Part shown: positions 1-64,000 of the stretch, in pieces
How positions within the stretch are numbered: the first letter of the stretch is position 1
Layout of the letters: every line of letters begins with the position of its first letter
NCBI RefSeq assembly: GCF_015690345.1
Contig: NZ_JADPUN010000257.1
Coordinates: 1-64,000, forward strand
Direction: 5' to 3'
Source: Plantactinospora alkalitolerans
Lineage (GTDB): Bacteria > Actinomycetota > Actinomycetes > Mycobacteriales > Micromonosporaceae
Length of the DNA stretch: 64,000 nucleotides
The notes under the pieces: generated by a model
Told to the model about the DNA's origin: nothing
The model's database searches: none
Seen by the model: only the letters and a program-made list of their open reading frames with translations
Made by a program: the position numbers and the translations under genes

Positions 1-84
1 GTGCGCCAGCCCGCAGCCGCAGTGCGCCAGCCCGCAGCCGCAGTGCGCCAGCCCGCAGCCGCAGTGCGCCAGCCCGCAGCCGCA
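1..84 (+). repeat. In-frame 21-bp tandem repeat
   Basis: Four identical 21-base units begin at 1, 22, 43 and 64; a diverged fifth follows at 85. Each encodes the heptad VRQPAAA. Exact identity at the DNA level indicates recent expansion. The array may continue left of the window. Confidence 0.95.
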
Positions 85-1104
85 CTGCGCCAGCCCGACG
101 GCGGCAGCTCCGGACAGCCCGCCGGCGGGAGCGCCCCGCCCCGGACCGGAACCGACCGCGAGCGGCCGGTCGACGGGGCGAGCGATCGTCCGGTCACGGT
201 CCAGCCCGAGCGGCCGGGCGCAGCGGGCGGCGAGCACCTGCGACAGCGCAGCCGGGTCGAGGTGACCGGGTCGGGCGGCGGAACCGATGCCTGGCGGATC
301 GTCCGCTCGGCCCGGCATGCCGGGCGGCCGACCACGCTGGACTATCTGGCCACCGCCTTCGACGGTTTCGTCGAACTGCACGGCGACCGTCTGGGCCTCG
401 ACTGCGCGGCGATAGTCGCCGGCCTGGCCCGGCTCGGCGACCGGTACGTGGCCGTGATCGGACACCAGAAGGGCCACCTGCCCCGGGAACTGCGAGCCCG
501 CAACTTCGGCATGGCCAGCCCGGCCGGCTACCGCAAAGCACTGCGGGTCATGCGGCTGGCCGCCGGGCTGGGCCTCCCGGTGGTCACCCTGATCGACACA
601 CCGGGCGCGTACCCGGGAGTCGAGGCCGAGCAGCAGGGCCAGGCCGGTGCCATCGCCGAGAGCATCCTGGCGATGACCGGTCTGCGTACTCCGGTTGTGG
701 CGGTGATCATCGGTGAGGGCGGCAGCGGTGGCGCACTCGCGCTGGCCGTGGCCGACCGGGTACTGATGCTGCGGAACGCCGTCTACTCGGTGATCAGCCC
801 CGAGGGCTGCGCCGCGATCCTCTGGCAGGACCGGGCCGCCGTGCCCCGGGCCGCCGACGCGCTCCGGCTCACCGCACCGGATCTGCTCCGGCTCGGTGTC
901 GCGGACGCGGTGATCGCCGAGCCGCCCGGCGGTGCGCACCGGGACCCGGCCGCGGCGGCCGTGCTGCTCCGCCGAGCCCTGGTGGACAACCTGACACCGC
1001 TGCTCGACGTGCCCACCGAGGAACTGATCCGGCGACGGCGCCAACGCTTCCGCCGGTACGGGGCGGCGGCCAGCGTCAGCCCGGTCGGAACGGGGTCCCG
1101 ATGA
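1..1104 (+). CDS. accA: Acetyl-CoA carboxylase carboxyltransferase, alpha subunit (5' end open)
   Basis: Carboxyltransferase half-reaction of acetyl-CoA carboxylase, making malonyl-CoA in the cytoplasm. Residues about 98-355 match the AccA crotonase-like fold: DTPGAYPG at 199-206 and [11 protein letters not shown] at 238-248 form the CoA/oxyanion region. The first 34 residues are an exact heptad repeat (VRQPAAA), followed by a Gly/Pro/Arg-rich linker up to about 95. The frame is open at base 1, so the true start is probably upstream; the repeat could be an N-terminal extension or the linker of an AccD-AccA fusion (inference). It overlaps accB by ATGA. Its place before a minimal PKS suggests a dedicated malonyl-CoA supply. 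Confidence 0.9.
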
Positions 1105-1793
1105 CCAGGGCGTCGGTCGCCGGGAATCCGGAGTTGGTGGTGCCGGTCGGTGGGCCGGCGGACCTTGCGGGGGAGCCGGAGTTGGTGGTGCCGGTCGGTG
1201 GGCCGGCGGACCTTGCGGGAAACTCGGAGCCGAAGCCGGCGGGGGTTCCGGCGTCGGATTCGGACCCGGATTCGAGCCCGGATTCGGAGTCGGAACCGGA
1301 GCCGGCGCCGGTCGGCGGGACGGCGGAACTCGCCGAACTGTGCCGGCAGGCGGGCCGGCTGGTGACGGAGACCGCCGGGCCACTGCGCCGGATCCGCCTG
1401 CGCAGCGGCGAAGCCGTGCTGGAGATCGAGTGGCATGGCGGCGAGGCCGTTGTGGGCCCGGGTACCGGTGCCGCCGCGCTGGCGGGCAGCGCGGCCAATT
1501 CCGCTCCGTCCGCCGTACCGGCGGTCACCGGAGCGGCCATCGGCAGCGACGGCCGCCGGACCGTCCTCGCGCCGATGGTCGGCACCTACTACCAGGCGGC
1601 CGAGCCCGGTGGCCCACCGTTCGTCGAGGTCGGCGACAAGGTGGAGCCCGGCCAGGTGGTCTGCATCGTCGAGGCGATGAAGCTGATGAACGAGGTGGTC
1701 GCCGACCAGGTCGGCAGGGTCGTCGAGGTACTCGTGCACGACGGCGAACCGGTCGAGTTCGGACAACCGCTGATCGCTCTGGTGTCCGCATGA
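1101..1793 (+). CDS. accB: Biotin carboxyl carrier protein of acetyl-CoA carboxylase
   Basis: Carries carboxybiotin between the biotin carboxylase and carboxyltransferase of ACC. The C-terminal biotinyl domain (about residues 150-230) has the EAMKLMNE motif with the biotinylated Lys at 194, 36 residues from the end as usual. The first about 75 residues are low complexity: a 16-residue unit ([16 protein letters not shown]) occurs twice, then an Asp/Ser/Glu/Pro-rich acidic stretch. At 230 aa it is longer than the usual 150-180. The ATG at 1101 overlaps the accA stop, and accC follows 19 bases after the stop, so the three are co-transcribed. Confidence 0.92.
1128..1219 (+). repeat. In-frame 48-bp direct repeat in accB
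   Basis: Two copies, starting at 1128 and 1176, are identical over 44 bases and give a duplicated 16-residue segment in the AccB N-terminal extension. Confidence 0.9.
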
Positions 1794-1812
1794 GCGCAAG
1801 GACGGTGCGGCC

Positions 1813-3222
1813 GTGTTCGAGAAGATCCTGATCGCGAATCGAGGCGAGATAGCGCTCAGGGTGGCGCGGGCCTGCCGCGAACTGGGCGTACGCTCCGTCG
1901 CGGTGTACTCGGTCGCGGACCGGGATTCCGCCGTCGTACGCCTGGCCGACGAGGCGGTCTGCATCGGGCCGGCGGACGCCCGGCAGAGCTACCTGAACGC
2001 CGCCGCCATCATCGAGGCGGCCCGGAAGACCGGGGCCGAGGCCATCCATCCGGGCTACGGCTTCCTGTCCGAGGACGCCGACTTCGCCGAGATCTGCGCA
2101 GACAACGGGTTTGTCTTCATCGGGCCCCGGCCCGAGGTGATGGCGGCGCTGGGCGACAAGTCGAAGGCGCGGGCGTTGATGGGCGACGCCGGTCTTCCGC
2201 TTCCGCCGGGCAGCCTGGCAACCCTCGACACGGTGGCCCAGGCCAGAGCGGTGGCCGAGGAGATCGGCTACCCGGTGATCATCAAATGCGCCGCCGGTGG
2301 TGGCGGCCGGGGCATGTCGGTCGTGCACTCCGCCGAAGACCTCGCCTCGGCGTACGACCGGACCCGGGTCGTCGCGCAGGCCGCGTTCGGCGACGACCGG
2401 GTCTACGTCGAGCGCTATCTCAACCCGGCCCGGCACGTCGAGGTGCAGGTGCTCTGTGACGGGTACGGCAACGGCGTGCACCTCGGGACCCGGGACTGTT
2501 CGGTGCAGCGGCGGCATCAGAAGCTGATCGAGGAGGGTCCGGCGCCGGCGTTGTCGGGAGTAACCCTCGACGCGATCGCCGAGACCGCCCTGCGTGGCGC
2601 GCTCCGGGCCGGCTACACCGGGGCCGGGACCTTCGAGTTCCTGGTCGACGAGGCGGAGCGCTTCCAGTTCATCGAGATCAACTGTCGGATCCAGGTCGAG
2701 CATCCGGTGACGGAGATGATCACCGGTGTCGACCTGGTGCACGAGCAGTTGCACATCGCCGGGGGCGTACCGCTGCGGCTGCGCCAGGAGGACGTACGAC
2801 TCCAGGGTGTCGCCATCGAGTGCCGGGTCAACACCGAGGACCCGGACCGCAACTTCCTCCCCACTCCCGGCCGGCTCACCAGGTTCACCCCGCCGAGCGG
2901 GCCCGGCACGCGGACCGACACCCACGGCTATCCGGGCTACCTGGTCGGCCCGTACTACGACTCGCTGCTCGCCAAGGTTGTGGTCTGGGCGCCGGACCGG
3001 GACCTGGCGCTCGGCCGGATGGAACGGGCGCTGCACGAGTTCGAGGTCGACGGCCCCGGCGTACACACCACCATCCCGTTCATCCGACGGGTCCTCGACG
3101 ACGCGGGATTCCGCAAGGGGCGGTACTCGACCGGACTGGTCGACCGACTGCTCGGCGCGCCCGATTCGGCGAAGGAATCCGTTCCGGCCAGTTCGGCGCA
3201 TCTTTCGAGGAGGACCAGATGA
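1813..3222 (+). CDS. accC: Biotin carboxylase subunit of acetyl-CoA carboxylase
   Basis: ATP-grasp enzyme that carboxylates the biotin of AccB with bicarbonate and ATP. The N-terminal FEKILIANRGEIALR, the Gly-rich loop GGGGRGM at 162-168 and the late QVEHPVTE motif are all canonical. 469 aa, close to the usual about 450, with a short Ser-rich tail. GTG start at 1813. Its stop overlaps the start of the ACP-cyclase gene by ATGA, tying ACC translation to the polyketide genes. A separate housekeeping ACC is expected elsewhere in the genome, so this copy is probably pathway-dedicated (inference). Confidence 0.95.
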   Translation: MFEKILIANRGEIALRVARACRELGVRSVAVYSVADRDSAVVRLADEAVCIGPADARQSYLNAAAIIEAARKTGAEAIHPGYGFLSEDADFAEICADNGFVFIGPRPEVMAALGDKSKARALMGDAGLPLPPGSLATLDTVAQARAVAEEIGYPVIIKCAAGGGGRGMSVVHSAEDLASAYDRTRVVAQAAFGDDRVYVERYLNPARHVEVQVLCDGYGNGVHLGTRDCSVQRRHQKLIEEGPAPALSGVTLDAIAETALRGALRAGYTGAGTFEFLVDEAERFQFIEINCRIQVEHPVTEMITGVDLVHEQLHIAGGVPLRLRQEDVRLQGVAIECRVNTEDPDRNFLPTPGRLTRFTPPSGPGTRTDTHGYPGYLVGPYYDSLLAKVVVWAPDRDLALGRMERALHEFEVDGPGVHTTIPFIRRVLDDAGFRKGRYSTGLVDRLLGAPDSAKESVPASSAHLSRRTR

Positions 3223-4172
3223 CCGTGAGACACGAGGACCCGGCGTTGGCCGAGCCGTTCCGACCCGGAGGGGAGCCGGTCCGCAGTGTGGCGGAGCCCG
3301 GCGGGCCGGCGCAGGCGACCGAGGCGGAGATTATCGCGATCCTGGTCCGGCACTGCGGCCTGGACGCCGGGGCCGCGACGGCGGCGCCGACGGCCTCGCT
3401 GGAGCAGCTCGGCATGGACTCGTTGGCGCTGCTCGAACTGCAGGCGGTGGTCGCGGACCGTTACCGGGTCCAGCTTCCGGAGGAGGCCGGGCAGTTCAGC
3501 ATCGAGGAGATCTCCGACCTCGTCGTGCGGCAGTCCGCTGCGGAGGCGGGAGCGGCCGGCCCGCAGGACGGACGACCCGCCGGGGGCGACGGTCGACCCG
3601 CCGGTGGCGACGGTCGGCCCGGTCACACCGAGAACAGCGTGGTGATCGCGGCCCCGCCGCAACTGGTCTGGGAACGGACCAACGACGTCGCGAGCTGGAC
3701 GGGGCTGTTCACCGAGTACCAGTCGGTGCAGATTCTCGAACAACAGGGCGACACCGTCCGATTCCGGTTGACCATGTATCCGGACGAGAACGGTGTGACC
3801 TGGAGCTGGGTCAGTGAGCGCACCGCCGATCCGGCCCGGCGCGAGGTGCACGCGCACCGGGTGGAGACCGGGCCCTTCGAGCACATGCGGATCCACTGGC
3901 GGTACGACGAGGTGCCGGGCGGTACCCGGATGACCTGGACCCAGGACTTCGAGATGCGCCCGACCGCCCCGGTGACCACCGCCCAGATGACCGACCGGAT
4001 CAATACCAACAGTCGGGTGCAACTGGACCTCATCCGGGACAAGCTCGAGCGGATCGCCGCCGAACTCGCGGCCGGCGCCCTGCCGGAGCAGTCGGTCGGC
4101 ATGTCCGCCGGATCGCCGGCCGCCGGACCCGTCGGCACGGCGGCCGTGACGGTCGGGAGCGGCGATGAGTGA
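3219..4172 (+). CDS. Acyl carrier protein fused to polyketide aromatase/cyclase
   Basis: 317 aa with two domains. Residues about 33-106 are an acyl carrier protein with GMDSL; the phosphopantetheine-bearing Ser is 68. A linker at 107-136 contains DGRPAGG repeats. Residues about 138-285 are a SRPBCC/START-like polyketide cyclase of the TcmN/WhiE-VI kind (starts [14 protein letters not shown], then [14 protein letters not shown]). In the well-known type II clusters (whiE, tcm) these are separate proteins. The fusion would keep the nascent poly-beta-ketone next to its first-ring cyclase. Start at 3219 chosen because it overlaps the accC stop and the ACP begins just after; the frame remains open upstream. 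Overlaps the cupin gene by 8 bases. Confidence 0.88.
3567..3623 (+). repeat. In-frame 21-bp repeat in the ACP-cyclase linker
   Basis: About 2.5 units starting at 3567, 3588 and 3609 encode [20 protein letters not shown]. The repeat sits exactly between the carrier and cyclase domains. Confidence 0.85.
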
Positions 4173-4725
4173 GCACGATCGCCGGCTGATGGCCGCCCGG
4201 GACGTCGCGCCGGACCGCCGCCGGGGCGGCGAGATCCGCGTGCTGCTCGGCCCGCGCACGGTCGGCAGCACCTCCGGCTTCATGGGCGTGGCGAACCTCG
4301 CCCCGGGCGAGCGCATCGCCGAGCACTACCACCCCTACAGCGAGGAGTTCCTGTACGTCGCCCGTGGTGAACTGATCGTCGATCTCGACGACGAGCCGGT
4401 GCCGGTACGTACCGGAGAGGCCCTCTACATACCGGTCAATGTCCGGCACCGGCTGCGCAACGTGGCGGACGGGCCCGCCGAGGTGGTATTCCAGCTCGGG
4501 CCGCTCGCGCCTCGGCCGGAACTCGGGCACGTCGACACCGAGTCGGCTGCCTCTGCGGCGGAGGCTGCGTCTGCGGCGGAGGCTGCGTCTGGGGCGGAGG
4601 CTGCGTCTGGGGTAGCGGCAGCGTCTGGGGCAGAGGCAGTGAATGCGGCGGGGGCGGAGGCGGCGACCCTTGGCGGCCGGCGGGAGGCCGGGGTTCTCAG
4701 CGGCCGGTCCGAGGCCGCGCCGTGA
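4165..4725 (+). CDS. Cupin-fold polyketide cyclase (TcmJ-like)
   Basis: Residues 1-125 form a single cupin with the metal-binding set His54, His56, Glu60 or Glu61 ([18 protein letters not shown]) and His95 (VNVRHRLRN). Small cupins of this kind assist later ring closure in aromatic type II polyketide pathways. The last about 60 residues are an Ala/Ser/Glu repeat tail coded by an 18-bp unit, absent from typical family members. It overlaps both neighbours by a few bases, so it is in the PKS operon. Confidence 0.85.
4546..4645 (+). repeat. In-frame 18-bp tandem repeat at the cupin C-terminus
   Basis: About five degenerate copies of a unit coding for AEAAS(A/G). Later copies differ mainly by single substitutions. 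Confidence 0.85.
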
Positions 4726-5993
4726 CCGGGCGGCGGGCCGTGGTGACCGGAATCGGAGTGGTCGCCCCGGGTGGAGTCACCCGGGGCAGCTTCTGGGACA
4801 CCATCACCGCCGGCCGGACGGCCACCCGGCGGATCACTTTCTTCGACCCGTCGCCGTTCCGCTCCCAGATCGCCGCCGAGTGCGACTTCGACCCGGTCCG
4901 GGCCGGCCTCACTGACGCGGAACAACAGCGGTCCGACCGGTACGTCCAGTTTGCCCTGGCGGCCTCGATCGAGGCACTGTCGGACAGCGGTCTGGAGTTG
5001 TCCGACCCGCTGCGGGAGCGCGCCGGGGTGGTGCTCGGCTCGGCGGTCGGCGGCACCACGCTGCTGGAACGGGAGTACGTGGCGGTCAGCGACTCCGGCG
5101 CGGACTGGCTGGTCGACCCGGACCGGGCCGGACCGTTCCTGTACCAGGCTCTGATGCCGAGCAGCCTCGCCGCCGACGTCGCCTGCCGGCACGGGCTGCA
5201 CGGCCCGGCCCAGGTGATCTCCACCGGTTGCACCTCCGGAATCGACGCGATCGGGTACGGCCAGCAGTTGATCGAGGACGGCGAGGCCGACGTGATGCTG
5301 GCCGGCGCCTCGGACAGTCCGATCTCACCGGTCACCGTCGCCTCGTTCGACGCGATCAGGGCGACCACCCCGGACAACGACGATCCGGCGCACGCCTCCC
5401 GCCCGTTCGACCGGGACCGGCACGGGTTCGTGCTCGCCGAGGGTGCCGCCGTGCTCGTCCTGGAGGAGGCGGAACACGCCCGGCGGCGCGGCGCCCGGGT
5501 CTACTGCGAGGCCGCCGGGTACGCCAACCGGAGCAACGGTTACCACATGACCGGTCTCCGTCCGGACGGCGTCGAGATGGCGCTGGCGATCGACGACGCG
5601 ATGGCGCAGGCCCGGTGTGATCCGGAGGACGTCTCGTACATCAGCGCACACGGCTCGGGCACCCGGCAGAACGACCGGCACGAGACGGCGGCATTCAAGC
5701 GGGCGCTGGGCGGCGCGGCGTACCAGGTCCCGATCAGTTCGATCAAGTCGATGGTCGGGCACTCGCTCGGTGCGATCGGCGCGATCGAGATGGCGGCCTG
5801 CGCGCTCGCCATCGAGTTCGGCGTGGTGCCGCCGACCGCGAACTGGGTCAACCGGGACGCGGAATGCGACCTGGACTACATCCCGAACGTGGCCCGGGAA
5901 CTTCCGGTGCGGGTGGCGTTGTCGGTGGGCAGCGGGTTCGGCGGCTTCCAGTCGGCGATGGTCTTCACCCGGTTCGACGGGGCGGAACGGTGA
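4722..5993 (+). CDS. Type II polyketide ketosynthase alpha (KS-alpha)
   Basis: Condensing subunit of the minimal aromatic PKS. The nucleophile is Cys170 ([10 protein letters not shown]), with His310 ([15 protein letters not shown]) and His347 ([12 protein letters not shown]) completing the Cys-His-His triad. 423 aa is the normal size. GTG start at 4722 overlaps the cupin stop; the chain length factor start overlaps its own stop. This gene, the chain length factor and the ACP domain of the 3219-4172 product make up the minimal PKS. No ketoreductase or acyltransferase is seen in the window. Confidence 0.96.
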
Positions 5994-7270
5994 CCGCCCG
6001 GGCGGTGATCACCGGGATCGGCGTGGTCGCGCCGAGCGGAATCGGTGCGGACGCGCACTGGAAGTGCGTCCTCGCCGGTCAGAACCGGATCGGTCGGATC
6101 ACGCTGTTCGATCCGGACCGGTACCCCGGCCAGTTGGCGGGGGAGGTGGCGGACTTCGACGCGCTGCACTACGCCGACAACCGGCAGGTGGTGCAGACGG
6201 ACCGGTGGACGCATCTCGGGTTCGCCGCCACCCGGCTCGCGCTCGCCGACGCGGCCCTGCCGGAGGTGGCCGACGATCCGTACGGCTACGCGGTGACCCT
6301 GGCCAGTTCGTCCGGCGGCAACCTGTTCGGTCAGCGCGAACTCCAGCGGCTCTGGCGCGGCCCGGCCCGGACGGTGGGGGCGTACCAGTCGATCGCCTGG
6401 TTCTACGCGGCGAGCGTCGGTCAGATCTCCATCCGGCACCAGTTCAAGGGCCCGTGCGGGGTGCTCGCCGCAGAGGCCGCCGGTGGGCTGGACAGCCTGG
6501 CGCACGCCGCCCGCATGATCCGTCGGGGTACTCCGGTGGTGCTCGCGGGCGGCACCGAGTGTCCACTGAGCCCGTACGCGCTGACCTGCCAGCTCCGCAG
6601 TGGGCTGCTGAGCGCGTGCCCCGAACCGGACCGGGCGTACCGGCCGTTCGACGTGGCGGCCAGCGGGTACGTTCCGGGCGAGGGCGGTGCGGTCTTCGTG
6701 GTCGAGGATCTGGACCACGCCCTGGCCCGGGGCGCGGACACCATCTACGCCGAGGTCGCCGGTTGGGGCGCGAGCCACGACGCCCGGCACACCGACCAGC
6801 CCGCCGGCGCCGGCCCGCTCGACGGTGGCGATGTCGACGGTACCCAGTACGCGCGGGCGATCCGACTCGCCCTGACCCGTGCCCAGATCGACCCGGCCGA
6901 GGTGGACGTCGTCTTCCCGGACGCGCTCGGCGTGCCCCGGTACGACCGGAGCGAGGCGGCGGCGCTGCGCACGGTGTTCGGGCAGCAGCCGCCGCCGGTG
7001 ACCACGCAGAAGCCGTTGACGGGCCGTGCCCACCAGGGCGGGTCAGCGCTGGACGTCGCCACCGCCCTGTTGGCGATGCGGCACGGCACACTGCCGCCGA
7101 CCGCTGGCCCGGACCGCCCGGCGCCCGGCTGCGAGCTGGACTTCGTCCGGGAGTCCGGGCCACGGCGGGTGGACGTCGCGCTGGTCTGTGCCCGTGGATT
7201 CGATGGTTTCAACAGTGCCGTGGCGCTGCGGCGCGGCCCGGTGGAGGTGTCCAGATGGCGGAGAGTATGA
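5990..7270 (+). CDS. Type II polyketide chain length factor (KS-beta) lacking the hallmark Gln
   Basis: Partner of KS-alpha that sets chain length. 426 aa from the GTG at 5990, which overlaps the KS stop. It aligns with chain length factors through HQFKGPCGV at 150-158, but the motif that normally reads (T/D)EQAGG here reads AEAAGG, so the position of the hallmark Gln is Ala163. The rest of the fold appears intact. Family knowledge: this Gln has been linked to decarboxylative priming in KS-beta and KS-Q domains, so priming may differ here (inference). Confidence 0.94.
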
Positions 7271-7590
7271 CCGAGACGGCCAAGGGACGGGTGGTGTTCC
7301 TGATCCGGGTGCCGCAGGATCGCACCGCGGCGTTCCTGGATGCCTACCAGCGGATTCGTTACCAGGTCGCCGAGGGGGTGGACGGACACCTGGTGGACCA
7401 GGTGTGCGCGTCCCCGACCGATCCGGAACAGTGGCTGATCACCAGCGAGTGGGTCTCGCTGGGCCACTTCGAGGCGTGGGAGCGCAGTCCCGAGCACCGG
7501 AAGCTGGTCGGTCCGATGCGGGCCTGCATGACCGAGGCGAAGTCGATCCGGTTCGAGGTCCGGGAGCAGACCTCGGCCCGCCGTTCCTGA
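7255..7590 (+). CDS. ABM-family monooxygenase-like protein
   Basis: 111-aa ferredoxin-fold protein of the antibiotic biosynthesis monooxygenase type (VVFLIRVPQDRTAAFLDAY, then WLITSEWVSLGHFEAWERS). Members oxidise aromatic polyketides to quinones without added cofactor. Start at 7255 preferred because GGAGG lies 7 bases upstream; an in-frame ATG at 7267 is the alternative. It overlaps the end of the chain length factor and appears to be the last gene of the PKS operon. Confidence 0.85.
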   Translation: MAESMTETAKGRVVFLIRVPQDRTAAFLDAYQRIRYQVAEGVDGHLVDQVCASPTDPEQWLITSEWVSLGHFEAWERSPEHRKLVGPMRACMTEAKSIRFEVREQTSARRS

Positions 7591-7602
7591 CCCCGGCCGG
7601 GG
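7591..7602. terminator. Short GC palindrome between convergent genes
   Basis: A perfect 12-base palindrome directly after the PKS operon stop and before the end of the opposing SnoaL-like gene. It has no loop or U-tract, so terminator function is only suggested by position. Confidence 0.3.
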
Positions 7603-7605
7603 CCG

Positions 7606-8019
7606 CTACGCCGCCGCGGTGCCGAACGGGTTGTCGATGACGTACCGCCAGCGGCCGTCGGGGCCACGTCGTGCCACGTCGGTCGCGGTGCCCTCCAGGT
7701 GCACCCGCTGGCCGTCGGTGCCTGTGCCGTCGATCTTCCAGTCGACGAGAAGCAGGGCGACGTCGTCGGCCACGTAGACGTGTCGTGGGCGGACCTCGAT
7801 CGGCAGGCCCAGGGCCAGGAAACGTTGGTTGGCCGCCGCCCGGGCCGGCCCTGTCACGGGTCGACCCGGCGTGGGGACCAGGACCGCACCCGGTTCATAG
7901 ACCCGCTCGACGGCGGCGGCGTCCCCGGTGTTGAAGGCACGAGCGAAGATCCGGGGATGTTCGCCTGGGTCGTCGGTCAGGCCGACACTGTCCGGGTGGA
8001 TGTTGAACTCGAACGTCAT
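7606..8019 (-). CDS. SnoaL/NTF2-like domain protein
   Basis: 137-aa protein of the NTF2-like superfamily (SnoaL_3/DUF4440 type): HPRIFARAFNTGDAAAVERVYE then a conserved beta-sheet with LLLVDWKIDGTG. Such proteins are small enzymes or ligand-binding proteins; the substrate cannot be told. ATG at 8019 selected because the family N-terminus begins there; the frame is open further upstream. Divergent from the HxlR regulator, with a palindrome between them, so it is the likely regulatory target. Confidence 0.75.
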   Translation of the reverse strand: MTFEFNIHPDSVGLTDDPGEHPRIFARAFNTGDAAAVERVYEPGAVLVPTPGRPVTGPARAAANQRFLALGLPIEVRPRHVYVADDVALLLVDWKIDGTGTDGQRVHLEGTATDVARRGPDGRWRYVIDNPFGTAAA

Positions 8020-8439
8020 GCGCTCAGCCAAGCCGACGCTGTCGCAGGTAACCAAGCGGTTAGTAGCGGCTGGGATCGGGATCTGGTCCCGGACGGTCGA
8101 GGCGAGACACGGCGTCCGGAGCCGACGTGCCCGGTGGAGGTCGCGCTCGCCGCCGTGAGCGGTCGGTGGACGACGCTCATCCTGCGCGAACTGATGCACG
8201 GGCCCCGCTCGTTCGGTCAGCTACGGGTCGCGTTGCCGACGCTGAGCGCCAAGGTCCTGAGCGAGAGACTGACCAAACTGGTGCGGCACGACCTGGTCGA
8301 GTGCCGCCGCCAGAAGGGTTTCCCGTCGCAGGTCGTCTACCGCCTCACCACCGCCGGCCAGCTGCTCAGGCCGTTGCTCATCGAGCTCTACCGGACCGGG
8401 GACGCACTGCTGCGTCAGTCCCGGCGACTTCCAGATTGA
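7996..8439 (+). CDS. HxlR-family transcriptional regulator (start uncertain)
   Basis: Winged-helix MarR-like regulator of HxlR type: CPVEVALAAVSGRWTTLILREL, then LPTLSAKVLSERLTKL and VYRLTTAGQ. The N-terminal Cys-Pro that senses electrophiles in several family members is present. No ATG lies close to the domain: candidate starts are GTG 7996 (used here, overlapping the opposing gene) and GTG 8134 (101 aa, losing the Cys-Pro). It probably controls the divergent SnoaL-like gene. Confidence 0.7.
   Translation: MDVELERHALSQADAVAGNQAVSSGWDRDLVPDGRGETRRPEPTCPVEVALAAVSGRWTTLILRELMHGPRSFGQLRVALPTLSAKVLSERLTKLVRHDLVECRRQKGFPSQVVYRLTTAGQLLRPLLIELYRTGDALLRQSRRLPD
8049..8062. promoter_or_regulatory. Candidate HxlR operator
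   Basis: Inverted repeat TAACC-4 bp-GGTTA just upstream of the SnoaL-like gene and inside the possible 5' end of the HxlR gene. Dyads of this size are typical targets of HxlR dimers; assignment is by position only. Confidence 0.4.
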
Positions 8440-8517
8440 CGGATGTGGATGTAAATTGAATCCGTTCATCTGGCGGCGCCCGTACCACCGGGGGCGCCAC
8501 GCGCGAGGGAGAACCTC

Positions 8518-9942
8518 ATGTCCGCCCCGTCGTCCCGCCGGACCGCGCTGACCGCATCCGTCGTGCTCGGTCTCGTCGCCGGAATCCTGGTCCTGCCCGA
8601 CCGGGCGGTGGCGGCGGCGCCGGTGATCACCCGGCTCGGCGACACCCAGCTCGACGCGACGGCGCTCTACTTCGTCTCCTACGACGGACTGGTGAACAAC
8701 AACTCGTTCGCCGACGGCATCGTCAGTCACGCCGGATACCAGTACGCGGCCTGGTACACCTCGACCCGGCACGCCGTCCTCGCCCGTCGCCAACTGCCCT
8801 CCGGAGCCTGGCAGACCCTCCGGCTGCCGCACCAGTTGACGGCGAACGACTCGCACAACTCCATCTCCCTGGGCATCTCCCCGGGCGACGGACGGCTGCA
8901 CATCGCGATGGACACCCACGACACCGACATCCACTACCTCAGGTCCGAGGCCGGGCTCGTCTCCGCGCCGGGCTCCCGAAGCTGGGAGGCCGGCCGGTTC
9001 GGCGCGGTGCAGCGTAGCCTCGACGGCCTCGGACTCGGCGCCATGACGTACCCGCAGTTCCGCCTCGCCCCCGGCAACCGGCTACAGCTCAGCTACCGCA
9101 CCGGCCGATCCGGCAACGGCACCAACGAACTGGCCGAGTACGACGGCTCCACCTGGCGCCGGTTCGGCCGTTGGCAGTCGGCGTCCGGGTCGTACTCCGC
9201 CAACGGGGCGACCAGCACCACCCGGAACATGTATCTGCACGGGCTCAGCTACGGCCCCGGTGGCCGGCTGCACGCCGCGTTCACCTGGCGGGAGGGCAAC
9301 TCGGCGGTCACCTGCAACAGCGGTGGCCTCACCAACCACGACACCGGATACGTCTACAGCGACGACCAGGGGCGGACCTGGCGCAACAATGCCGGGACCC
9401 TCGTCGGCACCACCGGCGGAAGCGGTCTGGTGTCGATCTCCAGCCCGGGACTCGTGGTCGATCCGCTGCCGCCGAACTACGGGCTGATCAACCAGGAGAG
9501 CCAGGACGTCGACTCGGCCGGCAACCCGCACGTCATCATCAGCTACGTGCCAGGCCGGTTCACCTCGTGCGTCACCTCGTACGCGTCCGCGCGCCGCGCC
9601 AACGGCCGGGCCTTCCACCTGCTCCGCAACTCCTCAGGGGGCTGGCGCAAGGTCGAGATCCCGGTCGCGCTGAACGCCACGGGCCGGTCCCAGCTCGTGC
9701 TCGACGCCGCCGACAACGCGTACGTCGTGCTGCCGTACGGCCGGATCGTCACCGCCAGCAAGGCCAGTGGCTACACCGACTGGACCGTACGCTTCGACGG
9801 CGCCGGCCTGAGCGCCTTCGGCGAGATCGTGGTGGACCGGACCCGGGTGAAGAGCGACGGCATCCTGTCGATCATGTACCAGCGGACGTCCAGCGGTAGC
9901 ACCCCGTCCCCGATCCGGGTCGTCGACTTCCGGCTCGGCTGA
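8518..9942 (+). CDS. Secreted BNR-repeat protein (possible polysaccharide lyase or hydrolase)
   Basis: 474 aa with a signal peptide (Arg-rich start, hydrophobic 12-28, AVAAA cleavage region near 33). The mature part resembles BNR_4 beta-propeller proteins: a conserved opening NNSFADGIVSHAGYQYAAWYTS, NSISLGISPGDGRLHIAMDTHD, and Asp-box-like YSDDQGRTW. Related proteins include ulvan-lyase-type enzymes, but catalytic identity cannot be fixed by eye. ATG at 8518 has GAGGGAG upstream. No co-transcribed partner; it stands alone after the HxlR gene. Confidence 0.75.
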   Translation: MSAPSSRRTALTASVVLGLVAGILVLPDRAVAAAPVITRLGDTQLDATALYFVSYDGLVNNNSFADGIVSHAGYQYAAWYTSTRHAVLARRQLPSGAWQTLRLPHQLTANDSHNSISLGISPGDGRLHIAMDTHDTDIHYLRSEAGLVSAPGSRSWEAGRFGAVQRSLDGLGLGAMTYPQFRLAPGNRLQLSYRTGRSGNGTNELAEYDGSTWRRFGRWQSASGSYSANGATSTTRNMYLHGLSYGPGGRLHAAFTWREGNSAVTCNSGGLTNHDTGYVYSDDQGRTWRNNAGTLVGTTGGSGLVSISSPGLVVDPLPPNYGLINQESQDVDSAGNPHVIISYVPGRFTSCVTSYASARRANGRAFHLLRNSSGGWRKVEIPVALNATGRSQLVLDAADNAYVVLPYGRIVTASKASGYTDWTVRFDGAGLSAFGEIVVDRTRVKSDGILSIMYQRTSSGSTPSPIRVVDFRLG

Positions 9943-9989
9943 TTTCCCCTGGGGTATGACCGGAGGTCAGGGCCCGACGTCGGGCGGCC

Positions 9990-10424
9990 TCAGAGTTCCC
10001 TCAGGTGATACTCCCCGTCCGGATTCACGACCTCGTAGAGCAGGTCGAACCCGTCGGCCCGGCGGGGTCGCCGGGTCAGCTGGCTGTACTCCGGTTGGAG
10101 TTCGAGGATCCAGGGCATGCCGATCTTCGGCGGCCGGGCCCAGTACCCGACCACCCGGGCGCCACGATCCGCCGCGACGAGCAGAACGGCGCGTCGGCTG
10201 CTCTGCGACGGGGCGTCGACGATCGCGTCCCGACCGGTCCCGAGAATCCGTTCGACCTGTTCGGCCAGTTGCCGGTCACGGTGCCGTTTCACTGTCGGAT
10301 CGGGGCTGACGCGTACCGCCCCGGCGGGCAGTTCGCGTTCCAGGAAGGCGTCTCCCAGCGACAGTGCCATGAGGACGACGACGGTCTGCACCCCTTCTTT
10401 GTAACCACCGATGGCAACGGTCAA
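9990..10424 (-). CDS. Zeta-toxin/AAA-kinase-like protein with no P-loop
   Basis: 144 aa. The C-terminal half resembles small P-loop kinases of the predicted-kinase/zeta-toxin group: AIVDAPSQSSRRAVLLVAAD, then GARVVGYW and ADGFDLLYEV. The place for Walker A, after the first strand (TVVVLM, residues 14-19), reads ALSLGDAF instead of G-x-P-G-x-G-K-S/T, two residues shorter and without Lys. It probably cannot bind ATP in the normal way. Single gene; function unknown. Confidence 0.55.
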   Translation of the reverse strand: MTVAIGGYKEGVQTVVVLMALSLGDAFLERELPAGAVRVSPDPTVKRHRDRQLAEQVERILGTGRDAIVDAPSQSSRRAVLLVAADRGARVVGYWARPPKIGMPWILELQPEYSQLTRRPRRADGFDLLYEVVNPDGEYHLREL

Positions 10425-10514
10425 TCGGATCGACCAGGGTCCGTACGGTGTCGACGTTCCCCGTCAGAGCATGTGGATAGGTTCGTGCTGCCGGTCCCGT
10501 CGGCCCCGCCGGCC

Positions 10515-11096
10515 CTACGGTCTCGGTGTCATCCCAGCGAGAAGGACCTTGAGTACGCGCTCGACGTACTCGTGTGTCAGTGGCTCCTGAGTGATCAGCA
10601 GCCTGAAGTACAGCGGGCCGGACAGGATGGCCATGGCCACGTCCAGGTCGAACTCGGATGAGAGCTGCCCCTGCTCCTGGGCTCTCCGCAGCCGGGCGAC
10701 GGTCCGGTCGGCCTGGGGGCGGATGAAGCGTTCGTTGAGCGCGGCGGCGACCATGGGATTGTGCTGGGCCTCGCCCACCAGGGCCCGGTAGAGGGGGCCC
10801 AGTGGCGGTTGGCCCAGGAGGTCAACGGCCGCGTGGATCTGTTGGCGCAGGTCGGCCACGATGTCGCCGGTGTCGGCGTAGTGGAGTCCGGGCTCGTTGG
10901 GTGTGAGCACCGCGTCGAGGAACAGGGCGCCCTTGGATGGCCAGCGACGGTAGATCGTGTGCTTGCCGACGCCGGTGCGGGCCGCTACCGCCTCGATGCT
11001 GAGTTTGGCGTAGCCGACTTCCTGTGCCAGTTCCAGCGTGGTGCGCATGATCGCCTGGGTCCGGTCGGCGGCTCTGGTGAGGCGGTCGTCACTCAT
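10515..11096 (-). CDS. TetR-family repressor of the adjacent efflux pump
   Basis: 193 aa. N-terminal HTH at about residues 20-62 (YAKLSIEAVAARTGVGKHTIYRRWPSKGALF) and a variable TetR C-terminal domain. Divergent from the MFS exporter gene, with two strong palindromes in the 124-bp gap. By analogy with TetR/efflux pairs it would repress both itself and the pump until a ligand binds. Confidence 0.9.
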   Translation of the reverse strand: MSDDRLTRAADRTQAIMRTTLELAQEVGYAKLSIEAVAARTGVGKHTIYRRWPSKGALFLDAVLTPNEPGLHYADTGDIVADLRQQIHAAVDLLGQPPLGPLYRALVGEAQHNPMVAAALNERFIRPQADRTVARLRRAQEQGQLSSEFDLDVAMAILSGPLYFRLLITQEPLTHEYVERVLKVLLAGMTPRP

Positions 11097-11107
11097 CCCG
11101 CCACTCT

Positions 11108-11128
11108 AACGGCACGGCACGTGCCGTT
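11108..11128. promoter_or_regulatory. TetR operator 1
   Basis: AACGGCAC-5 bp-GTGCCGTT, perfect 8-bp arms, 11 bases upstream of the tetR start. It shares the core CGGCACGGCACGTGCCG with the second palindrome. Confidence 0.75.
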
Positions 11129-11170
11129 GACAATCCTCGGCCGCTTGTCCAGACTGAGCCCGATTCATAA

Positions 11171-11192
11171 CGGCACGGCACGTGCCGTGCCG
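11171..11192. promoter_or_regulatory. TetR operator 2
   Basis: A perfect 22-base palindrome centred on the CACGTG between 11180 and 11185, 28 bases before the MFS start. Two related dyads 42 bp apart fit two repressor dimers covering both divergent promoters. Confidence 0.75.
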
Positions 11193-11220
11193 CACTGAAT
11201 GTCGTTCGCAAGGAGCCTCG

Positions 11221-12732
11221 ATGACGATGAAACGCGCGCACCGCTGGTTGATCCTCATCGTGCTGTGTCTGAGCACCGTGGTGCTGGTCATCGACAACAT
11301 GGCGCTCACAGTCGCGGTGCCGTCGCTGGCCGCGGAGCTGGGCGCGAGTCCGCAGGACACGCAATGGATCCTGGACTCCTACATCCTGGTCTTCGCCGGT
11401 CTGCTGCTGACCGCGGGCAGTCTGTCGGACCGGTACGGCCGCCGCCGTGTCATGGTCATCGGCCTGACACTGTTCGGGGCGGCCTCCCTCGCGGCCGCCA
11501 TCGCCGCCGATCCGGTCCAACTGATCGCCGCCCGCAGCGTGATGGGCGCCGGAGGCGCGCTGATCATGCCCAGCACACTGTCGATCCTGATCACCGTCTT
11601 CGACGCCGCCGAACGGCGCCGGGCCATGGCATGTTGGAGCGCGGTCGCCATGCTCGGCCTGGTCGGCGGGCCGGTGCTGGGCGGTGCGCTGATCGCCCAC
11701 TTCCACTGGGGCGCGGTCTTCCTGATCAACGTCCCCATCGCCGCCCTGGCCATCGTCGCCGCGTTCGTCCTGATGCCCGAGTCCAAGGGCCCGGCAAGCA
11801 GGCTGGACCCGCTGGGCGCGGTGCTGTCGACGGTCGGCATGACCGCGCTGATCTGGACGGTCATCGAGCTGGTGCACGGCGTCTCCCGGCCGGCGCTGAC
11901 GACGGCGGTTCTCGCACTGGGCGCCTTCGTGGCGTGGGAGTTGCGCACACCGCATCCGATGGTGCCGCTCGGCCTTTTCCGCCACCGCGCGTTCAGCGGG
12001 GGCAGTCTCTCGCTGGCCCTGGTGCAGATCGGCAACGGCGGGTTGCTGCTCATCCTCACCCAGTACCTGCAGTACGTCCTCGGCTTCACGCCCACCCAGG
12101 CCGGCCTGGCCTTCATCCCGATGGCGGTCGCCTCGCTCGCCTTCAACACCCTCGGCGCCACGGTCGCCTCCGGGATCGGCCAACGGACGCTGATCGCCTC
12201 CGGACTGACCTCCATGGCCGCGGGGTTCGGCGTGCTGGCCACCCTGTCGCCCGGCACGGGGTTCGTCCAGCCGGCCGTCGGCCTGTTCCTGCTCGGCGCG
12301 GGCGGCGGACTCGCCATGCCGGCGGCCGTCTCCGCCCTCATGAGCACCATCCCTGCCGAGCACGCCGGCGTCGGTTCGGCCCTGAACGACACCGTCCAGC
12401 AGGCGGGCGCCGCGCTCGGCGTGGCCGTCCTGGGCAGCATCGTGTCCGGCGCCTTCACCCACACCATGTCCACGTCGGCGCCCGCCCATGCCGCCCGGTC
12501 CATCGGTGACGCACTGGCGGTGGCCGAACGTACCGGCGACACCGTCCTCGCGGACGCCGCACGCCACGCCTTCACCGCAGCCATGTCGTCCGCCTTCGTG
12601 ATCAGCGCCGCGGGGGTGCTGACCGCTGCCGCCGTGGCCCTGATCGTCCTGCGCGAGCGGAACGGCGCGCCCCGCCCGGCACCCCGGCCAGCGGCGGCGC
12701 GGGAGCTCACGACGGCCGCCCGCCCCCGCTGA
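11221..12732 (+). CDS. MFS drug efflux transporter, DHA2 (14-TM) type
   Basis: 503 aa. Motif A-like loop (GSLSDRYGRRRVMVIG) and motif C-like segment (GLVGGPVLGGALI) identify a proton-coupled drug antiporter of the EmrB/QacA group; hydrophobic segments fit 14 helices. ATG at 11221 with AAGGAG upstream; a start at 11182 would lie in the operator. Controlled by the divergent TetR gene, and followed after 52 bp by the beta-lactamase-fold gene. Confidence 0.92.
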   Translation: MTMKRAHRWLILIVLCLSTVVLVIDNMALTVAVPSLAAELGASPQDTQWILDSYILVFAGLLLTAGSLSDRYGRRRVMVIGLTLFGAASLAAAIAADPVQLIAARSVMGAGGALIMPSTLSILITVFDAAERRRAMACWSAVAMLGLVGGPVLGGALIAHFHWGAVFLINVPIAALAIVAAFVLMPESKGPASRLDPLGAVLSTVGMTALIWTVIELVHGVSRPALTTAVLALGAFVAWELRTPHPMVPLGLFRHRAFSGGSLSLALVQIGNGGLLLILTQYLQYVLGFTPTQAGLAFIPMAVASLAFNTLGATVASGIGQRTLIASGLTSMAAGFGVLATLSPGTGFVQPAVGLFLLGAGGGLAMPAAVSALMSTIPAEHAGVGSALNDTVQQAGAALGVAVLGSIVSGAFTHTMSTSAPAHAARSIGDALAVAERTGDTVLADAARHAFTAAMSSAFVISAAGVLTAAAVALIVLRERNGAPRPAPRPAAARELTTAARPR

Positions 12733-12784
12733 CCTGTCCATCTCTCCATATCTCCGATCACCTGATCGATCGAAAGGAAGTGCG

Positions 12785-14242
12785 ATGTCCGAGACAACGA
12801 GCGGGAACGCCGACGGCGACTGCAAGACCCAGGGCGCCCGGGGTGTACGGGACTCGGCCGGCCGGCGATTCGACGTCGACCGCTGGCAGCGGCGGCTCGA
12901 CGAGCTGCGTGCCGCCCATCATGTCCCCGGTGCGAGCCTGGCCGTGGTGGTCGACGCGCAGGTCCACGAGTTGGCCAGCGGGGTGCTGCACCGCGGCACC
13001 GGCGTGGCGGTGACCCCGGACTCGGTGTTCCTGTCCGGCTCGATCGCCAAGGTCTACACCGCCACCCTCATCCTGCGGCTGGCCGACGAGGGGAGGCTCG
13101 ACCTGCACGCGCCGGTCGTGGACGTGTTGCCCGAGTTCGCCACCCCCGACCCCGAGGCCACCAGGACGATCACCATCCGGCAGCTGTTGTCGCACACCGG
13201 TGGCGTGACCAACGACTTCAACTTCGACGGCGGCCGGGGCGACGACTGCCTCGCCCGGTACGTCGAGGCCGCCCGTCGGGTCGCGCTGGACTGCCCGCCC
13301 GGCACGGCCATCTCGTACGGCGGCCTCGGCTACGTCGTACTGGGCCGGATCATCGAGAGGCTCACCGGCCTGACCTGGGACCAGGCCCTGAAGAACCTCT
13401 TGTTCGAGCCGCTCGGCCTGGAACGCTCGATGACGCTGCCGGAGGAGGCTCTGCGCTTCCGCGTCGCCATGAGCCACCTGGGTGAGGCTGGTGCCTGTCC
13501 CGACCCGGCGCCGTTCTGGGACCCGATGCCCCGCTCCGTCGGCCCGGCGGGCAGGGTCATCGTCTCCGCCGGCGACATGGCCCGCTTCGCCCGGATGCAC
13601 CTCGACGGCGGCCTCGCGCCCGACGGCACCCGCGTCCTCTCCGCCGGCGCCGTCGCCGCCATGCGACACCGCGAGGTCGACGTGCCCGACAAGTGGACGG
13701 TCAGCGCCGACGGGTGGGGTCTGGGCTGGACGCTCTACGACTGGGACGGCATCACCGGTTACGGCCACGACGGCGCCGCCATCGGCCAGTACGCCTACCT
13801 GCGCGTCGTCCCGCACGCGGGCGTCGCCCTGGTACTGATGACCAACGGTGGCGCGGCCCGCCTGCTGTACGCCGACCTGTTCCGCGAACTGCTCGCCGAA
13901 CTCGCCGGCGTCACCATGCCGGCACCGTTCGCCCCGGCGTCCGTACCGCCCGTGATCGACCTCGCGCCGCTGCTCGGCACGTACCGGCGCGAGGGCGTCG
14001 TTCTCACCGTCTCCCGCAAGGACGACGGCTCGCCCCACCTGCGGTACGAGTTCGTCGACGACATGAAGGACCTGTCACCGCCCCTGGAGATGGACCTGGA
14101 GCCGGTCACCGACACGGTCTTCGCCGCCTCCGGCGCGGGCCCGTCGTTCAGCGAGGACTACATGCCGGTGGTCTTCTCGACCCTCACCAACGGCACTCAG
14201 GTCTGCTACGTGGGGATGCGCGCCGCCCCCAGGACCGCCTGA
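12785..14242 (+). CDS. Serine beta-lactamase-fold hydrolase (class C/esterase type)
   Basis: 485 aa. Catalytic S-x-x-K is Ser86-Ile-Ala-Lys89 (SGSIAKVY); the second motif is a Tyr in AISYGGLGY, and the third reads HDG (YGHDGAAIG). It lacks a signal peptide, so a cytoplasmic esterase or peptidase is more likely than a secreted beta-lactamase. AAGGAAG ribosome site precedes ATG 12785. It may be co-transcribed with the MFS pump. Confidence 0.85.
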   Translation: MSETTSGNADGDCKTQGARGVRDSAGRRFDVDRWQRRLDELRAAHHVPGASLAVVVDAQVHELASGVLHRGTGVAVTPDSVFLSGSIAKVYTATLILRLADEGRLDLHAPVVDVLPEFATPDPEATRTITIRQLLSHTGGVTNDFNFDGGRGDDCLARYVEAARRVALDCPPGTAISYGGLGYVVLGRIIERLTGLTWDQALKNLLFEPLGLERSMTLPEEALRFRVAMSHLGEAGACPDPAPFWDPMPRSVGPAGRVIVSAGDMARFARMHLDGGLAPDGTRVLSAGAVAAMRHREVDVPDKWTVSADGWGLGWTLYDWDGITGYGHDGAAIGQYAYLRVVPHAGVALVLMTNGGAARLLYADLFRELLAELAGVTMPAPFAPASVPPVIDLAPLLGTYRREGVVLTVSRKDDGSPHLRYEFVDDMKDLSPPLEMDLEPVTDTVFAASGAGPSFSEDYMPVVFSTLTNGTQVCYVGMRAAPRTA

Positions 14243-14297
14243 CGGGACGGCCGGTGAGGTGGGGGTGCGTCGTACCCCCGGAAGGACCGACCGCGGT

Positions 14298-14328
14298 CCG
14301 GCCCGGCCGCTCGTGGCGGCCGGGCCGG
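14298..14328. terminator. Bidirectional terminator hairpin
   Basis: Perfect 13-bp GC stem (14298-14310 with 14316-14328) and 5-base loop TCGTG, in the 101-bp gap between the converging hydrolase and chitinase genes. It would serve both strands. Confidence 0.7.
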
Positions 14329-14343
14329 TGGCGGGCACCTGGA

Positions 14344-15765
14344 TCAGGCGGGTAGCCGCCAGACCTGGTTGGCGCCGCCGAAGCAGTCCCAGATCTGCAG
14401 CCGGGTGCCGTCGGCAGAACTGTTGTCGGTGGCGTCCAGGCACTTGTTCGAGGCCGGGTTTCGCAGCGTGCCATTGCCCTGGGCCTGCCACACCTGTGCT
14501 CCGGTGCCGTTGCAGTCGTAGAGCTGCACCTTCGCGCCGTTGGTCGTCGCGGCCGCGGTGATGTCGGCGCACTTGCCGAGCGCCCGCAGCGTGCTGTCGG
14601 TACCGACCGTCCAGCGCTGGGCGTTGCTGCCGTTGCAGGCGAAGAGCTGGACCGCGGCGCCGTTGGCGGTGGACGCTCCGGCCACGTCGACGCACTTGCC
14701 GCCGATGCCGGTGATCTGTCCGGTCGGGCCGCCGGTGGGCGGCGTCGTGCCGCCCATCACCGTGTCGTAGATGGCGCTGACCAGCGAGGTGGCGTTGTTG
14801 GTGTCCTGGGAGAGTTCCCAGTTCATCATGCCGCCGGCATTGGCCAGGGCCCACTGTGTCTTACGCTTCACGGTCGGGATGCCGTTGTAGCACTGCTGCG
14901 CCCCACCGGCGGTGGTGCAGTCCCGGTTGGCGTTCGCCGGGTCCATCGCGACCAGGGCGGAGTAGGTGTGGTACCCGGGTCGGCTGTAGAACGGCACGCC
15001 CAGTACGGCCTTGCTGGCCGGCAGGCCACGGGACTTCCAGATGTTGACGCTGTTGATCGACCAGTCGTAGTTGGCGTGCGGGCTGCCGCCGTCGTACGCC
15101 ATGATGTTGAGCCAGTCGACGTAGCCGAAGACGGCCGGCTGCACCCCGTTCACGCTGCCGCCCTCGGAGACGACGGCTGCGGTCAGCAGCTTGCCGCGAC
15201 TGCGCAACTGGTCGCTCAACTGCTGCATCAGCGCGGTGTAGTTGTTGGCCGAGGTACCCGGGTCCGGATACTCCCAGTCCATGTCGACGCCGTCCAGGTT
15301 GTACTGGGTGACGAAGCTGATCACGCTGTTCACGAACGTGGTCCGGCTGGACGCGTTGCCGGCCAGTGCCTCGAAGGCCGAGTCGTCACCGTCGTTCCAG
15401 CCGCCGATCGCGATCGACACCTTGACGTTGCTGCCATGGGCCCGTGACACCAGCGTGGAGAGCTTGCTCGGGTTCTCCACCGCCCGCAGCGTCCCGTTCG
15501 CGTTCGGTAGGACGAAGGCGTAGTTGATGTGGGTCAGCTTGCCGTACTGGATGGTGTTGACGTCGCCGGCCCAGCTCGGCATGTAGCCGACGCTCTTGAA
15601 GCTGTTGGGCAGGACGACGGCCTCGGCGGGGGAGTCCGGGGCGATGGCGAGGGTGGTTCCGGCCGCTGCGGTGGCGAGCGCGAGCGCCCCGGTGGACAGG
15701 ATGGAGCGGGCGGCGTGGCGACGTCCCGGCCGGTGGGCCCGCTCGGCGCTCATGGTGGATGACAT
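14344..15765 (-). CDS. Secreted chitinase, GH18 with C-terminal ricin-B (CBM13) domain
   Basis: 473 aa. Tat/Sec-like signal (RRHAARSILSTGALALATAAAG), a GH18 barrel at about 52-335 with catalytic DxxDxDxE at Asp158-Glu165 (DGVDMDWE), a PPTGGPTG linker, then a three-lobed ricin-B lectin with repeated Q-x-W motifs (AQRW, AQVW, NQVW). It hydrolyses chitin outside the cell. ATG 15765 is preceded by AAGGGA. The frame is open upstream to 15978 but that part is not family-like and overlaps the promoter. Confidence 0.93.
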   Translation of the reverse strand: MSSTMSAERAHRPGRRHAARSILSTGALALATAAAGTTLAIAPDSPAEAVVLPNSFKSVGYMPSWAGDVNTIQYGKLTHINYAFVLPNANGTLRAVENPSKLSTLVSRAHGSNVKVSIAIGGWNDGDDSAFEALAGNASSRTTFVNSVISFVTQYNLDGVDMDWEYPDPGTSANNYTALMQQLSDQLRSRGKLLTAAVVSEGGSVNGVQPAVFGYVDWLNIMAYDGGSPHANYDWSINSVNIWKSRGLPASKAVLGVPFYSRPGYHTYSALVAMDPANANRDCTTAGGAQQCYNGIPTVKRKTQWALANAGGMMNWELSQDTNNATSLVSAIYDTVMGGTTPPTGGPTGQITGIGGKCVDVAGASTANGAAVQLFACNGSNAQRWTVGTDSTLRALGKCADITAAATTNGAKVQLYDCNGTGAQVWQAQGNGTLRNPASNKCLDATDNSSADGTRLQIWDCFGGANQVWRLPA

Positions 15766-15949
15766 CAACGATCCCTTCTGTCGCTGGCGCCTCAGTGGAT
15801 CGGTCCGACCCGTGCGCCGCCGCCCGCCCTCGGCGCGGGCGCACGGACCGGTGGTGGAGGGTGCTGCAGAGGCCGCCGGTGCTGGGGGTGAGCAGGTTCC
15901 GGCGCCTCTGCCGGGGGCGGGTCGGGATCGATGTGGCTGAGTGGCTGAA

Positions 15950-15978
15950 ACATTAGGAAAGTTAACTAATAATGTCAA
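15950..15978 (-). promoter_or_regulatory. Chitinase promoter with an operator in its spacer
   Basis: On the minus strand, TTGACA (15978-15973), a 17-base spacer, then TAATGT (15955-15950). The spacer carries most of an imperfect dyad, TTAG-9-CTAA (15953-15969), resembling the AGGAAA/TTTCCT elements found upstream of actinobacterial chitin/chitosan genes. It is an AT-rich patch in GC-rich DNA, about 185 bp before the chitinase start. Confidence 0.6.
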
Positions 15979-16167
15979 TGCATCGTTGTCCTGCAGTTTC
16001 GCCCGCCTCCGGCGGCGGGTTTCCGAGGCGGTTCGGCGTGGGCGGGGCCGTCGGGCACCGCCGGGCGGACCGGCGCCGAACCCGCCCGATTAGCCCTGGC
16101 CATGCGGGGTAGGAGAAATTCGGACCGGAGGAACCGGATCGGAAGCGACGAGCGAGGAGGGACCGGG

Positions 16168-16464
16168 ATGAAGACCACCTGGAAGCCCATCGACCAGCAC
16201 GGCGCGATCTCCAGCAAGCAGTCCCGGGAGCTGCCGGACAGTGCGTTCGCCTTCCCCGACAAACGCAAGGAACCGCTCACCGACGCCTCGCACGTGCGGA
16301 ACGCCCTGGCTCGGTTCGACCAGACGCACGGCGTCAGCGACACCGAGCGCGACCAGGCGTTCGCGAACATCCTCGCGGCGGCGAAGCACTACGACATCCA
16401 GGTCGCCGAGTCCGACTGGCGGCAACTGGGCAAGCGGCCGCACACGCCGAACCCGGCGCACTGA
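16168..16464 (+). CDS. DUF6582-like small protein
   Basis: 98 aa, hydrophilic. Reads KTTWKPIDQHGAISSKQSRE, then DSAFAFPDKRKEPLTDASHV and VSDTERDQAFANILAAAKHYDI, the pattern of DUF6582 proteins, some of which lie in phage or stress-related regions. ATG at 16168 has GAGGAGG upstream. Function unknown; no obvious partner. Confidence 0.65.
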   Translation: MKTTWKPIDQHGAISSKQSRELPDSAFAFPDKRKEPLTDASHVRNALARFDQTHGVSDTERDQAFANILAAAKHYDIQVAESDWRQLGKRPHTPNPAH

Positions 16465-16616
16465 GACCCGCCGGCGTGGTTCGCCGTCTTCTCCACACCA
16501 TCGCTCCGGCCGCGCTGTAGACAGGTACGCGGCCCGCTCGGCGGACAGGTGCTCGGCCTGCTCGGCCCGCCACTCCCCGGCGTTGCCCGAGCACGTCGGT
16601 GTGATCGAATCCAGCA

Positions 16617-17273
16617 GTGGATACCGAGCGGTGCTGGGCGATCATCGAGGCGGCGCGGGCCGAGGCCGGCACGGAGTGGGACGAGCTGGACGAGCGGCTC
16701 GAGCAGGCGTTGGTCGGCCGGTTGGTGCGGTTGCCGTTGAGCGACATCGTCGCGTTCGAGGTCCGCTTCGAACAGTTGCGGTCGCGTGTCGACCGCGAGG
16801 ACCTGTTCATGGCGGCCTTCCTGATTCACCACGGCTGTGGCGACGACTCGTTCACCGACTTCTGCGCCGGAGTCGTCGGGCTCGGCCGTGACTGGTACGG
16901 CCGGGCGCTGGCCGATCCCGACAACCTCGCCGGACATCCAGCCGTCCAGGGCGTCGCCGCCGGCACGGTAAACACCAGCGTCCTGCTGACCACGGGCTTT
17001 CAGTTCGCGCCGCTGCACGCGTACGAGCAACTCTCCGAGGGAGATGACGGCGCGTACTACCAGGCCCTGGACGCTGCCGAGAAGTCGGCGTCCGGCGACG
17101 ACGTCCCGCCCAGCCCGTTTCCTCCGCTGCCGCGGCGGCTGGAACGGCTCGCGGCGATGTTCCCGCAGCAGCAGGTTCTACTCGAGCAGTTCTACCCGGA
17201 CCTCACCGGGGCTCCCGATCGCCCGACGGGATCTGGGAGGCCCGACGGGGAAGACGCAGCCGACTGGCTGTGA
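16617..17273 (+). CDS. DUF4240 domain protein
   Basis: 218 aa. The N-terminal 130 residues match DUF4240 (CWAIIEAARAEAG, EFEVRFEQLRSR-like stretch, AAFLIHHGCGDDSFTDFCAG, RDWYGRALADPDNLA). These proteins are common in actinomycetes and related to SMI1/WGR-type accessory proteins; function unknown. GTG start at 16617 places the domain at the extreme N-terminus. The C-terminus is Pro-rich. Confidence 0.75.
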   Translation: MDTERCWAIIEAARAEAGTEWDELDERLEQALVGRLVRLPLSDIVAFEVRFEQLRSRVDREDLFMAAFLIHHGCGDDSFTDFCAGVVGLGRDWYGRALADPDNLAGHPAVQGVAAGTVNTSVLLTTGFQFAPLHAYEQLSEGDDGAYYQALDAAEKSASGDDVPPSPFPPLPRRLERLAAMFPQQQVLLEQFYPDLTGAPDRPTGSGRPDGEDAADWL

Positions 17274-17369
17274 ACATGGTGGGTTCGGCACGGAGGAAAC
17301 CGGCTGGCGCGGCTCGTGTGGTGAGGACGCCGACGGAAGCGAGGGGGACGACGTGAGCTCGCCGAGATC

Positions 17370-18140
17370 GTGGTGATCGCGGCCGTCGGGTTCGCCGCAG
17401 GCACGATCAACGCCGTCGCCGGTGGTGGCTCGCTGCTCTCCTTCCCCGCCTTGCTGTGGCTGGGCCTGCCACCGCTGGCCGCCAACGTCACCAACACGGT
17501 CGGGCTGCTACCCGGCTACCTCGGCACCGCGCTGGCGTACCGCCGGGAGTTGGCGGGTCAGCGTCGGCTCGCCGTGGTCAGCGGCCTGATCGCGCTGGCG
17601 GGGGCCGGGCTTGGGGCGGCGCTGCTGCTTCTGTTGCCGCCCGACGTGTTCACCCGGGCCGTCCCGTTCCTACTGGTCGGGGGCTGCGTTCTGATCATCG
17701 TCCAGCCGAGGCTGTCCCGACTGCTGCGGGCGCGTACCGGCGCCGGAGACATCGGCACCGGCCGACAGGGCGCCGTCACCGGTGCGCATCCGATCTGGGC
17801 GTACGGCGGCATCCTCGTCGCCGGGGTGTACGGCGCCTACTTCGGCGCGGGCCTCGGCGTCATGCTGTTCGCGGTTCTCGCCACCGTGCTCAACCTGGCC
17901 CTGCAGGAGGTCAACGCGATCAAGGGCTGGCTTTCCCTGTTGATCAACGCGTTGGCGGGCATCGCGTTCACGGTCTTCGGACCGGTGCACTGGGTGGCGG
18001 TGCTGGTGCTCGCCACCACCAGCCTTGCCGGCGGGCATCTCGGCGGTCGGCTGGCCCGGCGCCTCTCCGACCGGATGCTCCGGCTCTGTGTCCTGGCGGT
18101 CGGCATCGCCGCCGCCGGCTGGCTCGTCGCCACGAGCTGA
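17370..18140 (+). CDS. TauE/SafE-family membrane exporter
   Basis: 256 aa, about eight hydrophobic segments. N-terminal GFAAGTINAVAGGGSLLSFP and the repeated second-half GVYGAYFGAGLGVMLFAVL are the two TauE/SafE signature repeats. The family exports sulfite, sulfoacetate or related anions; the substrate here is unknown. GTG 17370 or the adjacent GTG 17373; no strong ribosome site. Converges on the anti-sigma gene. Confidence 0.85.
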   Translation: MVIAAVGFAAGTINAVAGGGSLLSFPALLWLGLPPLAANVTNTVGLLPGYLGTALAYRRELAGQRRLAVVSGLIALAGAGLGAALLLLLPPDVFTRAVPFLLVGGCVLIIVQPRLSRLLRARTGAGDIGTGRQGAVTGAHPIWAYGGILVAGVYGAYFGAGLGVMLFAVLATVLNLALQEVNAIKGWLSLLINALAGIAFTVFGPVHWVAVLVLATTSLAGGHLGGRLARRLSDRMLRLCVLAVGIAAAGWLVATS

Positions 18141-18158
18141 ACCGCGACGTGGCCCAAT

Positions 18159-18231
18159 GGAGTCGGTGGCCCGGCGGAGTCGGGCAACCCGCTGGGAGTC
18201 GGGCAACTCGGTGGGAGTCAGGCGGCCCGGC
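18159..18231. repeat. Minisatellite of 17-19 bp between convergent genes
   Basis: Four units starting GGAGTC at 18159, 18176, 18195 and 18214, with a partly shared following sequence. They fill the gap after the TauE gene, and the last runs into the 3' end of the anti-sigma gene. Confidence 0.7.
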
Positions 18232-18976
18232 GGTGACTGCGGGCCTGCGCGGTCCGTGGCCCGCTGCGGACCAGCCGCAGCCGTGGCGGCGCTGCGACCT
18301 GGTCCTCTTCGAAGGTGGCCCGCCACGCCGACCCACGCCGCCGTTCGTGCCGGGTGGGCGGCCCGTCCGACTCGAAGGTCGGTCGGGACAGCCCGAGGAT
18401 GATGAGATAGCCGGCCACGATGAGCCCGTGGCTCAGGATCCGGCCGAGGTCGACCCGCCCGGCTATCGCGTCGTTGACGGAGAGCAGAGTGAGGACCGCG
18501 ACGAACGCCGTGAGCGTCGGCACCAGGCCCAGTGGCCGGGTCCGGCGGATCGCGATCCAGGCGAATCCGGCACCGAGCGCGACGTTCCAGGCTGCCGACT
18601 CGTGCCACAGATGGTTGGGGCCGCCGCCGAGGACGACATCGAGACCGTGCGGATGGCCGGCATCGCCGATTCCGGCGATCTGTGCCGCGCCGAGCAGGAA
18701 CTGGGCGACGCCGACGACGCCGAGTGCGATCCGGAGCGTACCGGCGAGGCGGGCCCGGCCCGGACCCGGCGCGGCCGCGAGGAGGTCCTCGTCGACCGCC
18801 ATCGGCGGCCGGACGACACTGGTCCGGGCGAGCCGGTTGAGTGCCGTCGCGCGGTCCAGCCAGATCCGGCACTCCGCGCAGCCGGCGAGATGGCGATCTG
18901 CCGCAGCCCGCTCCGCCGGCTGGTCCTCGCCGTCCAGCCGGGCCGACAAGGCTTCCCGGTATTGTTCGCAGCCCAC
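18218..18976 (-). CDS. Membrane anti-sigma-like protein with zf-HC2 domain
   Basis: 252 aa. Residues 2-45 hold a zinc-binding anti-sigma domain with H-x3-C-x2-C (HLAGCAEC) after an N-terminal Cys. Several hydrophobic helices follow (IALGVVGVAQFLLGAAQI, LTAFVAVLTLLS, ILSHGLIVAGYLIILGL), giving a membrane-embedded C-terminal half. GTG 18976 is chosen because the zinc domain starts there. Divergent from the ECF sigma gene over a 118-bp gap; it is the obvious candidate to inhibit it. Confidence 0.8.
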   Translation of the reverse strand: MGCEQYREALSARLDGEDQPAERAAADRHLAGCAECRIWLDRATALNRLARTSVVRPPMAVDEDLLAAAPGPGRARLAGTLRIALGVVGVAQFLLGAAQIAGIGDAGHPHGLDVVLGGGPNHLWHESAAWNVALGAGFAWIAIRRTRPLGLVPTLTAFVAVLTLLSVNDAIAGRVDLGRILSHGLIVAGYLIILGLSRPTFESDGPPTRHERRRGSAWRATFEEDQVAAPPRLRLVRSGPRTAQARSHRRAA

Positions 18977-19094
18977 ACTGACATAGTCGGCTCCCGGCCG
19001 GCCCTGGTTCCCGGCGGGGTACCGGTTCCTTCGACATTTTTGCATGCCCACCGGGGGTATCCGAGGCAGCGGCTGGTCCGGGTAGCTTTGGGAC

Positions 19095-19676
19095 ATGTCT
19101 TCCCCCGCCGTCGACAACGACGAGATCACCAGATGGGCGCTGGCCGCCAAGGCCGGCGACCGCTCGGCGGCGGCGGCCTTCATCCGGGCGACCCAGCACG
19201 ACGTGCACCGGTTCGTCTCGCACCTCGTCGGAGCGGGGGAGGCCGAGGATCTGACCCAGGAGACATACCTGCGTGCGATGCGTGGCCTGCCCGGCTTCGC
19301 CGCCAGGTCGGCCGCGAAGACCTGGCTGCTGGCGATCGCCCGGCGGGCCTGCGCGGATCACATCCGGATGTCCATGCGGCGACCACGCGTGGCGTCGTTG
19401 CCGGACTGGCAACTGGCCGCCGACGCCGAACTCGCCAGGGAGAGCACCGGGTTCGAGGGCGCGGTCGAGCTGGCCCGACTGCTGGCGGACCTGCCACGGG
19501 ATCGCCGGGAGGCGTTCGTCGCGACCCAGGTGGCGGGCCTCAGCTACGCCGAGGCGGCCGAGGTCTGCGACTGCCCGGTCGGCACCATCCGGTCCAGGGT
19601 GGCCCGCGCCCGCGAGGATCTTGTCGCGGCGATGAGCTCGGACGGCACCGGCCGGCGACTCCGCTCGACCAGCTGA
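19095..19676 (+). CDS. sigC: ECF RNA polymerase sigma factor, SigC-like
   Basis: 193 aa. Region 2 (ATQHDVHRFVSHLVGAGEAE, DLTQETYLRAMRGLP, WLLAIARRACADHIR) and region 4 (DRREAFVATQVAGLSYAEAA, VCDCPVGTIRSRVARARE) closely follow mycobacterial SigC. It would direct RNA polymerase to a small regulon, possibly including the adjacent genes. The anti-sigma candidate is transcribed divergently instead of being the usual downstream co-transcribed gene. No clear GGAAC/CGTC-type promoter stands out in the shared gap. Confidence 0.88.
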   Translation: MSSPAVDNDEITRWALAAKAGDRSAAAAFIRATQHDVHRFVSHLVGAGEAEDLTQETYLRAMRGLPGFAARSAAKTWLLAIARRACADHIRMSMRRPRVASLPDWQLAADAELARESTGFEGAVELARLLADLPRDRREAFVATQVAGLSYAEAAEVCDCPVGTIRSRVARAREDLVAAMSSDGTGRRLRSTS

Positions 19677-19726
19677 CCGCCCAGCGTCGCCCGGACTCCG
19701 GACCCCCGGATCCCGGAAGCCGGCAA

Positions 19727-19780
19727 CGGAATCCCGTAACCGGAACCCCGCGACCGGAACCCCGCAACCGGAACTCAGGC
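19727..19780. repeat. 14-bp minisatellite
   Basis: Units begin CGGAA at 19727, 19741, 19755 and 19769 (exact period 14). The array lies between the convergent sigC-like gene and the histidine kinase and overlaps the last codons of the kinase. Confidence 0.75.
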
Positions 19781-21304
19781 CTCCGTACCGTCCGGGGTTC
19801 CGGGCTGAGGCCCGGCGATCGGCAGGCTGACCCGGAAGCTGGTACGTCCCGGTTCGGAGTCGACCCGGATGTCCCCGTGATGCTTGTTGACCACGATCCG
19901 GTACGAGATGTCCAGCCCGAGCCCCGTGCCGTCGCCGATCGGCTTCGTCGTGAAGAACGGCTCGAAGATCCGGGAGCGGACGTCGGCAGGAATCCCGGGG
20001 CCGGTGTCGGCGACCTCCACCACGACCCGATCGTCCTTCCGCCCGGTGCGTACGGTCAGCACGCCGCTCTCGCCGATCGCGTAGAGCGCGTTGTCGACCA
20101 GGTTGGTCCACACCTGGTTGAGTTCGGCGGCGTAGACCGGGATCGCCGGCAGGCTGCGGTCGTACTCCCGGACCACCCGGACCCCGGGCTTGATCTTCGA
20201 GTTGAACATCGCCAGCGTGGCATCCAGCAGGTCGTGCACGTCGACCGTCTGGTTCGGGGCCCGGTCGAGCTGGGAGTACTGCTTCGCCGCCCCGACCAGG
20301 CCGGTGATCCGGCCCAGGGCGTCGTCGATCTCGCCCAGCAGCAGCTCGGTCTCGACGGTGTACGTCAGCCACCGGATCGCCGGCTCCAGGTCGTCCGGCC
20401 GGACCGCCGCCGTCACCTGCTCCAACCACGGTACGTCGATCCCACCGGCGGTCAGCGTGGGCGCCAGGTCCCAGCCGGACGTGACGTCGTGCTCGTCCAA
20501 CCAGTCGGTCAGGGTGTCCTCGGCGTCGCTGGTCTCCAGGGGCGAGAGGGTGGGTGCCGAGGCGGCCTTCTTGACGGCCGTCTCCTGGAGTTCCACCAGG
20601 CGTTGCAGGCGTGCGCCGTCGAGCCGGCCGTCGGCGATCATCGCGAGCTTGTGCCGCATCCCGGCCACCCGGTCCCGGAGCACCGACGTGGCCCGGACGG
20701 CGGCCGCCGCCGGATTGTTCAGTTCGTGGGTCAGTCCGGCCGACAGCGAGCCGAGCGCCTGCAGGCGTTCCCGCTCGCCGACCACGGTCTGCGTGGTCCG
20801 CATGCCGAGGAACAGTCCGTCCAGCAGGTGCATCGCCATCGGGAACCAGCGCCGCATCGCGGTGCTGATCACCTCCGCCGGCAGGGTGAAGAGCGTGACG
20901 TCGGTGATCGCCCGCATGCCCTGCAGGTAGGTCTGCACCCGCTCGTCGTTCAGGTACGGCTGGGTCGCCCCACCGTAGGCGCCGCGTTGGCTGCTCCGGC
21001 TGATCTCGACCCGGTCCCCGCGCACCAGCCGGGTCAGTGACACCGTGCCGTCGAGCAGCACGTAGAAACACTGTGCCGGCTCACCCTCGACGAAGATGTC
21101 GGTGGCGGCCGGCAGCCGCTTGACCCGCCCGTGTTCGTGGATGTACGCCAGCTTCTCGTCGTCCAACGACTCGAACAGGAACAGCGTCCGTAGCTCGTCG
21201 GCCGCCAGCCGTTCGCCCGCCTCGGTCATCCCGGTCATCCCGTCATCCGATCCGGAACCCGTGGCCGCATCCTCGGGCAGCTTCCTGCTACTGGGGGTGG
21301 TCAC
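19775..21304 (-). CDS. Histidine kinase with N-terminal cyclic-nucleotide-binding domain
   Basis: 509 aa. Residues about 38-150 form a cNMP-binding/CRP-like domain (LFLFESLDDEKLAYIHEHG, EGEPAQCFYVLLDGTVSLTR). After a linker come a HisKA-like segment with LSAGLTHELNNPAA and a HATPase_c domain (NQVWTNLVDNALYAI, DTGPGIP, GTGLGLDI). No transmembrane helix, so a cytoplasmic kinase. The GTG start overlaps the stop of the upstream receiver-reductase gene, so the two are translationally coupled and probably act together. Confidence 0.9.
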   Translation of the reverse strand: MTTPSSRKLPEDAATGSGSDDGMTGMTEAGERLAADELRTLFLFESLDDEKLAYIHEHGRVKRLPAATDIFVEGEPAQCFYVLLDGTVSLTRLVRGDRVEISRSSQRGAYGGATQPYLNDERVQTYLQGMRAITDVTLFTLPAEVISTAMRRWFPMAMHLLDGLFLGMRTTQTVVGERERLQALGSLSAGLTHELNNPAAAAVRATSVLRDRVAGMRHKLAMIADGRLDGARLQRLVELQETAVKKAASAPTLSPLETSDAEDTLTDWLDEHDVTSGWDLAPTLTAGGIDVPWLEQVTAAVRPDDLEPAIRWLTYTVETELLLGEIDDALGRITGLVGAAKQYSQLDRAPNQTVDVHDLLDATLAMFNSKIKPGVRVVREYDRSLPAIPVYAAELNQVWTNLVDNALYAIGESGVLTVRTGRKDDRVVVEVADTGPGIPADVRSRIFEPFFTTKPIGDGTGLGLDISYRIVVNKHHGDIRVDSEPGRTSFRVSLPIAGPQPGTPDGTEA

Positions 21305-22959
21305 TGCGCCGCCAGGTACTGGTGAGCCAGTGAGACGACCATCGCACCCTCGCCCACGGCCGAGGCGACCCGTTTGATGGAGTCGGCCCGTACGTCGCCG
21401 GCCGCGAAAACCCCGGGCAGACTCGACTCCAGCAGGTACGGCTCGCGGGGCAGCGCCCAGCCAGCCGGTCGACGACCGTCGCTGGCCAGGTCCGGGCCGG
21501 TGAGCACGTACCCCCGGGCGTCCCGGGCCACCACGTCGGCGAGCCAGTCCGTTCGGGGCTCCGCGCCGATGAAGACGAACAACCAGGATGCCTTGACGCT
21601 GCGCTGCTCACCGACCCGGTTGTCACAGACGGTGATCTGCTCCAGGTGGTCCGTGCCCTCGCCACCGACCACCTCCGAGTGCGGATGCACCTCGATGTTG
21701 TCGATCCGCTCGATCTGCTCGATCAGGTAGTGGGACATCGAGCGGCGCAGGTCGGGGCCGCGTACCAGTAGGTGTACCCGGCGGGCATGCCGGGCGAAGT
21801 AGACCGCCGCCTGCCCCGCCGAGTTCGCCCCGCCGACGATGTAGACGTCCTGCCCCGCGCAGCTCGGCGCCTCGGTCGAGGCGGAGCCGTAGAAGACCCC
21901 GCGCCCGGTCAGTTCCGCCAGACCGGGAGCGGTCAACTGGCGGTAGGAGACGCCGGTGGCGAGCACCACCGTGTGGGCGGCGATCGACGTGCCGTCGCTG
22001 AACCGGAGCAGCCGGGTGGCGCCGGCCGCCTCCAGCCCGACGACGTCCCGGGCGGTCAGCAGTTCGGCGCCGAACCTCAGCGCCTGCCGACGCGCCCGGT
22101 CCGCGAGTTGCGCGCCGGACACCCCGTCGGGAAAGCCCAGGTAGTTCTCGATCCGGCTGCTCTGACCGGCCTGCCCACCGGTCGCCTGCCGCTCGACCAG
22201 CACCGTGCGGAGCCCCTCGGAGGCGCCGTAGACCGCCGCACCCAGCCCGGCCGGGCCGGCGCCGACGACCACCAGGTCGTAGAACTCGGCGGCCGGCGTG
22301 GTGGAGAAGCCGACGTGCCTGGCCAGCTCGGCCTCGGTCGGCTTGACCAGCGTGGTGCCGTCGGGAGTGACCACCACCGGCACGTCCTCGGCACTGGCCT
22401 CGGCGGCGGCCAGCAGGCGTCCGCCCTCGGGCTCGTCGGCCAGCAACCACCGGTACGAGACGAGGTTGCGGGCCAGGAAGTCGCGGACGGCGAACGACGG
22501 CGCGGACCACCGGTGCCCGATGACCCGGACCTCGTTCGTCGTGGTCTCCGGGGTCGCCACCCAGGCGTCGAGCAGGGCGTCGAGCACCGGATAGAGCTTC
22601 TCCTCCGGCGGGTGCCACGGCTTGAGCAGGTAGTGGTCGAGGTCCACGACGTTGATCGCGTCGATCGCCGCGTCGGTGTCGGCGTAGGCGGTGAGCAGCA
22701 CGCGACGGGCCATCGGAAAGAGGTCCATCGCCGCTTCCAGGAACTGGATGCCGTTCATCTGCGGCATCCGGTAGTCGGCCAGCAGCACCGCGACCTGGTC
22801 GCCGCGAAGTTTGATCTCCCGCAGCGCGGTCAGCGCCTCCTCGCCGGAGGAGGCCCGGACCACCCGGTACCGGTCGCCGTACCGCCGCCGCACGTCACGC
22901 GCCACCGCACGCGACACCGCGGGGTCGTCGTCGACGGTCAAGATCACCGGGTTTGCCAT
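21301..22959 (-). CDS. Response-regulator receiver fused to thioredoxin-reductase-like flavoprotein
   Basis: 552 aa. Residues 4-130 are a CheY-like receiver (acidic Asp10-Asp12, phospho-acceptor Asp62 in ADYRMPQMNG, Lys in HYLLKPW). A middle linker follows, then an FAD/NAD(P)-binding reductase from about residue 228 (DLVVVGAGPAGLGAAVYGAS, GQAGQSSRIENYLGFPDG, VYIVGGANSAGQAAVYFA, VFAAGDVR). The C-x-x-C of true thioredoxin reductases is missing: the segment reads STEAPSCAG with one Cys. Phosphorylation by the coupled kinase may switch flavin redox activity (inference). Confidence 0.88.
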   Translation of the reverse strand: MANPVILTVDDDPAVSRAVARDVRRRYGDRYRVVRASSGEEALTALREIKLRGDQVAVLLADYRMPQMNGIQFLEAAMDLFPMARRVLLTAYADTDAAIDAINVVDLDHYLLKPWHPPEEKLYPVLDALLDAWVATPETTTNEVRVIGHRWSAPSFAVRDFLARNLVSYRWLLADEPEGGRLLAAAEASAEDVPVVVTPDGTTLVKPTEAELARHVGFSTTPAAEFYDLVVVGAGPAGLGAAVYGASEGLRTVLVERQATGGQAGQSSRIENYLGFPDGVSGAQLADRARRQALRFGAELLTARDVVGLEAAGATRLLRFSDGTSIAAHTVVLATGVSYRQLTAPGLAELTGRGVFYGSASTEAPSCAGQDVYIVGGANSAGQAAVYFARHARRVHLLVRGPDLRRSMSHYLIEQIERIDNIEVHPHSEVVGGEGTDHLEQITVCDNRVGEQRSVKASWLFVFIGAEPRTDWLADVVARDARGYVLTGPDLASDGRRPAGWALPREPYLLESSLPGVFAAGDVRADSIKRVASAVGEGAMVVSLAHQYLAAQ

Positions 22960-23009
22960 GTCCTCAATAAAAGCACCTCGCCCCGCCCACGACGAACCCC
23001 AGGGGAGGA

Positions 23010-23057
23010 AGGAAGGGCCCCTTCTTATCGTTTTCTGTAGAAGAAGGGCCCCTTCCT
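23010..23057. repeat. GGGCCC hairpin repeat, copy 1
   Basis: Arms 23010-23026 and 23041-23057 (17 bp, one central mismatch) around a 14-base loop. Each arm is itself near-palindromic. It lies downstream of the alcohol dehydrogenase gene and upstream of the receiver-reductase gene; it may end transcription of the former. Confidence 0.85.
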
Positions 23058-23074
23058 AACTCGGATGGTCCGGC

Positions 23075-24142
23075 TCAACCCGGGTGGCCCGGCTGGATGA
23101 GACGGATTCCGGCGACCGGCGGCTGATCCAGCCCGATCAGCGCCATCGGTGCCTGGGCAAGCCCGATCGTCTGGGTGATCAGGTCCGCCGGGCGGAGGAC
23201 GCCGGTGCCGACCAGCGCCAGCATCTCCGGGTACGCGTGTGCGGCCATCCCGTGGCTGCCGCGCAGCTCCAACTCGTACGCGATGATCCGGTCCATCGGC
23301 AGAGCGGTCCGGCCGCCTGCGGCGGGCAGCAGGCCGACCTGGACGTGCCGGCCCCGGCGCCGAAGGCTCTCGATCGACCCGACACAGGTCGGCTCGCTGC
23401 CCAGGGCGTCGATGGACAGGTGGGCACCCCCGCTGGTGACCTCCCGCACGGCGGCCGCCACCGCGCCGGGGCCGGGACGCGCGGTGCCGTCCAGGGCGAC
23501 CGTGGCGCCGAAGCGGCGGGCCAGGTCCAGCGCGGCCGGTGTGACGTCCACCGCCACCACCCGGGCGCCGCAGGCGACCGCGATCATCACGGCGGAGAGC
23601 CCGACGCCGCCGCAGCCGTGCACCGCCACCCACTCGCCGGGGGACAGCCGACCCTGGGTGACGACGGCCCGGAACGCGGTGGCGAAGCGGCAGCCGAGGG
23701 CGGCTGCGCCGGCGAAGCTCAGTTCCTCCCGCAGCCGGACCAGGTTGACGTCCGCGTGATCGACGGCGACGAGATCGGCGTACGAGCCCCAGTGGGTGAA
23801 GCCCGGCTGGGTCTGCCGTTCGCAGACCTGCTGCGCTCCGGCGAGGCAGGACGGACAGCTGCCGCAGGCGCAGACGAAGGGCGCGGTCACCCGGTCACCG
23901 GCCCGCCAGCCCCGTACCGCGGATCCGACCGCCGCCACCTCACCGGCGAACTCGTGGCCGGGCACGTGCGGCAGCCGGATGTCGGGATCGTGGCCCTGCC
24001 AGCCGTGCCAGTCGCTGCGGCACAGCCCGGTCGACGCCACCTGGACGACCACCCCGGTCGGTGTGGGGACCGGATCCGGCACCTCACGTACCTCCGGCTG
24101 GCCGCCGAACTCCTCGAACACCACCGCCCGCACGCGAGACAT
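23075..24142 (-). CDS. Zinc-dependent alcohol dehydrogenase-like oxidoreductase
   Basis: 355 aa MDR protein. Catalytic zinc region CRSDWHGWQGHDPDIRLPHV and GHEFAGEV; structural zinc cysteines in CACGSCPSCLAGAQQVC; Rossmann fold GCGGVGLSAVMIA. Substrate unknown. ATG at 24142 preferred; a GTG two codons upstream (24148) is possible. Monocistronic, with a related hairpin repeat on each side. Confidence 0.9.
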   Translation of the reverse strand: MSRVRAVVFEEFGGQPEVREVPDPVPTPTGVVVQVASTGLCRSDWHGWQGHDPDIRLPHVPGHEFAGEVAAVGSAVRGWRAGDRVTAPFVCACGSCPSCLAGAQQVCERQTQPGFTHWGSYADLVAVDHADVNLVRLREELSFAGAAALGCRFATAFRAVVTQGRLSPGEWVAVHGCGGVGLSAVMIAVACGARVVAVDVTPAALDLARRFGATVALDGTARPGPGAVAAAVREVTSGGAHLSIDALGSEPTCVGSIESLRRRGRHVQVGLLPAAGGRTALPMDRIIAYELELRGSHGMAAHAYPEMLALVGTGVLRPADLITQTIGLAQAPMALIGLDQPPVAGIRLIQPGHPG

Positions 24143-24164
24143 CCTCACACGCGCCGCCGGGGTG

Positions 24165-24216
24165 TTAGGAAGGGCCCCTTGTTATACAAAAAGCGATAAC
24201 AAGGGGCCCTTCCTTA
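24165..24216. repeat. GGGCCC hairpin repeat, copy 2
   Basis: Arms 24165-24185 and 24196-24216 (21 bp, one mismatch) with a 10-base loop. The core matches copy 1 (AGGAAGGGCCCCTT). It lies just upstream of the dehydrogenase and downstream of the carboxypeptidase. Confidence 0.88.
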
Positions 24217-24247
24217 CACCTCAAGCCTTACACCTCAGCCTTACGCC

Positions 24248-26389
24248 TCAGCTGGCGTTGGCGTGGTCCCTGGCGACGCGGAGCAGTTCGACCAGGCCGG
24301 CGGCGTACTCCTGGGACTCGGCGTGCGCCTCGTCGAACGGCGGCTGGAAGCCGACGCCCTCCCACTCGCCGGTGGCGTCGTTCCACCGGTCGTTGCCGAC
24401 CTCGAAGTCCCAGGCGAGGATGCCCAGCTCGTAGTAGAGCTGGTCGGCGGAGTTCCCGGCGGCCGAGTAGAGCACGTCGGCGACCGGGCCGGTCTGGGAC
24501 GGCCAGGTCACCGTGCCCCGCTCGGTGGCGATCGCCCCGACGATCCGGCGGGCACTGTCGAGGAACATCTTCGACTCGTCGATCGTCGGCCGGGGCAGGG
24601 TGATCCGTCCGTCCGCCTGGTACGCACCCGGAGGCCACATGAAGTAACCGCCGTAGCTGTGCACGTTCATCGCGAACTTCACGTTTGTGTGCGCCTTCGC
24701 CAGCGCGACGACGTTGCGGCTCTCCGCCTCCGACAGCTCCGCCGTGCCGGCGTAGGTGCCGGAGAGGCAGTTGGTGCTCGCTCCGGTGTAGCCGTCGAAG
24801 AGCGATCCGACGGTGTAGTTGCGGTTGACGTCGACGCCCCACGAGTCCCGGTTGGCCGGGTCGCGCTGCGCTCCCGTGCAGTGGTTGACCAGGTTCTTGC
24901 GTTGGAAGTTGGCGTCGTGGAACGAGTAGTTCGCCCCGTCCGGGTTGACGGTCGGGATGACGAAGACGTCGACGGAGTCGAGCAGGTCCCGGGTCGCCGG
25001 ATCGGTGTCGGCGTTGGCCAGCAGCCGCTCCGCGAACTCCAGGGTGACCAGCGGGGTGGCCCACTCCCGGGCATGCTCCTGCGAATAGGCGAGTACGCCG
25101 ATCCGGGAGCCGTCCCGGTGGGTGCCGATCCGCAGCGCCTGCACCGTCCAGGGCCGCTTCGGCACCTCGCTGCCCTGCAATCCGTCGTCGAGGCGTACCG
25201 GTCCGGCGATCGGCATCGGCAGCCCGGCGGAGCCGTTCTCCACGAACGCCTGGAACTGTTGCGGGTAGCGGGCGGAGATGAACGCGGCCACCTGGTCGGT
25301 GGTGCTGATGGTCTTCCCGGCGCCGTCGGTGGCGAGCAAGACGGTGAGTACCCGGTCCCGGTAGGTGGCGGACAGCGGCCGGTCCGTCCGGCCCGGGTCG
25401 ACGGTCCGGACCTGTACGCCGTTCATGTTCTGTGCGCCGAACTTCACCGACTCGACCACGACGGCGGCGGCCGCCGGGTCGCCGAGGTAGCCGGCGGCGG
25501 TGCGCCGGTAGCCCTGCGTCTGGTGCGGCAGGTCGATCACGTCGACCAGGTCCGGGTACTGCCGCGCCAGCCGGCGGATCCGGGACTGTACGTCGACCGG
25601 CGTCAGGTACGCGTCGATGAAGTCCTTCTGGTAGCCCGCCGGCAGTGCCGGCGGTGTGGCGTTCGGCCACTTCGCCGGGGTGCTCGGCCGGGCGGTGCCG
25701 CCGAGGCTGGAGGTCGCGGTGACCTGCGTCGGCCGGGCAGGGACCGCCTGCGGCACGGCGAAGTGGTACTGGTACTCGCCGGCGTCGGAGAACCGGGCCA
25801 GTGCGTAGGAGCCGGTCGTACCGTCGGCGGTCCGCCAGGTCACCGTGATCTCGACGTCCGGGTCCTCGGCGGCGGTGGTAGCCACCTGGGTCTGCAGGAA
25901 GGTCTTTCCGTTGGAGGTCCACCAGTAGGCCTGGAGGAAGTGCAGCGTGTCGACGGCGGCCACGCCGACGCCGCGACCCTCCGCCGGAGCGCGCAGCCCG
26001 GTCCTGGTCCGCGCCTGAGCGGCGCGCACGCTGTCGGCGTACCTCCGGGCGGCGTCGCCCTCCCGCTGTACGACCTGACGGGCCACCGCGCCCCGAGCGG
26101 TGAGGGCGGCCAGTTGCCGGCCGGTCAGCACCAGGTCGGCGAGGACCCGGCCGTTCTGCTGCCGTGGCCGGTTCGCGATGTCGGCTCCCTCGGCGAGGAG
26201 CTCCCGGAAGTGCGCCTCGTCGCGGAGTTCGACGCGGATCAGCGCGGTCTCGTCGGCGGCGAGCGTCACCGGGGCGGTCGCCCGGGCGGGTACGGTGTCG
26301 GGCGCGGCCGTCGCGGTACCGGGGTGTACGAGCGCCGCCGCGGTCAGTACCAGCGTGGCGGCGGTGGCCGTCCAGCTTCGTCTGGTCAA
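24248..26389 (-). CDS. Secreted M14 zinc carboxypeptidase
   Basis: 713 aa. Signal peptide at 1-30 (WTATAATLVLTAAALVHPGTATA). Peptidase M14 domain in the C-terminal half: zinc ligands in EHAREWATPL and HSYGGYFMWPPG, and the catalytic Glu in AWDFEVG. An N-terminal propeptide-like and beta-sandwich region of about 330 residues precedes it. The start is taken as TTG 26389 because AGGAGGT lies 5 bases upstream and the signal peptide begins there; no ATG fits. Likely a nutrient-scavenging exopeptidase. Confidence 0.88.
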   Translation of the reverse strand: MTRRSWTATAATLVLTAAALVHPGTATAAPDTVPARATAPVTLAADETALIRVELRDEAHFRELLAEGADIANRPRQQNGRVLADLVLTGRQLAALTARGAVARQVVQREGDAARRYADSVRAAQARTRTGLRAPAEGRGVGVAAVDTLHFLQAYWWTSNGKTFLQTQVATTAAEDPDVEITVTWRTADGTTGSYALARFSDAGEYQYHFAVPQAVPARPTQVTATSSLGGTARPSTPAKWPNATPPALPAGYQKDFIDAYLTPVDVQSRIRRLARQYPDLVDVIDLPHQTQGYRRTAAGYLGDPAAAAVVVESVKFGAQNMNGVQVRTVDPGRTDRPLSATYRDRVLTVLLATDGAGKTISTTDQVAAFISARYPQQFQAFVENGSAGLPMPIAGPVRLDDGLQGSEVPKRPWTVQALRIGTHRDGSRIGVLAYSQEHAREWATPLVTLEFAERLLANADTDPATRDLLDSVDVFVIPTVNPDGANYSFHDANFQRKNLVNHCTGAQRDPANRDSWGVDVNRNYTVGSLFDGYTGASTNCLSGTYAGTAELSEAESRNVVALAKAHTNVKFAMNVHSYGGYFMWPPGAYQADGRITLPRPTIDESKMFLDSARRIVGAIATERGTVTWPSQTGPVADVLYSAAGNSADQLYYELGILAWDFEVGNDRWNDATGEWEGVGFQPPFDEAHAESQEYAAGLVELLRVARDHANAS

Positions 26390-26979
26390 CGTGGACCTCC
26401 TGGGTCGTCGAGGTGCGTGGGTACCAGAGCAGTCTCTTGATCGACATATGTCAAGGCGTCGGCGATCCGTACGTCGTGGCTCGTCCCCGGTCCGGGGGAT
26501 GACCACTATGGATCGATTGCGTTTCCGTGGAACGTCGGATCGGTGCCTCCGGAGTCCGATTCGCATTGTCGTTGATCTACGAATCGCCCTGCCGGAGCGG
26601 TGCGAGTTACCTGGGCTTATCCGTTTCCGTCAGCGGGGACGCCGACGGGCGGAGTGCCGGCCGACGCCCGGGCGGCGACCAGTCCGCAGTGTACGGTGTG
26701 CGGGGCCGCTCGGCGGCGCTGGCAGCGGTGTGACCAGGAAGCAAATGCATGAGGCAACTTGCAGCGGGGCCCGGGAGGCGCGGCCGGCCGCACCGTACCG
26801 AACGCTCACCAGGCGTCCAATACAATGGCACAATCCAATGGCTTGACTTACCGTCGGGCGCAGCGCATCGTGGGATTCCCAGATGTCGTGGAAGTTGCGG
26901 GGCGACACATTCTCGATGGGGTGAAGTATTGCCCGCATCTTCTGCGACACCGCGCCATAGCGTGGGCCAGGAGGCGGCC
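26390..26979. other. 590-bp intergenic region
   Basis: Divergent promoters of the carboxypeptidase and P450 should lie here. I see a 10-bp palindrome GACATATGTC at 26443-26452 in the carboxypeptidase leader and no convincing gene. Open frames running through it are not family-like. Confidence 0.5.
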
Positions 26980-28272
26980 ATGGAACTCAGCCCGTTCGCT
27001 GGTACCTATCTCACCGATCCGGCCGCCGTCTGGCGGGACCTCCTGCACCGCCCCGAGGAGGTGCACTACGCCGATGACCTCGGGATGTGGCTGATCACCC
27101 GGCACGAGCACGTCCGGCAGGCGTTCGGCGACCCGGAAAGCTTCGGCAACGCGTTGACCCTGGCCCCGGTGTACGAGATGTGTCCGGAGGCGCTGGCGGT
27201 GGTGATGCGGCTCGACGTACCGGCCACCACGGCCGCGGCGGACTCGCCGGTGCACACCCGGACCCGTCAGGCGTTGCGGGCCACCTTCGCCAACACCGCG
27301 CCCCGGGTCTCGGCCCAGTACGGCCCGATCGTGCGTCGCCGGGTCGACGAACTGGTCGCCGGGCTGGTCGACCGCCGGGGCGAGGTGGTCGACCTGATCC
27401 CCGAGTTCGCGGCGTTGCTGCCGCTGCTGGTGGTGGTCGACATCCTCGGCGTGCCGGACCGGGACGTGGCCCGGATCAGGGGCTGGGCGGATGGTCAGAT
27501 CGCGCTGATCTGGGGCCGGCCCGAGCCGGCGGAGCAGGTACGGCTGGCCCAGGGTCTGCTGGAGTTCTGGCACTACTGCCAGGACCTGGTGGCGCGGCGG
27601 ATGAACGGCGACCTGACCGGTGACGACTTCGTCAGCCGGGCGTTGCGCTATCGCGACGGTGACGACAGCGTGCTGACCGCCGCGGAGGTGGCCAGCATGG
27701 CGTTCAACCTGCTGGTGGCCGGGCACGAGACCACGGCCGGCTTGCTGGCCCACGGTCTGGAGCAGGCGCTCTCGGTGCCCGGCCGGTGGCGCCGGATGGC
27801 CGAGGAGCCGGAGAGTGTGCCGGCGTTCCTGGAGGAGGCGTTGCGGTTCGGTCCGGCCATCGACGGTTGGCTGCGGGTGACGCTGCGGCCGGTGACGATC
27901 GGGGGAGTGACCATTCCGGCGGGCGCGCGTTGCCTGCTGGTCATCGGCGCCGCCAATCGTGATCCGGCGATGTTCGCCCACCCCGACCGCTTCGATCCGG
28001 ACCGGGCGGACGCCAAGGATCATCTGTCCTTTGGTTACGGTCCGCATTTTTGCATCGGAGCGGCATTGGCCCGGCTGGAGGCGCGGATCGCGCTCGCCCG
28101 GCTCGCGGAGACAATTCCCGGGCTCCGTCTGGTGCCTGGCCACGCGAGCATCTACAAGCCCAATGTCGCGTTCCGGGCGCATCAGGCGCTGCCTGCCGTC
28201 GTCGATGTCGCGACCGTCCACAAAGAACGGCGTGACGATCCGCCGGAGACGGTACGAGCCCGCGCCGCGTAA
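26980..28272 (+). CDS. Cytochrome P450
   Basis: 430 aa, bacterial class I P450. I-helix AGHETTAGLL, E-x-x-R in EEALRF, and heme loop FGYGPHFCIGAALAR with the Cys ligand. ATG 26980 has AGGAGG 6 bases upstream; the frame is open further up but without domain sequence. No ferredoxin or reductase gene adjoins, so electrons come from elsewhere. Substrate unknown; no direct link to the PKS locus. Confidence 0.93.
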   Translation: MELSPFAGTYLTDPAAVWRDLLHRPEEVHYADDLGMWLITRHEHVRQAFGDPESFGNALTLAPVYEMCPEALAVVMRLDVPATTAAADSPVHTRTRQALRATFANTAPRVSAQYGPIVRRRVDELVAGLVDRRGEVVDLIPEFAALLPLLVVVDILGVPDRDVARIRGWADGQIALIWGRPEPAEQVRLAQGLLEFWHYCQDLVARRMNGDLTGDDFVSRALRYRDGDDSVLTAAEVASMAFNLLVAGHETTAGLLAHGLEQALSVPGRWRRMAEEPESVPAFLEEALRFGPAIDGWLRVTLRPVTIGGVTIPAGARCLLVIGAANRDPAMFAHPDRFDPDRADAKDHLSFGYGPHFCIGAALARLEARIALARLAETIPGLRLVPGHASIYKPNVAFRAHQALPAVVDVATVHKERRDDPPETVRARAA

Positions 28273-28790
28273 CCAATCCCGTGTCGGGTAACCAATTCGG
28301 ATGCCGGTGCGCCGGGTGAGTGTCCCGGCGACATCCCGAGCGGGTGTCCGAGCGCTCCGAGTGGTCGTCGGCCGTCCACTCCGGTTCTGATCTCCGCAGG
28401 TGGGGCCGGCGCGTCGCGCTGACGTTCCGGTGTCCGGTCCTGTCGATGGGTCACCGGGGGGCCGGACGGCGTCGGCCGGTCGCCGGCCGGCCCAGGTTCT
28501 CGATCTTCGTCGACCATTGCGGAGTGTCGCCATTCGCCGGTCGCGGCGGAAGGGACGAATCCGGGTGCCACGTGGCGATGTCGGGCTCCGCCCCGAGATC
28601 ATTTTCGTGCGTCAAGTGGATCGGCATGTGAGGTTTTTCAGTTGCCGGCAACGATAGGTCGCGCGTATGTCTTCACACCCGTGCTCCAGGCGGTAAGAAT
28701 TGGCCCCGGCAAATGCCGGCTCATGATCTATGCCGCACCCGTCATGATCTGGCTCGACTGTTCGAATCGCTGACCAACGAAGGTGAGCAA
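28273..28790. other. 518-bp intergenic region
   Basis: No gene supported. Contains a 12-bp perfect palindrome GTTGCCGGCAAC (28641-28652) about 140 bp before the XRE gene, which may be an operator, and a 9-bp direct repeat GTAACCAAT (28269 and 28288) at the end of the P450. Confidence 0.45.
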
Positions 28791-29381
28791 ATGGACGCTG
28801 CGTCCCCGTCAGGTATCGCGGACTCGATGGCCACCCGACAGTTTCAACGGGAACTGCGCCGCTGGCGTACCCGCAAGGGACTGACCCAGCGCGCCCTTGC
28901 CGACCGGGTCCGGTTCAGCCGGGAGACGGTGGCGGCCGTGGAGGCGGGCCGCCGGTACGGCAGTCAGGAACTGGCAGTCCGCTGTGACGAGGCGCTCGGT
29001 ACCGGAGGTCTGCTCACCGCGCTCTGGCCCCGGGTGGCGTTGGAGCAGCTCGCCGCCGACGGGCGCCGCGGACCGCGCGGCACCGACGCCGGGAGGCCGG
29101 CGGCGGAGCGTGGCCCTGACCCTCGCCACGATCCACAGTCGGTGGTGGAGGCGATCGACGAACTGCGGGAGCTGATCGACCACATGCTGCGGATCCATGC
29201 CCCTGCCGAGCAGCATCGGCATCCGGAGGCGGATCACGACCAGCCGTCGCCGGCCGGCGATCCGGCCGTCGAGTCCCGGCCGCAGCCGGCGGAGCCGCGC
29301 CGGCCGGCCGGAGAGTCGCATCGGCCGTTCACCGAGTCTCATCGGCGTGGCCGGGTCGGTGCGCTGGGTCGTCGCCCCTGA
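28791..29381 (+). CDS. XRE-family helix-turn-helix regulator
   Basis: 196 aa. HTH_XRE at about residues 17-70 (LRRWRTRKGLTQRALADRVR, FSRETVAAVEAGRR). It lacks the DUF5753 domain usual in actinomycete XRE regulators; the C-terminal 90 residues are His/Pro/Glu-rich and probably disordered. ATG 28791 has GAAGGTGAG upstream. Located before the conservon-like operon but separated by about 230 bp. Confidence 0.78.
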   Translation: MDAASPSGIADSMATRQFQRELRRWRTRKGLTQRALADRVRFSRETVAAVEAGRRYGSQELAVRCDEALGTGGLLTALWPRVALEQLAADGRRGPRGTDAGRPAAERGPDPRHDPQSVVEAIDELRELIDHMLRIHAPAEQHRHPEADHDQPSPAGDPAVESRPQPAEPRRPAGESHRPFTESHRRGRVGALGRRP

Positions 29382-29612
29382 GTTCGCGAGGGCGGCACGA
29401 CAGTCGATGGGAGCCGGTGCGACCGACGGTCCGGGGACCGGGTGGGCCCCGCTGGCTGCGAATGTAACTGCCTGTTCACCCGGGGGTACAGATAGTGGTA
29501 CGACCTGTTTGTACCACGCCTAACCCTGTTATCCGTCGTTCCTGTCCGGCGCAATGGGATTTGCTAACTGCAAGATGCAGATCCCCTCGATGACGAGCCG
29601 TGGGAGTCAGCC

Positions 29613-32249
29613 TTGGCCTCGACCACCAGATCCCACGCGGCCCGGCCCCAGCCCGTTCGTCGACGGGGTTGGAAGATCGCCTCTCGGATGCGCATCATCG
29701 TGGCCGCGCCACTGGTGGCGGTCGTCGGCTTCGCCGGACTGGCCCTCGCGGACAGTGTCCGGCAGGCCGGGCAGGCCAGCGATCTCGGCGTGCTCGCCCA
29801 GTTGGGCGCGGAGGCGGGCCGGCTCGCCTACCAGCTGCAACGGGAACGGGCCGCCGCCGCCGACCTGCTGACCTCGGCCAGCCCGCGACAGCAGGACACC
29901 TATGCCCGGCAGTCCGGCGACACGGACGAGATAGTCGCGCGCTACCACCGGCAGCGGGCGCTCACCCCCGACGCGTCGTCCGGCCCGGCGGTGGTGCTCG
30001 GCCGGATCGACAACGCGCTCGCCGCGCTGCCGCCACTGCGTACCCAGGTACGCACCGCGGCCCACGCCGCCGTCTCCGCCACCACCTTCAGCTACCGCAT
30101 CATCATCGCGGATCTGCTCGCATACCGGGAGTCCATCGCCCAGGGCGTCGTCTCGGCCGAGGTGGCCGACGGGATCCGGGCCGCCGCCGCGTTGTCGAAG
30201 ACCGCGGAGGCGCTCGGCCAGCAGCAGGTCGCGGTGCTCCGGGCAATTGCCGCCGGGCAGCTGACCCCGGCGATGCAGCAGGACATCACCGCCGCCCGGA
30301 CCGGGTTCACCGAGTCCAGCCTCTCCTTCCTCAGCCTCGCACCCCTGAACTGGAAGGTGTGGTGGGAGCAGGCGGGCAGCGGCAAGGAGGCCCTGGCCCT
30401 GCAACGCCTCCAGGACCAGGTCTCCCGTGCGGAGATCGGTGCCCCGCTCGACGTCACCACCAACGCCTGGATCGGTGCCACCCAGGGCTGGTCCACCCGC
30501 CTCTTCGAGGTCCAGCAGCGGGTCGACTCCGCCGTGCTGACCGACGTCGACGCGGCCCGGGTCGAACAGCGCTGGCGGGCGTTCGCCGAGGGCGCGGCGA
30601 TGGCTGTGGCACTCGGGTTGACCGTACTGGTGACCTGGGCGGTCGCCCGGCAGATCACCCGCCGGCTGCGGCGGCTGCGGGACGCGGCGCACGTCGTCGC
30701 CTTCACCGAACTGCCGGCGATGGTCGCGGACCTGCGCAACATCGACAGCGCCGGGATCCAACCCGAGGCGCTCGCCCGGCAGTCGTCCTCGGCGCTGGAG
30801 GCGTCCAGCGGAGACGAGATCGGCGAAGTCGGACAGGCGTTCAGCGCCGTGCACCAGGCGGCCGTACGCACCGCCGCCGAGCAGGCGGTCATGCGGGCCA
30901 ACACGGCCGACATCTTCGTTCACCTCAGCCGCCGGGAGCAGCGGCTCGTGGACGCCGTGCTCGCCCAGGTGGACCGGGTCGAGCGGGACGAGACCGACCC
31001 GGAGCGGCTGCAACAGCTCTACACCCTCGACAGCCTGGCGACCCGGATGGGACGGATCAACGCCAGCCTTCTGGTGCTCGGCGGGGTGGGCGTCGGGCGG
31101 GTACGGCACGAGGACGTGCCGATGCAGAAGGTCGTGCAGGCGGCGCTGTCCCAGATCGAGCACTACACCCGGGTCCGGATCGGGGTCGTCGACCCGGACG
31201 TGGCGGTGGCCGCCGACAAGGTGGACGAGGTGGTGCACCTGCTCGCCGAGCTGATGGACAACTCGACCGCCTACTCGCCGCCGGAGACCGAGGCCTGGGT
31301 GACCGCCCGCAGCCTGGGCGACCGGGTGATCGTCCAGGTGAGCGACGAAGGCGTCGGACTGTCGTTGCAGCGGCTGGCCCAGCTCAACGACCTGCTGGCC
31401 AGGCCACCGGCGACCGACGTCGCGGCGGTCCGGGCGATGGGCCTGGTCGTGGTCGGCCAGCTCGCCGGCCGCCTCGGGGTCGCGGTCGAACTCCGTCCCG
31501 GCCCCAAACTCGGGACGATCGCCGAGGTGGCGCTGCCCGCGTCGCTGATCCGGCCCATACCACCCGAGACCCAACTGCTGGCACCCGGACGCCTGGCCAC
31601 CAATCCGGAGAGCCGGGCCCGGGGCACCGCCACGCTCGCCCCACCCGCTCCGGCCGCGAACGGTCCGGCGCGGAAGCCGGCGACCGACCGCGCCCTGCCG
31701 GTCGGATCGGTCTTCCGGCCGACCCCCACCCATCCGGGCAGGGGAGACGACCCGACCCAGGAACTCGTCATCTTCGAGCAGGTCAACAACTGGTTCCGGA
31801 CCGACCGGCCAGGGGCCCCCGCCACCCCGGGCCCTCTCAACGGGGCAGGCACCCCGGTCGGGGCGGGCACCCCGGGCGGAGCGGGCACGCCGACCCCGGC
31901 GGCCGGTGGCGGTGGTCCCAACGGGACGGGCACCTCCAACGGGGCCGGCGGATACGCCGCGACGGGTTGGCAGACCCGCGCCGACGAGGGCTGGCGGGCC
32001 GCCACCGAACTGGTCAACCCCGACATCGTCGGGACCACCTCGTCAGGTCTCCCGATCCGTCAACCGCAGCGCCATCTCGTGCCCGGCGGTGTCGCTCCGC
32101 CGCCGCGGGAGCAGCAGCCGGTCTCGGAGCACCGCGACCCGGCCGAGGTGGCCAACGCGATGGCCGCCTACGCCCGTGGCGTGGCCGCCCGCCGTCCCAA
32201 GCTGGTGAACGCCTCGGCGACAAGCGACGCGACAGGGAGTGCTACGTGA
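29613..32249 (+). CDS. cvnA: Conservon-type sensor kinase with NIT domain (CvnA-like)
   Basis: 878 aa. TM1 at about 26-47, an extracellular nitrate/nitrite-sensing (NIT) domain, TM2 at about 327-348, HAMP-like coil, dimerisation segment, and HATPase_c ([14 protein letters not shown] near 550, DEGVGL near 578). The last about 230 residues are Pro/Gly/Thr-rich. In relatives the helix reads LDHLATRM with a conserved His; here it is DSLATRM with Ser474. TTG 29613 start has GGGAG upstream. Coupled by GTGA to the Roadblock gene. Confidence 0.87.
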
Positions 32250-32650
32250 CCAACCAACGAGATCTCGGCTGGATGCTGGACAGCTTCGTCGAGCGGGCTC
32301 CGGAGGTCAGCCATGCCATCGCGATCTCCAGCGACGGTCTGATGGTGGCGTCCACCCGGAACCTGCCACCGGATCGGGCCGACCAGCTCGCGGCGACCGG
32401 CAGCGGCCTGGTCAGCCTGCTCCGTGGCGCGGCCGGCTTCTTCGAGGCGGGTGCGGTGATTTCCAACGTCACCCAGCTCGAGGGCGGCTTCATGTTCTCG
32501 ATGGCGTTCAACGACGGAGCCTCGCTGCTGGTTCTCGCGGCCCCCTCCTGTGACGTCGGCAAAGTCTCCTACGAGATGACGGAACTGGCGAATCGGATTG
32601 GAGACGTACTGACCCCCGCGGCCCGAGCCGTGGTGGCGCAGCGGCGCTGA
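32246..32650 (+). CDS. cvnB: Roadblock/LC7 protein (CvnB-like)
   Basis: 134 aa. Opens [20 protein letters not shown] and has [14 protein letters not shown], typical of CvnB Roadblock proteins that normally regulate the CvnD GTPase. Here neither the DUF742 gene (cvnC) nor the GTPase (cvnD) follows; the next gene is an ABC transporter binding protein 81 bp downstream. GTG start overlaps the kinase stop. Confidence 0.92.
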
Positions 32651-32731
32651 CCCTCGGTGCCGGGTCCGCTGCCGTGGGCCCGACCGAGCTTCCCCCACTT
32701 CCCTTCCTCACCCCCCTCTACTGGAGAAGTC

Positions 32732-33931
32732 ATGCCTTTCCCCACCGGTACCAGCCGGCGTCGTGTCCTGACCGCCGCGCTGCTCGCCCTCGGGTTGACC
32801 GTGGCCGGCAGCGGCTGCAACAGCGGCAGTGACCCGGGCGGCACACCGGGCACGATAAAGATCGGCCTGCTCGCCTCACTGTCCGGCACCTACGAGGCCG
32901 TCGGCACCGAGATCCGCGACGGCTTCGAGTTGTACCTGCGGACCCACGACAACAAACTCGGCGGCCACAAGATCGACCTGGTCGTCGCCGACGAGGGCAA
33001 CGGTGCTCCCACCGCCGTACCCGCCGCGACCAAGCTGCTCAAGCAGGACCGGGTGCACGCCCTGACCGGCATTGTCGGCGGCGGTTCGGTGGCGGCGGTC
33101 GCGCCGGTGCTCGCCGAGGCGAAGATTCCGTTCGTCGGCTCGAACGGTCGCCCCGAACTCAAGGACGTGGCCCGGATCTGGACCACCTCCTACCTCTCCG
33201 ACGAGACCGGCGCGGCGATCGCCGAGTACGTCCGGGACAACGTCAAGGGCGAGGTCTTCACCATCGGCCCGAACTACCAGGGCGGCTACGACCAGTTGCG
33301 CGGGTTCACCGACACCTTCAAGGAGATCGGCGGCAAGCTCGCCAACGAGGACGGCAAGACGCTCTGGACCCCGTTCCCGCAGACCACCAACTTCCTGCCG
33401 TACTTCGCGCAGATCAAGGCCTCCGGGGCCGAGGCGGTCTACACGTTCTACGCCGGCGGTGCCGCGGTCGACTTCGTCAAGCAATACGCCCAGTCCGAGA
33501 TCAAGGACCTGCCGTTGTATGCGGCCGGCTTCCTGACCGAGGGCGGGGTGCTGAACGCCCAGGGCGAGGCGGCCCGGAACATCTACTCCGTACTCAACTA
33601 CTCGCCCGACCTCGACAACGCGGAGAACCGGTCGTTCGTCGCAGCCTGGAAGGAGGACCACGACGGTTCACCGACCACCTACGCGATGGCCTCGTACGAC
33701 GCCGCGGCGGTGCTGGACAAGGCGATCGGCGCGGCCGGGAACAACCCGACGCCGGAGCAGATCAACAAGGCGATCTCGGAACTCGGGCAGATCAACAGCC
33801 CGCGTGGTACCTGGCAGTTCTCGAAGGACACGCACTCGCCGGTGCAGAAGTGGTACCTGCGACAGGTCCGGCAGGACGGTCGGGCGCTCTCCAACACCGT
33901 TGTCGGTGACCTGGCGACCGTGGGCGGATGA
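32732..33931 (+). CDS. ABC importer substrate-binding protein, branched-chain amino acid/urea type
   Basis: 399 aa lipoprotein-like precursor: Arg-rich start, hydrophobic core and a Cys at VAGSGC (lipobox atypical). The mature part is a Peripla_BP_6 fold (IKIGLLASLSGTYEAVGTEI, ALTGIVGGGSVAAVAPVLAE). The family binds branched-chain amino acids, urea, short amides or aromatic compounds. ATG 32732 has GGAGAAG upstream. First gene of a five-gene importer. Confidence 0.9.
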   Translation: MPFPTGTSRRRVLTAALLALGLTVAGSGCNSGSDPGGTPGTIKIGLLASLSGTYEAVGTEIRDGFELYLRTHDNKLGGHKIDLVVADEGNGAPTAVPAATKLLKQDRVHALTGIVGGGSVAAVAPVLAEAKIPFVGSNGRPELKDVARIWTTSYLSDETGAAIAEYVRDNVKGEVFTIGPNYQGGYDQLRGFTDTFKEIGGKLANEDGKTLWTPFPQTTNFLPYFAQIKASGAEAVYTFYAGGAAVDFVKQYAQSEIKDLPLYAAGFLTEGGVLNAQGEAARNIYSVLNYSPDLDNAENRSFVAAWKEDHDGSPTTYAMASYDAAAVLDKAIGAAGNNPTPEQINKAISELGQINSPRGTWQFSKDTHSPVQKWYLRQVRQDGRALSNTVVGDLATVGG

Positions 33932-34851
33932 TGGCCAGTGCGGCGCCGGTGCTCGGTCCGGTCGACCCGTACCTGATCCCGGCTCTGGACGGAGTCGCCT
34001 ACGGGCTGCTGCTCTTCGTGGCGGCCTCCGGGTTGGTGTTCTGCTTCGGCGTGGCGAACATCCTCAACCTGGCACACGGCACGTTGTACGCGATCGGCGC
34101 GTACACGGCGGCGGCGCTGCTGGACGGTGGCTGGGCGATGCTGCTGGTCGCGCTCGGCGTCGGAGTGGTCGCGTCGGCCGGTGCGGGAGGCCTGCTCGCG
34201 GGACTGCTCGCACCGGTCGCCCGGCGGGACCATCTCACCCAGGCGCTGCTGACCTTCGGGGTCGCGCTGGCCGGCGGGAGCCTGCTGGTCACCGCGTTCG
34301 GCCCGGACAGCCTTCCGGTGCGGATTCCCGCCGCGCTGGACGGCACGGTGGTGCTGGCCGGGCACCGGTACGCCGCGTACCGGCTGGTGTTCATCGGCGT
34401 GGCGGCCCTGCTCGCGCTGCTGCTCTACCTGGCGGTGGCCCGGACCCGGGCCGGCATGCTGGTCCGGGCCGCCGTCGACGACGCCGACATGGTGGCCTGC
34501 CTCGGGGTGAATCCGGCCCGGATCCGACTCGGCGTGCTCACCGTGGCCGGCGCGCTCGCCGGTGCCGCCGGGGTACTCGGTGCACCGATCATCGGACCCG
34601 CGCCCAGCACCGCCGACAACGTCCTGCTGCTCTCCCTCGTGGTGGTGGTGCTCGGCGGTCTCGGCTCGGTCCGGGGAACCCTGCTGGCCGCCCTCGCCGT
34701 CGGCGAGATCCAGAGCCTCGGCGTCGCGCTCGCCCCGACCGCCGCGCCGTTCCTGCTGTTCGCGGCCATGGCCGTGGTGCTCGCCGTTCGGGCCCGGGGT
34801 CTGTCCGGCCGATGGCTCCGGCTCCGGCCCCGGCTCGGAGGCACGGCGTGA
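33928..34851 (+). CDS. ABC importer permease, LivH type
   Basis: 307 aa, about eight hydrophobic helices, with GVAYGLLLFVAASGLVFCFG and FGVANILNLAHGTLYAIGAY typical of LivH/UrtB permeases and the conserved VDDADMVACLGVN loop. ATG at 33928 overlaps the binding-protein stop (ATGA). An ATG follows immediately at 33931. Confidence 0.92.
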   Translation: MMASAAPVLGPVDPYLIPALDGVAYGLLLFVAASGLVFCFGVANILNLAHGTLYAIGAYTAAALLDGGWAMLLVALGVGVVASAGAGGLLAGLLAPVARRDHLTQALLTFGVALAGGSLLVTAFGPDSLPVRIPAALDGTVVLAGHRYAAYRLVFIGVAALLALLLYLAVARTRAGMLVRAAVDDADMVACLGVNPARIRLGVLTVAGALAGAAGVLGAPIIGPAPSTADNVLLLSLVVVVLGGLGSVRGTLLAALAVGEIQSLGVALAPTAAPFLLFAAMAVVLAVRARGLSGRWLRLRPRLGGTA

Positions 34852-35939
34852 CCCCGGCCGGCCGGCGCTGGCTGTTCCGGGCCGGGGGCGCCGGGCTGCT
34901 CGGCTACGCGGTGGCGGTGCCCTGGCTGGTGGACACCTACACCACCTCGGTCTTCGCCCGCACCCTGGTGCTCGCGCTGGTAGGGGTGAGCGTGGCGCTG
35001 CTCACCGGGCTCGCCGGGCTGCCCACCCTCGGCCAGACCGGCCCGTTCGCGGCCGGTGCCTACGGCAGCGCGCTCGTCGCCATGCACGTGTCGTCGGTCG
35101 GGGTGGTGCAGGTGCTGACCGGGGCGCTGGTCGGCGGACTGTTCGCCCTCCTCACGGTGCCGCTGGTGGTGTACGCCCGAGGCGTCGTCGTCCTGATGAT
35201 TACCCTGGCCATCGGCGAACTGACGGTGACCGCCGCCAGTCGGTGGAGCTCCGTCACCGGAGGGACCGACGGCCTCGCCGGGATTCCGCCGATCCAGCCC
35301 GTCTGGGGCATGGCCGCACTCGACGGCGACCGGGCACGCTATCTGTACACGCTGGTCGTGGTCGGGGTGGTGATAGCGGCCGTGGTGATGGTGTTGCGTA
35401 CGCCCGCGGGTCTGCTGCTGCGGGCCAGTCGGGACGACGAGGGGCGGATGCGCGCCTCCGGGCACCGGGTCACCGGTTACCTGGCGGTGGCGTTCACCGC
35501 CGCCGGAGCGGTGGCGGGGGTCGCCGGATCGTTGCTGGTCACCGCCCAGCAGTACGTCTCGCCGGCCGACTTCGGGTTCGACGTCTCCGCCCTGCTGCTC
35601 CTCGGCGTGGTGATCGGCGGCGCGACGTCGATCGGCGGCGCGGTTGCCGGCACCGCCCTGGTCATCGCGGTCCGGGACTGGCTCTCCGGGCTGCTGCCCG
35701 GACACGCGCCACTGCTGCTCGGCGGACTGTTCGTGCTGACCGCGTACCTGTTCCCCCGTGGCGTGGCCGGTTTCTCCACCGACGTGGCCAGGCTGCTCCG
35801 GTCCCGTTCGGGGGAGCGGACCGGACGCGCGCTCCGGGGCGGGGACCGGGCCGGGTACGGCCACCGGGACCGGCCGCTTCCGGCGGAGGTCGGCGCCACC
35901 ACCGGACGGCCAACCGGCGGATCGGGGGCCGACTCGTGA
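34848..35939 (+). CDS. ABC importer permease, LivM type
   Basis: 363 aa, LivM/UrtC-type integral membrane protein (LLTGLAGLPTLGQTGPFAAG, TGGTDGLAGIPPI, RDDEGRMRASGHRVTGYLAV). GTG 34848 overlaps the LivH stop. A hydrophilic C-terminal tail of about 55 residues, Arg/Gly-rich, extends past the usual end. Confidence 0.92.
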   Translation: MTPAGRRWLFRAGGAGLLGYAVAVPWLVDTYTTSVFARTLVLALVGVSVALLTGLAGLPTLGQTGPFAAGAYGSALVAMHVSSVGVVQVLTGALVGGLFALLTVPLVVYARGVVVLMITLAIGELTVTAASRWSSVTGGTDGLAGIPPIQPVWGMAALDGDRARYLYTLVVVGVVIAAVVMVLRTPAGLLLRASRDDEGRMRASGHRVTGYLAVAFTAAGAVAGVAGSLLVTAQQYVSPADFGFDVSALLLLGVVIGGATSIGGAVAGTALVIAVRDWLSGLLPGHAPLLLGGLFVLTAYLFPRGVAGFSTDVARLLRSRSGERTGRALRGGDRAGYGHRDRPLPAEVGATTGRPTGGSGADS

Positions 35940-36682
35940 CCGTGCTGCTGACCGCCGAGGCGGTGACCCGGCGCTACGGTTCGCTGGTCGCGGTGAACCG
36001 GGTGGATCTCCGGGTCGGGGAAGGGGAGCGGCACGCCCTGATCGGACCCAACGGGGCCGGCAAGACCACCCTGCTCGACCTGATCGGTGGGGCGAGCCGG
36101 GCGGACGAGGGACGGATCGTCTTCGCGGGACAGGACGTCACCCGACTCGGCCCGGCCCGCCGGGCCCGCAACGGCATCGGCCGGATCCACCAGCGGCCGG
36201 CGGTCTGGCCGTCCCTGACCGTGCTGGAGAATGTCGTGGTGGCCGGCTGGCGGCAGGCCGGCGGTTTCCGTGGCGTGGGCACCCGGGCGCGGTTCCGAAG
36301 TCGGCTGCGGAAACCGGCGGCCGAACTGCTGGACCGGGTCGGGCTCGGCGGCTCGGGACCGACGACGGCCGCGCACCTGTCGCACGGCGAACGCCGGCAA
36401 CTGGAGATCGCGATGGCCCTGGCCGGTCGTCCCCGGCTGCTGCTGCTCGACGAGCCGGCCGCCGGACTCTCCGGCGTGGAGGTGCACCGGCTGGTCGAGC
36501 TGCTGGCGGCGCTGCCGAGGGAGATGTCGGTGCTGCTGGTCGAACACCGACTGGATCTGGTGTACGCGCTGGCCGACACCGTCACCGTGCTGCACGACGG
36601 TCGCCTGGTCGCCAGCGGCGTACCGGACGAGATCCGTAACGCGCCGGACGTCCGGCGGGCGTACGCCGAGGCGGTGCGGTGA
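35936..36682 (+). CDS. ABC importer ATPase, LivG type
   Basis: 248 aa. Walker A GPNGAGKT, signature LSHGERRQLEIAMAL, Walker B LLLLDEPAAGLS, and the H-loop in VEHRLDLV. The LivG-type loop after Walker A is present. GTG start overlaps the permease stop. One of two ATPases energising the importer. Confidence 0.93.
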   Translation: MTVLLTAEAVTRRYGSLVAVNRVDLRVGEGERHALIGPNGAGKTTLLDLIGGASRADEGRIVFAGQDVTRLGPARRARNGIGRIHQRPAVWPSLTVLENVVVAGWRQAGGFRGVGTRARFRSRLRKPAAELLDRVGLGGSGPTTAAHLSHGERRQLEIAMALAGRPRLLLLDEPAAGLSGVEVHRLVELLAALPREMSVLLVEHRLDLVYALADTVTVLHDGRLVASGVPDEIRNAPDVRRAYAEAVR

Positions 36683-37581
36683 TGTTGCGGGTGAGCGGCC
36701 TCTTCGCCGGGTACGACGGCGGCACCGTACTGCACGACATCGACCTCGAGGTCGCGGCCGGTCGGGTGCACGCACTGGTCGGGCGGAACGGCGCCGGAAA
36801 GAGCACGCTGGTGCACGCGATCGCGGGGCTGTTGCGCCCGTACCGGGGCGTGGTGTCGGTCGACGGGCGGGACCTGGCCGGTCGGCCCGCGCACCGGGTG
36901 GCCCGGGCCGGGGTCGGCCTGGTGCCGCAGGGACGCCGGGTGTTCCCCCGGCTGACCGTGGCCGAGCACCTGAGCCTCGCCGCGTCGGTCCGGCGGCGGA
37001 ACCCGACCGGGTCCGGTCCGAACTGGACGGTGCCGGGAGTGCTGGAACTGCTGCCCCGACTGGCCGAGCGGCTGCGGCACCGTGGCAACCAGCTCTCCGG
37101 CGGCGAACAGCAGATGCTCGCGATCGCCCGGGCGTTGCTGACCCAGCCCCGGGTGCTGCTCCTCGACGAACCGGGCGAGGGACTCGCGCCGGAGCTGGCG
37201 GCCCGGGTTCGTGAGGTAATCACCGGGCTGGCCACGGCGGGGCTGAGTGTCCTGCTCGTCGAACAACAACTGCAGCACGCGGTCGAGGTCGCCGACCGGA
37301 TCGCCGTGCTGGATTACGGCCGACTGGTCTTCGCCGACTCGACGGCCGCCGTGCGCGCCAACCCCGCCCCGGTGGAGGCGGTACTCAGTGTGGCGGGCGC
37401 GGCCATCCCGGATCGGACCGGATCGGTTCCGTCCGGCCAGGAGTCGACCCCGATCGGGTCCGACTCCGCCCGCTCCGTACCAACGGGAGGTACGGGGCGG
37501 CTCGCCCTTTTCCCCGACCCTTCGGACGATCTGCCCTCCTCATCACCCTCATCCGCATCCCCTTCCTCATCCGCACCCTGA
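36679..37581 (+). CDS. ABC importer ATPase, LivF type, with extra tail
   Basis: 300 aa. Walker A GRNGAGKS, VPQGRRVFPRLTVAEHL (LivF signature), LSGGEQQMLAIARAL, LLLDEPGEGLAPEL. LivF proteins are about 235 aa; this one has a further about 60 residues of Ser/Pro/Asp-rich sequence. GTG 36679 (overlap style of this operon) or ATG 36682. Last gene of the importer. Confidence 0.92.
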   Translation: MMLRVSGLFAGYDGGTVLHDIDLEVAAGRVHALVGRNGAGKSTLVHAIAGLLRPYRGVVSVDGRDLAGRPAHRVARAGVGLVPQGRRVFPRLTVAEHLSLAASVRRRNPTGSGPNWTVPGVLELLPRLAERLRHRGNQLSGGEQQMLAIARALLTQPRVLLLDEPGEGLAPELAARVREVITGLATAGLSVLLVEQQLQHAVEVADRIAVLDYGRLVFADSTAAVRANPAPVEAVLSVAGAAIPDRTGSVPSGQESTPIGSDSARSVPTGGTGRLALFPDPSDDLPSSSPSSASPSSSAP

Positions 37582-37706
37582 CGTTTCCGTCGCGGTCTGA
37601 TCCTCGCGTCGCACCAGTGGCCCCCGCGTTTGCGCCCGGTGTGCCGACGCGCGATGACGCGTGGCCGGATCGTCGTCACCGATCCCCGTCAAGGAGGTAA
37701 CCGAAC

Positions 37707-38522
37707 GTGACTACCACCCCTGTCAAGTCCGGCTACGCGTTCGACAACCGTTCGCCGGAGGCCGAGGCGCAGATGCGTGCGCTGGAGGCGTTCCTCGATC
37801 CGATAACAGCGGACCGGCTGGCGCCGATCCTGACGCCCGGTGCGACCTGTTGGGAGTTGGGTGCCGGCGGCGGCTCGATCGCCCGGCTGATGTCCCGGGT
37901 GGTCGGCCCCGGTGGCCGGGTCATCGCCACCGACATCGAACCGTCGCGCCTGAACCCGGCGGGCAACCTCGACGTCCGCCAGCACGACGTTCGGACCGGG
38001 GCGCCGGAGGGCGGCCCGTTCGACGTGATCCACGCCCGGCTGGTCCTGCTGCACCTGCCCGAGCGTCGGCGGGTACTGGCCGAGTTGATCGGCGCGCTGG
38101 CGCCCGGTGGCTGGCTGGTCGTCGAGGAGTTCGACTGTACGGCCGGGCTGCGGGTACTGGCCGCGCCGACCGACGACGCGGCGAAGCTCTTCCAGCAGGT
38201 GATGGAGGCGACGCTGGGCATCCTGCAGGACCGTGGTGCCGATCTGGCGTGGGCGCAGGACGTACACACCGAGATGGTGCTGGCCGGACTGACCGATGTG
38301 GACACCATCACGCACTCGCAGAGCTGGCCGGGCGGATCGGCGGGAGCGTCGCTGCACGAGACGAACTCCCGTCAGCTCGAACCACGACTGCTCGCCACCG
38401 GGCTCTCGCCGAACCAGTTGGCGGGCTTCCGTGAGTTGGCCAACGACCCGTCCTTCGCGTCGCTGTCGTACCAGTTCGTCTCGACCCGGGGCCGCCGGCC
38501 CGGCCGAGGCTCCGTGAACTGA
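37707..38522 (+). CDS. Class I SAM-dependent methyltransferase
   Basis: 271 aa. SAM-binding motif I ELGAGGGSIARL, acidic loop ATDIEP, and a later FDVIHARLVLLHLPERRRVL (motif of UbiE-like and secondary-metabolism methyltransferases). GTG 37707 is preceded by AAGGAGG. Lies 125 bp after the importer; substrate unknown. Confidence 0.88.
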   Translation: MTTTPVKSGYAFDNRSPEAEAQMRALEAFLDPITADRLAPILTPGATCWELGAGGGSIARLMSRVVGPGGRVIATDIEPSRLNPAGNLDVRQHDVRTGAPEGGPFDVIHARLVLLHLPERRRVLAELIGALAPGGWLVVEEFDCTAGLRVLAAPTDDAAKLFQQVMEATLGILQDRGADLAWAQDVHTEMVLAGLTDVDTITHSQSWPGGSAGASLHETNSRQLEPRLLATGLSPNQLAGFRELANDPSFASLSYQFVSTRGRRPGRGSVN

Positions 38523-38841
38523 ACATCCCGGGCCGGCGGACCCTCGGTCGCCCGACCCGGTACGACTTCCTACCCCTGCCGTACGCACGATCCGGGGGTG
38601 TTGTCGCCGGGTCGGGTGGCGTCGGGGCGGACCGTTGACCGGGACCGGGCCCACCGGGCTGCTGTCTACTTTCGGGTGACGCGTGCAACGCCGCGCTCAC
38701 CGCAGGCTAGAGCGGTCGCGATCCCGTCAGCTCCCGCGAGGCAACGATGATCGAGGGCACCAAGTGTTCCGGCGCTGCCTGATCCGGTCAGAGCCATCGT
38801 GCCACCGCGTTGCTCGACGGCAGGGCTGAGGAGGAGATCGA
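38523..38841. other. 319-bp intergenic region with a distant inverted repeat
   Basis: No gene found. A 10-bp perfect inverted repeat (38551-38560 and 38607-38616, CCCGACCCGG and its complement) encloses 46 bases and could help terminate the methyltransferase transcript. Confidence 0.4.
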
Positions 38842-39582
38842 ATGAGTACACGACCACGACCACGTCGACGGCGACGCTGGCCATGGCTGGTGGCTGGCCT
38901 GGCCGTCCTGGTGCTGGCCGCGGGCGCGGCGCTGGTCGTGGCATATCCTTCGGTTGCCGCGACTACCTGCCCCCGCTGCTACCGGCTGGTGCCGGTGCAG
39001 GACGGACTCTATGCCGACAGCGGCCTGTCCGATGCCGATCGGCAACGGCTCATCGAGGTGTACCGCGACGCGAATCGGCGAGTCGATGGCTTCTACGAGG
39101 GGCGCAGGAGCGCACCGACGGTGCTCGCATGCTTCACAACCAGCTGTTACCAGCGGGTCGGTGGCGGAGGCGAACGGGGGATCGCGGTACGCAACCAGGC
39201 GGTGATGCTCTCGCCCCGCGGCCTCGACCCGGTGATCGCCGCACACGAACTCTCGCATGTCGAGTTCCATGTACGCCTCGGTTCCCGGCGCGACCAGATC
39301 CCCCAGTGGTTCGACGAGGGACTTGCCGTCCTGGTCTCGAACGACAGCCGGTATCTGTTGCCGCCGACCGCCCCGGACCGCTGCCGCAACACCTCACCCG
39401 AGCCGCTGCCCGAGACGCTGAACGCCTGGCTGCGCGCCGCCAGCTCGGATGTTCAGATTTACGCCAAGGCCGCTTGCCGGGTATACCGGTGGACCGACGC
39501 ACACGGCGGACAACGGGCCGTGCTCGACCTCATCGACCGACTCCACCGCGGCGAACGCTTTGCCGCGCTCGTCCACGGCTGA
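38842..39582 (+). CDS. Membrane-anchored gluzincin-like peptidase (peptidase MA-like)
   Basis: 246 aa. Basic N-terminus and one TM helix (WPWLVAGLAVLVLAAGAALV), then an extracytoplasmic domain with HELSH (zinc site of the HExxH type, second residue Glu) and a downstream WFDEGLA whose Glu would be the third ligand, as in gluzincins. Paired cysteines (CPRC, CFTTSC, C near 180 and 205) suggest disulfides. GAGGAGG precedes ATG 38842. Substrate unknown. Confidence 0.75.
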   Translation: MSTRPRPRRRRRWPWLVAGLAVLVLAAGAALVVAYPSVAATTCPRCYRLVPVQDGLYADSGLSDADRQRLIEVYRDANRRVDGFYEGRRSAPTVLACFTTSCYQRVGGGGERGIAVRNQAVMLSPRGLDPVIAAHELSHVEFHVRLGSRRDQIPQWFDEGLAVLVSNDSRYLLPPTAPDRCRNTSPEPLPETLNAWLRAASSDVQIYAKAACRVYRWTDAHGGQRAVLDLIDRLHRGERFAALVHG

Positions 39583-39617
39583 ATCGTCACCCCGTCGCTC
39601 GGCGGCGCGCAGTTCCG

Positions 39618-40340
39618 TCAGGTGTCGCGGTGCACGATCAGGGCCCAGGCGATGCCGACGAGCAGCACCGCCCAGCCGGTGAGCACGAGCAGCCCGGCTC
39701 CCCGGCCCAGGGCGGTCGCCGGGTCGGCGGCCCGGCCGAGGAGGCTGAGCGTCGCCTCGTGCGGCAGCAACCTGACCACCTGCGGGAACAGGCCGATGAG
39801 CGTTGTCGACACCAGCACCGGCAGGATGAGCAGGACGGTCAGCGGCGTGACGGGGCCGCGGGTGAGGAAGGCGAAGCCGAAACCGAGCAGGCTCAGCAGC
39901 GGATAGGCGGCCAGCAGCGCCAGCAGGTCCGTCGCGGTGCGACCGGAGGCGAGATCACCTGCGGCGCCGTGCTGGACGAGCAGGCCGGGCAGCACGGCGG
40001 GGATCGCGGCGAGCAGGGCCACCGCGGCGGCCACGGTCAGCTTCGCGCCGAACCATCGGGTACGGTCCGGCGCGGCGGCCAGGCTGACCCGCAGTTGGCC
40101 GCCGTGGTATTCGGTGCCGGCCGCGTGGACCGCGATCGCGACGAAGATGTACGCCGGGGCGAGCATCAGCGTGCCGACCTGGTCGACGGCCACCTCGCCG
40201 TTCGCGGTGGTGATCCGGACGGTGTCGATGGCGGCGAGGGCGCCGAGCACCGTGTTCGTGACCACCGTGAGCGTCAGCGCGATCCAGGTGGCCGGCAGCG
40301 TACGGATCTTGGTCAGCTCGGCGCTCAGCAGTGCCCTCAC
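39618..40340 (-). CDS. ABC-2 type exporter permease
   Basis: 240 aa with about six TM helices; begins RALLSAELTKIRTLPATWIA, typical of ABC-2 permeases. GTG 40340 overlaps the stop of the upstream permease. Last gene of a five-gene operon with its ATPase and two-component system. Confidence 0.87.
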   Translation of the reverse strand: MRALLSAELTKIRTLPATWIALTLTVVTNTVLGALAAIDTVRITTANGEVAVDQVGTLMLAPAYIFVAIAVHAAGTEYHGGQLRVSLAAAPDRTRWFGAKLTVAAAVALLAAIPAVLPGLLVQHGAAGDLASGRTATDLLALLAAYPLLSLLGFGFAFLTRGPVTPLTVLLILPVLVSTTLIGLFPQVVRLLPHEATLSLLGRAADPATALGRGAGLLVLTGWAVLLVGIAWALIVHRDT

Positions 40341-41140
40341 CGGGCGTCCCTGCGACTGAGCAGCAGTCCGGCGATCGCGGTCGTGAGGCTCGGCCACGAC
40401 ACCAGCACCACCAGGGCGTGCACCGGGCCGGCGGTGAGCCGACTGTCCGCGGGGTTGAGCAGCAGGTTGCGCCCGGCGCTGAGCGGGAACAGCGCGTCCA
40501 GCGCGGGCGCGGACCCGGCGAGCGCCTGGGTCATGGTGACCGCGATGAGCGCCACGGAGGCGACGATGCCGATCAGCGTGCTGCGCGAGAGAAGCGTGAG
40601 GGCGTACCCGACCAGGGCCGACAGCACGGCGAAGATCAGGAACCGGCCCTGTCCCCGCAGGGCGCCGCCGCTGGTGACGACCGCCGGATCCCAGCCCCTG
40701 ACGGCGGCGTACATGAAGGCGGTGCTGATGGCCGCGATCACCAGCGACACGGTCAGCAGGTACGCGGCGACCGCGACGGTCTTCGTGGTGACCAGCACGC
40801 CCCGGCCCGGGACCGCCAGCACCGACTGCCCGAGCTGGTGTGCCCGGAACTCCTGTCCCGCCAGCACCGCCGCCAGGACGGACAGAAACAGACCCATCTG
40901 GAACGACGAGGAGACCAGGAAGTCGACGATCGCCTGGTACGCCGGACGCGGCTGGCCGGCGAACAGCTCGATCAGGCCGTCCGGGGTGATGGTGGCGACC
41001 GCCTCGGTGTTCTGCCGTAGGTTCGCCATGCAGATCAACAGGTGCAGGGCGAGGACGGCGGCGGTGACGATCCACGTGCTGCGCAGGGTAACAATCTTGG
41101 TCAGTTCGGCGCGGATGCCGGCGAGCACGACGGTCACCAT
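40337..41140 (-). CDS. ABC-2 type exporter permease
   Basis: 267 aa, homologous in layout to the downstream permease (GIRAELTKIVTLRSTWIVTA then six helices), so the two probably form a heterodimer. ATG at 41140 lies inside the 3' end of the ATPase gene (7-base overlap). Confidence 0.88.
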   Translation of the reverse strand: MVTVVLAGIRAELTKIVTLRSTWIVTAAVLALHLLICMANLRQNTEAVATITPDGLIELFAGQPRPAYQAIVDFLVSSSFQMGLFLSVLAAVLAGQEFRAHQLGQSVLAVPGRGVLVTTKTVAVAAYLLTVSLVIAAISTAFMYAAVRGWDPAVVTSGGALRGQGRFLIFAVLSALVGYALTLLSRSTLIGIVASVALIAVTMTQALAGSAPALDALFPLSAGRNLLLNPADSRLTAGPVHALVVLVSWPSLTTAIAGLLLSRRDAR

Positions 41141-41844
41141 CCCGGTCCCTGGTCGCCGGTGAGCGCGAAGAAGGCGCTCTCCAGCGACGGGTGCCCTGCG
41201 GTGATCTCGTCGAGCGGGCCGTGCGCGGCGATGCGCCCCCGGGCGATCACGATCACCTCGTCGGCGGTGTCGGCCATCTCGGTCATCAGGTGGCTGGACA
41301 GCAGCACCGTACGGCCGCGGGCGGCGTGGTCGCGCAGGAAGGTCCGCACCCAGCGGATCCCGTCGGGGTCCAGGCCGTTGACCGGCTCGTCGAGCACGAG
41401 GATCTCCGGATCACCGAGCAGTGCCGCGGCCAGTCCGAGCCGCTGGCCCATTCCCAGCGAGTACTTCTTGACCCGCTGCCTGGCGACGGCGCCGAGCCCG
41501 ACGGCGTCGAGCACCTCGTGCACGCGCCGGCGCGGAATCCGGTTGGACTGGGCGATCCAGGTCAGGTGGTCGATCGCCCGCCGTTCGGGCACCGGGCCGG
41601 CGCCGTCGAGCAGGGCACCGACCCTGCGCAGCGGGAAACGAAGTTCCCGGTACGGCCTGCCGTCGATCAGTGCGGTTCCCGCGTCGGGCCGGTCCAGGCC
41701 CAGCAGGATGCGCAGGGTGGTGGACTTGCCCGCGCCGTTCGGCCCCAGGAAACCGGTCACCCGTCCCGGCGGTACGGTGAAGCTGATGTCGTCCACGGCG
41801 GCTTTGGCACCGTAGCGCTTGGTGAGATGGGCTACCTCGATCAT
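41134..41844 (-). CDS. ABC exporter ATPase
   Basis: 236 aa. Walker A GPNGAGKS, signature YSLGMGQRLGLAAALL, Walker B ILVLDEPVNGLDPDG. Belongs to the CcmA/BcrA-like group that pairs with ABC-2 permeases, often exporting lipids, peptides or antibiotics. It follows the response regulator by 59 bp. Confidence 0.92.
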   Translation of the reverse strand: MIEVAHLTKRYGAKAAVDDISFTVPPGRVTGFLGPNGAGKSTTLRILLGLDRPDAGTALIDGRPYRELRFPLRRVGALLDGAGPVPERRAIDHLTWIAQSNRIPRRRVHEVLDAVGLGAVARQRVKKYSLGMGQRLGLAAALLGDPEILVLDEPVNGLDPDGIRWVRTFLRDHAARGRTVLLSSHLMTEMADTADEVIVIARGRIAAHGPLDEITAGHPSLESAFFALTGDQGPGW

Positions 41845-41903
41845 CCGCCCAGGATCGCGTCCGCGGCCGGAACGTCGCGTCCCCCGGAAGTAGACAGCGT
41901 GGT

Positions 41904-42557
41904 TCAGCGCTGCTCGTGCAGCAGGCCCGCCTGGTAGGCCAGCACGGCCAGTTGGGTGCGGTCCCGCACGTCCAGTTTGGCGAAGGTACGGCGCAGGTAG
42001 GTGCGGACCGTCTCCAGGCTCAGGAACAGCTCGTCGGCGATCTGCTGGTTCGAGTAGCCGCGTGCGACGTACCGGATGACCTGCACCTCCCGCTCGGAGA
42101 GCACCTGCCCGGCGAACCGGTGCCGGCGCTGCGGCCGGCCGGGTGCCAAGGTGTGCAGCAGCCGCGCGGTGACCTCCGGCGCGAGCATCGCGTGCCCGGC
42201 GTGCACGGTCCGGACGGCCTGCAGCACCTCCTGCGGGGCGGCATTCTTGAGCAGGAAACCGGAGGCGCCCAGGGTCAGCGCCTCGTGCACGTACTCGTCC
42301 AGGTCGAACGTGGTCAGCATGATCACCCGGGTGCCGGTGGCCGGCAGGATCCGCCGCACCGCCTCCAGACCGTCGGCGCCGGGCATCTGGACGTCCAGCA
42401 GCGCCACGTCCGGCTTCAGGGCGACACACAGCCGGGCGGCCTCCGCGCCGTCGGCAGCCTCCCCGGCGGTACGGAAGTCCTCGGTGCGGTCGAACAGCTT
42501 GCGGTAGATCCCACGGAAGCGCGCGTCGTCGTCCGCGAGCAGGACAGAGATCGCCAT
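41904..42557 (-). CDS. NarL/LuxR-family response regulator
   Basis: 217 aa. Receiver with phospho-Asp in DVALLDVQMPG and a LuxR-type HTH (LSEREVQVIRYVARGYSNQQ, SLETVRTYLRRTFAKL). ATG 42557 with AAGGAG upstream; only 2 bp from the kinase stop. Probably controls its own operon, including the exporter. Confidence 0.93.
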   Translation of the reverse strand: MAISVLLADDDARFRGIYRKLFDRTEDFRTAGEAADGAEAARLCVALKPDVALLDVQMPGADGLEAVRRILPATGTRVIMLTTFDLDEYVHEALTLGASGFLLKNAAPQEVLQAVRTVHAGHAMLAPEVTARLLHTLAPGRPQRRHRFAGQVLSEREVQVIRYVARGYSNQQIADELFLSLETVRTYLRRTFAKLDVRDRTQLAVLAYQAGLLHEQR

Positions 42558-42559
42558 CG

Positions 42560-43606
42560 TCAGCTCCTTCGCGCCGGTAGCCTCGCCTCGACCTCGAACC
42601 CACCCTCCACGGTGCCGCCCCACGCCACCGCACCACCCAGGGCGGCGGCGCGTTCCCGCATGCCGTGCAGGCCGTATCCCGTACCGGGGGAGACCGGCGT
42701 CGTCCCAGGCGCACCGCTGTCGCGTACCCGTAAGGCGATCGTGTCCCCGGTCTCCCACAGCTCGACCGTGCAGCGCGCCCGCGGAGCGTGCCGCACCACA
42801 TTGCTCAGCGCCTCCTGCGCGATCCGCACCACCGCCGCGCCGACCTCGGCGTCGACCGGGCCGTGCGGTTGCAACCGGGCGTGCACGGCGATCCCGGCGG
42901 CCTGGGTGGTCGCGATGATCGCGGGCAGTCCGTCCAGCGTGGGTCCGGGATGTCGCAGGCTACGCACCAGGCCCTGCATCTCCCCGAGGGCGTCTCTGGC
43001 ATGCGACTCGATGTCGGCGAGTGTCCCGCGCAGCTCGGGCTCGGAGGCGTCCGCAAGGCCCCGGGTCACGCCGGCCTCGGCGGCGATCACTCCCAGCGTG
43101 TGCCCGACGACGTCGTGTACGTCACGAGCGACGTCCAGCTGCACCCGCACCCGCTCCGCCTCCCGGGCGGACGCGATCTGCCGACCGACGGCGGTGCCGA
43201 CCAGCCATGCCGTGCACAGGGCGGCCGTGGCCACCACCACGCGGGTGCCAAGGCCGGGCGAGACCCCGGTGACCGCGGCGAGTCCGGCGAGCACACCGAC
43301 CAGCGTGATCCCCAGCCTCCGGGTGTGCGGGCCGCGTGCCACGGCCACCGGGTAGAGGCACCAGGCGGTGGCCAGCATCGGATCCTGGCAGACGGCGGCG
43401 GCCGTACCCACCAGGGTCGTGGCCGCGACCACCGCGGTCGTCGCGACGGGCGCTCGGTTGTTGAGTACGAGCGCGGCGCCGGTCAGGACGGCCAGCACGA
43501 TCCCGGCGCAGGTCCGGGCCCAGTCACCGGCTGCGACGATGGGCGGCGCCCAGAGCACGGCGAGCACCAGGGCTGCGGCCAGGAGGTTTTTGCGCGGCAT
43601 CGTCAC
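42560..43606 (-). CDS. NarL-type sensor histidine kinase
   Basis: 348 aa. Four to six N-terminal helices with almost no extracellular domain, then HisKA_3 (ARDVHDVVGHTLGVIAAEAG) and HATPase. Such intramembrane-sensing kinases typically detect envelope stress or antibiotics in the membrane. GTG 43606 is favoured because AGGA lies 7 bases upstream; ATG 43600 is the alternative. Confidence 0.9.
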   Translation of the reverse strand: MTMPRKNLLAAALVLAVLWAPPIVAAGDWARTCAGIVLAVLTGAALVLNNRAPVATTAVVAATTLVGTAAAVCQDPMLATAWCLYPVAVARGPHTRRLGITLVGVLAGLAAVTGVSPGLGTRVVVATAALCTAWLVGTAVGRQIASAREAERVRVQLDVARDVHDVVGHTLGVIAAEAGVTRGLADASEPELRGTLADIESHARDALGEMQGLVRSLRHPGPTLDGLPAIIATTQAAGIAVHARLQPHGPVDAEVGAAVVRIAQEALSNVVRHAPRARCTVELWETGDTIALRVRDSGAPGTTPVSPGTGYGLHGMRERAAALGGAVAWGGTVEGGFEVEARLPARRS

Positions 43607-43935
43607 CCGCTCATCCTGCCAGCGCACCAGATCGCCTGAATCCCGTCGCCACAACCCCGAGCTGCGGTCGCTGTCACCCGATGAACCCGTGATGGGCTGA
43701 ACCCCAGTCTCGGGTCAGGCGAGCGGCGACCGTGGCAGAGCACGATCTTCCTTCCGCCGTGGTCGCCCTCTTCAGCGATTTCAGGGACGGCGGCAACACG
43801 ATTACCGGCGACGTCGGCTCAGGATTCCGGTCTGGGTGAGATACTCAAGCGTAGGACCGCAATTCCGGCTGATGCGAGCGGCGTACTCACCGTGGGGCGG
43901 ATCAGTTGATCGTGACGGCGGAGGTTTGGCCGGGG
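43607..43935. other. 329-bp intergenic region
   Basis: Contains the promoter of the kinase operon on the minus strand and the 3' flank of the oxidoreductase. I see no gene, strong hairpin or clear promoter. Confidence 0.5.
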
Positions 43936-44850
43936 TCATGGAACGATCACCACGCCGCCGCGGACGCCCCCCTTGGCCAGCCGGTCGTGAGCGGCCGCGG
44001 CGTCGGCGAAGGGGTACACGCCGGCGACCCGGAGCGGGATGTCGCCGCTGGTGACGAGTTTGACCAGTTCACTCAGGCGAGATCCGTCCGGTAGCACCTC
44101 CAGCGCGAAGGTCCGGATTTCCCGCACCGGTTCCGGGCGAAGCGGAGGCGACGCGGCCACGTAGCCGCCGCCGTCGCGGATGAGGCCCAGCAGCGAGGGG
44201 CCGATCACCGCCAGGTCGATGACCGCGTCGAACGTCCCCGTCGGGTCGTCGGAGCGCGGCAGGAATGCCGCGCCCAGCGACTCCACGAACGCGCGGTCGT
44301 CGGTTCCGGCGAGTCCCGTGGCGTGCAGGCCGGTCGCGCGGGCCAGCGCCAGGACGAATCCGCCGACCTGCCCGGCGGCGCCGGTGACGAGCACGGTCGA
44401 ACCCGCCGGGATCGCGAGCAGGTCGAGGGCCTGGGCGGCGGCGAGGCCGTTGGTCGGCAGGGTCGCCGCCTCGGTGGCGGGGACGCCGGCGGGCGCGGGG
44501 GTCAGCCAGGCGGCGTCGAGCACCACGTACTCCGCGTGGGCACCGACCGTGGTTTGCAGCCATGGCGAGAAGCCGATGACCTCGTCGCCGATCGTGAAAC
44601 GCTCGACCGCCGGGTCGACCGCCGGGTCGACCGCGTCGACGGTGCCGGCCACGTCCCAGCCGGGCGTGTACGGCAGACCGACCGGCAGCGGGGCCGGGAA
44701 CCGACCGGAGCGGACCATCAGGTCGACCGGGTGGACGACGGAGGCGGCGACCTTCACCCGTACCTGCCCCGGACCCGGCTCGGGCACCGGCACCTCGGCC
44801 ACGTGCAGGACCTCCGGCCCGCCGAACTGTGCATAGCTGACTGCGCGCAT
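43936..44850 (-). CDS. NADPH:quinone oxidoreductase-like MDR protein
   Basis: 304 aa. Starts MRAVSYAQFGGPEVLHVAEV; nucleotide-binding motif VLVTGAAGQVGGFVLALA; lacks structural-zinc cysteines, so a zinc-free quinone reductase/enoyl reductase. Divergent from an HxlR regulator with a dyad between them, a common arrangement for electrophile or quinone detoxification. Confidence 0.88.
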   Translation of the reverse strand: MRAVSYAQFGGPEVLHVAEVPVPEPGPGQVRVKVAASVVHPVDLMVRSGRFPAPLPVGLPYTPGWDVAGTVDAVDPAVDPAVERFTIGDEVIGFSPWLQTTVGAHAEYVVLDAAWLTPAPAGVPATEAATLPTNGLAAAQALDLLAIPAGSTVLVTGAAGQVGGFVLALARATGLHATGLAGTDDRAFVESLGAAFLPRSDDPTGTFDAVIDLAVIGPSLLGLIRDGGGYVAASPPLRPEPVREIRTFALEVLPDGSRLSELVKLVTSGDIPLRVAGVYPFADAAAAHDRLAKGGVRGGVVIVP

Positions 44851-44915
44851 CGCTGTCTCCTTGGTGGGTTCTCGTGATCACCAAGACCGTAGGATCAGCG
44901 GGCACTGGCAGAAAG

Positions 44916-44935
44916 TAGGTACCGTGAAGTGCCTA
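44916..44935. promoter_or_regulatory. Candidate HxlR operator
   Basis: TAGGTAC-6 bp-GTGCCTA, 7-bp arms with one mismatch, 20 bp before the HxlR start and about 65 bp before the divergent oxidoreductase. Well placed to control both. Confidence 0.5.
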
Positions 44936-44955
44936 GGGCACCGGCGGAGGGCACG

Positions 44956-45354
44956 ATGGCGACGACGACCGCAGAACAACGCCGTGAACAGGCCAAACGC
45001 GACTACGACGCATTCCTGGAACGGTGCCCGACCCGCGAGCTGTTGAGCAGGCTTACTGACAAGTGGGTCGCACTGGTGATCCCAGCCCTCGCCGACGGCC
45101 CGCAGCGGCACAGCGAACTCGCCGGCCGCATCGCCGGCGTCAGCCAGAAGATGCTCACTCAGACCCTGCGCACGCTGGAGCGCGACGGCCTGGTCACCCG
45201 CACGGTCACCGCCTCGGTACCGGTCCGCGTCGACTACGAACTCACTCCGCTCGGCCATGAACTGTTTCCGGTCATGATCGCGATCAAGAACTGGGCGGAG
45301 CTGCACATGGACCGGGTCTTCGAAGCCCGCGCCCAGTTCGACGCACGCCCCTGA
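44956..45354 (+). CDS. HxlR-family transcriptional regulator
   Basis: 132 aa. CPTRELLSRLTDKWVALVI, then ISQKM-type recognition helix (VSQKMLTQTLRTLERDGLVT) and VDYELTPLGHEL. The N-terminal Cys-Pro redox residue is present. ATG 44956 has GGAGGG upstream. Likely regulates the divergent quinone oxidoreductase. Confidence 0.9.
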   Translation: MATTTAEQRREQAKRDYDAFLERCPTRELLSRLTDKWVALVIPALADGPQRHSELAGRIAGVSQKMLTQTLRTLERDGLVTRTVTASVPVRVDYELTPLGHELFPVMIAIKNWAELHMDRVFEARAQFDARP

Positions 45355-45669
45355 ACCTCCTCGGGGACGGCGCGTCGTGTCTGCTCGTCGGACGAGCGTG
45401 CGTCCGACACCTCGAGCGGCGTCGGTATGCGACACGTGACCTTGGCAAGTTCGCACGGCGGCGGTGGCAACAGCCGTGACGGTGACATGTGGTTCCAGTG
45501 AGATACCCGACACCCTCGATCCAGATGCGGCCGTGCGAGGTGGGCGCACATCGCCAGGTCCGCTCGTGTGGCGGTCATCGTCAACTGCGCGACGGCGGCC
45601 TCTCAGGCGGCGACGAGGTCGCCCGGACCGGCGGCCAGTGCTCACGCGATCAGGCCAAGATGACGACGG
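45355..45669. other. 315-bp region with a short hairpin
   Basis: No gene recognised. A perfect 8-bp hairpin (45387-45394 with 45401-45408) just after the HxlR gene may be its terminator; a similar element occurs near 49213. Confidence 0.45.
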
Positions 45670-45999
45670 TCAGCGGTCCGTCGGACCCTGGGGCGACGAC
45701 GGGTCGTGGCTCCATCGGACGTGCCGCTGGTCGAAGGCGAACCGGCGGTCGACGACAAGTGGGTCGTCTAGTTCGAGGATGGTGACGGTCTTGCCGAAGA
45801 CGTTGGAGCCCGAGCCGATCCGGTAGCTGGTGTCCAGTGACTCGTCCAAGGTGTGGTCGTCGAGCAGTGTCGGGGGCACACCGGTTTGCGGCGCGGCCTT
45901 GCCCACGAAACGGTAGCGGGTGAAGCGGAAGTTCAGTAGTCCAGGCGCCGGTACTTGCCAGGTGAACTGCTTGATCCCCGAGCCTGAGGCGTTGGCCAA
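45670..45999 (-). pseudogene. Unrecognised coding-like fragment
   Basis: Open frame with normal protein-like composition (GIKQFTWQVPAPGLLNFRFT, TSYRIGSGSNVFGKTVTILE) but no ATG or GTG start; TTG 45999 is the first start and the frame stays open to 46161 (SGWYELANASG precedes). It probably lost its 5' end. Family unknown; it could also be a genuine small protein. Confidence 0.3.
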
Positions 46000-46108
46000 C
46001 TCGTACCAGCCGCTGCTGGCGATTGCATCCTCGCGGGTCGTGTCGGTGACCGCCGTACTTTGGTTGGGCCCGCTCGAAGGTACCGGATCAGTTTGACGCT
46101 GTTCGGGG

Positions 46109-46145
46109 TTAGTCCCTGTCGCTCCGCTGCGCGAAGCGGCCCTAA
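46109..46145. repeat. Imperfect inverted repeat
   Basis: TTAG (46109-46112) pairs with CTAA (46142-46145), and CGCTCCGC (46120-46127) with GCGAAGCG (46131-46138, one mismatch). Possible terminator for the adjacent reductase or a mobile-element scar. Confidence 0.35.
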
Positions 46146-46172
46146 TCGGGAGGAAGTAGGTCTATTTCCGAG

Positions 46173-46961
46173 TTAGGCGGGTGGTTCGGCGATGGCGTGC
46201 CTGTTGGATGTGTGGCCGGGGCGCTGTCCCGCGAGCCATTCGTCGAAGGTGGTTGGCGTGATGCGGGCCCCCTGGCCGGGCAGCAGTACGGTGCCGGCCA
46301 TTGCCGAGTCGAAGATGGCCGACCACGTCGGCACGAGCTTCACCGTGTGGCCGCGCGTCTCGTTGGTGCGTCGTGCCATGTCGACGAGGTCCTGCGGTTC
46401 GGGGCCGGCAATGTCGGCGTAGCGGCCCTGTGGCTCGCCCGCCGCGATCTCGGCGAGGACGTCGGCGACGTCCTCGGGCGCGATCGGCTGCACGAGCAGG
46501 GGCGCGATCGTCGCGACGCCGTCGCGCTCGGTCCAACGCGTGACCATCGCGGCGAAGTCGTGGAACTGCGTGGCTGGAACGATCGTCCACGGCAGTGGAC
46601 CGGCGGCCACGAGGCGCTCCTGCTCGCGTTTGCCGGCGTAGTGTGCGGTGCCCTCGACGCGATCGATCCCGACGATCGAGAGCAGAACGTGGTGGCGGAC
46701 GCCGGCTCGCTTCCCGGCCGCGAGTAGGTTCCGGGTGGTGGTGTCGAAGTACGCCACCGTCTCCGCGTGGCCGGCAGCCGGCCCGTTGGTGACATCGATG
46801 ACCGCATCGACGCCCGCGAGGGCGTGGTCGAGTCCGTCGCCGGTCGACAGGTCCACGCCCAGCGAACGGCTGATCCGCACGACGTCGTGGCCGTCCCGTT
46901 CGAGGGCGGCGACGGTGAGGGCGCCGATGTTCCCGGTCGCCCCGGCGACTGCGATTCGCAT
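46173..46961 (-). CDS. NmrA-like NAD(P)-binding reductase
   Basis: 262 aa atypical SDR: AVAGATGNIGALTVAALERD at the N-terminus, HVLLSIVGID, and PWTIVPATQFHDFA. No catalytic Tyr-x-x-x-Lys is obvious, as in NmrA/TMR proteins that act as redox sensors or quinone reductases. Divergent from an Rrf2 regulator across 83 bp. Confidence 0.87.
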   Translation of the reverse strand: MRIAVAGATGNIGALTVAALERDGHDVVRISRSLGVDLSTGDGLDHALAGVDAVIDVTNGPAAGHAETVAYFDTTTRNLLAAGKRAGVRHHVLLSIVGIDRVEGTAHYAGKREQERLVAAGPLPWTIVPATQFHDFAAMVTRWTERDGVATIAPLLVQPIAPEDVADVLAEIAAGEPQGRYADIAGPEPQDLVDMARRTNETRGHTVKLVPTWSAIFDSAMAGTVLLPGQGARITPTTFDEWLAGQRPGHTSNRHAIAEPPA

Positions 46962-46997
46962 AACGATCTTTTCCTCTCGCTCGTTACCGAGCCGACA

Positions 46998-47035
46998 CTA
47001 TCTCGGACTTCGCGGGTCCGCAATATCTGCGATAG
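46998..47035. promoter_or_regulatory. Candidate Rrf2 operator region
   Basis: CGGAC (47004-47008) and GTCCG (47016-47020) form a perfect dyad nested within CTATC (46998-47002) and GATAG (47031-47035), between the divergent reductase and Rrf2 genes. Confidence 0.35.
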
Positions 47036-47044
47036 GCTGATGCT

Positions 47045-47584
47045 GTGAAGCTGCCTGTGAGCACCGAATGGTTGCTGCACTGCGCCGCGACGCTGGCGCA
47101 GCTCGATCCGGGAGCCACCGCGTCGGCGGCGCAGCTCGCGCAGTACTACGACCTCCCGGCGGCCTATCTGGCCAAGCAGCTGCAAGGGCTCGTCAAGGCT
47201 GGCGTGCTGATCGCGACGACAGGGCCCCGCGGCGGGTTCCGTCTCGCGCAACCGGCGTCCGAGATCACGCTGCTGCGGATCGTCGAGGCCGTCGACGGCA
47301 CCTCCCGGCCCTACGAGTGCCGCGAGATCCGCCAACAAGGACGGGGAGCGCTCCCTCCCGAGGAGTGCCAGAACCTCTGCATCCTCGCCCAGAAGATGGC
47401 CGAGGCGCACGATGCGTGGCGGCGCAGCCTCGGCGGCGTCTCACTCGCCGACATCATTGCCACGCTGCCTCCGACAGCACCGGCCCGCACCCGATCCCGC
47501 CTCACGCCGACGACGGGCTCGACGCCGTCGCGCCGATCGTCGGGATCAGATGCCGCCGACCCGCCGCCTCGGTCAAACCGATGA
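47045..47584 (+). CDS. Rrf2-family regulator with conserved cysteines
   Basis: 179 aa. Winged helix at 1-70 (TASAAQLAQYYDLPAAYLAK, GPRGGFRLAQP) and three cysteines near 92, 108 and 112 (YECRE then ECQNLCILA), the spacing seen in iron-sulfur or redox-sensing Rrf2 proteins. A Ser/Arg/Pro-rich tail of about 40 residues is extra. GTG 47045. Probably represses the divergent NmrA-like gene. Confidence 0.85.
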   Translation: MKLPVSTEWLLHCAATLAQLDPGATASAAQLAQYYDLPAAYLAKQLQGLVKAGVLIATTGPRGGFRLAQPASEITLLRIVEAVDGTSRPYECREIRQQGRGALPPEECQNLCILAQKMAEAHDAWRRSLGGVSLADIIATLPPTAPARTRSRLTPTTGSTPSRRSSGSDAADPPPRSNR

Positions 47585-47828
47585 ACGTCCCCGCCCTCCG
47601 CGTAGATCGCCCGCACTACGAACCCGACGACCATCCCGGCCGGTTCCCGGAGGTGTCCTACTGAACCGGCACCGCCCCGGGCCCCGACCCGGCCGCGTAG
47701 CCGAGGCCGCGAGGCGATCCGCCTCCCGCTCAACGTCCGACGCCCAGCACCAGGCTCGGCGGGAGCGGCAGTCAGGTACCGCGCCCGTGTTGTGCGGTCG
47801 TTGCCACGAAACGCAGTGGCTGAGCCTG
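47585..47828. other. Intergenic sequence
   Basis: Nothing recognisable. It begins the accessory stretch in which base composition drops (especially 47850-48310). Confidence 0.4.
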
Positions 47829-48173
47829 CTAGCTCTGGCGAAAGCAAATACACCGCCCGGCTGTTCCTGGGTCACAATCCAAATTGTTCCATTGTCCGGC
47901 GGATCGTCGGTTGGACACTCTGATGGCGTAGCATCTGCCCTTGACTAAGTCGGCGCTGATGATGGATCCATCAACGATCTGCCATCGGAATTTATCTATA
48001 ACCCCCGTCGAGCCTTCGATTGCAACGCCCGCAATCGCGCCGACAACGATTTGAAGGGAAGCTAGCAGGAAGCTTCGCCCCTTTCGCGACCTTACTCTGT
48101 GGCCCTCCGAGTTTTCCGCAGGCCGATCCCTCACGTCAACCAATTTGGTACCCCAATCTCGCAAAATCATCAC
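47829..48173 (-). CDS. Possible small membrane protein in AT-richer DNA
   Basis: 114 aa with one hydrophobic segment (FLLASLQIVVGAIAGVAIEG) and several cysteines near the C-terminus. No family recognised, no clear ribosome site, and composition differs from its neighbours. It may be a cargo gene of a lost mobile element or chance. Confidence 0.25.
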   Translation of the reverse strand: MMILRDWGTKLVDVRDRPAENSEGHRVRSRKGRSFLLASLQIVVGAIAGVAIEGSTGVIDKFRWQIVDGSIISADLVKGRCYAIRVSNRRSAGQWNNLDCDPGTAGRCICFRQS

Positions 48174-48309
48174 CGATAATCCACTTGAGGTTGGCCTTCA
48201 AGTTCACGTTGCCCGGCCGCTCGGCCTACCTAAAGGCGGCAACCCGAGACTCCATGGCCTCGCCGATGTGGGTCAGCAACAACCGAAAGATTCGAATCGT
48301 TGACAGATA

Positions 48310-48825
48310 ATGCTTCTGGCATATCCCGACGATGCATTACCAATGCGCTTATCTCGGCAAAGTAGTTGGGGGTGCCGGTCGAGGTTCTTGCGGGCCCGGT
48401 CATGGCACATCGCGGTTCGCGGGTCGGCGTGGTGGGCGGCGATCTGCATGTCGCGCGGGCTGATGCCGGCATCGGCCATCGTGGTCACGAACGTGCTGCG
48501 AAGCATGTGGGGATGCACCTCGGCATCCGGATCCCGCCGTGTCGGCCAGATGCTTGAGCCGGAGGGTGGCGCGTCGTGCCGATCCGTCCGCGCGCCATGG
48601 GTGTTGCGCAGGACCGGCCCGCTGGTGCGCTCGTCGACGGCCCGGGTCGACAGTTCGGGCGACCGCCGGTGGCGGCGGGACGAGCACGACTTTGCCGCCC
48701 TTGCTGCGATCGCAGGACCCGGTGGCAGTGCTCCTCGCCAAGGTCGGCGATGTTCGACCGCTGGGCTCGAAGATTCGCAGGCCGAGCAGGCCGAGCAGGC
48801 CGGAAAGGGCGACCTTTGTGTTCTC
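48310..48825 (-). pseudogene. Tyrosine recombinase (phage-type integrase), C-terminal remnant
   Basis: Successive pieces in shifting frames read like one integrase catalytic domain: LLGLLGLRIFE, IADLGEEHCHRVLR, KGGKVVLVPPPPAVA, VDERTSGPVLRNTHGA, LRLKHLADTAG, HPHMLRSTFVTTMADAG, AHHADPRTAM. At least four frame changes are needed. The nucleophile Tyr of the expected RYDRARKNLD is replaced (CHDRARKNLD). The N-terminal half is missing. It is dead and marks a past integration. Confidence 0.8.
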
Positions 48826-48851
48826 GCCGGGATGTCTGGCAAGATCTGCGG

Positions 48852-49190
48852 ATGGAGCCGATACGGGTGGCAGAGATCAAGCCTGGCGAGTATTCCTTGT
48901 GCCTGGTAGCGGGGGCCACCGACGTGGACGACTTGATCGTCGAACTCGGTCACGAGCCCAACGGTGAATTCTGGGCGGGGATCGCGGAGTTACTCGTGAT
49001 GACGGAGGCGTCTGCGCTTGCAGGAGCCTTCTCGCCTGATCCCGAGGGTGGCGCGTTCTATGCGTACAGCGACGATCGAGGGGTGCTCAACGACTTGGCG
49101 AACAGGCTTCGCCTGGTCGCGACCGACGGCAATCGGCTGCGACAGCTGATGGATTTCGCCGACGCCAACGGATTCGAGTTCGATGATTGA
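48852..49190 (+). CDS. Imm51-like immunity protein (orphan)
   Basis: 112 aa acidic protein ending GGAFYAYSDDRGVLNDLANR, then ADANGFEFDD, the pattern of Imm51 immunity proteins that neutralise polymorphic toxins. No toxin gene is adjacent; the integrase remnant lies immediately upstream. ATG 48852 lacks a good ribosome site, so the exact start is tentative. Confidence 0.7.
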   Translation: MEPIRVAEIKPGEYSLCLVAGATDVDDLIVELGHEPNGEFWAGIAELLVMTEASALAGAFSPDPEGGAFYAYSDDRGVLNDLANRLRLVATDGNRLRQLMDFADANGFEFDD

Positions 49191-49346
49191 TTCGGCGCTA
49201 CCAGACGCACTCCGTCGGACACGAGCGTGTGTCGGGCAAGTTGTACCATGGCCGACGGAGAGTGAAGAGGCGTCGGTGGGCGACACACACGGTCGGCGGC
49301 ATGAGTGGCTGTCAGCAATGATGGGGCGTTCGGTCGGAAGCGGGTG

Positions 49347-49886
49347 ATGATGAGGCGACCAACGCTGTTCCTGACTGTGGGACTCCCATGCACAGGGAAG
49401 ACCGCTGCTGCTCGGCGCATCGAGAGCGAGCAGAAAGCACTTCGTCTGACGAAGGACGAATGGGTGAAGGCTCTCTACGGGCACGAGAATCCGCCATCGG
49501 CTCAGGACGTGATCGAAGGACGGCTCATCCAGATCGGGCTGCGCGCCCTCGAACTCGGCAACAACGTCGTGATCGACTACGGCCTCTGGAGTCGAGACGA
49601 GCGCTCCGCGCTGCGGCAGGCAGCAGCAGACCTCGGCGCGGCGGTGGAGCTGCGCTACTTCGAACTCACCCCAGCCGAGCAGCGCAGACGCCTCGATCAG
49701 CGCCAAGCCGAAGCGCCACACACGACTTGGCCCATGTCCGACGAGGAACTCGCCGAGTGGGCTGCCAACATCGACATCCCAACGCCGGCCGAACTTGACG
49801 GCAGCGAACCCATTGACGACCCACCGGCTGGATTCGCGACATGGAACGAGTGGCGCACGCACCGCTGGCCGCCGTCGGTCTTTTGA
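49347..49886 (+). CDS. P-loop kinase (AAA/zeta-toxin-like)
   Basis: 179 aa. Walker A GLPCTGKT at about 13-20, then LTKDEWVKALYG and a NVVIDYGLWSRDERSALRQA strand. Resembles small ATP-dependent kinases that phosphorylate small molecules, including antibiotic or sugar substrates. ATG 49347 with GGAAG upstream; GTG 49305 also possible. No antitoxin beside it. Confidence 0.78.
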   Translation: MMRRPTLFLTVGLPCTGKTAAARRIESEQKALRLTKDEWVKALYGHENPPSAQDVIEGRLIQIGLRALELGNNVVIDYGLWSRDERSALRQAAADLGAAVELRYFELTPAEQRRRLDQRQAEAPHTTWPMSDEELAEWAANIDIPTPAELDGSEPIDDPPAGFATWNEWRTHRWPPSVF

Positions 49887-50031
49887 CGCCTGCTCCTCGC
49901 AGCGCTGTCACGACCGCTCATCGGCTGCTTGTTCCGTTGCGGGACCGCGTTCGGCAGCTGGACGATGGCCTACGGAGAGTAATGGGCGCCGAGTCCAACG
50001 CGCCCGCTCGGCGGCGGTTGCGTACAGGTGA

Positions 50032-50625
50032 TCACGGTTGGAGTGTTGTCGCGCGAAATGGCGGGACTGGGTCAGCGCCCGGCCAGTCGGTGCCGGTGAG
50101 AGTCGCGGTTAAGCGCCCGTCGGCAAGAGCTACGCCGACATCCATACCAGTTGCTGCCGGCTCGGCGAAGGCAACGGGTGTCGTCTCCGCGAGGAGAAAG
50201 ACGAAGTGTAGGGCGAACGGCGACCAAGGCTCGTGAGGGCAGCCGTCAGCGTCGAGTTGAAGGTTCGCGTGCCACGCCGCTTGGCAGAGCACCGAGATGA
50301 AGAGACCCAGGAAATCCGCCCCAGCCAGCTCGTCGGCTCTATCGATCAGCACTGCTAGGTTCCTCGTGTCGGCTCCGTGGCCGTGCCAGTCGCGCAGGCA
50401 ATCCACGAGCGCGTTCCAGTTGTGGCCGAAGTAGCCGGGGAACGACAGCTCACGAGCGAAGGTGGCGAACAGCGATGCCGGCTCTCCCAGCTGCCGGCCA
50501 TCCAGCCGTACCACGCTTCCACCCTGCTTCCGCAACTCGACCACCTCGGCGCTCACCCACGGGTCGTCCGCTCGTGTGACGACCACCCATGGCGACTGGT
50601 ACCCGGTAAGGGTGAGAGCGCTCAT
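50032..50625 (-). CDS. Barstar-family protein
   Basis: 197 aa. Barstar fold at about 25-115: GGSVVRLDGRQLGEPASLFA, then FPGYFGHNWNALVDCLRDWH, the classic barstar signature. Barstar inhibits barnase-type RNases; no barnase is seen nearby. It is about twice the usual 90 aa, with an extra about 80 C-terminal residues of unknown role. ATG 50625 starts just before the domain. Confidence 0.82.
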   Translation of the reverse strand: MSALTLTGYQSPWVVVTRADDPWVSAEVVELRKQGGSVVRLDGRQLGEPASLFATFARELSFPGYFGHNWNALVDCLRDWHGHGADTRNLAVLIDRADELAGADFLGLFISVLCQAAWHANLQLDADGCPHEPWSPFALHFVFLLAETTPVAFAEPAATGMDVGVALADGRLTATLTGTDWPGADPVPPFRATTLQP

Positions 50626-50709
50626 GGCCGCGATCCTCTCAGGTGCGCGGACGCACGCCGCGTGAGGACCACGCATGGCGCATGGCGTGCGACCCGGCGG
50701 CAGATCCAC

Positions 50710-51144
50710 ATGGGCCAGAATGTGCCGATGACGATCTCCGCTGACGACTCCGGCCCGGTCCGGATCGTTACGGCCGTTCTCCGCGACGGCGATCGGGTGT
50801 TGCTGTGTCATCGAAGCGCCGGACGCCGTTGGTATCCCGACGTGTGGGACCTGCCGGGCGGTCATGTTGACGAGGGCGAGGATCCGAAGGAGGGCCTTGT
50901 CCGCGAGCTTCGGGAGGAGTTGGGGATCACGGCGTCGAAGCCGTCCAGCCCGCCGATGCACGAGATCCGGACCGCGACGTTCCACATGGAGATCTGGTTG
51001 GTCGACAGGTGGACCGGAACACCCGTCAACGCCGCACCGGACGAACACGACGCTGTGGCGTGGTTCGTGACGTCCGACCTTGACAGCCTGCGTCTCGCCC
51101 ACGAGTCGTACCTCTCGATGCTCACCGCCGTGCTCGCCGGGTGA
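50710..51144 (+). CDS. NUDIX hydrolase
   Basis: 144 aa. NUDIX box GGHVDEGEDPKEGLVRELRE followed by ELGI. Hydrolyses nucleoside diphosphate derivatives, for example oxidised nucleotides. ATG 50710 or 50728. Divergent from the barstar-like gene with an 84-bp gap. Confidence 0.9.
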   Translation: MGQNVPMTISADDSGPVRIVTAVLRDGDRVLLCHRSAGRRWYPDVWDLPGGHVDEGEDPKEGLVRELREELGITASKPSSPPMHEIRTATFHMEIWLVDRWTGTPVNAAPDEHDAVAWFVTSDLDSLRLAHESYLSMLTAVLAG

Positions 51145-51213
51145 CGTCGCGCCGGAGGCCAGGGGCGCGCACCCATCGGCACGACCCGCACGAGGCGTGA
51201 TCCAGAATGGGTC

Positions 51214-51621
51214 GTGCGCCGGGGTTGGAACGACGTGGCCGCCCGGCTCGTCCGCGACGGGCTCCCGGTCATCGCACCGGCGAACCCGCTGCGCAGCGGG
51301 TCGGCCGACTCGGCCTGCCTGGCGAGCATCCTCGCCACCATCAGCGGGCCGGTGGTTCTCGCCGTGCACCCGTACGGCGGAATCGTCATCACCAACGCGG
51401 CGATCGGCAACGCGAACGTCAGGGCCCTGGTCTACGTGGCCGCTCTGGTGGAGGCGGTGTACGACGATATTCCACTACAGCAGGGGTTCGCTGCCTTCGT
51501 CCCCGTACATCCGGGGCGTGGGCCCATGTTCGGCTCGGCCGCGCGGGTCGGGCGTCCGGAGGACACGATCGCACCGGTCGCGAGCGAGGACGAGCTTTAT
51601 ACGCCGGACTCCGGCCGCTGA
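51214..51621 (+). pseudogene. Alpha/beta hydrolase remnant lacking the catalytic Ser
   Basis: The frame matches the middle of an alpha/beta hydrolase (GWNDVAARLVRDGLPVIAPA, then VVLAVHPYGGIVITNAA, VRALVYVAALVEA). The nucleophile elbow GHSYGG has become VHPYGG. The N-terminal HGAF-type oxyanion strand and the C-terminal third with the His are missing. Confidence 0.65.
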
Positions 51622-51644
51622 TCAGGTGTGGGGGGCCAGCAGAT

Positions 51645-52229
51645 TCAAGTCCGACGGATGGCGTACCGGTGCAGGGTGACGCCCTCGTCGAAGGACCCTT
51701 GCTCGAGGAGGGCCAGTTCTGCCGGCCCGTCGTGTGCGTCGAACAGCGGCCGGCCCGCGCCGAGGATGACGGGGTGTGTGAAGAGCAGGAGTTCATCGAG
51801 TAGCCCCGCGCGGAGCAGGCGCGTGGCGAGAGTGGCGCCGCCGACGCCGATGTCACCGTCGCTCTCGGTCCGGAGCTTCGCGAGCGCCTCGATCGCGTCG
51901 CCGTCCGGGCCGACGACCCGGGTGTTGTACCCGGCCTCGGTGCGGGTGCGGGACACGAGAACCTTCGGCGTCGACGTCCAGATTTCGCCGTACTCGCGAA
52001 CGTAGTCGGGCAGCGTGTCGTCGTTGCGCGCGGCCGGCCAGAACGCCTCCATCGTCTCGTAGATCGTGCGTCCCTGGATCATGAGTGTCAGGGCCCGGGC
52101 CCGCGCGTTGAACTCCCGATGCAGTGGTTCTCCGATTCGCAGCCAGTCTCCGCTGCCCTCTTCGCCCGCAGCGTGCTCGATCTTGAGGTCGACGGAGACG
52201 TTCATCCAGTACACGAACCGGGCCGTCAT
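51645..52229 (-). CDS. DHFR/RibD-like reductase
   Basis: 194 aa. RFVYWMNVSVDLKIEHAAGE at the N-terminus and GDIGVGGATLATRLLRAGLL, then LFTHPVILGAGRPLFD at the C-terminus, are typical of actinomycete DHFR-family proteins related to RibD. They bind NADPH; the substrate is unknown. ATG 52229 has TAGGAGC upstream. Confidence 0.88.
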   Translation of the reverse strand: MTARFVYWMNVSVDLKIEHAAGEEGSGDWLRIGEPLHREFNARARALTLMIQGRTIYETMEAFWPAARNDDTLPDYVREYGEIWTSTPKVLVSRTRTEAGYNTRVVGPDGDAIEALAKLRTESDGDIGVGGATLATRLLRAGLLDELLLFTHPVILGAGRPLFDAHDGPAELALLEQGSFDEGVTLHRYAIRRT

Positions 52230-52681
52230 GTCCGCTCCTAGCGATGCCGATCTGCGACTACTCGCGCTGACGCTAGGACAGGTGGTTGTAGTTTGCAATC
52301 ACTATCGAAGGGTCGCCGACAAATGCACTCGGTTCCTGGTGCTCCGCGACGGTGGCCCCGAACTCGTCGACCAGCTCATGGACGAGCTACGCCACCTTCA
52401 TCTCGGCCTCCCGGACCCGGGTCCACACGCTCCACGAGCCAGTGACAGGCTTCCGGCGGCGTACGAGGCCGCGATGCGCGACACGTCCGATCCCGGTCAC
52501 ACCACAACCCCCGAATCCCGAGGCAAGCGGGGAGTGAACCTCACCATCGGATTGAATGGACCGTAGCGCCGTGCCACAGCGGCAACTCGCCGGCCGCGCC
52601 TGCCGGACGCAGATGGTGGAGATTGGCGCGGCGGTGCGCCGGCGGGTCGATGCATACGCACCCGGCATGGGTCGTCTTCAA

Positions 52682-53947
52682 TCAACCGGCCAGCTGCTCG
52701 GTCGTGGAGGTCTCGGGGACGTTCACTACCAGGTCGTAGGCGTCGAGCAGTTGCACCTCCTGGTAGGTGTCCATGACCCGAATGTGGTCGGGACCGGTCA
52801 GCCGTCCCCGCGCCCCGCGCAGGTCGACCGCCCGCAGCCCCGGCACGGCGGCGAACGCCGCCTCCACGCTGCCCTCACGCGCCGGATCGAGGTCGACTCC
52901 GACGATCTCCACACCGCCGGGCCGGTCCGGGTTCGCCCGGCGGGTCACCGTACGGCCGGCGGTGCCGGTCACCGCCATCGACACGTAGTCGCCGCCCAGC
53001 CGGTTTGCCAGGTGGTGCCCCATCGCGGACAGCGAAAACGCCGGCGTGACAACCGGTGTCCGCTGGATGTGACTGTTGTGCGCCGCAATGACGATCCTCG
53101 CGTCCGGCCCGAACCGGTCGAGCAGCCAGAACACCGTCTCGGCCATGCCACGGTCGCGCGCAGCCACCTTCGGGTGCGACGTGTCACCGGCCATTCGCGC
53201 GGCGACGCTCCTGGTCGACTGGTCCAGTAGGCACGCCAGCCGCAGCTCGTGCCGGGCGACTTCGTACGACTCGACGCCACCGGCTGACACGTACTCCGGT
53301 CCCAGTGCGTCGAACCGGGTCGCCAATTCGGCGAACAACGCCGTGATCCCGTCCCGCTCGGCTGCGGCGAGTTGGCCGTACGCTGCGTACGCCGGCAGCG
53401 GGTGCTCGCCCGCGAACTTCTCCAGCAGCGTGACGAGCCGATCGACCACGGCTGCCCCATCGCCGTCGACCGCGCTCAGGTAACGCCTGATGTTGTGCAT
53501 CGCAGGCAGCGGGGACGCTGTGGAACCCGGTACGTCGATTCCGAAGAACCGTACCTGTTTCGTACCGGCCGCATTGGTCTTCCGCATCCACTCCAGGTGC
53601 GCGCGCATCTCTGCGCAGCGCCCGAACGTGTACGTGATCCCGACGTCGGCGATCGTCCGCAGGTCGCCGGGACCGCCGCGTACCCAGTCGTCCACGGTCA
53701 GCCCCTCGCTGAACCCTGACTCCAAGCCGTACAGCGTGAATCCCAGGCGCTCGACCAGGAACCGTGTCAACCGGTGCCGCAGCAGGCCGAACTCGCGTAC
53801 GAGGTGGGAGTTCTCGCCAATGGCCACCACCTTGGCACCGGCCAGCCGCGCGGCCAACGGCTCCAGGTCGTCGAGCGGAGCTCCCGGATCCAACGTCGCC
53901 AAGGTCATTGCCTCTTCAGCAACGAAGTCATGAAACGCGTCAGGCAT
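52682..53947 (-). CDS. Erythromycin-esterase-family protein
   Basis: 421 aa. Family motifs VVAIGENSHLVREFGLLRHR, LYGLESGFSEG, VRFFGIDVPGS and VIAAHNSHIQRTP cover the Glu/His residues of the Ere active site. EreA/EreB hydrolyse the macrolactone of erythromycin, but many actinomycete homologues act on other substrates and confer no known resistance. Single gene; ATG 53947. Confidence 0.9.
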   Translation of the reverse strand: MPDAFHDFVAEEAMTLATLDPGAPLDDLEPLAARLAGAKVVAIGENSHLVREFGLLRHRLTRFLVERLGFTLYGLESGFSEGLTVDDWVRGGPGDLRTIADVGITYTFGRCAEMRAHLEWMRKTNAAGTKQVRFFGIDVPGSTASPLPAMHNIRRYLSAVDGDGAAVVDRLVTLLEKFAGEHPLPAYAAYGQLAAAERDGITALFAELATRFDALGPEYVSAGGVESYEVARHELRLACLLDQSTRSVAARMAGDTSHPKVAARDRGMAETVFWLLDRFGPDARIVIAAHNSHIQRTPVVTPAFSLSAMGHHLANRLGGDYVSMAVTGTAGRTVTRRANPDRPGGVEIVGVDLDPAREGSVEAAFAAVPGLRAVDLRGARGRLTGPDHIRVMDTYQEVQLLDAYDLVVNVPETSTTEQLAG

Positions 53948-54100
53948 CCGGCCAGGCTACCGACCCGTTGCCCCCCGGGCCCGATGAGTGCTCAGGGGTG
54001 TGGCCGCTGTACCTGCTCGAAGTGGAACTCGCGGATGAAGCAGTCTCGTGGTTTGCCGACCGCGAAAGGCACGCACTCGATGACCGGCACGGCGTCGCCG

Positions 54101-54937
54101 TCAGCGGAAGTCGTCGGCGTGGTCTATCGCCCAATCCGCGAACGTTCGTGCCGGCCGTCCGAGGATCTGCGGGATCAGCGACGAAATCTCGACCGGCCGG
54201 TCGCCCGCGGCGGCCCAGGTACGCAGGATCGCGGTGACAGCGAAGTCCGGCATGCTCTGCGCCATCTCCGCCTGTGCCACCTGCTCGGGTACCACCTCGA
54301 CGGCGATTGGCCGACCCAGGGCTGCCGCGATCGCGGCCACCTGCTCGCGCAGGGCGATCGACTCCGGTCCCCAAAGGGTGTACGCCTTCCCGCCGTGGCC
54401 CTCTGCGGTGAGGGCGGTCACGGCGAGCGCGGCGAGGTCGGCCTCGTGCACGGGTGCAGAGTGCGCGTCGGGGTACGGCAGCCGCACCTTGCCCTCGGTA
54501 CGGATGGACCGCGACCACAGGCCGATGGTGTTACGGGCGAACATGCCGCCGCGCACGAACGTCCAGTCCAGGTCCGACCGCCCCAGCGCCTCCTCCACCG
54601 TCCGGTGGCGGCGAGCGATGGGACTGTGTTCGGCGCCGGGACGAGTGACCAGGGCCGAGGAGAGCAGCGCCACCCGACCGACGCCGGCTCTCCGCGCCGT
54701 GGCCACGAAGCTGTCGATACCGGCCGGGTGGGCGTACAGGAAGGCGCCGGTGGCCCCGGTCAGTGCGCGGTCCAGCGTCTCGGGTCGTTCGAGGTCGGCG
54801 ACAACCGTCTCGACCTCGGACCCGAAAGCCCCGGACGGCTGGCGGCTGGCGGCTCGGACCGGCTTTCCCGCCGCCTGTAGCCCACTGAGCACCTGCCGAC
54901 CCACACTGCCGCGGGCCCCGAAAACGACGATGGTCAT
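54101..54937 (-). CDS. NmrA/TMR-type NAD(P)-binding oxidoreductase
   Basis: 278 aa. IVVFGARGSVGRQVLSGLQA, VALLSSALVT, and WTFVRGGMFARNTIG. Members reduce quinones or serve as redox sensors. Its start lies 15 bp downstream of a SoxR-type dyad, so it is probably induced by redox-cycling compounds. Confidence 0.88.
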   Translation of the reverse strand: MTIVVFGARGSVGRQVLSGLQAAGKPVRAASRQPSGAFGSEVETVVADLERPETLDRALTGATGAFLYAHPAGIDSFVATARRAGVGRVALLSSALVTRPGAEHSPIARRHRTVEEALGRSDLDWTFVRGGMFARNTIGLWSRSIRTEGKVRLPYPDAHSAPVHEADLAALAVTALTAEGHGGKAYTLWGPESIALREQVAAIAAALGRPIAVEVVPEQVAQAEMAQSMPDFAVTAILRTWAAAGDRPVEISSLIPQILGRPARTFADWAIDHADDFR

Positions 54938-54952
54938 GACTTCGATCCTGCA

Positions 54953-54972
54953 ACCTCAACCCGGCTTGAGGT
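54953..54972 (-). promoter_or_regulatory. SoxR-type operator
   Basis: ACCTCAA-6 bp-TTGAGGT, perfect 7-bp arms. On the minus strand it starts within a -35-like TTGACC (54976-54971), and a MerR-like 19-bp spacing leads to a weak -10. The arms equal the known SoxR box. No soxR gene is in the window. Confidence 0.72.
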
Positions 54973-55220
54973 CAAGATCGCGGACAGGCTCTTCGGCATT
55001 CTCCGAACGTCGACCGACGCGGAACGGCCTGGACGACGACTCGCGTCTACCCGACACCTCAACCCGCATCGGGTCCCTGCCGGCTCGCCGCCGACCCGGT
55101 GATACCCGAGAGCGGCGGACGACGAACTCCATCGGAACACCTCCGGTGGCAGGCCGCCCGGCCCACCGACCCGGCCGGCCCAGCCCTTCAGGAGTGCGGG
55201 CCGGTCGGGTGACGAGGCGG

Positions 55221-55469
55221 TCAGCGGCGGCGCGGCACCCAGTAGAGGATCTGTCCCGCGAGCAGTGCGGGATGCGTGTCAGGCAGTGCTTGCAGCGCAC
55301 GGGCGAGGTGCGCGCCGAGGTACACCATCAGCCCCGTCCGGTCGTCGCGGTACGCGGTAGCCAGCGCCAGTCGGGCGGAACGGCAGGGCCAGGGGTCGGT
55401 GCACCCCCGGCAGCGATACGACGGGTACGCCGGAAGGTGCTTACGCCAACGTTCCTGCGGGCCGATCAC
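55221..55469 (-). CDS. Small Cys-containing hypothetical protein
   Basis: 82 aa. HLPAYPSYRCRGCTDPWPCR suggests a small zinc site (C-x2-C-x5-C). GTG start lies 3 bp from the stop of the upstream gene, so the two are co-transcribed. Similar small proteins occur beside XRE/DUF397 genes in actinomycetes. Function unknown. Confidence 0.6.
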   Translation of the reverse strand: MIGPQERWRKHLPAYPSYRCRGCTDPWPCRSARLALATAYRDDRTGLMVYLGAHLARALQALPDTHPALLAGQILYWVPRRR

Positions 55470-55472
55470 CGG

Positions 55473-55850
55473 TCACATCCGTGCACCGGGCCGGGTGCGG
55501 TACTCCCGCGCGGGCGTCAGCGCGCCCAGCCCGCCCGCACGGCCGTTCACCAGATGCGAGCGGGTGGGCAGGTCCCATTCGGGCCCACGGTTGTTCACCC
55601 GCACCCGGGTCGACGGCGGCGGAGGCGGGTCCGGGGTGACGGATGGTTGCGTGGCCGACAGGGCCCGGATCTCGGCCCGTTCCGTCTCCGTCAACCGGGG
55701 TGGGGGCGGTGGCCGGTAGGGCGCTGGCACCAGCTCGATGGAATCCGGGCAACGCCAGCGCCAGCCGCAGCGGCAGTACCGCCAGAGCTGGCGCCAGTTC
55801 CGGCGGTGGTAGGGCCGTGGTCCGGTCAGACGCCGGAGCAGCCTCGTCAT
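55473..55850 (-). CDS. Small basic hypothetical protein
   Basis: 125 aa. Arg/Trp/Cys-rich start (HRRNWRQLWRYCRCGWRWRC) then a Pro-rich linker. ATG 55850 has GGAGG upstream; the frame is open above it. Divergent from the XRE regulator. No family assigned. Confidence 0.55.
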   Translation of the reverse strand: MTRLLRRLTGPRPYHRRNWRQLWRYCRCGWRWRCPDSIELVPAPYRPPPPPRLTETERAEIRALSATQPSVTPDPPPPPSTRVRVNNRGPEWDLPTRSHLVNGRAGGLGALTPAREYRTRPGARM

Positions 55851-56084
55851 CACAACCTCCTCGGGGAGTTGAAGGGGAGCCGGTCTCGGTGGGGGATCGC
55901 GACCGGCTCCCGAGGCAGGTTCCACCCGGGCGCTTGACGGTCACCGAGCAGTTCCGCTGTGTGACACTCTGATCTGGACGGCACCGGGATCGGAAGGCGA
56001 TCGAGCAGGTCGGGGCGCTGGTCTGGTGGGCCGTCGGTGGCGACTGGTAACACCTGGTGATCTAGACAAACTTCTGGAGGCCCG

Positions 56085-56882
56085 ATGGGACACGAGGACG
56101 AATTCGGCTTCATCCGGGACCAACTGCGCAGGCAGCGAGCACTGCGCGGCATGTCGCAGGAGGAGTTCGGCAAGCGGGCGAACTACTCGGCCTCCACCGT
56201 GTCCGCAGTGGAGACCGGCACCCGGCCGATGGACATGCCGTACGCCAAGCGAGCCGACGAGATCCTGGAGACCGGCGGCCTGTTCGTGCGGTTGCTGAAG
56301 GCGGCGCAGCGGGAGATGCAGCCCACCTGGTTCAAGCGTTGGCTGGACGCCGAGCGGGCCGCGACGCAGCTCCGGAATTACCACCCGACCCTGATCCCCG
56401 GGCTGCTCCAGACCGAGAACTACGCCCGCGCGGTGCTGCGCTTCGACGCCACCCGCCGCGAGGAGGAGGTCGAGAAGTTGGTGGCCTCCCGACTCCAACG
56501 GCAGGAGATCCTGACCCGGGACCAGCCGCCGCTGGCGATATTCGTCCTCGACGAGTCGGCGCTGCGCCGCCGGGACGCCATCATGGCCGAGCAGTTCAGA
56601 CACCTCCTGCGGATGGCCGAGCTGCCCTACGTCCAGTTGCACGTCATCCCCGCCGACGCCGGCCTGTACGTCGGTCTCTCCGGGCAGCTCGCCCTGGCCA
56701 GGTCCGCCGACGGCAACTGGGTGGGGACCCTGGAGAACCAGCTTGCCGACTTTGTCGTCGGTGATGAGGATGGGATCGCCACGCTGCTCGGGCGGTGGGA
56801 GGGTGTGCGCGGCGTAGCCTTGCCGCAGAACCTCTCGCTCGCCCTGCTGAAGGAAGTGGAGAGCCAGCATGCACCTCAGTAA
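56085..56882 (+). CDS. XRE regulator with DUF5753 domain
   Basis: 265 aa. HTH_XRE at 8-65 (LRRQRALRGMSQEEFGKRAN, YSASTVSAVETGTRPM) and DUF5753 from about 85 (WFKRWLDAERAATQLRNYHP, LIPGLLQTENYARAVL). Such regulators typically pair with a DUF397 gene, as here, and resemble the Scr1/BldB-linked regulators. Overlaps the DUF397 gene by 14 bases. Confidence 0.93.
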   Translation: MGHEDEFGFIRDQLRRQRALRGMSQEEFGKRANYSASTVSAVETGTRPMDMPYAKRADEILETGGLFVRLLKAAQREMQPTWFKRWLDAERAATQLRNYHPTLIPGLLQTENYARAVLRFDATRREEEVEKLVASRLQRQEILTRDQPPLAIFVLDESALRRRDAIMAEQFRHLLRMAELPYVQLHVIPADAGLYVGLSGQLALARSADGNWVGTLENQLADFVVGDEDGIATLLGRWEGVRGVALPQNLSLALLKEVESQHAPQ

Positions 56883-57060
56883 CGCCCGGTGGCGGAAGTC
56901 GACCCGCAGCGGCACCAACGGCGGCAACTGCGTCGAGGTGGCCGACAACCTGCCCGGCCTGATTGCCGTACGCGACAGCAAGGACCCGACCGGCCCGGTA
57001 CTGAGCTTCGGGCCGGAAGCGTGGCGAGCCTTTGTCGGCCTCGCTGCCGGCCAGGGCTAA
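56869..57060 (+). CDS. DUF397 protein
   Basis: 63 aa. WRKSTRSGTNGGNCVEVADN and AVRDSKDPTGPVLSF are the DUF397 hallmark. Small partner of the upstream XRE protein; in Streptomyces such pairs act in development and antibiotic control. Confidence 0.93.
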   Translation: MHLSNARWRKSTRSGTNGGNCVEVADNLPGLIAVRDSKDPTGPVLSFGPEAWRAFVGLAAGQG

Positions 57061-57143
57061 GAAGCTGTTCGGCCTGCATCTGAGTTCACCCGGCAGCACT
57101 GTGTCGATCTGCTTGAGCACGGGCTGCGGACCTGTCGCAGCAA

Positions 57144-57965
57144 TTAGTGACCTTGTTCCCGGCGGAGGAAGCACGACAGGAGTCGCCTGAAGTCGTGCGG
57201 GTGCTCGAGAGCCGGCACGTGCCCGCATCGGCCGAGCACATGCAGACGGACATCGGCCAGGTGCTCGAGCAGGGGCAGGGCTGCCGTCCCGAGCGGGGTG
57301 ACGCGGTCCTCGGCGCCGTGGACGAGCAGCACGGGCGCGCTGACCCCTGCCAGCGTTTGCGCCGAGAGGGTGAGGTCGTCGGCCCAGCGTGTCCTAGGTG
57401 GAGGGAACAACGACGCGAATGCGGTCGCCCCCGCTCGCATCGAAGCTGCACGGGCAGCGACGGCCGACTCGGTCACGAGCGATTGGTCGAGGACGAGGCG
57501 ACTCAACATGTCTCGTGCCCCGAGCGGGCCGGCGGGGGCGGCCCAGACCGCGTCGAGCTCGGCGGACAGCGGCGCCCCGGGGGCGCCCATCGTCGAGACC
57601 GCCACGACACGGGTGACCTGCTGGGGACGCGCGGCCGCCAACGCCAGCGCCACGGCACCGCCCATGGAGTGGCCCACCACGGCGTAGTGCTCGACACCGA
57701 GAGCATCCATCAGGCCCGCGGCCTGCTCCGTCCACAGCCGGAGCCCACCCCTGGAGCGCGCCGGGATTGGTGTACGGCCGAACCCCGCCTGGTCAGGAGC
57801 CACCAGGTGCCAGGACGTGCCCAGCGCCTGTGCCGTCGTTGCCCAGGCGCCGGATCCGGTCGTGCCGGGTCCGGAGCCGTGCAGCATCAGCACCGCGGGC
57901 CCGGTGCCGCTCTCCAGGACGTGGACGGGGGAGCCGTCGACTGTGACGGTCCGAAGTGCCGTCAC
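57144..57965 (-). CDS. Alpha/beta hydrolase
   Basis: 273 aa. Oxyanion HGSGPG, nucleophile GHSMGG, acid in HGAEDRV and His in GRCGHVP, the order seen in meta-cleavage-product hydrolases (HGSGPG is typical of BphD/MhpC). Follows the DJ-1-like gene by 19 bp in the same direction. Confidence 0.9.
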   Translation of the reverse strand: MTALRTVTVDGSPVHVLESGTGPAVLMLHGSGPGTTGSGAWATTAQALGTSWHLVAPDQAGFGRTPIPARSRGGLRLWTEQAAGLMDALGVEHYAVVGHSMGGAVALALAAARPQQVTRVVAVSTMGAPGAPLSAELDAVWAAPAGPLGARDMLSRLVLDQSLVTESAVAARAASMRAGATAFASLFPPPRTRWADDLTLSAQTLAGVSAPVLLVHGAEDRVTPLGTAALPLLEHLADVRLHVLGRCGHVPALEHPHDFRRLLSCFLRREQGH

Positions 57966-57984
57966 CGGAACAGGTCGGGTGTGC

Positions 57985-58554
57985 TCATGCCGATGCGGAG
58001 GTGATGGACTTCGAGAAGAGCTCCATCATCGCCTTGCCGAATTGCGGCATGTCGGGCCAGCCCCGGCAGGAGACGAGGTTGCCGTCCACGACGTCGGGAG
58101 CGTCGATGACCGTCGCGCCCGCGTTCTCCATGTCACCGGTGATGGGGGGGAAGCACGCCGTCTTTCGACCCTTCAGCAGCCCGTACACGGCTGGCACCTG
58201 CGCGCCGTGGCACACCAGCGCGATCGGGAGGTCGCGCGCGAAGAAGTGCTCGGTGATGCGCCTGACGTCGGCGTCGACCCGGATCCACTCGGGGGCACGC
58301 CCTCCAGGGATGATGAGGGCGTCATAGCGCTCGACGTCGACATCGGCCCAGGGCACGTCGACCGGCAACTTTCGGCCGTTCTTCTCCACGTAGGCGTCGG
58401 AGTTGGGGTCGAACTCGTGGATGACCAGTTGAACGTCACGCATCGTCCGTGACGAGACGTCGACGTCCCAGCCGCCCTCCTGCACGCGATAGTAGGGATA
58501 CATGGTGTCGAGTTCCTCGGCGGCGTCGCCGGTCAGGAGCAGCGCTCTGGGCAC
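57985..58554 (-). CDS. DJ-1/PfpI-family protein
   Basis: 189 aa. ALLLTGDAAEELDTMYPYYR, DALIIPGGRAPEWIR and the nucleophile elbow ALVCHGAQ with the conserved Cys. Family members are amidotransferase-like hydrolases, glyoxalases or chaperones. Same strand as the GntR and hydrolase genes. Confidence 0.9.
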   Translation of the reverse strand: MPRALLLTGDAAEELDTMYPYYRVQEGGWDVDVSSRTMRDVQLVIHEFDPNSDAYVEKNGRKLPVDVPWADVDVERYDALIIPGGRAPEWIRVDADVRRITEHFFARDLPIALVCHGAQVPAVYGLLKGRKTACFPPITGDMENAGATVIDAPDVVDGNLVSCRGWPDMPQFGKAMMELFSKSITSASA

Positions 58555-58641
58555 CTGCTTCTCCTCGCATCTGGGGACGGGTGGGGTGGATCAATCCAAT
58601 CCGATCCGATCGAGTTAGCATTCCTCGGCCCAGCCCGCCCG

Positions 58642-59385
58642 TCAAGCCTCTACCGCCATTCCGTCCGCGTCCTTGGCCTCGTCGAACAATCGTCGGAAAC
58701 GCTCGCCGGACCGCAGGATGTGCCGACGCATGGCGTAGGCGGCGGCGTCGGGGTCACGCGCGGCGATCGCGGCCACGACTTCCTCGTGCTCGGCCATAGC
58801 CAGGTGAGTGACCTGGGTGTCGTGGAGAAGCCGGAAGAGGTGCACGTGGCTGTGCAGGCGAGCGAGCGCTTCACGGATGACCTGGTTCTCCGCGCTCAGG
58901 GCGACGAGATCGTGAAAGGCGGCGTCGCGTAGCCCGAAGGCGCCGTAGGCCATCGGCCCGTTGCCCCCCTCCAGCTCCGCCATCTCCTCCAGCATTCGTC
59001 GCAGACCGGCCACCTGTTCCGAGGATGCGCGTTCGGCGGACCTGCGCGCCGCCGCCGGCTCGAGGAGCAGGCGGACCTCGAGCATGTCCTCGAATCGGTG
59101 ACGGGTGATCTGGGGGGGAATCCGGTAGCCGGCATGGGGCACACGTACGACCAGGCCCTCGGCCTCCATGCGGTTCAGAGCGTCTCGGATCGGCGTCTGC
59201 GAGACCCCCAGCTCTCGCGCCAGGACGTCGATCGTGACGCGGGAGCCAGGCTCGATCCGTAGCGACATCAACTGTCCGAGCAGCGTGTCGTACACCTCGT
59301 CGGCAAGCCGGCCGCGAGATCTTCCCGGCGGCATTCCGCCCGTCATGCCCCCACGGCCCGGCGCGATCATCGCTTCGTCGTCCAT
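58642..59385 (-). CDS. GntR-family regulator, FadR/FCD subfamily
   Basis: 247 aa. wHTH at about 27-90 (LADEVYDTLLGQLMSLRIEP, GVSQTPIRDALNRMEAEGLV) and an FCD effector domain with metal-binding His (AFHDLVAL, SHVHLFRLLH, EHEEVVAAI). Divergent from the sugar-type ABC operon and upstream of the hydrolase genes, so it is the likely regulator of both. Confidence 0.92.
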   Translation of the reverse strand: MDDEAMIAPGRGGMTGGMPPGRSRGRLADEVYDTLLGQLMSLRIEPGSRVTIDVLARELGVSQTPIRDALNRMEAEGLVVRVPHAGYRIPPQITRHRFEDMLEVRLLLEPAAARRSAERASSEQVAGLRRMLEEMAELEGGNGPMAYGAFGLRDAAFHDLVALSAENQVIREALARLHSHVHLFRLLHDTQVTHLAMAEHEEVVAAIAARDPDAAAYAMRRHILRSGERFRRLFDEAKDADGMAVEA

Positions 59386-59779
59386 CGTGACGGATGGTCC
59401 TTTCTTGCGTCTTCGCGAACCTGTTGACATCGGTCGCAACGCTGCGGGATGCTGACGCCCCCAACTCGAATCGTATAGGAAAGGTGACGGATGCCAGCCA
59501 TCCTGCACCCATCGCGGAACCGCCCGCCATCGCTCCACCTCGATCAGTTGGAGCTCCCAGGGGCATGCTCGACGTCCTACTCGGTTCGCCACCGGGCCGC
59601 ACAAGGGCCGAAAGACTTCTCGACTGCCTGAAGCCCCATCACTTCGCGGTGTACGCGTGACGCCGGTCTGCGGGTCGACCCTCGCGACAGCCCGGCAACA
59701 CGCCTGAACAACCCAGCAACTGCTCGGCGAGGCACGTAGCGAGGCTCTAGAAGTCCCCATCCAGAAAGCAGGCAAGAAG
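59386..59779. other. 394-bp divergent intergenic region
   Basis: Separates the GntR gene from the ABC operon. A weak plus-strand promoter, CTGACG (59452-59457)-16 bp-TATAGG (59474-59479), is visible. No recognisable gene; a short open frame at 59394-59660 has no family features. Confidence 0.4.
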
Positions 59780-61213
59780 ATGCGGTATCCAAAGCGAATA
59801 GGACGACTGTCCGTTCCCGGTCGAAGGGTGCAGCTGGCGACGGCGGCCATGCTGCTGGTGGCCACGACCGTGGCGGCTTGCGGCGATGGCAAGGACGAGG
59901 GCGCGGAGGCGAGCGCCCCCAAGGCGCCGGCGACCATCCCGGAGCTCACCAAGGACCCGCTGACCCTCAGCTTCATCTGGTTCGACTGGCCCCCCGCACA
60001 CGCGCTGGAGGACTTCGCGAACGCGGAGTACAAGAAGGAGCGGCCGAACGCGACCATCAAGGTCAACACCGTGCCGAACGCGAACTGGCACGACGCGATG
60101 TTCACCCAGTTCGCCGCGCACAAGACCGACTTCGACATCGCGATCCTGGACTCGCAACACATCGGCGAGGCCGTGACGAACGGCAACATCCTCGACATCA
60201 CCGACTTCGTCAAGAAGAACATCGACGTCGCGGCCTACAACCCGTACCTCCTGGCGGCCTACGGCCAGTTCCCCCAGGCGGAGACCGGCAAGCGCGACGA
60301 AAACGCCAGCCTGTACGGACTGCCGCTGCTCGGCGACACCTGGACGATGATCTACCGCAAGGACCTGATCGGCGACAAGCCACCGCAGACCTGGGACCAG
60401 ATGATCTCAGCCGCCGAGAAGTGCCAGGCGGACAACCCTGGCGTCAGCGGGCTGGCTTTCCACCAGGCCAACGGCTCCGACGCCGCGGCCGTAACCTACA
60501 ACACGGTCAACGGCGTCTACGGCGGCAACCTCTGGGACTCCAAGACGCGCAAGATCGAGGGCGTCATCAACGACGCCGCGGGCCAGGAGGCGATGGACGT
60601 CCTGGTCAACAAGATGAAGCCGCTGACGGCGAAGGGCTCCGGCAACTGGTTCATCGACGAGGTGAACGCGGCGGTCGCCCAGGGCAAGGCATGCATCGCG
60701 TTCAACTGGATCGCCGCGAGCGGCGGCCTGCTCGACCCGAAGCAGTCGACGCTCGGCACCACGCGGGAGCAGATTCTCGACAAACTGGGTTTTGCCACCC
60801 TGCCGAGCCAGAAGACGAACCTGGTCCCTCTCGGCGGTATGGGGATGCACGTCTCGGCCTACTCCTCCGAGGCAAACCAGGCGGAGGCCCTGAACTTCAT
60901 GGAGTGGTTCGAGCGGGCTGATATCCAGAAGAAGTGGGCCGCGGCCGGTGGCGTGCCGTCGCGTACGGACGCCCTGCAGTCGCCCGAGTTCCTCAATGCC
61001 GGGCCGTTCAACCAGGTGTACACCGACTCGGTTCCGCGGATGCGGGACATGTGGAACGTGCCCGAGTACGCGCGCCTCGTCAACATTGAGAACACCAACG
61101 TGAACGCGGCTCTCAACGGCGCGAAGAAGCCGAAGGAAGCGCTCGACGACATCGCCAAGGAGCAGCAGAGCGTGCTCGACTCCAGCGGCCGTAGGGGCGG
61201 CGGCGGACTGTGA
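59780..61213 (+). CDS. ABC importer substrate-binding lipoprotein, carbohydrate type
   Basis: 477 aa. Signal with lipobox VAAC at 31-34, then an SBP_bac_1 fold (LTLSFIWFDWPPAHALEDFA, YGLPLLGDTWTMIYRKDLIG). Typical of CUT1 importers for sugars, oligosaccharides or glycerol-phosphate-like solutes. The GTG of the next gene overlaps its stop. Substrate unknown. Confidence 0.9.
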   Translation: MRYPKRIGRLSVPGRRVQLATAAMLLVATTVAACGDGKDEGAEASAPKAPATIPELTKDPLTLSFIWFDWPPAHALEDFANAEYKKERPNATIKVNTVPNANWHDAMFTQFAAHKTDFDIAILDSQHIGEAVTNGNILDITDFVKKNIDVAAYNPYLLAAYGQFPQAETGKRDENASLYGLPLLGDTWTMIYRKDLIGDKPPQTWDQMISAAEKCQADNPGVSGLAFHQANGSDAAAVTYNTVNGVYGGNLWDSKTRKIEGVINDAAGQEAMDVLVNKMKPLTAKGSGNWFIDEVNAAVAQGKACIAFNWIAASGGLLDPKQSTLGTTREQILDKLGFATLPSQKTNLVPLGGMGMHVSAYSSEANQAEALNFMEWFERADIQKKWAAAGGVPSRTDALQSPEFLNAGPFNQVYTDSVPRMRDMWNVPEYARLVNIENTNVNAALNGAKKPKEALDDIAKEQQSVLDSSGRRGGGGL

Positions 61214-62160
61214 GTGACCCCGTCCCTCTGACGACCGACCACCCCGGGCAGGTGGCGTCCGCGACGCCACCTGCACGGGGTCGGTCCCGCCGGCTGAGCG
61301 ACCGCGGGCTCGCGGTGGCCTTCATCTCCCCCGCGCTGCTGCTGTTGCTCGCAATGTCGGTGTTCCCGTTGCTGTGGGCGTTGTACCTGTCTTTCACCGA
61401 CTACTCGGCCACCCGCGGGGGGCCCGCCCATTTCATCTGGTTCGGGAACTACACCGCCATCCTGACGTCGGCGCAGGTCCACCAGAGGGCCTTGACGACG
61501 TTGATCTACGTGATCGGCGCGGTCGGCCTGCAGACCGTGCTCGGTTTCGCCATCGCCTACCTGATCTCACGGCGCACACACGGGCGAGGACTGCTGACCA
61601 CTCTGTTCCTGGTTCCGATGATGCTGTCGCCGGTCGTGGTCGGGCTTTTCTGGCGGTTCATGCTCGACGCGCAGTTCGGCGTGGTCAACAGCATGCTCGG
61701 CTCGCTCGGCCTGGGGCAGGTGGAGTGGCTCACCCGGCAGCGAACGGCATTGGTTTCCCTGATCGTTGTCGACACCTGGCAATGGACGCCGTTCATCATG
61801 CTCATCGCACTTGCGGGCCTTACCGCGGTTCCCAAGTACCTGTACGAGGCCGCCTCGATCGACCGGGCGTCCGAGTGGTTCCGGTTCCGCAACATCACTC
61901 TTCCGCTGGTGTGGCCGCTGCTCCTCATCGCCGTGTTGTTCAGGGCCATCGAGGCCTTCCGACTGTTCGACCTCGTCTACATCCTCACCAGCGGAGGTCC
62001 GGGTGTCTCCACCGAGACGTTGTCGTTCCACGTCTACAAGGTCGCGTTCCTGGGCTTCAACACCGGAACCGCCTCGGCGTACGGGATCCTCATGGTCCTC
62101 GTCGTCATCGTCCTCACGCAGCTCTACCTGCGCTACTTGAACAAGCTCAAGGAGGGCTGA
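61210..62160 (+). CDS. ABC importer permease, MalF/UgpA type
   Basis: 316 aa, six helices; EAASIDRASEWFRFRNITLP is the EAA loop that contacts the ATPase. GTG 61210 overlaps the binding-protein stop. Confidence 0.92.
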   Translation: MSDPVPLTTDHPGQVASATPPARGRSRRLSDRGLAVAFISPALLLLLAMSVFPLLWALYLSFTDYSATRGGPAHFIWFGNYTAILTSAQVHQRALTTLIYVIGAVGLQTVLGFAIAYLISRRTHGRGLLTTLFLVPMMLSPVVVGLFWRFMLDAQFGVVNSMLGSLGLGQVEWLTRQRTALVSLIVVDTWQWTPFIMLIALAGLTAVPKYLYEAASIDRASEWFRFRNITLPLVWPLLLIAVLFRAIEAFRLFDLVYILTSGGPGVSTETLSFHVYKVAFLGFNTGTASAYGILMVLVVIVLTQLYLRYLNKLKEG

Positions 62161-63071
62161 TGGGCGTCTCCATCGACGAGGCCGTGTCCACAGGTCCCGC
62201 CCGGGATCACACGCCCTCCGCGCGCCGCCTTGGCGGCCGGGGCCGCTCCGTGCTGGAGGTCGCGCTGCTGACCGTACTGGCCGTCGTGATGCTCTTTCCG
62301 GTGCTGTGGATGATCGAGACGTCCATCAAGGAGAACCGGGACGTCTACGCCATCCCGGCCAAGTTCTTCGGCTTCACGGTCACCATGGACCATTTCAAGG
62401 ACGTGTTCGTCGCCCCGGGCGGCGGTCGCTCGGCCTTGTCCGTCTCGTTCCTCAACTCCGTCGTGGTCGCCGGGGTCTCCACGGTGCTGTCCACCGTGCT
62501 GGGGGTCCCGGCGGCCTGGGCCTACTCACGCTTCGCCGTGAAGGCCAAGAAGGACCAACTGTTCTTCATCCTGTCCACCCGTTTCATGCCGCCCGTGGTG
62601 GTCGTGGTCCCGATCTTCCTCATGTACCGCCAGGTCGGACTCATCGACACCAAGCTCGGCCTGATCCTCATCTACGCCGCGTTCAACGTCCCGTTCACGA
62701 TCTGGATGATGAAGGGATTCGTCGACGAGGTGCCCGCGGAGTACGAGGAGGCCGCGATGCTCGACGGCTACACCCGTTTGCAAGCGTTCTGGCGATATAC
62801 CCTGCCCCTGCTCGTGCCCGGCATCGCCGCGACGGCGGTCTTCGCACTCATCTTCTCGTGGAACGAGTTCGTGTTCGCCATCTTCCTCACCTCCAGCGAC
62901 ACCGTGCGGACGGCCCCACCCGCCATCGCCGGCCTCATCGGGGGCACCACCGTGGACTGGGGTCTCGTGGCCGCTGCCTCCGTGGTGTTCGCCCTACCGG
63001 TGCTCGTCTTCGCCTACCTGGTGCGCAAGCACCTCGTCGCCGGTGTGACGCTCGGGGCGGTGCGACGCTGA
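62160..63071 (+). CDS. ABC importer permease, MalG/UgpE type
   Basis: 303 aa, six helices; EYEEAAMLDGYTRLQAFWRY is its EAA loop. ATG 62160 shares one base with the upstream stop. Confidence 0.93.
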   Translation: MGVSIDEAVSTGPARDHTPSARRLGGRGRSVLEVALLTVLAVVMLFPVLWMIETSIKENRDVYAIPAKFFGFTVTMDHFKDVFVAPGGGRSALSVSFLNSVVVAGVSTVLSTVLGVPAAWAYSRFAVKAKKDQLFFILSTRFMPPVVVVVPIFLMYRQVGLIDTKLGLILIYAAFNVPFTIWMMKGFVDEVPAEYEEAAMLDGYTRLQAFWRYTLPLLVPGIAATAVFALIFSWNEFVFAIFLTSSDTVRTAPPAIAGLIGGTTVDWGLVAAASVVFALPVLVFAYLVRKHLVAGVTLGAVRR

Positions 63072-64000
63072 TGGCCGGCATCGAGGTGACCGCCCTGCAC
63101 AAGCGCTACCCGGACGGGACGGTCGCAGTTGATCACGTGGACCTGTCCATCGGCGACGGCGAGCTGTTCGTGATGCTCGGCCCTTCGGGTTGCGGCAAGA
63201 CGACCACGCTGCGGGCCATAGCCGGTCTGGAGAGGCAGACGACGGGCGACATCCGCATCGGCGACACGCTGGTCAACGACCTGCCGCCCGCCGAGCGGGA
63301 CATCGCCATGGTGTTCCAGTTCTATGCCCTCTACCCGCATCTGAAAACCCGCGACAACCTGGCGTTCCCACTACGGGCCGAGGGGCTGCCCAAGCCGGAG
63401 GTACGCGAGCGGGTCAACGAAGCCGCCCGGCTGATGCGGCTTGGTCCGCTCCTGGACCGGCGACCGCGCCAGCTGTCCGGCGGGGAGCAGCAGCGCGTCG
63501 CGCTTGCTCGCGCCCTGGTGCGACGACCGCGCGCATTCCTCATGGACGAACCCCTCACCAATCTGGACGCGGAGTTGAGGGCGGACATGCGCACGGAGAT
63601 CAAGCACCTGCAGGGGGAACTGGGGGCGACGATGGTCTACGTCACCCACGACCAGGTCGAGGCGATGTCGCTCGGTCACCGAATCGCCATCCTCAACAAG
63701 GGCCGCGTCGAGCAGATCGGCACGCCGCTGGAGGTCTACGACCGTCCGGCGAGTCTTTTCTGCGCCGCGTTCATCGGCTCCCCGCCGATGAACCTCATCG
63801 AGGTGGAGGTGGCCGACGGGAACCTGCGCAGTCAGGGCGGACTGGTCCTTCCGCCACCGCCAGGCCTGCCGCGCGACCGTCGCCTGGTCGCAGGCGTCCG
63901 GCCGGAGGCGCTGGAAGTCACCGAACCAGGGGTGGAACGGTCGGTCCCGGCCCGCGTGGTCTCGGCGGAGTGGCTGGGCGACGAGATCATCTACGTGGTC
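63071..64000 (+). CDS. ABC importer ATPase, MalK/UgpC type (3' end outside window)
   Basis: First 310 residues visible, no stop before the window ends. Walker A GPSGCGKT, Q-loop VFQFYALYPH, signature LSGGEQQRVALARAL, Walker B FLMDEPLTNLD, H-loop VTHDQVEAM, then the start of the MalK regulatory/TOBE region. ATG 63071 overlaps the permease stop by one base. Completes the importer. Confidence 0.94.
   Translation, partial: MAGIEVTALHKRYPDGTVAVDHVDLSIGDGELFVMLGPSGCGKTTTLRAIAGLERQTTGDIRIGDTLVNDLPPAERDIAMVFQFYALYPHLKTRDNLAFPLRAEGLPKPEVRERVNEAARLMRLGPLLDRRPRQLSGGEQQRVALARALVRRPRAFLMDEPLTNLDAELRADMRTEIKHLQGELGATMVYVTHDQVEAMSLGHRIAILNKGRVEQIGTPLEVYDRPASLFCAAFIGSPPMNLIEVEVADGNLRSQGGLVLPPPPGLPRDRRLVAGVRPEALEVTEPGVERSVPARVVSAEWLGDEIIYVV

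Follow-up and report, generated by a model that had tools for sequence, protein, structure and literature searches.

The described system closest to the locus reported here is the whiE spore-pigment cluster of Streptomyces coelicolor, which comprises SCO5314-5321 according to the part of PMC4255298 available to us. Structures of its aromatase/cyclase (ARO/CYC), WhiE ORFVI, are deposited as PDB 3tl1 and 3tvr, and entry 2kf2 corresponds to SCO5315. According to the accessible sections of a review (PMC12664062), the ARO/CYCs of WhiE and TcmN, both unfused to a carrier, act at C9-C14, and the WhiE enzyme is said to be necessary for full-chain extension; the same sections name the PT domain. They also speak of type II polyketide synthases (PKSs) as "monodomain or didomain polypeptides", so that the definition of these systems by free-standing subunits, from which an earlier note on the present DNA had started, is somewhat too strict.

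Genes similar to whiE have been reported from Micromonospora type strains, with whiE-ks, -clf, I, II, VI and VII in the list and the carrier gene V missing, as far as the available part of PMC5765111 goes. The passage on whiE-like genes in that article names cremea DSM 45599. For S. arenicola, a type II PKS present in every strain is regarded as the presumptive source of the black spore pigment (PMC12838356, available part). No description of a fusion between an acyl carrier protein (ACP) and an ARO/CYC in a type II PKS was found among the open-access titles and abstract openings listed by our searches, the scope of which left subscription journals mostly outside, nor in the accessible portions of PMC7949117, PMC12664062, PMC13213394, PMC4383371, PMC12838356, PMC5765111, PMC10132072, PMC3462128, PMC4255298, PMC3848822 and PMC5321127; mentions of the fusion may exist in other papers or in database annotation. 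Here we analyze such a fusion in a 64,000-nucleotide stretch of DNA from Plantactinospora alkalitolerans (contig NZ_JADPUN010000257.1, positions 1 to 64,000), hereafter "the window".

The fusion gene and its neighbourhood

Our analysis confirmed that the gene at 3219..4172 (+ strand), which starts with ATG behind an AGGAGG site, is a genuine one-frame fusion of an ACP and a WhiE/TcmN-type ARO/CYC: its 317 codons contain no internal stop, and the coordinates, the serine (Ser68) and the two-domain composition given by the earlier note proved exact on ORF reading and Pfam comparison. The acyl carrier domain (residues 31-111, 3309..3551, +) has a predicted helical fold and a PP-binding match at residues 38-89 (PF00550, E-value 7.4e-05; bit score 23.4, gathering threshold 20.8); Ser68 lies in the DSL of an LGMDSL motif. 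The ARO/CYC domain (residues 134-285, 3618..4073, +) was assigned by Foldseek and by a Polyketide_cyc match at residues 143-255 (PF03364, E-value 1.3e-15). Between them lies a Gly/Ala/Pro-rich linker (residues 112-133, 3552..3617, +), which contains most of a 21-nt tandem repeat detected by TRF (2.6 copies, 3567-3621). The description of the linker as repeat-built thus holds for the window, but not for the relatives, whose linkers differ in sequence and often consist of only a few residues. An AlphaFold model, for which 48 proteins from the window and the related loci served as alignment input, contains two confident domains (about residues 31-111 and 131-286, pLDDT mostly >90), with low confidence at both protein ends and in residues 111-130 (block pLDDT 57 and 50); with a pTM of 0.58 the mutual placement of the domains is not firm. 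The Micromonospora form L061, in which the link is only about 3 residues long, is modelled more confidently as a whole (pTM 0.77).

Base 1 of the window is also the first base of its contig and falls inside accA, so that the cluster lacks its upstream part. The fusion gene and its neighbours lie on the + strand with short overlaps, in the order accA-accB-accC-[ACP-CYC]-cupin-KSalpha-KSbeta-ABM. Pfam searches identified the carboxyltransferase alpha part accA (1..1104, open at the contig start), the biotin carboxyl carrier protein accB (1101..1793), the biotin carboxylase accC (1813..3222) and a cupin (4165..4725), which by its position we take to be WhiE-II/TcmJ-like. The best solved relatives of KSalpha (4722..5993) and of the chain length factor KSbeta (5990..7270, GTG start assigned manually) are the actinorhodin ketosynthase chains 1tqy_A and 1tqy_B, respectively, and an ABM-family monooxygenase-like protein follows at 7255..7590 (PF03992, E-value 1e-15). 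The overlaps amount to 4 nt between accC and the fusion gene, 8 nt between the fusion gene and the cupin, and 4 nt each for cupin/KSalpha and KSalpha/KSbeta, which suggests that translation of the fusion is coupled with that of KSalpha and KSbeta.

The relatives carry, upstream, a FAD-dependent monooxygenase, a TcmI-like cyclase (Cyclase_polyket), a BTAD/SARP-like regulator and a second TcmI-like gene; TcmI-like genes lie upstream of accA in most of those for which this stretch was covered. In two Plantactinospora loci (L021 and L022) the accD part (zinc ribbon and carboxyl transferase) and the accA part form a single ORF. The cluster resembles ordinary whiE-like clusters. KSalpha, KSbeta, ACP, ARO/CYC and cupin are all in the window, which lacks the TcmI-like gene and whose contig begins inside accA. 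KSalpha and KSbeta are two separate polypeptides, as expected of a type II PKS, and the fusion product contains no KS domain in Pfam searches, which places the carrier off the ketosynthase chain; a type I iterative (non-reducing) PKS is ruled out, since KS, AT and ACP do not form one chain and their genes are separate. What departs from the textbook type II arrangement is the carrier, which is not free-standing but joined to the ARO/CYC.

In the actinorhodin chain length factor a glutamine serves in the active site. This glutamine is missing from KSbeta of the fused group, and 56 of the 57 fused rows have Ser, Ala or Thr in its place. The group is therefore distinct in more than the fusion, and a change of product need not stem from the latter.

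Relationships and pocket of the cyclase domain

Both sequence and structure comparison place the helix-grip fold of the cyclase domain nearer to WhiE and TcmN than to ZhuI or BexL. Its phmmer scores are 197 bits with WhiE and 157 with TcmN, against 53 with ZhuI and 36 with BexL, and Foldseek gives the same ranking, with 3tl1, 3tvr, 3tvq and 2rer ahead of 3tfz and 4xrw. The identity to 3tl1 (WhiE ORFVI) is 56%, with a TM-score to the target of 0.94; the corresponding TM-score for 2rer (TcmN) is 0.97. This similarity makes the domain most likely an enzyme of the WhiE/TcmN type, with predicted action at C9-C14, though unlike the mono-domain members of that type it shares its chain with a carrier.

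Arg201 and Arg214 align with two arginines of TcmN, R69 and R82 as counted on the alignment. The labels of the other compared positions we assume from TcmN and WhiE. Five of the positions (W160, Y167, W197, R201 and R214) are identical in all 48 aligned rows, i.e. in 29/29 fused and 19/19 unfused cyclases, the latter hand-chosen from 43 listed. For R69 of TcmN a role in the pocket is described in the accessible sections of PMC12664062. This identity gives no sign that the choice of ring was altered by the fusion. It speaks, together with the C9-C14 specificity already present in the unfused WhiE and TcmN enzymes, against the proposal of the earlier note that the fusion may fix regiochemistry, with one reservation: position 268 is Gln in 29/29 fused rows but only in 12/19 unfused ones. 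Gln268 aligns with a TcmN residue that is presumably N136, and T258, N262, N264 and Q268 are all variable among the unfused rows.

Taxonomic distribution

The fusion is common in Micromonosporaceae. We found the fused locus in 98 distinct genomes (38 + 40 + 20), including that of the window and one poorly assembled genome (G005, see below), and the idea that it is unique to the window genome is rejected by its recurrence across genera. Of 150 sampled genomes of the family, 75 gave a match of some kind, and the 68 cyclase places with E-values up to 1e-20 comprise 38 fused in one frame, 27 with separate genes and 3 with no ACP within 1.2 kb (L093, L098 and L103). The 38 fused loci come from as many genomes: 16 from genus group g4, 7 each from g1 and g34, 3 from g11, and a single one from each of g2, g6, g21, g22 and g36; thus, seven genus groups besides g1 and g4 hold the fusion. 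In g1, the window's own genus Plantactinospora, all 7 sampled genomes are fused. Group g4, which we infer to be Micromonospora with Salinispora merged in, matches in 147 of 151 genomes at E-values up to 1e-20, and the fusion is present in 76/76 of those read, namely the 16 above and 60 additional ones hand-picked from the 147 (40/40 and 20/20 loci); this count omits less similar second cyclase places, e.g. in G797, G775, G830 and G731. Six of the 38 fused genomes (G104, G140, G001, G114, G034 and G060) possess a further cyclase locus in which the genes are separate, e.g. L089 of G140, the only other g4 locus read, and hence fused and unfused systems coexist in one genome. A scan of named contigs, partly duplicating the genome sample (L021=L117, L022=L118, L025=L175, L027=L174, L043=L114, L050=L103 and L054=L093 are the same contigs), yielded 35 loci: 19 fused, all from Plantactinospora and Micromonospora, 14 separate and 2 without a near ACP. 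L001-L020, which repeat the window and L116-L134, were left out.

Outside the family, none of 52 hand-picked loci of the class is fused; 50 have ACP and cyclase as separate neighbours, and L111 and L202 have no ACP within 1.2 kb. Five non-family genomes in which a match spanned both domains (G237, G423, G479, G205 and G345) turned out on reading to contain separate genes (L104-L108). Of 198 genomes sampled across the phylum, 7 gave a match, and all 7 belong to the class. The earlier note had allowed that the fusion might prove both common and already characterized: the first half holds within Micromonosporaceae, while for the second we found no description in the literature searched, as far as the sources were accessible.

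Origin of the fusion

A KSalpha tree was calculated from 110 of 115 rows (114 loci and the window), with L050, L054, L093, L094 and L103 dropped as their KSalpha was unusable. Of the 57 fused rows, 56 group together with an SH-aLRT of 97, and one, L073 from G005, falls elsewhere. In a more careful tree of 54 hand-chosen rows, with near-copies thinned, the main fused clade has a support of 100/99, and 0% of 200 bootstrap trees allow a single change. No unfused member lies within the main fused clade in either tree, both being calculated without the 60 additional g4 loci. On these trees the main clade has a single origin, and there is an apparent second one in G005. The latter locus has the order TcmI-cupin-KSalpha-KSbeta-ACP/CYC and a short linker of a different kind, and would need confirmation: the assembly is poor (69% complete, 1080 contigs) and L073 sits on a long branch.

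Among the unfused relatives, the close ones (L109, L110, L072 and L100) and a wider group (L076, L078-L083 and L085-L087) all have the order accA-accB-accC-ACP-CYC-cupin-KSalpha-KSbeta. With the ACP gene directly before the CYC gene in these relatives, the fusion joined genes that were already adjacent in the operon. The accC gene adjoins the fusion in 52 of the 57 fused rows whose stretch was read; in the other five the contig ends (L030), acc genes are absent from the stretch read (L060, L071 and L130) or the order differs (L073).

Reading frame, linkers and selection

In the set of long fused loci (n=57, L073 included, two contigs occurring twice) the fusion is a single open frame in 57/57, and a DS[LMI] carrier motif is present in all. 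The distance from this motif to the cyclase takes 17 distinct values between 42 and 92 aa, every one of them in frame; linker length across the family spans about 3 to about 70 aa, likewise always in frame, and in 62 of 76 g4 genes at most 36 nt separate the end of the ACP match from the cyclase. Both domains are under purifying selection, with mean dN/dS values of about 0.33 (ACP) and 0.17 (CYC) over 21 pairs among 7 members of the genus. The in-frame conservation across genera, the retained motif and the purifying selection exclude an artefact, so that the sequencing error hiding a stop between the domains, against which the earlier note had warned, can be rejected; they also argue against a dead carrier. 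An ATG with a Shine-Dalgarno-like site precedes the ACP in 57/57 genes (AGGAGG in 38, GGAGG in 13, shorter in 6), and none of the 57 has such a start near the beginning of the cyclase.

Proposed function and alternatives

In the draft genome of the window's own strain, the next match to the ACP of the fusion has an E-value of 0.0085, and no further ACP-bearing ORF was found in the window or within 35-40 kb round the cluster of four relatives (G058, G113, G105 and G010). A free ACP may lie on an unassembled part of the genome. Additional ACP matches occur in some Micromonospora loci; that in L024, located some 7 kb downstream and next to a further KS-like gene, we take to belong to a neighbouring cluster.

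From these sequence comparisons we consider it probable that a type II PKS of the spore-pigment type has the fusion as its sole carrier, from which the chain passes to the tethered C9-C14 cyclase, the tether being beneficial. Ser68 would be phosphopantetheinylated and the carrier then loaded with malonate; the fused carrier would serve KSalpha/KSbeta in every round of elongation and present the poly-beta-ketone, once complete or almost so, to the cyclase tethered behind it, which would close and aromatize the first ring, C9-C14, like WhiE and TcmN. The benefit would most likely be that carrier and cyclase are held at high local concentration and in a constant 1:1 ratio, by which the very reactive chain could meet the cyclase before folding spontaneously; given the WhiE-type C9-C14 action and the reported need for that enzyme in full extension, a fixed ratio would help a long reactive chain in particular. 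Delivery in cis, as put forward in the earlier note, gains from the conservation of the fusion, which implies that the chain could be handed over within one polypeptide. With the link of about 3 residues in Micromonospora, however, the pocket of the same chain may be out of the carrier's reach, and hand-over might then be to a neighbouring molecule; the mode of transfer may thus differ among genera, being in cis in some and intermolecular in others. All in all, the earlier interpretation is partly supported.

Could the fusion be neutral? A stop codon would then have been lost once between coupled genes, harmlessly, and the change fixed, with the tether having no effect. A linker that drifts from about 3 to about 70 residues would fit such a history, and its almost free length speaks against a tuned in-cis geometry. 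The prior adjacency of ACP and CYC and the unaltered pocket positions would fit neutrality as well. Re-splitting by mutation should be easy, yet the main fused clade contains no unfused member in either tree, and the fusion apparently arose a second time in G005. On balance we regard neutrality as unlikely.

Far less probable is that the working parts are in fact separate, the product being cleaved or the cyclase also made alone from an internal start. The long, loose linkers in the window's genus might accommodate cleavage, but there is little room for it in the g4 genes with their short spacing. As for internal starts, in-frame GTG codons occur near the cyclase start in many genes, but only 5/57 have one just within the cyclase with a weak GGAG before it, and in the model the GTG codons fall inside the first beta strand; one further gene (L127, 1/57) has an in-frame TTG with GGAG in its linker. 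The search for a second product thus yielded only weak GTG and TTG candidates. That the carrier domain merely helps the cyclase while another ACP, from fatty acid synthesis or elsewhere, serves the ketosynthase is hardly credible: fatty acid synthases and PKSs do share the malonyl transferase (PMC12664062, accessible sections), but the serine motif is retained throughout, the ACP is under purifying selection, and no other close ACP is seen in the draft genome or beside the cluster in the four relatives.

The reading of the fusion as sole, cyclase-tethered carrier can be extended, tentatively and with some doubt on our part, to the view that a branch of the aromatic type II synthases has made its mobile carrier permanently cyclase-tethered, which would couple cyclase docking, chain length and first-ring closure in each round. 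If true, the carrier bound by the KSalpha/KSbeta pair must invariably bring the first-ring cyclase with it, and the fusion would mark a natural transition of type II systems in the direction of type I logic, apparently reached twice, as well as a ready-made answer to the mismatch of ACP and ARO/CYC in engineered pathways. As a covalent joining with linkers of about 3 to about 70 residues, for which unfused relatives of the same gene order exist, it allows the value of a tether to be tested directly and could be used as a portable part.

Comparison with known systems

The whiE-like genes of Micromonospora and the pigment cluster of Salinispora probably represent the same cluster as the one described here; the accessible parts of the respective reports (PMC5765111 and PMC12838356) make no mention of a fusion. 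The absence of whiEV from the Micromonospora list fits a carrier hidden in the whiEVI homolog, but the authors may not have sought whiEV. Thus, whiE-like clusters in these genera were known already, and what is new, as far as the literature searched and the accessible parts of it go, is the conserved carrier-cyclase fusion within them.

With whiE of S. coelicolor our locus shares KSalpha, KSbeta, ACP, ARO/CYC and cupin and, as seen in the relatives, the TcmI-like cyclase, the ARO/CYC domains being similar to the extent given above for 3tl1. It differs in that ACP and ARO/CYC form one chain, in the presence of carboxylase genes and, in the relatives, of a BTAD/SARP-like regulator, and in gene order: Streptomyces loci read cupin-KSalpha-KSbeta-ACP-CYC, those with the fusion acc-ACP/CYC-cupin-KSalpha-KSbeta.

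In TcmN of the tetracenomycin pathway the partner is an O-methyltransferase, according to the molecule name of PDB 2rer, that is a tailoring enzyme and not a substrate carrier. The likeness lies in the fusion of a C9-C14 ARO/CYC of the mono-domain type to a further domain of its pathway. A cyclizing domain and a carrier on a common polypeptide are also a feature of the fungal non-reducing type I PKSs, in which PT and ACP belong to one chain. There, however, all domains including KS are part of that chain and the PT fold differs, whereas in the system described here KSalpha, KSbeta and the other components remain separate.

Genomic context of the ACP-CYC fusion

The PKS genes of the window are preceded by acyl-CoA carboxylase genes with short overlaps (1-3222), which probably provide the pathway with malonyl-CoA; in two other Plantactinospora loci accD and accA constitute a single ORF (L021, 3412-5796; L022, 3532-5577). 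After the PKS cluster come an ORF with an HxlR-type domain close to its C-terminal end (7699-8439) and a BNR_4/rhamnosidase-like protein (8518-9942). About 7 kb downstream in L024, a locus counted among Micromonospora, there is a second small ACP (15548-15793) adjoining another KS-like gene, and this pair is probably part of a neighbouring cluster; a second ACP match is also present in several other Micromonospora loci. Two TcmI-like cyclase genes per cluster were found in the related locus L033 (2081-2425, minus strand, and 3776-4099, plus strand), with an identical layout in genome G113: one of them is divergent and adjoins an FAD monooxygenase and a SARP-like regulator, and the other is the first gene of the acc operon.

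Fused and unfused loci among relatives

Six genomes possess one fused and one unfused ACP/CYC locus together (fused/unfused pairs L118/L100, L062/L089, L059/L072, L056/L074, L057/L099 and L128/L101). A second ACP-CYC fusion, distinct from the main one, was detected in L073 of genome G005, whose assembly is poor; it belongs to a different KSalpha clade and has a different gene order (cyclase at 6437-6880 once oriented).

Chain length factor

We compared KSbeta, the chain length factor (CLF), at the position of the active-site Gln in the EQAGG motif of actinorhodin CLF. The 57 fused rows have Ser (29), Ala (21), Thr (6) or Gln (1) at this position, and the 52 separate rows have Gly (14), Gln (13), Glu (10), Arg (7), Ser, Thr and Ala (2 each), His (1) and Cys (1), Glu being found in Streptomyces loci with the order cupin-KSalpha-KSbeta-ACP-CYC-TcmI. 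The KSbeta of the window (5990-7270; position about 163) lacks the Gln and reads EAAGG, as opposed to EQAGG in actinorhodin CLF.
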